Part shown: in pieces, positions 1 through 23,264 of the stretch
Layout of the letters: each line of letters begins with the position of its first letter
Numbering within the stretch: the stretch's first letter is position 1
IMG/VR virus record: IMGVR_UViG_3300047376_000198
Span: 1 to 23,264 of that record
DNA length: 23,264 nucleotides
Reading direction: 5' to 3' (one strand)
Source of the DNA: a virus
Made by a program: the position numbers and the translations under genes
The notes under the pieces: model-generated
What the model saw: the letters and a program-made list of their open reading frames with translations, nothing else
What the model was told of the DNA's origin: nothing
Databases searched by the model: none

Positions 1-32
1 TTAGTAAGTATCTTATTTACGCTTGGTTTCAT
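1..32 (-). CDS. Start of an unidentified gene, cut by left window edge
   Basis: An ATG at 32 opens a frame reading MKPSVNKILT to the window edge without a stop. It follows the stop of the preceding surface-protein gene after 47 bases of very AT-rich DNA, which is the usual look of a translation start in this phage (no Shine-Dalgarno, A/T-rich leader). Only ten codons are visible, so no function can be assigned. Because a head-type protease lies shortly upstream and no portal or capsid gene is in the window, a head gene is a possible guess and nothing more. Confidence 0.5.
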   Translation of the reverse strand, partial: MKPSVNKILT

Positions 33-79
33 AATGTGTATTTTATATATAATAAATTATTTAACGTTTTGTTGTATTT

Positions 80-1651
80 TTAAACATCCTCTATAATCCA
101 ATAGTAACCTAACTTGCTACCGTTGTCTATAATCATTTCAGGTGCTTGGTTGTTATTTGCTTGGCTTCCTGTTGCAGTTATCAAACCACTTGACGCATCA
201 AACACCATTTCATAGCTTGTCCAACTTGCCGCATTACCTCCGTATGGGTTTGCAGGTACTTGTCCTAAAGTATCAGGTGTTACATAGCTAAATGAAGCTG
301 AACTAAGACCCTGTTCAAATGCTATTAGTAAATTGTCATTAGGGTCATAAAAAGATACTTTTTTATCGTTAAAAATAAATCCACTATTTGGTGTAGTTCC
401 TTGCCCTGCTATTTCAGCACCTAATTCATTGGCTAAATTTAAAGCTAATGTTTTGGTTGTAATTGGGTCGTTGGCATAAATACTAAATGAATAAGTACTT
501 GTGCTACTTTCAGAAACAACATCCACCGCTAAGTAATCTCCACTTGCAGTAATTGGGTCAAAATAAAATGCCGCTTGTTGTGTTGCAGTAGTCGTACAGG
601 ATATTGTTTGCCCTGCGTTTGAGTAACCACTTGGCACAATAATATTTACGGTAAGTGTCCTTGTGGTTTCAGTTGCAACAACACCGAAGCTTGATGGTGT
701 CATACTATCAATAGTTCCTATATCTACTGCTACTAAGTTTTCGTTGTAATTACCACTTGCATAAACGCTAAACCCTGTAATACTTATATCAGAGCATTCT
801 AATGCGTTATAAGCTGGTTGTGTAGCGGTTGTAGTACATACTAAAATATCTCCTGTGTTATAATAACCATCAGGTACTGTAATATCTAATGTAAGTGTTT
901 GTAATGTATCAACTGAAACTGTGGCAAATGAAGCAGGACTGCTTGTAAATGTACCTATGTCTATTGTAGGTTGTGTTATTACTCCGTTTTCATCTACTGC
1001 AAAACCGCTAATTGTTATATCTCCACACGCTAATGTTTGACTTGCACTTTGTACCGCAGTAGTAGAACACACCAAAGTATCTCCTACGTTGTAATATCCA
1101 CTTGGTACTGTTATATTTACCGTTAAGGTTTGTGTAGTATCTACATTTACCCTACTAAATGATGCAGGACTTGTAGAAGATATTGTACCTATGTCCGTTG
1201 TTGGCAATGTAATCGTGCCATCTTCTGCTACTGCAAATCCTGATAGCGTAATATCGTTGCAGGAAAGCGTAGGTGTTAATACCTGTGTTGCGGTTGTGGT
1301 ACATTGTATTGTTTGTCCCAAGTTGTTATATCCGCTTGGCACTTCTATTGTTACTGTTAGTGTTCTTTCGGTATCTACATCAACAATACTAAAAGACGAA
1401 GGACTTGTTTGTGTAATAGTTCCTATGTCCGTACTTGGTGTTGTTACAGTACCATCTTGTGCTACCGCAAACCCTGTCAAAGTTATAAGGCTACAGTCTA
1501 AATCAGGCAATCCTGAACCAGTTATACTGCCAATACCTTGTGAATGATAATCGCCATCACAACATTCTCTTGAATAGGTATTAGTTTCCCAACATAAGCA
1601 CCCCCTTCTATCGTCTTGTGGTACTGGTGGTTTTACCTTATTATATCTCAT
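80..1651 (-). CDS. Virion surface/tail protein with four tandem Ig-like repeats
   Basis: A 523-residue protein. I place the start at the ATG at 1651 because it overlaps the TGA of the upstream gene (ATGA), the coupling used throughout this region; the frame stays open 14 codons further upstream, but inside the neighbour. Residues about 15-40 form a cysteine-rich head (GCLCWETNTYSRECCDG). Residues 51-359 hold four tandem copies of a 77-78 residue unit with the pattern LxCxDIxxxGFxV...DIGT...SPxSF...VDTxxTLTVxIxVPSGY...GxxxxCTTTATQ. Each copy has one cysteine near each end and looks like a beta-sandwich (Ig/BACON-like) fold. The remaining ~160 residues are a different, beta-rich domain. Role as a decoration, fibre or host-surface-binding protein is inferred from repeats and position; the family is not identified. 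Confidence 0.8.
   Translation of the reverse strand: MRYNKVKPPVPQDDRRGCLCWETNTYSRECCDGDYHSQGIGSITGSGLPDLDCSLITLTGFAVAQDGTVTTPSTDIGTITQTSPSSFSIVDVDTERTLTVTIEVPSGYNNLGQTIQCTTTATQVLTPTLSCNDITLSGFAVAEDGTITLPTTDIGTISSTSPASFSRVNVDTTQTLTVNITVPSGYYNVGDTLVCSTTAVQSASQTLACGDITISGFAVDENGVITQPTIDIGTFTSSPASFATVSVDTLQTLTLDITVPDGYYNTGDILVCTTTATQPAYNALECSDISITGFSVYASGNYNENLVAVDIGTIDSMTPSSFGVVATETTRTLTVNIIVPSGYSNAGQTISCTTTATQQAAFYFDPITASGDYLAVDVVSESSTSTYSFSIYANDPITTKTLALNLANELGAEIAGQGTTPNSGFIFNDKKVSFYDPNDNLLIAFEQGLSSASFSYVTPDTLGQVPANPYGGNAASWTSYEMVFDASSGLITATGSQANNNQAPEMIIDNGSKLGYYWIIEDV
575..1501 (-). repeat. Four-copy coding repeat, 77-78 codons each
   Basis: These are the tandem Ig-like units inside the 523-residue surface protein. 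The first cysteine of each copy is spaced 78, 78 and 77 residues from the next. The copies are clearly related as protein (DIGT, SPSSF/SPASF, VDT, TLTV, VPSGY, CTTTATQ recur) but have diverged at the DNA level, so this is an old duplication kept by selection. A single related copy occurs in another gene at 8458-8691. Confidence 0.85.
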
Positions 1652-2268
1652 CCTGCGTTTTGTGTTCTTTGTATAAAATATATAATATCCCAAACCGTTG
1701 CGCTACCTCCGTGCGACATTATTTTAATATCTACCCCATCACTCACAAAAGTTGAGTCTGTATAATATTGAAACACTTCGTGAAAGTTTTGCGTACTATC
1801 GTTCCCTTTGTAGAATCCCATTGTTTTATGTATTCTTTCTACATCTCCTGCTCCTACAAATCTTAAATCTATGTGGGTTTGGTTAGCGTTAGGTGCTGAT
1901 ACATTAAATACAATAGTTGTTACATATACATCGTTTTCATTTACTCCTAACAGTTTTTGAGTAGTAGAATTGTAAAAATCTAAACTACTATGGCTTCTAT
2001 ATACTGAACCACCGTTATTTGGCATTACAATCTCTACACCATCAGATAACGCAAGTTTATTAGAGGATGTGTATTCTGTGTCATCGTATCTTGTCCATCC
2101 TAAATTTAAACCTCCTGTCTGTGGGTAAACTATAACGTTTTCGTCATTATGACCCATATAAAGGTAGTCATCTGTGCGTAGCATTGCACCATTTTCTATG
2201 TTTACCCCATTTACTTTCTCTTGGGTAACATCTTCAACGTGTACTCTATATGCAGTATTTCTTCCCAT
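1648..2268 (-). CDS. Probable beta-rich virion protein
   Basis: A 206-residue protein starting at ATG 2268, in a TAATG overlap with the stop of the upstream protease-like gene. It is rich in Asn, Ser, Thr, Tyr and Gly, has no membrane segment, and ends with VWDIIYFIQRTQNAG. The second half (HIDLRFVGAGDVERIHKTMG, then FHEVFQYYTDSTFVSDGV) has the alternating pattern of a jelly-roll or C1q/TNF-like beta sandwich, a fold used in phage fibre and head-decoration proteins. It sits between the protease-like gene and the Ig-repeat surface protein, and is coupled to both. A role as fibre head or capsid decoration is inference; I do not recognise a named family. Confidence 0.7.
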   Translation of the reverse strand: MGRNTAYRVHVEDVTQEKVNGVNIENGAMLRTDDYLYMGHNDENVIVYPQTGGLNLGWTRYDDTEYTSSNKLALSDGVEIVMPNNGGSVYRSHSSLDFYNSTTQKLLGVNENDVYVTTIVFNVSAPNANQTHIDLRFVGAGDVERIHKTMGFYKGNDSTQNFHEVFQYYTDSTFVSDGVDIKIMSHGGSATVWDIIYFIQRTQNAG

Positions 2269-3284
2269 TATTTAATCGGTACGCAATTTGGTACTCTTTT
2301 ACCGTTTTTCATTTTAAATCCTATCATTTCATACCCTGCTTGGCAAGGTTCTTTTAATGATGCTTCCAATAGGTCAAGTTCTTTTAATTTAGACCCTGCC
2401 CATCTTAGTCCTGCTTTGCCACCCCATAGTAAATAAGATATAGTACCACACGCCTTACTATCACCTTCATCGTAATATTCCTCTGCTCTTGATAGGTAAC
2501 TAAACATTCTTTTTATAGTTTCTACCGTTATGGCTTCGCCTTTGGCTAATTGTTGCGCTCTTACTTTACCAACTTGTGTAGCACACTTATTGTTTACCTT
2601 TTCGTTTAGTTCGATACCTCTTTTAGCATTGTTTTTTACGCCATCAGGGTAATCTGCATAGCTTTCAAATTCCTGCTCATTGTCAAACAGGTTTGTAAGT
2701 TGGTCTAATATGTGTTGTGCTTCTTCTTCTTCAATCTTAGACAGTTCGTCTTTTATAGATTTGTCTTGTGGTTTTTCTAACTTGTCTGCAAAGTAACCCT
2801 CTATTGAAAATCCTTTTACCTTGCCTGTTTTTACATAGTTATTCCAAACGTCATCATTGTGTACCTTCATAGATACCATCCAAGTACCTATAGGCACGTC
2901 TAAATCGTAATGCCTTGTTTTGTCTTTCTCGCCCTCTACTATCCAACTCTCAACCGCAGTAAGTCCAGTAAGCGGCATATTGTGCTCTAAGGTTGAATTG
3001 TTTTGATTGCCTCTTATAAAAAACAGTTCACTTGCTTTGCGTACAGTATCTTTTGAGAAATAAATATAGTATTCATCCTCTCCGCTACGTCTGTAAATAG
3101 GTTTGTTAGGTACTAAAGCTGCTCCCATTAGGATACGCTTTTCCTTATCTACCTCTGCAAGTTTAAACTCTTGGTTTTTTAACGCAATAAAATCTTCTTC
3201 TATTGCAGGACTTTCTACAACGCTTATAGCTTCAATTCCTGAAACGTCATCGTTTTCATCTATTACAAGTTCTACGATATTCAT
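2268..3284 (-). CDS. XkdF-like phage prohead protease with extra C-terminal domain
   Basis: A 338-residue protein. The first ~170 residues match what I know of the phage XkdF-type serine protease family: an N-terminal SGIEAISVVESPAIEEDFIAL segment broken here only for naming (key residues E-A-I-S-x-V-x-x-P-A), ILMGAALVPNKPIYR, a histidine in TLEHN, ESWIVEG, GTWMVSMKV and VKGFSIEGYF. Such proteases mature the prohead. Residues ~205-305 form a second helical domain (YPDGVKNNAKRGIELNE, then CATQVGKVRAQQLAKG and a YYDEGDSKACGTISYLLWGG segment), and the tail PCQAGYEMIGFKMKNGKRV adds a short third piece. It lies downstream of the tape measure, unusual for a head protease. Confidence is good for the protease-like part and low for the C-terminal role. 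Confidence 0.72.
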   Translation of the reverse strand: MNIVELVIDENDDVSGIEAISVVESPAIEEDFIALKNQEFKLAEVDKEKRILMGAALVPNKPIYRRSGEDEYYIYFSKDTVRKASELFFIRGNQNNSTLEHNMPLTGLTAVESWIVEGEKDKTRHYDLDVPIGTWMVSMKVHNDDVWNNYVKTGKVKGFSIEGYFADKLEKPQDKSIKDELSKIEEEEAQHILDQLTNLFDNEQEFESYADYPDGVKNNAKRGIELNEKVNNKCATQVGKVRAQQLAKGEAITVETIKRMFSYLSRAEEYYDEGDSKACGTISYLLWGGKAGLRWAGSKLKELDLLEASLKEPCQAGYEMIGFKMKNGKRVPNCVPIK

Positions 3285-3315
3285 ATTATAACAATATTAT
3301 TTATTGGTTTTTGTT

Positions 3316-4890
3316 TTATATTGAAGCACTCTCTATAATGTTTCTATCTAAACTCTGTGCGGTAGTTACATCATTACTTACTACATAGGCTTTTACAGGC
3401 TTATCTTCTCTCTCGCCTATGGTTTGTGCTAATTGACTTTCAGGAGCAGCACCTACTACGTTAAAAGATGGTGCTTGTCTTTGTGTGGGTGCGGCTGAAC
3501 CTCCACCACCTCCGCCTACAGTTGGTTTTGGTGTGCTTAATATAGTTTGTATTTGTTTTGCACTAAACGCTGCCGCCAATCCAGCTTGTACTATTGGGTA
3601 TGCAGGGAAAAAGGCAGTAATCGGACTTTTTTGTGCAGTAGTATATGCGTTTTGCACACCCTCAATACCACTAATTGTAGCACTTGCTACTGCCGCTGCC
3701 TTGCCTATTTCACTTCCCTCTCCTGCAAGTTGTGCTATCATATTTAAAGTGTTTGTAGAATCAGCTACTTTAGCCTCTGCTACCGCTTTGGATAGTTCTA
3801 TTTCTTCCTCTGCCGCTTCACGTTTCTTTTCAGCTTCCTCTTCTATTAAATCTAACCTCTCCCTTTCAAGTGAATTTATGTTTATAAGTTGCTCACTTCT
3901 AAAACCTTCTATTTGTGCAAGTATCCCCTCTTTCTCTGCTCTTGCTTCAAGTAGTGCAATTTGGTTTTCGTCATTATTGTTTTTGTCAAACTGCGCTTGT
4001 GCTGCTGCTATAACTGCATCTGCATTAGCTAACATTAATCTTTCTTGTTCGTTTAATACTTCTGCAAGTTTGTTGTTAGCCTCTATTCTTTCCTCTATGG
4101 TCTTGGCTTCGTCATCTCTAATCTGTCTTAGTTTCTCCGCTTCTCTGTCTTTTTGTTCTAAGATGATTTGGTTTTGTGCTATGCCTATCTCTGCTGCTCT
4201 GTTAAGTTCTACGGTTTCTTTTGCGGCTTGTATTGTGCTTTTGGTGTAGTCGGTTATACCCTTGATTACTTTAGGTGCTACCTCTACAACTTTATCAAAT
4301 GTGTCAGGCACACCTGTTAGTATATCTACTGATTCTTTTCCTGCTTCCTTTACATCGTCTAATGCCCCTGCAAAATCTCCTGCAAATACTTTCTTTACCG
4401 CACTTGCTAAGAATCCTAATGTATCTAAGAAACTATCAAACCTTTCTATTAAGTTGTTTTTTATAGAAGTACCAAAGTCAATAATAGCTTGTTTAGGGTC
4501 GCTGAATATGTTTTGGAAATACCCCACAACAGTTCCTATATTGGCATTAAGGAAATTAAAAAAGTCATTAAAAGCTAAACTTAATGTTTCAAAAGATGTA
4601 TTAAAGAAATTAGTTACCTTTTGGTTTTCGTTAAACACCTCTGTAAGTTTTGCAAAAGCAGCAATAGCTAAACCAATGCCTGCGGCTTTAAGAGCATCGC
4701 CAATTCTACCTACGCCTTTTGCAGTAGCCTTAGATGCTTTTTCTACACCTTTAAGACCCTCCTTTGTTTCTTTATTGCCTTGACTAATCTCTTTATTAAG
4801 CCTGTCGATTTCTTTCCTTAAATCTTCTAATTCAGAAGTCGCTTTACTTGTATTAGCTTCTAACTCTATGCTTACTTTACGTTGTGCCAT
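3316..4890 (-). CDS. Tail tape measure protein
   Basis: A 524-residue protein with the classic layout of a short tape measure. An N-terminal coiled coil (residues ~10-50, heptad-rich E/K/L) is followed by a Gly/Ala hydrophobic stretch (LKAAGIGLAIAAFAKL), Phe-rich amphipathic segments to ~residue 170, a long charged coiled coil at ~230-375 (for example EKLRQIRDDEAKTIEERIE), another Ala-rich hydrophobic region, and a low-complexity hinge with six glycines (VGGGGGGSAAP) before the C-terminus. Family knowledge: this protein sets siphovirus tail length at about 0.15 nm per residue, which would predict a short tail of roughly 80 nm. It overlaps the 51-residue upstream gene by 19 bases. Start at ATG 4890. 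Confidence 0.85.
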   Translation of the reverse strand: MAQRKVSIELEANTSKATSELEDLRKEIDRLNKEISQGNKETKEGLKGVEKASKATAKGVGRIGDALKAAGIGLAIAAFAKLTEVFNENQKVTNFFNTSFETLSLAFNDFFNFLNANIGTVVGYFQNIFSDPKQAIIDFGTSIKNNLIERFDSFLDTLGFLASAVKKVFAGDFAGALDDVKEAGKESVDILTGVPDTFDKVVEVAPKVIKGITDYTKSTIQAAKETVELNRAAEIGIAQNQIILEQKDREAEKLRQIRDDEAKTIEERIEANNKLAEVLNEQERLMLANADAVIAAAQAQFDKNNNDENQIALLEARAEKEGILAQIEGFRSEQLININSLERERLDLIEEEAEKKREAAEEEIELSKAVAEAKVADSTNTLNMIAQLAGEGSEIGKAAAVASATISGIEGVQNAYTTAQKSPITAFFPAYPIVQAGLAAAFSAKQIQTILSTPKPTVGGGGGGSAAPTQRQAPSFNVVGAAPESQLAQTIGEREDKPVKAYVVSNDVTTAQSLDRNIIESASI

Positions 4891-5027
4891 AACTCTGTCT
4901 TAAATATGTTGTATGCTTCTCTTACACTTTCAGGATATTTGTTTTTGCCTAATGCTATGGCAGTATATTGTCCTGTCGTTTTGTTTTGTTTAGCTATTTC
5001 TAATAAGTTTAATATATTTTCTATCAT
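4872..5027 (-). CDS. Small protein (51 aa) before tape measure, unknown
   Basis: A 51-residue frame starting with MIENILNLLEIAKQNK and ending ELWHNVK. Its ATG overlaps the TGA of the 713-residue upstream gene (ATGA) and its end overlaps the tape measure start by 19 bases, so it is locked into the tail operon on both sides. It is soluble, mostly helical by composition, with no cysteine or membrane segment. Its position directly before the tape measure is where chaperones sometimes lie, but nothing in the sequence shows a function. Confidence 0.75.
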   Translation of the reverse strand: MIENILNLLEIAKQNKTTGQYTAIALGKNKYPESVREAYNIFKTELWHNVK

Positions 5028-7165
5028 ACTGTACCCTCCCAATCTACTGTTACGTTTGTACTATCTACGGTTAAAAACCTTTTATCTACTGTGTCAGCAA
5101 AATACTTGTCTTGGTTTTCTATTACAAAGTCGCTCACTTCGTTTATAAGTTCTAAATCACTTAGACCAGTTGCAAGGTTTGTAGTTATTTCGTTTATCTT
5201 ATAAATCTTGTCAAATATTATTATCCTATCTGCTAAAGAAAGGTTTAGTAATATCCTAAGTGGTAGGTATGCTTTGAATTTACTTAGCCTACGCTTTTGG
5301 TCAAATGTATCTCCTATGTAATTACTATAGTAAGTTTCAAATAGTGTGCTTTCAAATACAGTACCTGCATATTCGTTAAACTCTGCCTTGAAGTTTATAT
5401 TTTGACTGTTTGTAATATCTACACTATTGGAAGGTATGTAGTAATCCGTTATACCAACTCTATTAGCCGATGTCTTTACTACGCCTATTTGTGTGCCGCT
5501 TGTTATTTTCTTTGCGTAAAATATTAATGGTTCGCCTAAATACGTTTCCTGTTTTATATCTACTGACCAACCCCATTGTGCATCTGTTACGCTCCCATCA
5601 TTATCCCTTAGCCTTTCAAACTTATGATGTTCAAAGGGTAGTTTTAATTCAAACGTTTCGCCTTCCGTATTATATATATCTTCATAGTTTTCAGTACCCC
5701 ATTCAACGTTAAATAATTCCTTATGACTTTCGCTAAAAAAACTTTCAGTACCTTCATAGCCAAAGCTTATTCTTCGGTATGGCATTAGCGCATCTACCGT
5801 TGAAGCGTTTGTGTCTAAAAACTTTGTAATGTCAAAACTATTTTTGCTTTGGGCATAGAAATCATCTAATGGCTTTACTTGTATAATACCATTCCTGTCT
5901 TGAAATGCAGTTAGGTTAAACATCTTAAACAAGCCTGTAATAAATTCCAATATTTTCATATCAGGTAATTGCAAAGCCGCATTAAAATCAGAAACGGTTT
6001 CTATCTTTGCTCTACCTTGTAATCCTATTGTTTTATTATCAGAACCTAAAAACTTTTTAACCCATTCGTTTAAAGTTATTTCTAACTGAAATTCTGCGGC
6101 TGATTCACTTTCAAAATATATTCTATATGTACCTGATGGATAAGCGGCATCTTTACTACCGCTACCTAATATCTGTTCTCCACTAACATTATCAAGCCTT
6201 TCGTATTCCTCACCATCTTTCTCTATTATTACGTTGTAATTTTGTGCTTGTGTAATTACCTTAATGTGGTATCTTAATTTAACATTGTCAGGGTTGCTTG
6301 GTTGTCTAAAGAAAAAACTTTCTGATGTAAACCTACCATCCCAAGTGCTTCTATCATCGCTTGAACCAGTTACACAACATAGCGTTGTCTTTGCCCTTAT
6401 TTTATCTTCGTCTAATATGCCACCCTCTTTTCTATGTAACCACAAATAAAGATTGTAAAACGTAGGATTGTTCTTGTTAAAAAAGTCCCCACTAAACTTC
6501 ATACCGTACTTATCCTCTATTGCCTTTATTAAAGCATAGATTCTAATAGCAGGTTTTAATTGCTCGTACTTTACACCTTGTATAGTTCCTGCATCGTATG
6601 CTAAATTGCCACTCTGTGCAACAGGAAGGCTTGAATCATAGTACAACCTTTGTGAATGGGTAATTAATGGGACTATCAAAGCATCAGGATATGAAACACC
6701 ATTTACGGTAACATCTAAACCGTCTTGCATATAAGTAACTACATTATCAGAGTTGTAAGTAAACTCCATACCATAGATATTATCCAATGCAGATAGCTTA
6801 CTTTCCCCTAATAGGTCTTTAAGGTTTACCGTGTCCCCTATGAATGTCAATCTATAGGTGTGTGCCTTACCTTGTTTTAGGCTTACCCCTTCTAATCTTA
6901 TTTTACCCTTCTTAAAAAACTGATGGTTTAGATATAATTCAGAAGTCTTTTTTGTACCTGATACATATCCTGTAACATCGAAATTGTAAAAGTGTTTAAA
7001 TAGCTTATTGTTTTCTTTACTTGCAGGTACGTTAAAGGTTTTAGTAAAGTCTGTAAATATCTTACTTATGTCTTTTACGTTTTGTAGTGTTTGGGTTAAG
7101 CTGACGCTTTCATCCTTAAACAATTCTACCTCCGTACCTTCTATGTAAAGTTGTAGGTTTAGCAT
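5024..7165 (-). CDS. Large tail/baseplate structural protein (713 aa)
   Basis: Starts at ATG 7165, in a TAATG overlap with the upstream 329-residue gene. The N-terminus (MLNLQLYIEGTEVELFKDES, then SLTQTLQNVKDISKIFTDFT) resembles a conserved structural protein I associate with flavobacterial siphophages and encoded beside the tape measure. The protein is beta-rich and has no membrane segment. The middle includes ILEFITGLFKMFNLTAFQD, followed by GIIQVKPLDDFY, reminiscent of tail-hub proteins that carry a phage-side domain, but I cannot name a family. Genomic position (after the tail chaperones, before the tape measure in transcription order) fits a baseplate or distal-tail role. That role is inference. 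Confidence 0.75.
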   Translation of the reverse strand: MLNLQLYIEGTEVELFKDESVSLTQTLQNVKDISKIFTDFTKTFNVPASKENNKLFKHFYNFDVTGYVSGTKKTSELYLNHQFFKKGKIRLEGVSLKQGKAHTYRLTFIGDTVNLKDLLGESKLSALDNIYGMEFTYNSDNVVTYMQDGLDVTVNGVSYPDALIVPLITHSQRLYYDSSLPVAQSGNLAYDAGTIQGVKYEQLKPAIRIYALIKAIEDKYGMKFSGDFFNKNNPTFYNLYLWLHRKEGGILDEDKIRAKTTLCCVTGSSDDRSTWDGRFTSESFFFRQPSNPDNVKLRYHIKVITQAQNYNVIIEKDGEEYERLDNVSGEQILGSGSKDAAYPSGTYRIYFESESAAEFQLEITLNEWVKKFLGSDNKTIGLQGRAKIETVSDFNAALQLPDMKILEFITGLFKMFNLTAFQDRNGIIQVKPLDDFYAQSKNSFDITKFLDTNASTVDALMPYRRISFGYEGTESFFSESHKELFNVEWGTENYEDIYNTEGETFELKLPFEHHKFERLRDNDGSVTDAQWGWSVDIKQETYLGEPLIFYAKKITSGTQIGVVKTSANRVGITDYYIPSNSVDITNSQNINFKAEFNEYAGTVFESTLFETYYSNYIGDTFDQKRRLSKFKAYLPLRILLNLSLADRIIIFDKIYKINEITTNLATGLSDLELINEVSDFVIENQDKYFADTVDKRFLTVDSTNVTVDWEGTV

Positions 7166-8154
7166 TATTTGATGTTGTTTATCTTGCTAAATGCAAATTC
7201 AAAATCTAATGTGTGGTTTATTAGTTTGTCGTTTAATGATGTCTTGTAGGTGTGGTCTTTAGTTCTTACTACTACTGGTAATGTTCTACCTTCCCATCTT
7301 ATCCAAACGTTTTCACTTAGTAGTAGTTCTTCAATGGCAAGATTAAAGTCCTCATTTACAAATCCTGAATTTAAACTAACGCTTTTGGTAGCACTTACAT
7401 TATACCTTTCTTGTTGCCCTTTGTAGGTTGCGTATGTTACGTTAGCTACGTCTATGATGTTTGCCTTATATAGTTCATCCGTTACGGTCATACTTTCAAC
7501 GGACTTCTTAAAGAAATACATATCTTGATATGCACCGTACTTATTAGCAAATGTAACTTTATAGGGTGTAAACTTAGGTTCGCATACGTTGTTTACTGTA
7601 ACCGTTTTAAGTAATGTTGTATCGTCTGTATCGTAAACTTGTATTGTGCTACTATCCGCAGGTATGGTAATGTATTGTATCTTTTGATTTGAATTACCGT
7701 TGTCTGTTATTTGAGTATCTACGCTATCTATTGTAACCTTACCAACTCCCTCTGCAAGTATTGGTAACTTCCCTGCGGTGTTTTCAGGCAGGTATATGGT
7801 TGTGTTACTCATTAGTAGGTTGTCAGATAGTTGTGGGTTTATACCATCCTCAAAATAACCATAGCCATCCATAGCCAAGTAATGATTTGTTACAGGACTA
7901 CCACTTGCAAATTCTTCTCCATCTGCATCGTATAACCTTGTAATGGCAGATACCCATTTGGTCTTGCTTAGGTAATCGTCATTGAAAGTTAGGTCTATGT
8001 AATCTCTTACAAGTTCGCTTATTTCAAATATGATGTTGTCCTGTGATGAAATTCTTGTCTTAGATAATTCATATCTTAAATCGCTATCAGTATAACTACC
8101 TGATGTGCCATCATAGATGTAAAGTTCTAATTCTGCTCTGTCTAATACTGGCAT
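7165..8154 (-). CDS. Tail structural protein, probably distal tail/baseplate (329 aa)
   Basis: Starts ATG 8154 (MPVLDRAELELYIYDG). The sequence is beta-rich with conserved-looking pieces FEISELVRDYIDLTF, TIYLPENTAGKLPILAEG, CEPKFTPYKVTFANKYGAY and LNDKLINHTLDFEFAF. Coupled to the 713-residue gene by TAATG. The N-terminus looks short: three bases upstream ends a 16-codon frame (8157-8207) whose peptide resembles the leader of the neighbouring 183-residue tail protein, and by my recollection related proteins often start with such a leader. A tail-tip or baseplate role is inferred from position only; no enzymatic motif is visible. Confidence 0.75.
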   Translation of the reverse strand: MPVLDRAELELYIYDGTSGSYTDSDLRYELSKTRISSQDNIIFEISELVRDYIDLTFNDDYLSKTKWVSAITRLYDADGEEFASGSPVTNHYLAMDGYGYFEDGINPQLSDNLLMSNTTIYLPENTAGKLPILAEGVGKVTIDSVDTQITDNGNSNQKIQYITIPADSSTIQVYDTDDTTLLKTVTVNNVCEPKFTPYKVTFANKYGAYQDMYFFKKSVESMTVTDELYKANIIDVANVTYATYKGQQERYNVSATKSVSLNSGFVNEDFNLAIEELLLSENVWIRWEGRTLPVVVRTKDHTYKTSLNDKLINHTLDFEFAFSKINNIK

Positions 8155-8156
8155 AA

Positions 8157-8207
8157 TTAATTACTATTAAATTGTATAAAAAACGGACTTCTTGTATTTA
8201 TTCTCAT
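8157..8207 (-). other. Mini-ORF (16 codons) with tail-protein-like leader
   Basis: Reads MRINTRSPFFIQFNSN then TAA. Its ATG lies one base after the stop of the 183-residue gene and its stop lies three bases before the ATG of the 329-residue gene. The peptide matches the start of the 183-residue protein (MIKARSPFFIEH), and 20 of 23 bases agree over the RSPFFI segment. It is either a degenerate N-terminus split from the following gene, since the two frames differ, or a real mini-gene. No way to decide from sequence alone. Confidence 0.4.
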
Positions 8208-8208
8208 A

Positions 8209-8760
8209 TTAGCTTAATGTATCTGTTGTGCATCCTTGCACTAAATCAAAATATGTAACATCTGACCCCACTACCGTAGGAAAACCAAAGGTCGTTGAAT
8301 CAACTGCTGCTACGCATATATCTACCGTACTACTTGGTGCTAAATAATGTGTAATCTCTTGATTGCCATCAAAAGCAATATAGCTTATTAATGCGGTTTC
8401 TGTTGTACTGTTATTTGTTACTCTATAGTTTTTTTGATAAGCAGCTACCACCGTTGCAGGTTGTGTTGCTTGTACTATGCAATATATTTCATCACTTGTG
8501 TCTGATGGTGGTCTATGTGTTGTTGCGTTGTATGTTACCAATACTTGTACGTTTCTTACAGTATCAACGCTAACCGTTCCAAAGCTACTTGGCTCTACAC
8601 TATGGAATGTGCCTACTGTAACTGTTGGGTTTGTAATAGTACCGTTTGCTGCAATCGTCAATCCTGATATTACTGTATCTTCACAAGTAAATCTTGGCAA
8701 TACCGCAGGTGCGGCAGGTTCTTGGTGTTCTATAAAGAAAGGACTTCTTGCTTTAATCAT
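8209..8760 (-). CDS. Tail protein with one Ig-like module (183 aa)
   Basis: Starts at ATG 8760, coupled by ATGA to the upstream neck-type gene. The leader MIKARSPFFIEHQEPAAPAV is followed by one Ig-like unit (residues 24-101, FTCEDTVISGLTIAANGTIT ... SVDTVRNVQV ... YCIVQATQPA), clearly the same module as the four tandem copies in the 523-residue surface protein, including the paired cysteines. Residues 102-183 form a second beta-rich domain (NYRVTNNSTTETALISYIAF). In position it corresponds to a major tail tube or tail-decoration gene, since it lies between neck/tail-terminator-like genes and baseplate genes. If it is the tube protein, the Ig-like module would be displayed on the tail. That is inference. 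Confidence 0.72.
   Translation of the reverse strand: MIKARSPFFIEHQEPAAPAVLPRFTCEDTVISGLTIAANGTITNPTVTVGTFHSVEPSSFGTVSVDTVRNVQVLVTYNATTHRPPSDTSDEIYCIVQATQPATVVAAYQKNYRVTNNSTTETALISYIAFDGNQEITHYLAPSSTVDICVAAVDSTTFGFPTVVGSDVTYFDLVQGCTTDTLS
8458..8691 (-). repeat. Single Ig-like module related to the 575-1501 array
   Basis: This coding segment matches the repeats of the 523-residue protein: TCEDTxISG for CxDIxxxG, GTIT for GTIT, TVGT for DIGT, EPSSFGTVSVDT for SPSSFxxVxVDT, and YCxVQATQPA for CTTTATQP. It is more diverged than the tandem copies are from each other, and it lacks the VPSGY turn, having NATTHRPP instead. Confidence 0.7.
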
Positions 8761-9269
8761 CTTGTAAATTCTATAAAGTCATCTATATCTAATGCAAACT
8801 TTTCTATTAGTTCATCAGGTAGTTTTAGATATGCGTTCTCAAATGGCTTAGTAAAAAAGAAACTTGCCCTTAGACCTTTTTTGTAAATGCTTCTTGCTAT
8901 TACATAAGTTAAGCTATTTATATTACCATCTATGCCTTTTCTTTTTATCCAACTACCTATAGATTTTCTTGCCTCTGCGTTTAGTGGCATCTTTTTGTAT
9001 TGGAATCTACTGTCCTTGCTTTTAGGATAAGTACTCTCTGCACCTTTTACACCTTCGTCTTGGTAGATACCATACTCTGCCATATAAAACTCTAAAGAAA
9101 AGCTATTAGGACTAACGTTTAAGTCGTATCCCAAACTACCATCTAAGTCCCCACTTGATGAACCTGTAATGAATTTATTATTACGGTGCCTTCTAAGGTT
9201 TCCCTTTGATTGTTTTATAATAGTATTAGCAAATGCCTCTAAGGCTTGTTTTGTTTGTGCAAAGGTCAT
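8757..9269 (-). CDS. HK97 gp10-like head-tail/tail-completion protein (170 aa)
   Basis: A 170-residue protein starting at ATG 9269 within a TAATG overlap. It resembles the HK97-gp10/tail-completion group: an N-terminal helix (FAQTKQALEAFANTIIKQSK), a central aromatic beta part (MAEYGIYQDEGVKG), and a late PFENAYLKLPDELIEKFALD helix. Proteins of that group sit at the neck and join head and tail. The placement between the chaperone/tail-terminator genes and the tail-tube-like gene agrees. Identification is by pattern and context, with moderate confidence. Confidence 0.65.
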   Translation of the reverse strand: MTFAQTKQALEAFANTIIKQSKGNLRRHRNNKFITGSSSGDLDGSLGYDLNVSPNSFSLEFYMAEYGIYQDEGVKGAESTYPKSKDSRFQYKKMPLNAEARKSIGSWIKRKGIDGNINSLTYVIARSIYKKGLRASFFFTKPFENAYLKLPDELIEKFALDIDDFIEFTR

Positions 9270-9724
9270 TAGCAGACTGTCATATCATTTACCACCATAA
9301 CGCTAAAGGTTGCAGTCCACCCTGCTAACTTATTCTCAAACCTATCTACAAATGGCTCACAAGTAACATCTTCCTGCACTTGGTATTTGTCTGTATAGCT
9401 ATCCCCTCTTTGTAGTTCGTTTATTACCCTTGTAAGTAGTGCAAGTTGTGTGTTTAATACGTCTTGTTCGTTATCGTTTCCTACAAAGGTATCCGTAACT
9501 TCATCGTTGGATATATCTACTATGTCCATTGCAAGAACTGAAATACTAAAGGTTGTGGTTTTAGTTCCTACTACTGCGTTGTTTACTATAATATGCGATA
9601 AAGGAAATATACTCTGCTTGTCTAAATCTACATCGTCAATACTTCCATAGGTAACTGTGTTTACAAATGGCTCTGCATTTAGAAGCGTTTTTAGTTTGTC
9701 TGTTACTTGGTAAAATCCTTTCAT
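9269..9724 (-). CDS. Probable tail terminator/tail completion protein (151 aa)
   Basis: Starts at ATG 9724, overlapping the TGA of the chaperone frameshift product (ATGA). The pattern is MKGFYQVTDKLKTLLNAEPF at the N-terminus, a GSIDDVDLDKQSIFPLSHI strand, then FSISVLAMDIVDI and a final beta strand ending MVVNDMTVC. An N-terminal helix followed by a beta meander with SIFPL...I resembles small tail-terminator proteins (HK97 gp10-neighbour/lambda gpU-type position). The position fits tail completion. The specific family is uncertain. Confidence 0.6.
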   Translation of the reverse strand: MKGFYQVTDKLKTLLNAEPFVNTVTYGSIDDVDLDKQSIFPLSHIIVNNAVVGTKTTTFSISVLAMDIVDISNDEVTDTFVGNDNEQDVLNTQLALLTRVINELQRGDSYTDKYQVQEDVTCEPFVDRFENKLAGWTATFSVMVVNDMTVC

Positions 9725-10463
9725 CGTTTCTTAATTAAACTCTTTTCTAATTCTATCTTTTCCTTTTCAAAAGCCAAATACATAAATGACTTGTGCATAT
9801 TTAGTTTTGTGATATTGTCAAACTTGGTAACATCGCCCTTAGCCAACCCATAGACTGACTGATACCAACCCCACTTTCTTCCAAAGCTTGACGTTGCTGA
9901 ATAGTCAGATTCCCCTCCATCTCCTTCGCTAAATATTTCAGGGTAGTTTGTAACAACTCGCTGCTTAAACTCCAAAAAAAAACAAGGCTACCCATAACTA
10001 CATCTAATGGCATATCCTTAAACTTCTCGGTGTCCTCCTTTGCGGTGTATTCTTCTATTTGGTATCTATCACCCTTTTGTAATGTAATTGGTCTGTAAAG
10101 TACCGCCATAGCCTTGTGCATTGTTTCCCAATCCGAGATGTTGTTATCAAGGTCTATGTACTCCCCTAATGTAATGTCATCTAACTTTGGAATGAACCCA
10201 TACCCTATCCCTTTTAGTTTAAAGGTTTGTATTAGTTCTGTCTTTGCATTAAAGATATTGTTTAGGTCAGATACTATACTATTGACGTATTGGTATTTGA
10301 TTCTTGCTATGTCTTTTAAATCCAGTCTGCAAAATATCTCAACCATTTTGTGTAGTAAGAAGTTACTATTTTGGTTTTCTTCTGTGTTCAGCTTTGCAAA
10401 CTTCTGATACTGCTCTAAGGTAATATCAGATAACTTTTCAGGTATGTATATATCTACTTTCAT
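9721..10463 (-). CDS. Tail assembly chaperone, long form made by -1 frameshift (GT-like)
   Basis: Joining the first 163 codons from ATG 10463 to the -1 frame after a run of nine T (9974-9982) gives a 247-residue protein. The -1 frame (255 bases incl. stop) has no ATG at its beginning; its first codon is TTG inside the T-run, and it overlaps the zero frame for 175 bases. The added 84 residues contain FGRKWGWYQSVYGLAKGDVT and LNMHKSFMYLAFEKEKIELE, patterns typical of the downstream half of siphophage chaperone pairs. In family terms, lambda gpG/gpGT-type pairs bind the tape measure during tail assembly. A sequencing indel in the homopolymer is the alternative. Confidence 0.75.
9801..10463 (-). 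CDS. Tail assembly chaperone, short form (G-like)
   Basis: A 220-residue protein read in a single frame from ATG 10463. The N-terminus (MKVDIYIPEKLSDITLEQYQ) and LDDITLGEYIDLDN segments are typical of flavobacterial-phage chaperone genes placed upstream of tail genes. After the T-run it continues 57 residues in zero frame (to MGWLRAMLPSLTISQN), and this part also looks protein-like, which argues that termination without a shift gives a real product and not a broken gene. It lies just downstream of the hairpin at 10515-10528; no clear promoter is seen between, though CATATTTG near 10492 is a one-mismatch -7-like sequence. Confidence 0.75.
   Translation of the reverse strand: MKVDIYIPEKLSDITLEQYQKFAKLNTEENQNSNFLLHKMVEIFCRLDLKDIARIKYQYVNSIVSDLNNIFNAKTELIQTFKLKGIGYGFIPKLDDITLGEYIDLDNNISDWETMHKAMAVLYRPITLQKGDRYQIEEYTAKEDTEKFKDMPLDVVMGSLVFFWSLSSELLQTTLKYLAKEMEGNLTIQQRQALEESGVGISQSMGWLRAMLPSLTISQN
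9973..9984 (-). promoter_or_regulatory. Slippery site for -1 ribosomal frameshift
   Basis: In the gene's direction the zero frame reads CTT GTT TTT TTT TGG AGT; nine T in a row contain the heptamer T TTT TTT in the ideal X XXY YYZ phase. Slipping back one base gives TTT TTG GAG, entering the frame that encodes the second half of the chaperone. No strong downstream stem was found by eye. Confidence 0.65.
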
Positions 10464-10514
10464 AATCGTATATTAATACAATAAAAATACGACAAATATG
10501 TATAAAAGAAAAGA

Positions 10515-10528
10515 GGGCATCTCTGCCC
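10515..10528 (-). terminator. Hairpin with T-rich tail, likely intrinsic terminator
   Basis: On the minus strand GGGCAGAGATGCCC forms a 5-bp stem (GGGCA/TGCCC) with loop GAGA, followed by TCTTTTCTTTT. It lies 31 bases after the stop of the 80-residue gene and 50 bases before the tail chaperone start. The short stem and interrupted T-tract suggest partial termination, lowering transcription into the tail genes. Confidence 0.6.
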
Positions 10529-10559
10529 CCTAATCCAATCAACTAAACCAAATGAAAAC

Positions 10560-10802
10560 TTATCTAAATGTTCTAAACATATATTCGTACAATTCGTTTA
10601 TCTTATCTTCTAACTGTATTGAGTTCTGTGTGTATTCTTCTTTACCCTGTTGTATGTTCTTTTGTATGTCTAAGTTAATTCTTACTTTGGATTTATAGCC
10701 ACCTCTTGTTATTGGTTTTAGCACAACAAAGAATCCATTGTCCCAACACCATTGCCTATGCAACCAAGTTCTAAAGAAGTCCTGATTTAGTTCCATATCC
10801 AA
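10560..10802 (-). CDS. Small unknown protein (80 aa)
   Basis: Starts MDMELNQDFFRTWLHRQWCW at ATG 10802, overlapping the end of the 50-residue upstream gene by 16 bases. Soluble, aromatic- and Arg-rich N-terminal half; the second half is helical and polar (NIQQGKEEYTQNSIQLEDKI). No family recognised. It belongs to a three-gene unit between the terminase and tail genes, where portal and head genes would normally be in most siphophages, but it is too small for those. A small head or regulator role cannot be told apart. Confidence 0.7.
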   Translation of the reverse strand: MDMELNQDFFRTWLHRQWCWDNGFFVVLKPITRGGYKSKVRINLDIQKNIQQGKEEYTQNSIQLEDKINELYEYMFRTFR

Positions 10803-10939
10803 AATGCTATTTTAACAAATGCAAATATGGCTGCGTAGGATGCAAGTGCAAGTATTGTAATATCTTTTATTGCCTTTTTAAAGTGCTTCCTGTTTTGTTT
10901 ATCACAAATTTCTTTTTTAATAATAATGTAATCTCTCAT
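10787..10939 (-). CDS. Small membrane protein (50 aa), unknown
   Basis: A 50-residue frame, MRDYIIIKKEICDKQNRKHF at the start, followed by a hydrophobic segment (residues ~27-49: ILALASYAAIFAFVKIAFWI). One membrane span with a basic cytoplasmic side N-terminal to it is the obvious topology. It overlaps the next gene by 16 bases and follows the hairpin at 10957-10972. Function unknown; a superinfection-exclusion or lysis-helper peptide would fit the shape, but nothing shows this. Confidence 0.7.
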   Translation of the reverse strand: MRDYIIIKKEICDKQNRKHFKKAIKDITILALASYAAIFAFVKIAFWIWN

Positions 10940-10956
10940 TGTTTTATAATTTAAAA

Positions 10957-10972
10957 GGGGCATTGCTGCCCC
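10957..10972 (-). terminator. Hairpin, possible weak terminator
   Basis: Minus strand GGGGCAGCAATGCCCC forms a 6-bp GC-rich stem with loop GCAA, followed by TTTTAAATT. The T-tract is only four bases, so termination would be weak. It lies just below the 95-residue gene's stop and 18 bases before the ATG of the 50-residue gene. The stem shares GGGCA/TGCCC with the hairpin at 10515-10528. Confidence 0.5.
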
Positions 10973-10981
10973 CTGTTGTTT

Positions 10982-11269
10982 TTATTTTATTATATCGCTA
11001 TTGTTATATGCGTCAATTATTTCTTTTTTCATAAACTTTCCTGTAGTTTGAAATATTTCCTCAACATCATTTCCCCAATGGTCTTTAACGATTTTGTATC
11101 CTATTAACTTCATTTCATTGATATGTGTTCCAACAAATTGTCCTATTTGAAACCAGAAATCTTTTGGCGATAATCTATCGGTTAGTAGAATTTGGTTTGG
11201 GTTTTGTCTTGACTTAATTGACCAAATGTAATATTTGTGTGGGTTTTTAAGTGTGTAGTTAGTTTCCAT
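10982..11269 (-). CDS. Unknown soluble protein (95 aa)
   Basis: Starts METNYTLKNPHKYYIWSIKS at ATG 11269. Rich in Lys, Ile, Asn and aromatic residues; contains KDFWFQIGQFVGTHINEMKL and ends FMKKEIIDAYNNSDIIK. No recognisable family, signal or membrane segment. It is the first gene after a good promoter (11296-11326), which starts 20-30 bases upstream, and it is closed by the hairpin at 10957-10972, so it may be expressed at a level distinct from the terminase genes. Confidence 0.75.
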   Translation of the reverse strand: METNYTLKNPHKYYIWSIKSRQNPNQILLTDRLSPKDFWFQIGQFVGTHINEMKLIGYKIVKDHWGNDVEEIFQTTGKFMKKEIIDAYNNSDIIK

Positions 11270-11295
11270 TGTGTTATTGTTTTATGTTTATGATG

Positions 11296-11326
11296 CTAAT
11301 ATATAACCTTTTTTTTAATTAACAAA
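11296..11326 (-). promoter_or_regulatory. Bacteroidota-type promoter (TTTG-N19-TATATTAG)
   Basis: Minus strand: -33 element TTTG (11323-11326), exactly 19 bases, then TATATTAG (11296-11303), a one-mismatch match to TAnnTTTG. The element start, TTTGTTAATTAAA, is identical over 13 bases to the promoter at 16112-16142. Initiation would be near 11289, about 20 bases before ATG 11269. Confidence 0.7.
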
Positions 11327-11343
11327 TAATAAACAATTTATTT

Positions 11344-12510
11344 TTAATATACATAGTATTGTCCCCTGTGTGCGTTATTTAACGTATCTGTTAATACATA
11401 CCTAAATGCATCTATGCAGTCAGGATGTTCTCCTGTTGGCTTTGGTAGCGTGTTACCATCTTTGTCTTTTGCCCATACATATCCTTGTAGTTCTCGTTTT
11501 AGATTCCTGCTTCTGCTCGTAACGTATATTTCGTTTTGGTTTATTAGGTTGATTCCAAAGTTTACACTATCCCTACCTTTTGTACAAGGGTAGATATTAT
11601 GCCCATCCCTTCTAAGCGTTTCTATGGACTTCGGTTCAGCTTGGTCAGCTATTATGTTGTCTTTTATATTATTGTGCCTTAGAAACAAGCTAACATCCCT
11701 TAGAACCGTATTAGACTTATAGAATACTTCATCAGCTATGTAGGATTCGTTCCATTTGTATAATCCTATGATTGTGGTAGGGTCTGTATATCCAAAGTCC
11801 ATACCATATGCTAATAGCCTTGCTTCGTTTGGTACTGTATCTATTTCTTTCCAATCTGGAATACATACACCTTCTAAAGAACCAGTTTCCCCTAAACCGT
11901 AAACCCTCCACCAATTAGACCAATAGGTAGATGTCTTTGCCTTATCTCTTGCTTTCTCTATTTCCTTTATTATGGTTTCAGGTAATGCATCGTTGTCTTT
12001 ATAGGTAAGTGTAATGTAGTCTGTATCTTCTTTACCTATTAGTTCCTTGTCCACCCAAAACAAACTTGATGGGTTGTAGTCTAACCATATTGTCCCTGAT
12101 GTTCTAACTGCTAATTGTGTGTAAGCATCAAAGGGTACGTTATTACATTCGTTAATATATAGGTCTGTACGTCTTGCACCTCTTAGTTTTAACGGTTGGT
12201 CAGTTGAGAAGAACTCTATGTAGCTTCCATTTGTAAAGGTGTACTTTAACGTGCTTTTATTGTATTGTGCATCTTCATACCTATTAAGACCCTTTAAGAT
12301 GCCTAAGAAGTCCTTTAAAGCACCTCTACGAAGGTGTGGTATGCTTTCAGATACTACGCTAATCTCTTTGCCTTCGTTTTTAATGGCATAGTCTATTAGC
12401 AAACAAAGTATTGATATAGTCTTAGAAGCTGAGGTGCCACCCTTAATTATTCGTATCCTACTCTGTAGCTTTCTTAGCTTGTGAAATGCAATGGTTTTCT
12501 TTACACGCAT
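11344..12510 (-). CDS. terL: Terminase large subunit
   Basis: A 388-residue packaging ATPase-nuclease that cuts concatemeric DNA and pumps it into the prohead. Walker A variant GGTSASKT at residues 24-31 (the Gly-Thr-Ser-Ala form frequent in terminase_3/PBSX-type proteins), Walker B DLYINE at 116-121 with the catalytic Glu, coupling-region TSGTIWLDYNP at 137-147. The C-terminal RNase H-like nuclease carries GMDFGYTDPT (Asp238), IIADQAEP (Asp289) and HPDCIDAFRY (Asp364/Asp367). Length is slightly short but full domain set is present. It follows the small subunit by 30 bases. Confidence 0.95.
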   Translation of the reverse strand: MRVKKTIAFHKLRKLQSRIRIIKGGTSASKTISILCLLIDYAIKNEGKEISVVSESIPHLRRGALKDFLGILKGLNRYEDAQYNKSTLKYTFTNGSYIEFFSTDQPLKLRGARRTDLYINECNNVPFDAYTQLAVRTSGTIWLDYNPSSLFWVDKELIGKEDTDYITLTYKDNDALPETIIKEIEKARDKAKTSTYWSNWWRVYGLGETGSLEGVCIPDWKEIDTVPNEARLLAYGMDFGYTDPTTIIGLYKWNESYIADEVFYKSNTVLRDVSLFLRHNNIKDNIIADQAEPKSIETLRRDGHNIYPCTKGRDSVNFGINLINQNEIYVTSRSRNLKRELQGYVWAKDKDGNTLPKPTGEHPDCIDAFRYVLTDTLNNAHRGQYYVY

Positions 12511-12540
12511 ACAAAATGCAGGTTAGGGTTGTGGTTATCC

Positions 12541-12789
12541 CTAATCCTCCATAAACAAAGGTAAGTCCTCGTTGATAGTAATGTCTTTGGTTTCTCTTGG
12601 CTTACCTGCGTAATAGTTGTAAAATAACTGGACATATTTAAAGTCTTGATTTTCTAACCCCTTCATAAGTGCCTCAAATGCCAATGGCTCTAATGGGGTA
12701 AGTCTTTCTATCAGTTGTACCTCTTCTGCTTTAGGTTTTCTACCGCCTTTATTGCCTACAGTTCCTTTATTGTTTTTTCTACCATCCAT
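12541..12789 (-). CDS. terS: Terminase small subunit (short, probable)
   Basis: An 82-residue protein starting MDGRKNNKGTVGNKGGRKPK. The Gly/Arg/Lys-rich opening followed by EEVQLIERLTPLEPLAFEAL and FKYVQLFYNYYAGKPRETKD is the usual form of short phage small terminase subunits, which bind the packaging site and recruit the large subunit. It lies immediately before terL. Its start overlaps the end of the T5orf172-domain gene upstream by 11 bases. Function assignment rests on this pattern and on position. Confidence 0.75.
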   Translation of the reverse strand: MDGRKNNKGTVGNKGGRKPKAEEVQLIERLTPLEPLAFEALMKGLENQDFKYVQLFYNYYAGKPRETKDITINEDLPLFMED

Positions 12790-13204
12790 TATTAATATAA
12801 TTTAATATATCGTACAATTCATTAATTGCTAAATTAAACCATTCTCCTTTTATACAATTCTCTTTATACTTCTTGTGTAATTGCGTCTCTATTTCAAATG
12901 CATCTTCCCTTTCACACACACATAATATCTTTAAATTAGTATTGTGTGTTTTGTAATTCTTTATTCTTTTTGCAAAATTAGTTGTATATCCAATCTTTAT
13001 TAATCCTCCTGATTCTATAAGATAAATAAAATGTGATTGTTTTTTTTCTTTTTTTACTATTTCGGACAACTGTTGTGTTGCAATGTTTTTTATAGCTTCA
13101 TTTTCAAGCAATTCTATAATAAATTTTTGACAATGTTTTTGAATGTCGTATGTTAAACCTATGCCACTTTTTCTACCTGCGTTGCGTCTTGCTCCTCCGT
13201 GCAT
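12779..13204 (-). CDS. T5orf172/GIY-YIG-like protein with terminase-small-subunit-like N-terminus
   Basis: A 141-residue protein. The first 16 residues (MHGGARRNAGRKSGIG) resemble the basic GG(A/K)...GRK opening of phage small terminase subunits. Residues ~55-135 form a T5orf172/MUG113-type domain (a GIY-YIG relative): FIYLIESGGLIKIGYTTNFA, KRIKNY, a conserved Glu in FEIETQLHKKYKE, and KGEWFNL. Sampled lines have 28/120 G+C (23%), below the structural genes. It is wedged against terS with an 11-base overlap. The likely reading is a mobile nuclease-type gene or a chimera made with a terS start. Catalysis is unproven, because several T5orf172 proteins have no shown nuclease activity. Confidence 0.75.
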   Translation of the reverse strand: MHGGARRNAGRKSGIGLTYDIQKHCQKFIIELLENEAIKNIATQQLSEIVKKEKKQSHFIYLIESGGLIKIGYTTNFAKRIKNYKTHNTNLKILCVCEREDAFEIETQLHKKYKENCIKGEWFNLAINELYDILNYINNGW

Positions 13205-13250
13205 AATTAGTTTAATTCAGTTATCTGATTCATATATATAATAAAAAAAA

Positions 13251-13328
13251 CTATTCTTTGTTAAAAAACAATGCTATTAGTAAAGCTAATATTGCAGTTA
13301 AATAAAATATAGTTATTGCTTCAAACAT
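13251..13328 (-). CDS. Tiny membrane peptide (25 aa)
   Basis: A 25-residue frame (MFEAITIFYLTAILALLIAL, then FFNKE) starting 8 bases inside the end of the SET gene and ending at a TAG. It is one strongly hydrophobic helix with a charged end, the form of many real small phage membrane peptides. The overlap start and lack of stop codons support it, but such short AT-rich frames also arise by chance. Function unknown. Confidence 0.45.
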   Translation of the reverse strand: MFEAITIFYLTAILALLIALFFNKE

Positions 13329-13620
13329 CGTACAAAGTATAATATACGGTTAGTTCTTCGTTAGCCTTTATTGGTTTAATAGTATATAGGTTGCCTATCC
13401 TGCCCTTTTTTAGTATAAAGCAGTTAGGACTATCACTATGGTTTAAAAAGCCTCCTAAGGGTGTTCTAATTAGTTCTTCTAAATAGGGGTTTATTGCATC
13501 TACTTTATGGTGTGTTATTCCTAAGTCATTTCCTGCTTCTATTTTTTCTGTAGCAAAAACTCCTTGTCCGTGTATCTTGCTTTTCTTTATAGTCAGTTCT
13601 TTAGGTAGAGGTTTATACAT
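13321..13620 (-). CDS. SET-domain protein (putative lysine methyltransferase)
   Basis: A 99-residue protein with the hallmarks of a SET domain: GQGVFATEKIEAG (residues 18-30), GGFLNHSDSPNC (56-67, the NHxxxPNC SAM/active-site segment), and NEELTVYYTLY (87-97, with the ELTxxY motif and terminal Tyr). Known SET enzymes transfer methyl from S-adenosylmethionine to protein lysines. The domain is minimal: the insert between the two conserved halves is short. It overlaps the DnaA-domain gene by 8 bases at its start. The substrate is unknown; host or phage protein methylation is a guess. Confidence 0.8.
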   Translation of the reverse strand: MYKPLPKELTIKKSKIHGQGVFATEKIEAGNDLGITHHKVDAINPYLEELIRTPLGGFLNHSDSPNCFILKKGRIGNLYTIKPIKANEELTVYYTLYDV

Positions 13621-14014
13621 TTATTAGTTTTTTAAGGTTTCTATGTTTTGTGTGTATATCTCTTAGTTCCAAAAGTACCTTTGCATATTTTCTTCTGTAG
13701 AAATCTCTGCCCTTGTATTTTTGGTTCTCCTTTTTAAACTCTCTACTTACAAGTTTGTCTATCTTTTCGTAAGTCTGCATATATCTTTCTTCGTGTTGGT
13801 CTATCCAATCTCTGTAAAGTTTTATACCGTGTAAGACCGTTGCGTGGTTCTTGCCTACTGATTTGCCTATTGCCTCCAAAGAATGCAAGGTGTATTCTCT
13901 ACATAGGTTATAGTACATTGCCCTTGTATATACTAATTCTGTTTTCCTTGAAACTTGTGTTAGGTCGTGTCCTGTTTCTGTTTCTACTATTTGTTTAATC
14001 TTGTCTATTGTCAT
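13613..14014 (-). CDS. Stand-alone DnaA C-terminal (domain IV) DNA-binding protein
   Basis: A 133-residue protein. Residues ~24-75 hold the DnaA domain IV pattern: VYTRAMYYNLCREYT, HSLEAIGKSVGKNHATVLHG and IKLYRDW. GKNHATVLH at 54-62 corresponds to the DnaA signature (DHTTVLHA-like) recognition helix. No AAA+ ATPase domain precedes it, so it cannot act as a full initiator. The C-terminal ~55 residues are a charged helix. In family terms, isolated DnaA-C domains in phages may bind origin boxes or interfere with host DnaA. It overlaps a 58-residue gene upstream by 20 bases. Confidence 0.85.
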   Translation of the reverse strand: MTIDKIKQIVETETGHDLTQVSRKTELVYTRAMYYNLCREYTLHSLEAIGKSVGKNHATVLHGIKLYRDWIDQHEERYMQTYEKIDKLVSREFKKENQKYKGRDFYRRKYAKVLLELRDIHTKHRNLKKLINV

Positions 14015-14171
14015 ATTCTATTTCTTTTATTGCTTTTAGTATTCCTGCACAAGCCTCGTAATCTTCTAAGTCCTCATACATCTTTAATGTTTTATACATT
14101 TCTTCCATACTCACACCGTTCTGAAAGTCTATTAGTGCAAGTAAGTAAAATTCTTTCATTTCTTTATTCAT
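13995..14171 (-). CDS. Small acidic protein (58 aa), unknown
   Basis: A 58-residue frame starting MNKEMKEFYLLALIDFQNGV and ending IEYDNRQD. It begins 8 bases before the end of the T5orf172-domain gene upstream and overlaps the DnaA-domain gene downstream by 20 bases, consistent with translational coupling. Acidic, helical, no membrane segment. No family recognised. Confidence 0.65.
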   Translation of the reverse strand: MNKEMKEFYLLALIDFQNGVSMEEMYKTLKMYEDLEDYEACAGILKAIKEIEYDNRQD

Positions 14172-15135
14172 AATGCCTACAAATATACTCTACTTGTAGC
14201 TTATTTAATTTAAACCACTCTCCCCTTAATCTTTGTTCTTTATATTTTTTATGTAAGTGTGCTTCCCAATTTTTGTTAAATATTTTTATTAGTTCGTATG
14301 TTGGTTTTTCTGCTTGTAATGTTTTTTCTCTGTTTTTTGGATTATTAGATTTTCCTATTTTATATAATCCTGTGTTTTTATCTTTAATTATATAACTTTT
14401 TTTTGTTTTTAGTTTTTTTGGTTTTTTCTTATAGTAAGAATAACTTGATAATTTTTGTAAATTATCTACACAAGATAACATCTGAACAATATTCTTTTTT
14501 TCTTCTGCTTTTATATTAATTATACTATCTAAATACAATAGATTTTCAGACAAATATGTATAGATATTTTGTAAGGCTCTAAGTAATCTATCTTGGTTTA
14601 TTGCATAATAATATAAATTATCTTCATACTCTTTATTTGCAATATCAAACATATCTTCTTCCCATAGAAGTTTATCAGTATAACCAAGTTGTTCTATTAT
14701 TTCGTGCCTGTTTGCGTTATATTTACAAACATCTAAAACCAAACGATTAAATTTAAAAAAGTTACCATCAATCATTCTGTCTTTTACATAGTCATAATCA
14801 TCCGATATATCTTTTAAATATTTATATACATATTCAAAAAAATCATAAGGTAGATATTCACTAATGTAATAGTCAAAATCTGAATCCCACAAATCTTGTT
14901 TTGTTATATCCCAATCAAAAAAACAAGACAAGGCTGATTGTATTATTTCCCACTCTATATTGTTTACTGATTGTTTTATAATTTCCATATTTAACTCACC
15001 GCATTGCATACCTTGAATAATATCTTCTGCTTCTAAATGTTTTTTTAAATAGTTTGAATTACTTGTTGTGTAAAGAAACTTTTTATTTCCTAATGCAATA
15101 TAATCTTTTGTAAAGCGCCAATTTAGATTAATCAT
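14164..15135 (-). CDS. T5orf172-domain protein with large unknown N-terminal region
   Basis: A 323-residue protein. The last ~75 residues are a T5orf172/MUG113-type domain (SYIIKDKNTGLYKIGKSNNP, then NREKTLQAEKP, a histidine-lysine segment AHLHKKYKEQRL and RGEWFKLNKL). The first ~220 residues are rich in Asp, Tyr, Asn and Leu, helical, and unlike anything I recognise. The region is very AT-rich: three counted lines (14461-14640) have 40/180 G+C (22%) against about 32% in a counted structural-gene line. It sits nine bases after the exonuclease gene. Together with the similar gene at 12779 this suggests recently acquired mobile material. Confidence 0.75.
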   Translation of the reverse strand: MINLNWRFTKDYIALGNKKFLYTTSNSNYLKKHLEAEDIIQGMQCGELNMEIIKQSVNNIEWEIIQSALSCFFDWDITKQDLWDSDFDYYISEYLPYDFFEYVYKYLKDISDDYDYVKDRMIDGNFFKFNRLVLDVCKYNANRHEIIEQLGYTDKLLWEEDMFDIANKEYEDNLYYYAINQDRLLRALQNIYTYLSENLLYLDSIINIKAEEKKNIVQMLSCVDNLQKLSSYSYYKKKPKKLKTKKSYIIKDKNTGLYKIGKSNNPKNREKTLQAEKPTYELIKIFNKNWEAHLHKKYKEQRLRGEWFKLNKLQVEYICRHYE

Positions 15136-15144
15136 AACCTGCTC

Positions 15145-15945
15145 TTATCCTACTATTATTTCAGGACAATCGTTGTCCAATATATATTCTGATTCGTCTA
15201 TATCTTTTTGATGAAAGTATTTTTTATATTTTTCTATGGCTTTGTAAAACTTTTCTTCTCCATTTTCTAATATTTCTTTTCCGCAATGAACTATGCCTTT
15301 AGCTTTGTTTAATTTGTTTATAGGTATGAAAGAAAAGTAATCCACCTCAAATAATTGGCAATAAATAAATGCTTGTAGGTCGTAATGCATATCAAGTATT
15401 TTCCACTTGGTAAATTTGTCAGGGTTTACTGTGGTAGTTTTTAAATCGTAAATAGTGTCATCAGTAAGCATATCCGCTTTGCCTCTTATCGGTATATCGT
15501 CAAAAAACATTTTTATAGCAGGTATTTCTATTTCACACTTCTTTTTAATATTATTCAGCTTATCACACCTGTTTAAAGCATCCACATATGACTCTGCTAT
15601 CCTTTGATGTTTTGCCTTAAAAACGTTTGCCTTACCATATTGCTCAACTGCTAACTTGTATTCTTTTTGATTAACCCTTTCTGCCTCAACAAATGTTTTG
15701 CTATAAAACACGTTAGGTTCTAAATATCCCCAATGTACGAGGCTACCCATAACAAGTGCCTCTGATTCTTTTGGCTCTTTCCCTTTTAGTGTTTTTAAAT
15801 GGTCAAAAGGATTGTCAAGTATTGTTTTTAATGATGATTGACTTACTGCGTGTTTGCCTAAATGCTTATAGTAAAATTCGTCATCGTACATCTGCGTGAG
15901 TATTTCTTCCTTACCCCAAGCCTCTCCGTTTAGTAGTGTAATCAT
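15145..15945 (-). CDS. RecE/RecB-like PD-(D/E)XK exonuclease
   Basis: A 266-residue protein of the phage exonuclease VIII/DUF3799-like group. Visible motifs: MGSLVHW with the metal-binding His71, a Glu around 140 (EIEIPAI), IRGKADML with Asp158, IYDLKTT with Asp167 and Lys169, and HYDLQAFIYC (Gln191/Tyr195). Such enzymes resect double-stranded DNA ends for single-strand annealing recombination and act with a single-strand-binding or annealing protein. The DUF3127-type protein at 19319 is a candidate partner. Its ATG overlaps the TGA of the 51-residue upstream gene. Confidence 0.88.
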   Translation of the reverse strand: MITLLNGEAWGKEEILTQMYDDEFYYKHLGKHAVSQSSLKTILDNPFDHLKTLKGKEPKESEALVMGSLVHWGYLEPNVFYSKTFVEAERVNQKEYKLAVEQYGKANVFKAKHQRIAESYVDALNRCDKLNNIKKKCEIEIPAIKMFFDDIPIRGKADMLTDDTIYDLKTTTVNPDKFTKWKILDMHYDLQAFIYCQLFEVDYFSFIPINKLNKAKGIVHCGKEILENGEEKFYKAIEKYKKYFHQKDIDESEYILDNDCPEIIVG

Positions 15946-16097
15946 AGTCCTAATATTTCGTCTTGTGATTCTTGTCTGTTTCTTAGTTCAGCTTGTGCAT
16001 CTTCTATGTGGCTTTTAAGTGTACTGCCACTTTCTATTATTTTGCGTAGTTCGTCATCTGTATAAAATGACCAAAGGTAATGTTTGTAATTATCCAT
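15942..16097 (-). CDS. Small protein (51 aa) heading a promoter-driven operon, unknown
   Basis: A 51-residue frame starting MDNYKHYLWSFYTDDELRKI and ending QESQDEILGL. It is the first gene after a consensus promoter (16112-16142), with its ATG 15 bases beyond the -7 element, so its leader is only about 10 bases. It overlaps the exonuclease gene by ATGA. Helical, charged, no family recognised. First place behind a strong promoter suggests high early expression. Confidence 0.75.
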   Translation of the reverse strand: MDNYKHYLWSFYTDDELRKIIESGSTLKSHIEDAQAELRNRQESQDEILGL

Positions 16098-16111
16098 CTT
16101 ATTGTTTTTAA

Positions 16112-16142
16112 CAAAGCTACTTATTAATATTTAATTAACAAA
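16112..16142 (-). promoter_or_regulatory. Consensus Bacteroidota promoter (TTTG-N19-TAGCTTTG)
   Basis: Minus strand: TTTG at 16139-16142, exactly 19 bases, then TAGCTTTG at 16112-16119, a full match to TTTG-N19-TAnnTTTG. It begins immediately after the stop of the MazG-like gene. The initial 13 bases (TTTGTTAATTAAA) recur at the 11296-11326 promoter. It would drive the exonuclease-to-terminase unit. Confidence 0.85.
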
Positions 16143-16361
16143 CTATTTATTAAGTTTTTTTAGTTTCTGTATATAAAGCACCGCATCCATTAGTTCTTCT
16201 TGCAAATGATTAAGAAACGAATAAAAGCCATCAGGACTATCCTCTAAAGTCGTTCCGTATTCCCTCTGCCCTTTCTCACTACGCTTGTCCATTATGTACT
16301 TTACATCTTCTACTATGCCATCTGTTTGCATCTCAAAGTATTTCTTTTTACTATCACTCAT
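16143..16361 (-). CDS. MazG-like NTP pyrophosphohydrolase-type protein (72 aa)
   Basis: A 72-residue protein, MSDSKKKYFEMQTDGIVEDV at the start. Residues ~27-72 show the short phage form of the MazG/NTP-PPase fold: REYGTTLEDSP and FLNHLQEELMDAVLYIQKLKK, with the EExxD acidic motif for Mg binding (Glu-Glu-Leu-Met-Asp). Only one acidic motif is visible; full all-alpha NTP-PPases have two. Overlaps the upstream gene by ATGA. A role in nucleotide-pool or (p)ppGpp control is known for phage MazG homologues but is not shown here. Confidence 0.7.
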   Translation of the reverse strand: MSDSKKKYFEMQTDGIVEDVKYIMDKRSEKGQREYGTTLEDSPDGFYSFLNHLQEELMDAVLYIQKLKKLNK

Positions 16362-16669
16362 AATCCTAATTCTTTTTCTTTTCTTAGTTTCGCTATTTCC
16401 TTTTCCAGTTCTTGTACTTTCTTTTCTGCTTTTTGCGCACGTTCTACCGCCCTAAGTTTAGCAGTCCTATACTCACTTAAACCTTCGTTGTAGTATAGTT
16501 CGTTTGTGTATATGTCCGTTATGTAGTAGTTGATGTCTATAAGACTTCCCATTAACTTATCTACCGTGTCGGTTGGTTTCTTCTCCTGCCACTCTAAAAA
16601 GGTATTAGCTATAATATCGAAGTTGGCTAAGTAGTTAATGTGTTTTAAGTTGTGTATTTTTTTGTTCAT
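16358..16669 (-). CDS. Coiled-coil protein (103 aa), unknown
   Basis: Residues 1-65 are mixed and Tyr/Asn-rich (LANFDIIANTFLEWQEKKPT, then NYYITDIYTNELYYNEGLSE); residues ~68-100 form a charged coiled coil (LRAVERAQKAEKKVQELEKE). Coupled to both neighbours by ATGA. A short interaction or scaffolding protein within the replication gene set is plausible; no family recognised. Confidence 0.7.
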   Translation of the reverse strand: MNKKIHNLKHINYLANFDIIANTFLEWQEKKPTDTVDKLMGSLIDINYYITDIYTNELYYNEGLSEYRTAKLRAVERAQKAEKKVQELEKEIAKLRKEKELGL

Positions 16670-17055
16670 AGTATTTCAGCATCTATAACAGGAAGCATAG
16701 CTACCTCTTTTTTTATTTTATTGTTATTGCTAAAATGGGTTGTTTTATTATGGTATTGTATTTCCCACTTTGGTTTCACAAGATACAAATTAAATTTATA
16801 TACTCCCTGTGGTGTAGAATTTATGTAGATGGGTATGTCTAAGTTTTCGTCTGCCTTACTAATCATCGCATCGTACTTTTTTCTTTCTATAAGTAAAGTA
16901 TCATAGTGTGCGCCCCTGCATTTAAGTTCTATCCTATGTTTACTTATAGGACTGTAGCAATCCCATTTAGACATCTGTTTCCTTGCCTTTACTAAATCAG
17001 GGTAGCAACAAGTTTGCAGATATAAAAATAGGTCGTGTTCGTTCCAGCTTTTCAC
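16666..17055 (-). CDS. Putative PD-(D/E)XK nuclease (129 aa)
   Basis: Starts with GTG at 17055 (GTGA overlap with the upstream stop). The segment KWDCYSPISKHRIELKCRGA carries Asp32, then Glu43-Leu-Lys45, the D...ExK arrangement of restriction-type nuclease folds, followed by HYDTLLIERKKYDAMI, a usual helix after the active site, and VYKFNLYL. Small stand-alone proteins of this type are common in flavobacterial phages beside replication genes. Candidate roles are recombination or DNA-end processing. Assignment is by motif only. Confidence 0.6.
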   Translation of the reverse strand: MKSWNEHDLFLYLQTCCYPDLVKARKQMSKWDCYSPISKHRIELKCRGAHYDTLLIERKKYDAMISKADENLDIPIYINSTPQGVYKFNLYLVKPKWEIQYHNKTTHFSNNNKIKKEVAMLPVIDAEIL

Positions 17056-17465
17056 AAATACTCATTGTAAAGTTTCTCCAACTTATTATATACCTCATTC
17101 TTAAAACAAGGACTGCAGTTTGTGGTAGGCATATTAGTATTAAATACTCTATTGAATATCTCTAACATCCTTTGTTGTTCGTCTGATAGTATTGTGCTTT
17201 TGCGGTTCTCAAACTTCTCCTGCAAATACATAAACTCATCTTCGTTTAAACATTCAGGCTTACGTCTTGGAAAAAGCTTATTGAGTTTGTCTTTACGTTC
17301 ATCACAACCACAGTCATCTCCTGCTATCCATTTGACCGCTTTCTTTATTCCAGTAGCTTTAGTTATCTTTTCTACTGTATCGCCTAATCCTTTACTTGCT
17401 TCTGCGTGGTTCTTCTTCCACTCCTTATATTCCTTTGTCCTTTTGTCCCCTTTAAATTCTGTCAT
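17052..17465 (-). CDS. Conserved CxC/CxxC protein (137 aa), function unknown
   Basis: Residues 49-66 read GDDCGCDERKDKLNKLFP and residues 116-121 contain NCSPCF, giving four cysteines (52, 54, 117, 120) as CxC plus CxxC, a likely metal site. The first ~45 residues are charged (KEYKEWKKNHAEASKGLGDT). I recall this GDDCGC...KLNKLFP motif from flavobacterial phages, always without known function. It overlaps the sigma factor by 14 bases. Zinc binding is inference. Confidence 0.75.
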   Translation of the reverse strand: MTEFKGDKRTKEYKEWKKNHAEASKGLGDTVEKITKATGIKKAVKWIAGDDCGCDERKDKLNKLFPRRKPECLNEDEFMYLQEKFENRKSTILSDEQQRMLEIFNRVFNTNMPTTNCSPCFKNEVYNKLEKLYNEYL

Positions 17466-17997
17466 AATCTTTATTTAAATAATCTTCAAAGTCCTCTTTA
17501 AATATTTCTCTTAGTTCTTCCTTACACTTTTTTAGTGTATTAAATATACTTACCCAACTTATGTTGGTTTCTTCTGCTATTTTTCTAATAGACATATCGG
17601 TGTCCCTGTACAATCTAAATAGCGTTTTGTCGTACCACCTCCAACCGTCTATATGGTTATCTATCTTAGTGGTGATTTCGTTGTAACCTATTTGGTCATC
17701 CATTTCCGAATCGTCTGCAATTTGCGTATAAGTTTCTTCATCGTCAATTTCAATTTTTTTGATTTTGTTCTTAGCATTACAATACTGTAAAAAAATAGAC
17801 CGAAGGGTAAAATAGCAATAACCCCTGCTAACAACACCCTTATCAATGATTTTTTCTTCACTTGCATATTTGTTTAATACAAGGTACATCTGCTGCACAA
17901 TATCTTCCGCATAGTCAAACTCACCAAAAGAATGTACAATCTTAATCCATTCACTATGCCTTGCAGCAACTTTACTTAGCCATTGCGCCTCTCCCAT
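17452..17997 (-). CDS. Phage RNA polymerase sigma-70-like factor
   Basis: A 181-residue protein with sigma-70 family layout. Region 2-like helix at residues ~25-75 (EFDYAEDIVQQMYLVLNKYA, then CYFTLRSIFLQYCNAKNKIK), an acidic linker (KIEIDDEETYTQIADDSEMD), and a region 4-type helix-turn-helix at ~133-163 (MSIRKIAEETNISWVSIFNT, LKKCKEELRE). The -35 recognition helix is NISWVSIFNT. Such proteins redirect host RNA polymerase to phage promoters. Overlaps the upstream membrane-protein gene by 22 bases. Likely targets are the window's promoters that are weak matches to the host consensus, but that is inference. Confidence 0.85.
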   Translation of the reverse strand: MGEAQWLSKVAARHSEWIKIVHSFGEFDYAEDIVQQMYLVLNKYASEEKIIDKGVVSRGYCYFTLRSIFLQYCNAKNKIKKIEIDDEETYTQIADDSEMDDQIGYNEITTKIDNHIDGWRWYDKTLFRLYRDTDMSIRKIAEETNISWVSIFNTLKKCKEELREIFKEDFEDYLNKDYDRI

Positions 17998-18233
17998 TCT
18001 ACGTTTATACTAATTATACCTAATAAGCATTGCAAAGTATATTCCGTAATTTCTGTATTGTTTTCTGTGTATGTTTCATCGTGTACCAAAGCACCAATAA
18101 CAAATCCCTTTATAGGACTTACAATTATCTCGGCTCGTACTACAAATCCTACTACTACAAAAATACCACCTATTGTCATCAGTAATATAAATATATGTAA
18201 AATCGGACTTGCAAAAATGTTTGGTTCTATCAT
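17976..18233 (-). CDS. Membrane protein (85 aa), unknown
   Basis: Two hydrophobic stretches at residues ~8-33 (SPILHIFILLMTIGGIFVVV, then GFVV) followed by a beta-like hydrophilic C-terminal half (TENNTEITEYTLQCLLGIIS). Probably one or two membrane spans with a cytoplasmic tail. It overlaps the helicase by ATGA and the sigma factor by 22 bases. No family recognised. Confidence 0.65.
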   Translation of the reverse strand: MIEPNIFASPILHIFILLMTIGGIFVVVGFVVRAEIIVSPIKGFVIGALVHDETYTENNTEITEYTLQCLLGIISINVEWERRNG

Positions 18234-19138
18234 ATTTGTATCGGTTTTAATTCTTTGTAATTAAGTAGGTCTTGCCCTTTGTATTCAAACCCTACATTAT
18301 TTAAAGCCATTCTAAGGCTTATAGGTTGTTCGTATGGTGTACACCTTCCACCTGTTTCGTTTTCTTTAACCTTTAAAACGTGTATGTGGCTATACATCCA
18401 ATCGCTTGGGCTGGACGTGTACCTGTGTATCGAATACACGGAATCCGAGCGGTTACCCCATTTGCCCCCACCTTCAACACCTGCTAAACCTAAAGGCATT
18501 GGTAAGTTTTCGTATTCGTGTCCTTTTGGATGTGTGCGCCTTAGACTTTCGGTTACTCCGTGTGCATTTAAAAATACCGTTACATTTTTCTTTTTAGCAA
18601 ATAGCCTAAGTTCAGAAGCTACTTGATAGTCGTATTCGTGGCTTCCTACTGCTCTTAAAAGCTGGTGGTCTTTTGCTAAACTATTATAGGGGTCTATAAG
18701 TAAACCATTATAATCCCAAGCATCCTTTACTGCGTTGGCTTCTTTTAGCAAATCCTTATAAGTGTATAAATCCTCAACGTCTATTATTTTAAAATGTTTA
18801 TCGCACCATACTACCGCATCAGCTATGTCTTTTTCTTCTGCCTTATGTATTGGTGTACCCATTTTAAATTCTATAATCTTTCTTACTATGCTTTGTGGTG
18901 TGTTTTCGCTTGACCAAACTAAAAACCTTAGGTTGTGCTTTATTGCCCACAAGGTTAATAGATAACATACTATAGTAGTCTTTCCTACATTTGCGTGTCC
19001 AATTAGTAAATTAAACTCGCCCTGTTTATATCGTATGTACTCGTCTATTTCAGGTACTCCTATCTTTAACCCTTCCTTTACCCTTCCGTATTTTATGTCC
19101 AGTATTTTGTCTTGTATTGCTTTACTTTGTGCTATCAT
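18230..19138 (-). CDS. DnaB/RecA-fold replicative helicase-like ATPase
   Basis: A 302-residue ATPase lacking a DnaB N-terminal domain. Walker A GHANVGKT at 47-54, the DnaB-like catalytic Glu in SSENTP (79), Walker B GLLIDP at 145-150, motif with NAHG at 191-194 and VKENETGG late in the domain. The pattern matches the RecA-fold DnaB-helicase domain used as phage replicative helicase or helicase-loader-type ATPases. It begins with an ATGA overlap with the 50-residue upstream gene. No primase is seen in the window. Confidence 0.8.
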   Translation of the reverse strand: MIAQSKAIQDKILDIKYGRVKEGLKIGVPEIDEYIRYKQGEFNLLIGHANVGKTTIVCYLLTLWAIKHNLRFLVWSSENTPQSIVRKIIEFKMGTPIHKAEEKDIADAVVWCDKHFKIIDVEDLYTYKDLLKEANAVKDAWDYNGLLIDPYNSLAKDHQLLRAVGSHEYDYQVASELRLFAKKKNVTVFLNAHGVTESLRRTHPKGHEYENLPMPLGLAGVEGGGKWGNRSDSVYSIHRYTSSPSDWMYSHIHVLKVKENETGGRCTPYEQPISLRMALNNVGFEYKGQDLLNYKELKPIQI

Positions 19139-19287
19139 CTTATTTGGTTGTTTTCCAGTCCATATTTTAACTTTTCTTTTTTAGAATCTCTTGGTTCAGG
19201 TTTGTATTCGTATCCCAATATAGGATTTATATTATAATTCCAAAAATCCACAGGAAACTTATCGCCTTGTTTTAGTTTTTTAAGCAT
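19135..19287 (-). CDS. Small basic protein (50 aa), start abuts a terminator
   Basis: Fifty residues: MLKKLKQGDKFPVDFWNYNI at the start, then PILGYEYKPEPRD and KKEKLKYG. ATG at 19287 directly follows the T-tract of the terminator (19288-19295), and its TGA overlaps the helicase ATG (ATGA). The sequence is basic with an aromatic motif (GYEYKPEP). Expression must depend on readthrough of the terminator, or on a promoter I cannot see. No family recognised. Confidence 0.65.
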   Translation of the reverse strand: MLKKLKQGDKFPVDFWNYNINPILGYEYKPEPRDSKKEKLKYGLENNQIR

Positions 19288-19312
19288 AAAAAAAAGGGGG
19301 TGTTACCCCCCC
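19288..19312 (-). terminator. Intrinsic terminator after the DUF3127 gene
   Basis: On the minus strand GGGGGTAACACCCCC (stem 19296-19310, five GC pairs, one or two more Gs at 19311-19312) is followed by eight T (19288-19295). It lies a few bases below the stop of the DUF3127-type gene. The GC-only stem and long T-tract make it the most terminator-like hairpin in the window. The next ATG touches the T-tract. Confidence 0.8.
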
Positions 19313-19318
19313 TCATTA

Positions 19319-19645
19319 TTAAAATGGTAAATCTACTCCCTCTCTTGCAGGGTTTTGTTGTGTATTAGTAACTTCGTTGTTTATAATGTTTGCAACCTTC
19401 CAACCTACTATGTTATTGTAATATTTTCCGTTGTACTCATTACCTCTTAGATTTACTCCTACCGCTACTTTATCTCCAATGCTTTGTTTTTTTACCAAGT
19501 CTAACTTGTCGTTTAAAAATTCAATAGCAATGTTTTGAGGGTATTTTGTATCTTCCTCAATAGTTAAAACCATTTGTTGTTTCGTAAGTTTGTCGCTTAC
19601 TCTAACTGGTTCTGCAATTACTTTAATCGTTCCTCTTAATTCCAT
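19319..19645 (-). CDS. DUF3127-type single-strand-binding-like protein (108 aa)
   Basis: An OB-fold-like protein matching the DUF3127 pattern common in Bacteroidetes and their phages: MELRGTIKVIAEPVRVSDKL, KQQMVLTIEEDTKYPQNIAI, EFLNDKLDLV, GDKVAVGVNLRGNEYNGKYY, NNIVGWKV. It ends with GVDLPF, a short acidic-proline-phenylalanine tip like the SSB tail (DDIPF) that binds partner proteins. It probably coats single-stranded DNA during replication and recombination. Adjacent (one base apart, start ATG 19645) to the 106-residue gene. Confidence 0.75.
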   Translation of the reverse strand: MELRGTIKVIAEPVRVSDKLTKQQMVLTIEEDTKYPQNIAIEFLNDKLDLVKKQSIGDKVAVGVNLRGNEYNGKYYNNIVGWKVANIINNEVTNTQQNPAREGVDLPF

Positions 19646-19966
19646 TTATAATTTATTTAATTCTGATTCAACTTCTTTTGATACTTTGTACTTGTTTCTA
19701 ATTTGTTTTACAGTACCACCTTGTTTAATATAGCTAATCATTTCGTTAAAGTCAGGTGTGTTTTTATTTAACCACTTTTTTTCGTTGTCAGGTGTAATAG
19801 GTAAGTCAGCTACCGCATTTGTAGCCTCTGCACCTATAACCCAACCTGCAAACTGTTGTGCAGTAGCTAAAACCTTTTCTTCTGTTTTAGTTTCGTCTTT
19901 TCCCCAAAATACATTTGCATTTGTAAGGGCATTTTGTTTAATAATGTAAAGTTGTGTCTTATCCAT
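19646..19966 (-). CDS. Unknown protein (106 aa) paired with the SSB-like gene
   Basis: A soluble 106-residue protein, MDKTQLYIIKQNALTNANVF at the start, with an Ala/Glu-rich middle (GAEATNAVADLPITPDNEKK) and a helical tail (IRNKYKVSKEVESELNKL). It overlaps the 36-residue gene by 8 bases and is directly followed by the DUF3127-type gene. The pairing suggests a replication partner. No family recognised. Confidence 0.7.
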   Translation of the reverse strand: MDKTQLYIIKQNALTNANVFWGKDETKTEEKVLATAQQFAGWVIGAEATNAVADLPITPDNEKKWLNKNTPDFNEMISYIKQGGTVKQIRNKYKVSKEVESELNKL

Positions 19967-20069
19967 AGTAGATACCGTTTTGGATGTTTAACTGTTTTTT
20001 AATTTGTTCGTTTTCTTCTTGCAGTTCTAAGACCTTGCCATAGAGTTCTGCTTTTGTAAATTGTTCCAT
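19959..20069 (-). CDS. Small coiled-coil peptide (36 aa)
   Basis: MEQFTKAELYGKVLELQEEN followed by EQIKKQLNIQNGIYYG: about three heptads with Leu at spacing of a short coiled coil (LYGKVLELQEENEQIKKQL). Its ATG lies 5 bases after a TATCTTAG -7-like box (20074-20081), and it overlaps the 106-residue gene by 8 bases. First gene of the replication unit. Real by context, function unknown. Confidence 0.55.
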   Translation of the reverse strand: MEQFTKAELYGKVLELQEENEQIKKQLNIQNGIYYG

Positions 20070-20073
20070 AGTG

Positions 20074-20101
20074 CTAAGATAACAAAAAAATTTTAAACAA
20101 A
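20074..20101 (-). promoter_or_regulatory. Possible weak promoter (TTTG-N16-TATCTTAG)
   Basis: Minus strand TTTG (20098-20101) lies 16 bases before TATCTTAG (20074-20081), one mismatch to TAnnTTTG; spacing is short for the consensus of about 19. The -33 overlaps the T-tract of the terminator at 20104. If active it starts the replication unit with essentially no leader before ATG 20069. Confidence 0.4.
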
Positions 20102-20127
20102 AAAAGGGCAACCGTTTAGCTACCCTT
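20097..20127 (-). terminator. Intrinsic terminator after NinG
   Basis: Minus strand AAGGGTAGC-TAAACG-GGTTGCCCTT-like hairpin (stem of about nine pairs including G-T wobble, 20104-20127) followed by a T-tract to 20099. It lies 25 bases beyond the NinG stop at 20153 and separates the NinG unit from the next one. Confidence 0.75.
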
Positions 20128-20152
20128 CTTAATAAAACAATAAAAACAAAAA

Positions 20153-20560
20153 TTACTGGAAAGTCTTTAGTTTTGCTTGGTAATCATCAATCATATCCTG
20201 CAAGTCTTGACTACTAAACTTAACTGTTTCTTTACTTTTCAAATATAACTCATTTGCCAGTTCCGAACCAAGAAAAATAGAATATTTATATTGTTCACCC
20301 TGCTTAAACATATTACATCCTACACATTGGGCAAATACATTATTTTCATCCCACCTTGTAGAGTAATGCTTTCGACTCATAAAATGTCCTGCTTGTATGT
20401 TTTTCCAATGGTACTGCTTTCCACAAGTAACACAGGTACACATACCCCTTCTATCCGCACTACTTAGTCTTATATACTGACTAAACACTACATCTAACTT
20501 TTTTACTAATTTACTTCGTGTTGGTTTTTTAGCAGTTTTTGGCATAGTTTTCCTAAGCAT
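20153..20560 (-). CDS. ninG: NinG-like recombination protein
   Basis: A 135-residue protein of the lambda NinG (Rap) type, which resolves recombination intermediates. It has the zinc ligands CTCVTCG (41-47), the conserved GHF with HW nearby (QYHWKNIQAGHF), and CVGCNMFKQGEQ (79-90). The ATG at 20560 overlaps the previous stop by 8 bases (ATGCTTAG); an in-frame ATG at 20545 gives MPKTAKKPTRSK and is nearly as plausible. It is closed by the terminator at 20097-20127. Confidence 0.85.
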   Translation of the reverse strand: MLRKTMPKTAKKPTRSKLVKKLDVVFSQYIRLSSADRRGMCTCVTCGKQYHWKNIQAGHFMSRKHYSTRWDENNVFAQCVGCNMFKQGEQYKYSIFLGSELANELYLKSKETVKFSSQDLQDMIDDYQAKLKTFQ

Positions 20561-20792
20561 CCATATGGTTAAGCAACATCTTACCAGTTACTTCATCAAT
20601 ACCCTTAATATTCTTGTAAATATACTTACTATCAGCTTTCACTTTAGTTTTTTCAGTTTTAGTACTGTCAATACCTAAGTTTGTATATTGGTTTGCATCT
20701 AACTCCAAAAGTAAATCAGTACGTTGTTTAACTGATAATGCAAAATCTTTAGCTATTTTTTCAGCTAATTGTCTAATAGTAGTATCTTCCAT
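20553..20792 (-). CDS. Unknown small protein (79 aa) upstream of NinG
   Basis: I place the start at ATG 20792 (MEDTTIRQLAEKIAKDFALS): it follows an AT-rich leader, about 43 bases after the -7 element. A longer reading from TTG 20837 would begin inside the promoter and is rejected. The protein is helical with a conserved-looking LDANQYTNLG middle and basic C-terminal part (KADSKYIYKNIKGIDEV). It ends 8 bases into NinG's first possible start. No family recognised. Confidence 0.65.
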   Translation of the reverse strand: MEDTTIRQLAEKIAKDFALSVKQRTDLLLELDANQYTNLGIDSTKTEKTKVKADSKYIYKNIKGIDEVTGKMLLNHMDA

Positions 20793-20834
20793 AGTATTTA
20801 TTAAATAGGTTAACATTATATCCCACTTACCCAC

Positions 20835-20865
20835 CAAAGGTAAACGTTTTTTTTTACAAAGTAAA
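20835..20865 (-). promoter_or_regulatory. Promoter for the NinG unit (TTTA-N19-TACCTTTG)
   Basis: Minus strand TACCTTTG (20835-20842) is a full match to the -7 element. Nineteen bases upstream is TTTA (20862-20865), three of four to TTTG; a TTTG occurs nearer at 14 bases spacing. Poly-A spacer. It lies between the basic 44-residue gene and the 79-residue gene, where a new transcript is needed. Confidence 0.7.
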
Positions 20866-20888
20866 TAGATGTTTATAACTAATTATAA

Positions 20889-21023
20889 TCATTTACCTTG
20901 TCCTCTATATTTCTTACTGTAAATTTTACTGGATTTTAGGCTACTTGTTTTGCTTTTAGCGTGTATGCCTTTACGCTTTCTCTTAGGCTTTCTTTCGTAG
21001 TTTCCTATTATTTGTTTTGCCAT
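20889..21023 (-). CDS. Small very basic protein (44 aa), conserved type, unknown
   Basis: MAKQIIGNYERKPKRKRKGI and HAKSKTSSLKSSKIYSKKYR, then GQGK. Strongly basic, with the GIHAKSKTS...KYRGQG pattern that I associate with tiny proteins in Bacteroidota and marine phages. Its ATG is in a TAATG overlap with the holin gene stop, so it is a true gene. Nucleic-acid or virion-associated role suspected from charge alone. Confidence 0.75.
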   Translation of the reverse strand: MAKQIIGNYERKPKRKRKGIHAKSKTSSLKSSKIYSKKYRGQGK

Positions 21024-21433
21024 TACTGATGAAGTTTATTACCCATTACTTTCTCTACACCCCTGCTACCAAAATATCCACCTATAACCACACTAAGTAG
21101 TCCAGTAATAGAATCTAAACTATATCCCATATACCATCCTACTACATAGCTAATAGAAAAAAAAGCTAAAGTTAAAGGTCTGACATTTTGTGCTAACCAT
21201 CCACTTCTACTATCTGCAACCCATCTACGAGTTACACCATCCATTTCGGCACGTTCTAAGCGTAGTTTTTCAAGTGCAAGGTCTTTGTCCTCACTTGACA
21301 TATCAGAACCGCCTATAATCGCTTCTATGACGTTTCCTACAGGTGTATCTTCTGCTATTGCACCAACTACCTTTGGTATCTTTTTAAGTAGGAAAGAACC
21401 TACTGCGGTGTCTTTAAATTTCTTTTTAGGCAT
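21023..21433 (-). CDS. Holin of the 3TM (GTA-holin-like) family
   Basis: A 136-residue protein. Residues 1-80 are a soluble basic/charged part with DKDLALEKLRLERAEMDGVT and RRWVADSRSGWLAQNVRPLT. Residues ~82-130 hold two or three hydrophobic segments (LAFFSISYVVGWYMGYSLDS, LLSVVIGGYFGSRGVEKVMG). The W...D..S.WL..NVRPLT pattern is that of the Holin_3TMs family (PF11351), which makes membrane lesions for endolysin release. It follows the endolysin gene by 18 bases. Confidence 0.8.
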   Translation of the reverse strand: MPKKKFKDTAVGSFLLKKIPKVVGAIAEDTPVGNVIEAIIGGSDMSSEDKDLALEKLRLERAEMDGVTRRWVADSRSGWLAQNVRPLTLAFFSISYVVGWYMGYSLDSITGLLSVVIGGYFGSRGVEKVMGNKLHQ

Positions 21434-21451
21434 AGCGTACTACCAACTGTA

Positions 21452-21841
21452 TTAGTATGTCCAAATAACTTGTTGTGATTTACCTTTTTCAGCCGAGTCG
21501 CAATGTATGAAGGTAGAGGCAATCCCCACCCTTGTGAATCCTGCATCAAGTAACGCTGATATAATAACGAATCTGCTTTTTGAGTCTGTGCAATGTATAT
21601 CTGCTGCCTTGCCGATAAGGTGGGCAGACTTAGTTGGTTCTTTTCCCAATTTTTTATAAATAGAGTTGTGGTGTTCTTGGGTTCGGTAGCCACTATTGAT
21701 TTTAAAGGGTATCCCTGCAATTTGACGTGCGTTGTCCAACTTCTGCAAGAAATCACTATCCATATTAACCCCACTATTAGGTAGTGTTGGGCAGGAAAAT
21801 TCTTCAAGTGTAAAGTATTTAAGGTTTGTCATCGTGTTCAA
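21452..21841 (-). CDS. M15-family peptidase endolysin
   Basis: A 129-residue peptidoglycan peptidase. It has INSGYRTQEHHN (48-59), HLIGKAADIH with zinc ligands His74 and Asp81, and FIHCD with the third ligand His113, the M15A/M15C signature. It hydrolyses peptide crosslinks or stem peptides of host cell wall. No signal peptide is seen, so export needs the neighbouring holin. It overlaps the two-TM protein by 23 bases. Confidence 0.9.
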   Translation of the reverse strand: MNTMTNLKYFTLEEFSCPTLPNSGVNMDSDFLQKLDNARQIAGIPFKINSGYRTQEHHNSIYKKLGKEPTKSAHLIGKAADIHCTDSKSRFVIISALLDAGFTRVGIASTFIHCDSAEKGKSQQVIWTY

Positions 21842-22178
21842 TAGCCTTGTTTATTAGCAATCTATCTATTACGTCATCCTGTACTTTGATAAGTAGTTCT
21901 TCTAACTTGTCTTTTGCCATTACTAACTGCTCTACCTTGCTCTCTAAGGAATCGTTTTTGCGTTGTAACTCTATAAGTTCGTTTGGGTCTTTACCTATGA
22001 ACACATATATTGCCGCACCTATAGTAGCCACCAAAGCACCTGTAATAAGTTTAAAAGTATCATTATTTGTTTCAGGTATTTCAACGTAAGAAAGAAATAC
22101 AAGCAATAGGATAACAAAAAGAAATACTACTCCGCTTCCTATATACCCCCTAAGTTCTCTGCGTTCTCTACTATTCAT
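21819..22178 (-). CDS. Membrane protein with coiled-coil tail, lysis module (119 aa)
   Basis: Two hydrophobic segments, residues ~14-32 (GSGVVFLFVILLLVFLSYVE) and ~43-61 (LITGALVATIGAAIYVFIGK), then a charged coiled coil at ~67-105 (LIELQRKNDSLESKVEQLVM). Next to holin and endolysin, so a holin-like or spanin-like accessory. No lipobox or signal for an outer-membrane spanin partner is visible. Overlaps the 50-residue gene by ATGA. Confidence 0.65.
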   Translation of the reverse strand: MNSRERRELRGYIGSGVVFLFVILLLVFLSYVEIPETNNDTFKLITGALVATIGAAIYVFIGKDPNELIELQRKNDSLESKVEQLVMAKDKLEELLIKVQDDVIDRLLINKAIEHDDKP

Positions 22179-22327
22179 TTTGTTACTGCTTTATAGATTT
22201 GTATTATAGTAAATGTTAAAGTGGCTCCCATTACAAGCATCTTTAGCACCTCGTTTACTTCACTAACGCTAAATGCCAATGCCATTAAATTGCCAAAGTA
22301 TAATCCAAATATTTTCAAATCTTCCAT
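22175..22327 (-). CDS. Small one-TM protein (50 aa), lysis module
   Basis: MEDLKIFGLYFGNLMALAFS, then VSEVNEVLKMLVMGATLTFT and IIQIYKAVTK. Two moderately hydrophobic stretches, the second (residues ~28-45) the clear span. Linked by TAATG to the secreted protein and by ATGA to the two-TM gene. A holin-type or accessory lysis peptide is the natural guess. It is short and easily missed by length-filtered annotation. Confidence 0.65.
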   Translation of the reverse strand: MEDLKIFGLYFGNLMALAFSVSEVNEVLKMLVMGATLTFTIIQIYKAVTK

Positions 22328-22626
22328 TATCTTATTTTGTAAAATAACCAAGCCTTTTTATCTCTTGGTTTACATACTACCATAGTTTCATTTCCTACAT
22401 AGTAGCATAGCTGATAGTTGTCTAAGGTGTCTTTGCGTATAATACGCATACCTTCTTCTGTTAGTTCTATATTGCCTTTTGCTAAAGTAGATTCTTTGGT
22501 AAACCTTTCAAAGGTGTTGTTTTCTCTGATGGTTACATACTCACCCTCTTGGCTAACCCATAACCCATAGATATCCTCTTGGGCAAATGTGAATGTACTA
22601 AGTAGTATAAAAAAAAGTTTCTTCAT
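22327..22626 (-). CDS. Secreted protein (99 aa), lipocalin-like pattern
   Basis: Signal peptide MKKLFFILLSTFTFAQ with probable cleavage after the Ala-Gln or nearby. The mature part repeats short beta strands (IYGLWVSQEGEYVTIRENNT, YQLCYYVGNETMVVCKPRD) with WVSQEGEYVTI, resembling small lipocalin-like beta proteins. Linked by TAATG to the fibre gene upstream. A periplasmic phage protein could affect superinfection or lysis, but its function is unknown. Confidence 0.65.
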   Translation of the reverse strand: MKKLFFILLSTFTFAQEDIYGLWVSQEGEYVTIRENNTFERFTKESTLAKGNIELTEEGMRIIRKDTLDNYQLCYYVGNETMVVCKPRDKKAWLFYKIR

Positions 22627-23264
22627 TATTTAAAAGCCATATATAGGTATTGACCACCATCTGTATTAATAGAGCCACCAAACTGTGATGTACTCATATT
22701 AAAGCCTGTGCCTGTTATGTTTATTGATGTTGTTGTGCCACCCTCAGCTTCAGAGTCACTTAAATCTGCATAAAGGATTTTAGATAACGGACTTGTAGTA
22801 TCTCTTTTATTATCAAAAATTACCCAATCATTTGCGGAGTCTGTTCTTTTTATCATTACCCAACTTGGTTCAAATCCTGTGGTTATTGTTGTAATTGCGG
22901 ATGCTCCATTCCCCTCATAACTCCCTATCTTACTATATCCTGCAATACTTTTCCAAACGTAGGCTATCATTTCATTACCACTTGAATTTACTTCTGAGCC
23001 ACCACTGCTTCCCGCCTGAAATGTGGTTGCATTTACTGTACCAAACCTGTTTGTATATTGGGAGGAACTTGAATTCAAATCTAAAAACAAAGTTTCACTT
23101 GCAGATGAAAATGCACTTGACCAAGTTGCCCAGCTTGTGCCATTTGTATCAAGGTTTTTAACAATAATCAAGTCGGGTGTGGTCGCAACCCCATCTACTT
23201 CAATTCCGTGTCCAATAGTGTCACCTATTGTAGATGACCCTGTGTATTTCACAATACTAAACCC
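22626..23264 (-). CDS. Fibre/adhesin C-terminal region (DUF7483-type), 5' end outside window
   Basis: The open frame runs off the right edge and reads GFSIVKYTGSSTIGDTIGHG at the boundary, so the gene is truncated by the window; the GTG at 23252 is not its start. At least 212 residues remain. Two related units are visible: GFSIVKYTG...PDLIIVKN...W, and GYSKIGSYEGNGA...TGFEPSWVMIKRTDSANDWV...YLYMAFK. This is the DUF7483-type pattern seen in phage tail-fibre proteins, and is a candidate for receptor binding. Confidence 0.8.
   Translation of the reverse strand, partial: GFSIVKYTGSSTIGDTIGHGIEVDGVATTPDLIIVKNLDTNGTSWATWSSAFSSASETLFLDLNSSSSQYTNRFGTVNATTFQAGSSGGSEVNSSGNEMIAYVWKSIAGYSKIGSYEGNGASAITTITTGFEPSWVMIKRTDSANDWVIFDNKRDTTSPLSKILYADLSDSEAEGGTTTSINITGTGFNMSTSQFGGSINTDGGQYLYMAFK

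Follow-up and report, generated by a model that had tools for sequence, protein, structure and literature searches.

SET-domain enzymes methylate proteins, mostly on lysine. The closest described viral system is vSET (A612L) of Paramecium bursaria chlorella virus 1, which trimethylates Lys27 of histone H3 of the alga and has been called the smallest histone methyltransferase (PMC7019647). In Methanosarcina mazei, Go1-SET methylates lysine in MC1-alpha, a DNA-binding protein (PMC3980110). Ternary structures of SET enzymes revealed that the peptide is bound between the I-SET and post-SET segments and that post-SET joins in cofactor binding (PMC3868588). A phage-encoded SET protein is known by annotation only, from ORF62 of Stenotrophomonas phage Ps15 (PMC9025141) and from uncultured Caudovirales entries of BFVD, and a marine bacterial genomic island carrying a SET gene has been reported (PMC10734472). 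The literature search found no paper on a compact phage SET family, and no relevant one that treats the SET domain together with cyanophages, with auxiliary metabolic genes or with lysine methylation by phages.

The DNA analysed here (the window) is a virus record of 23,264 bases. One of its minus-strand ORFs, running from an ATG start to a TGA stop, encodes the protein MYKPLPKELTIKKSKIHGQGVFATEKIEAGNDLGITHHKVDAINPYLEELIRTPLGGFLNHSDSPNCFILKKGRIGNLYTIKPIKANEELTVYYTLYDV (Table 1). The sequence contains the motifs GxG (G18-Q-G20), RTPLGGF (52-58), NHSDSPN (60-66) and E89-L-T-x-x-Y94, and only 5 residues follow Y94 to the C-terminus. The earlier note had proposed a SET domain from NHSDSPNC (residues 60-67) and EELTVYY (residues 88-94), and this was confirmed by the Pfam score, the predicted fold and the invariant SAM-site and catalytic residues. 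The Pfam SET model PF00856 matched the protein with 40.4 bits (E 4e-10; cut-off 22.4) and also matched 37 of the 37 relatives tested; the profile from 37 relatives found many solved SET methyltransferases at E of about 1e-8. The profile of PHROG 28741 (100 aa) was matched over the full length at E 3.1e-25, residues 1-99 falling on profile positions 2-98. By this match the protein is a member of the PHROG 28741 family, which is the same family in an entry carrying neither the SET label nor an assigned function, and the library entry is smaller than the family as found in the viral contig scans. Pairwise dN/dS for the gene was 0.04-0.27, so the ORF is a constrained gene under purifying selection and a chance ORF is ruled out.

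Table 1. Coordinates of the SET gene, its neighbours in the window and related loci in other contigs
Feature	Position	Strand	Evidence or remark
SET-domain protein, 99 aa	13321..13620	minus	Pfam SET, PHROG 28741, AF2 fold, dN/dS
DnaA C-terminal DNA-binding domain protein, 133 aa	13613..14014	minus	PF08299 E 2.8e-13
Hydrophobic (single-pass-like) ORF, 25 aa	13251..13328	minus	overlaps SET stop
MUG113/T5orf172 (GIY-YIG-like) ORF	12779-13204	minus	just before small-terminase ORF
ORF at small-terminase position, 82 aa	12541..12789	minus	adjoins TerL, kept in relatives; family matches weak
Terminase large subunit (TerL)	11344..12510	minus	PF04466/PF17288, phrog_2
Second T5orf172/MUG113-containing ORF, 323 aa	14164-15135	minus	
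SET in argC/proC-like operon	L102 4659-4949, L106 3768-4040, L109 7995-8285		Flavobacteriia chromosomes
SET on Pelagibacteraceae single-cell contig	L089 8001-8279 / L113 1501-1779		
SET-PF13759 fusion ORF	L072 5001-5921	plus	marine viral contig

The AF2 model of the protein (37-row alignment) showed a pLDDT of 88.8 and a pTM of 0.79. In the Foldseek search against the PDB, vSET ranked first (E 5.5e-7, TM 0.74), and MLL1 and other active SET enzymes came next, including a Plasmodium SET protein and fission-yeast Set7; 244 matches were obtained at E <= 0.001, and the 50 best were all SET/PR proteins. A SET (beta-clip) fold is thus confidently predicted for the 99-residue protein, the structure prediction having been proposed as a check by the earlier note. 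vSET is likewise a small single-domain viral SET protein and is also a full-length sequence match, with about 28% identity over the aligned part; the GxG, NHS..PN and EE-L/I-T-x-x-Y motifs are common to both, and Y94 aligns with the vSET Tyr. The two differ in length (119 aa for vSET, 99 aa here and down to 92 in the family), in agreement with the earlier view that 99 residues is the minimum size, and the window protein has far less I-SET and C-terminal tail. They differ also in setting, since vSET works as a dimer on Lys27 of histone H3 whereas the presumed bacterial hosts of the window phage are without nucleosomes. Go1-SET, likened here by description, is prokaryotic like the window protein but cellular and archaeal. 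As lysine methylation by such small viral and archaeal proteins is established, it counts for a methyltransferase. The best explanation is an accessory SAM-dependent SET protein methyltransferase, presumably of lysine, which would act on a host or core phage protein, and a probability of roughly 0.55 is given to this reading.

The TerL of the window is nearest to that of Flavobacterium psychrophilum phages (49% identity), and a host among the Flavobacteriia is therefore probable. The neighbours named beforehand, a DnaA-domain protein and an exonuclease, were both recovered (PF08299, E 3e-13; PD-(D/E)XK exonuclease). Their co-direction with SET had been taken to suggest replication-stage use; this is not supported, as all recognised window genes are on the minus strand and co-direction is uninformative. 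The DnaA-like gene lies immediately upstream, with 8 bases shared between its end and the start of SET, so the two are probably translated together.

The presence or absence of SET was scored with the DnaA-like gene as anchor, up to the small-terminase position, where the 82-aa ORF forms the right border of the optional region; TerL was the anchor for the comparison of SET-plus and SET-minus phages. Six contigs carried SET in this interval, nine were without it and one had another ORF there, counts which refer to sequences and not to events because several SET-plus and SET-minus contigs are near-copies. In the SET-minus phages the DnaA-like stop runs straight into the 25-aa hydrophobic ORF (..AAATGTTTGA..), the start of which overlaps that stop and marks the insertion point. 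In the SET-plus phages the SET ORF lies exactly between these two genes (..AAATGTATAAACC .. GATGTTTGA..), an overlap is kept at each end and ATGT is common to both edges. SET was not found elsewhere in the SET-minus contigs, which are fragments of 24-32 kb. As close relatives are without it, near-identical phages lacking just this ORF at a junction that is intact, the gene is, on the contigs compared, optional and accessory (moron-like) in this marine tailed phage of a probably flavobacterial host, rather than a component of core replication. The SET protein of one SET-plus contig (G411) is 96% identical to that of the window while the DnaA-like protein is 43% and TerL 77% identical, and these values indicate that the gene moves between phage lineages.

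Other features of the region were also noted. The 25-aa hydrophobic ORF MFEAITIFYLTAILALLIALFFNKE, lying between SET and the terminase region, is conserved whether or not a relative carries SET, MFDIWNYVGLFYLTAILVLLIALFFNKE being one of its variants, and it may be a real micro-protein. The GIY-YIG-like ORF next to the small-terminase ORF starts with a terminase-small-subunit-like stretch, MHGGARRNAGRKSG; it was present in one close relative (G699, 91%) and was not found in the other seven contigs compared, and has the look of a mobile nuclease that entered at the terminase. The second T5orf172/MUG113-containing ORF had no good match in the eight related phage contigs, and the exonuclease adjoining it is 36-57% identical in relatives whose flanking genes reach 90-99%. 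This ORF and the exonuclease are regarded, from these identities, as a second replaced segment.

The relatives of the SET protein numbered 184 in viral contigs in a single scan, and the profile-guided scan raised this to at least 593 contigs. Only six isolate or single-cell phage records matched, namely Prochlorococcus phages P-SSM7 and P-RSM6 (two each), Pelagibacter phage Kolga and Marine virus AG-345-P14, and in all six the gene is hypothetical or without annotation. Gene clustering around SET in 104 clades revealed no shared neighbour beyond related phages, and Pfam and PHROG scans of the 107 immediate neighbours revealed no common function, the matches being scattered. Among the 40 window ORFs, SET alone was present in 4 of 4 SET-plus and absent from 4 of 4 SET-minus contigs, and no co-occurring substrate gene was found in this comparison. 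These data bear on whether SET methylates a protein of the phage itself, for example a replication or virion protein, rather than a host protein. Its position between the DnaA-like gene and the terminase, overlapping the former, is in keeping with such a target, as is the packaging of vSET, the closest fold relative, in virions (PMC7019647). An own-protein target is nevertheless unlikely, even if it survives better than the other alternatives, because phages as unrelated as T4-like cyanophages, pelagiphages and flavophages carry SET and have no neighbour of it in common, bacterial chromosomes carry it outside any phage context, and no window gene co-occurs with it. This occurrence in unrelated phages and bacteria without a constant neighbour points to a widely available target. 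Because no phage gene travels with SET, the target of the proposed methyltransferase would most likely be a host protein, or a core phage protein common to all relatives. The suggestion of the earlier note that a host or virion protein might be methylated is compatible with this.

Conservation was scored with one row per clade for 104 clades at 80% identity. The residues R52, G56, F58, N60, H61, N66, E89 and Y94 were invariant, the values at 53-60 (hence N60 but neither H61 nor N66) being biased since the peptide TPLGGF[LI]N served to retrieve some of the sequences; other positions are unbiased. S14, G20 and G34 were invariant wherever the alignment covers them. The invariance of N60, H61, N66, E89, Y94 and G20 holds in viral and chromosomal members alike. 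G18 is kept in 66 of 72 viral clades, while a single viral clade departs from Y2 and a single one from H37, and some chromosomal members have Trp in place of Y2. At the YxG motif G34 is invariant and no conserved Tyr precedes it, in a region of uncertain alignment. The family signature is YxPLP...GxxGxFA...Gx[TS]H...RTPLGGFxNH...EELTxxY. Invariant SAM and catalytic residues, kept under purifying selection, argue for an enzyme.

The protein is pared down below vSET in the segments that normally form the substrate groove. The I-SET equivalent (loop H37-R52) has 7-18 residues in viral members and the tail beyond the catalytic Tyr has a median of 6 residues. The I-SET insert and post-SET segment of full-groove SET methyltransferases are thus absent save remnants in the window protein, in which the core SET features are present and the full-groove features missing. 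In known enzymes the cofactor and substrate sites are made complete by these segments (PMC3868588); their near loss here would also suit a non-catalytic SET-fold (beta-clip) module binding SAM or a peptide, for example an inhibitor or decoy. Such a module ranks next among the alternatives and is likewise improbable, since Tyr94, Asn60-His61 and Gly20 are invariant across the 104 clades and this is hard to explain without SAM chemistry. The reduction of I-SET and post-SET to remnants, the missing Tyr at the aligned position of YxG and the lack of a co-occurring substrate gene do count against the methyltransferase reading. For an active methyltransferase, the near absence of I-SET and post-SET means that the rest of the groove would have to come from the target or from another molecule of the same protein, and the mode of completion becomes the mechanistic question.

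In 84,980 species genomes 28 loci of this SET family were found, some of them phage and several chromosomal as judged by neighbours. The chromosomal gene lies directly after fabA-fabB and before an opposite-strand peroxiredoxin gene and ssb in Porticoccaceae/HTCC2207 (L091, L093, L096, L097, L105, L107, L112), between argC and a proC-like gene of an arginine-biosynthesis operon in some Flavobacteriia, and, in further Flavobacteriia, close to genes for thiolase and acyl-CoA thioesterase, all these gene names being assigned from sequence. Loci that are chromosomal by their neighbours were also found in SAR86 and Acidimicrobiales MAGs. The chromosomal distribution is patchy: when one flavobacterial family was sampled, 12 of 201 genomes had a copy (10 of the 12 strong), as had 2 of 298 genomes of an order-level sample at E <= 1e-15. 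The chromosomal groups are scattered among viral groups in the family tree, which has too few columns to resolve the direction of transfer. On a Pelagibacteraceae single-cell contig SET lies among apparently chromosomal genes and groups with viral members (SH-aLRT 95), which suggests virus-host transfer.

The arginine operon and the fabA-fabB and thiolase settings would be compatible with a substrate other than protein lysine, either a different residue or a small molecule, for instance a free amino acid, and the pocket, presumably shallow, has no obvious peptide specificity. This kind of substrate is quite improbable, as the chromosomal neighbours differ among lineages and the SET enzymes known to date act on proteins. 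Associations with 2OG-Fe(II) oxygenases were also observed: one ORF of a marine viral contig fuses the SET family to the oxygenase PF13759, and in L088 the two genes are adjacent. From this fusion and adjacency, joint action of SET and a 2OG-Fe(II) oxygenase in making one composite modification of a protein can be imagined but is highly improbable, since neighbour oxygenases (up to 6 of 107 immediate neighbours) are not clearly above their number among control genes from those contigs (2-3 of 107; Fisher p 0.28-0.50), cyanophages are in any case rich in such oxygenases, and none is among the recognised genes of the window phage.

The accessory methyltransferase, as preferred here, would work as follows. 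The protein would be made together with the overlapping DnaA-like protein, the NH motif and the GxG loop would hold SAM, and Tyr94 would stand at the mouth of a lysine channel. The groove would be completed by a second SET protein copy or by the folded target, and methylation of that target would presumably benefit the phage. A wider proposal is tentative and on the whole doubtful: lateral transfer may have given several lineages of marine phages the smallest active SET methyltransferases known (92-105 aa), with the site completed only on the folded target or as a dimer, which would methylate lysine of a bacterial host protein in infection, the family having been domesticated in marine bacterial operons.

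Hardly any work has addressed how tailed phages methylate proteins, and this SET family is common in the sea. The protein is compact, intact and easily expressed, and the natural pairs of gene-present and gene-absent phages allow a direct test of its role. Were it active, the protein would put a lower bound on the size of SET enzymes and would show how the SET core works without I-SET and post-SET.
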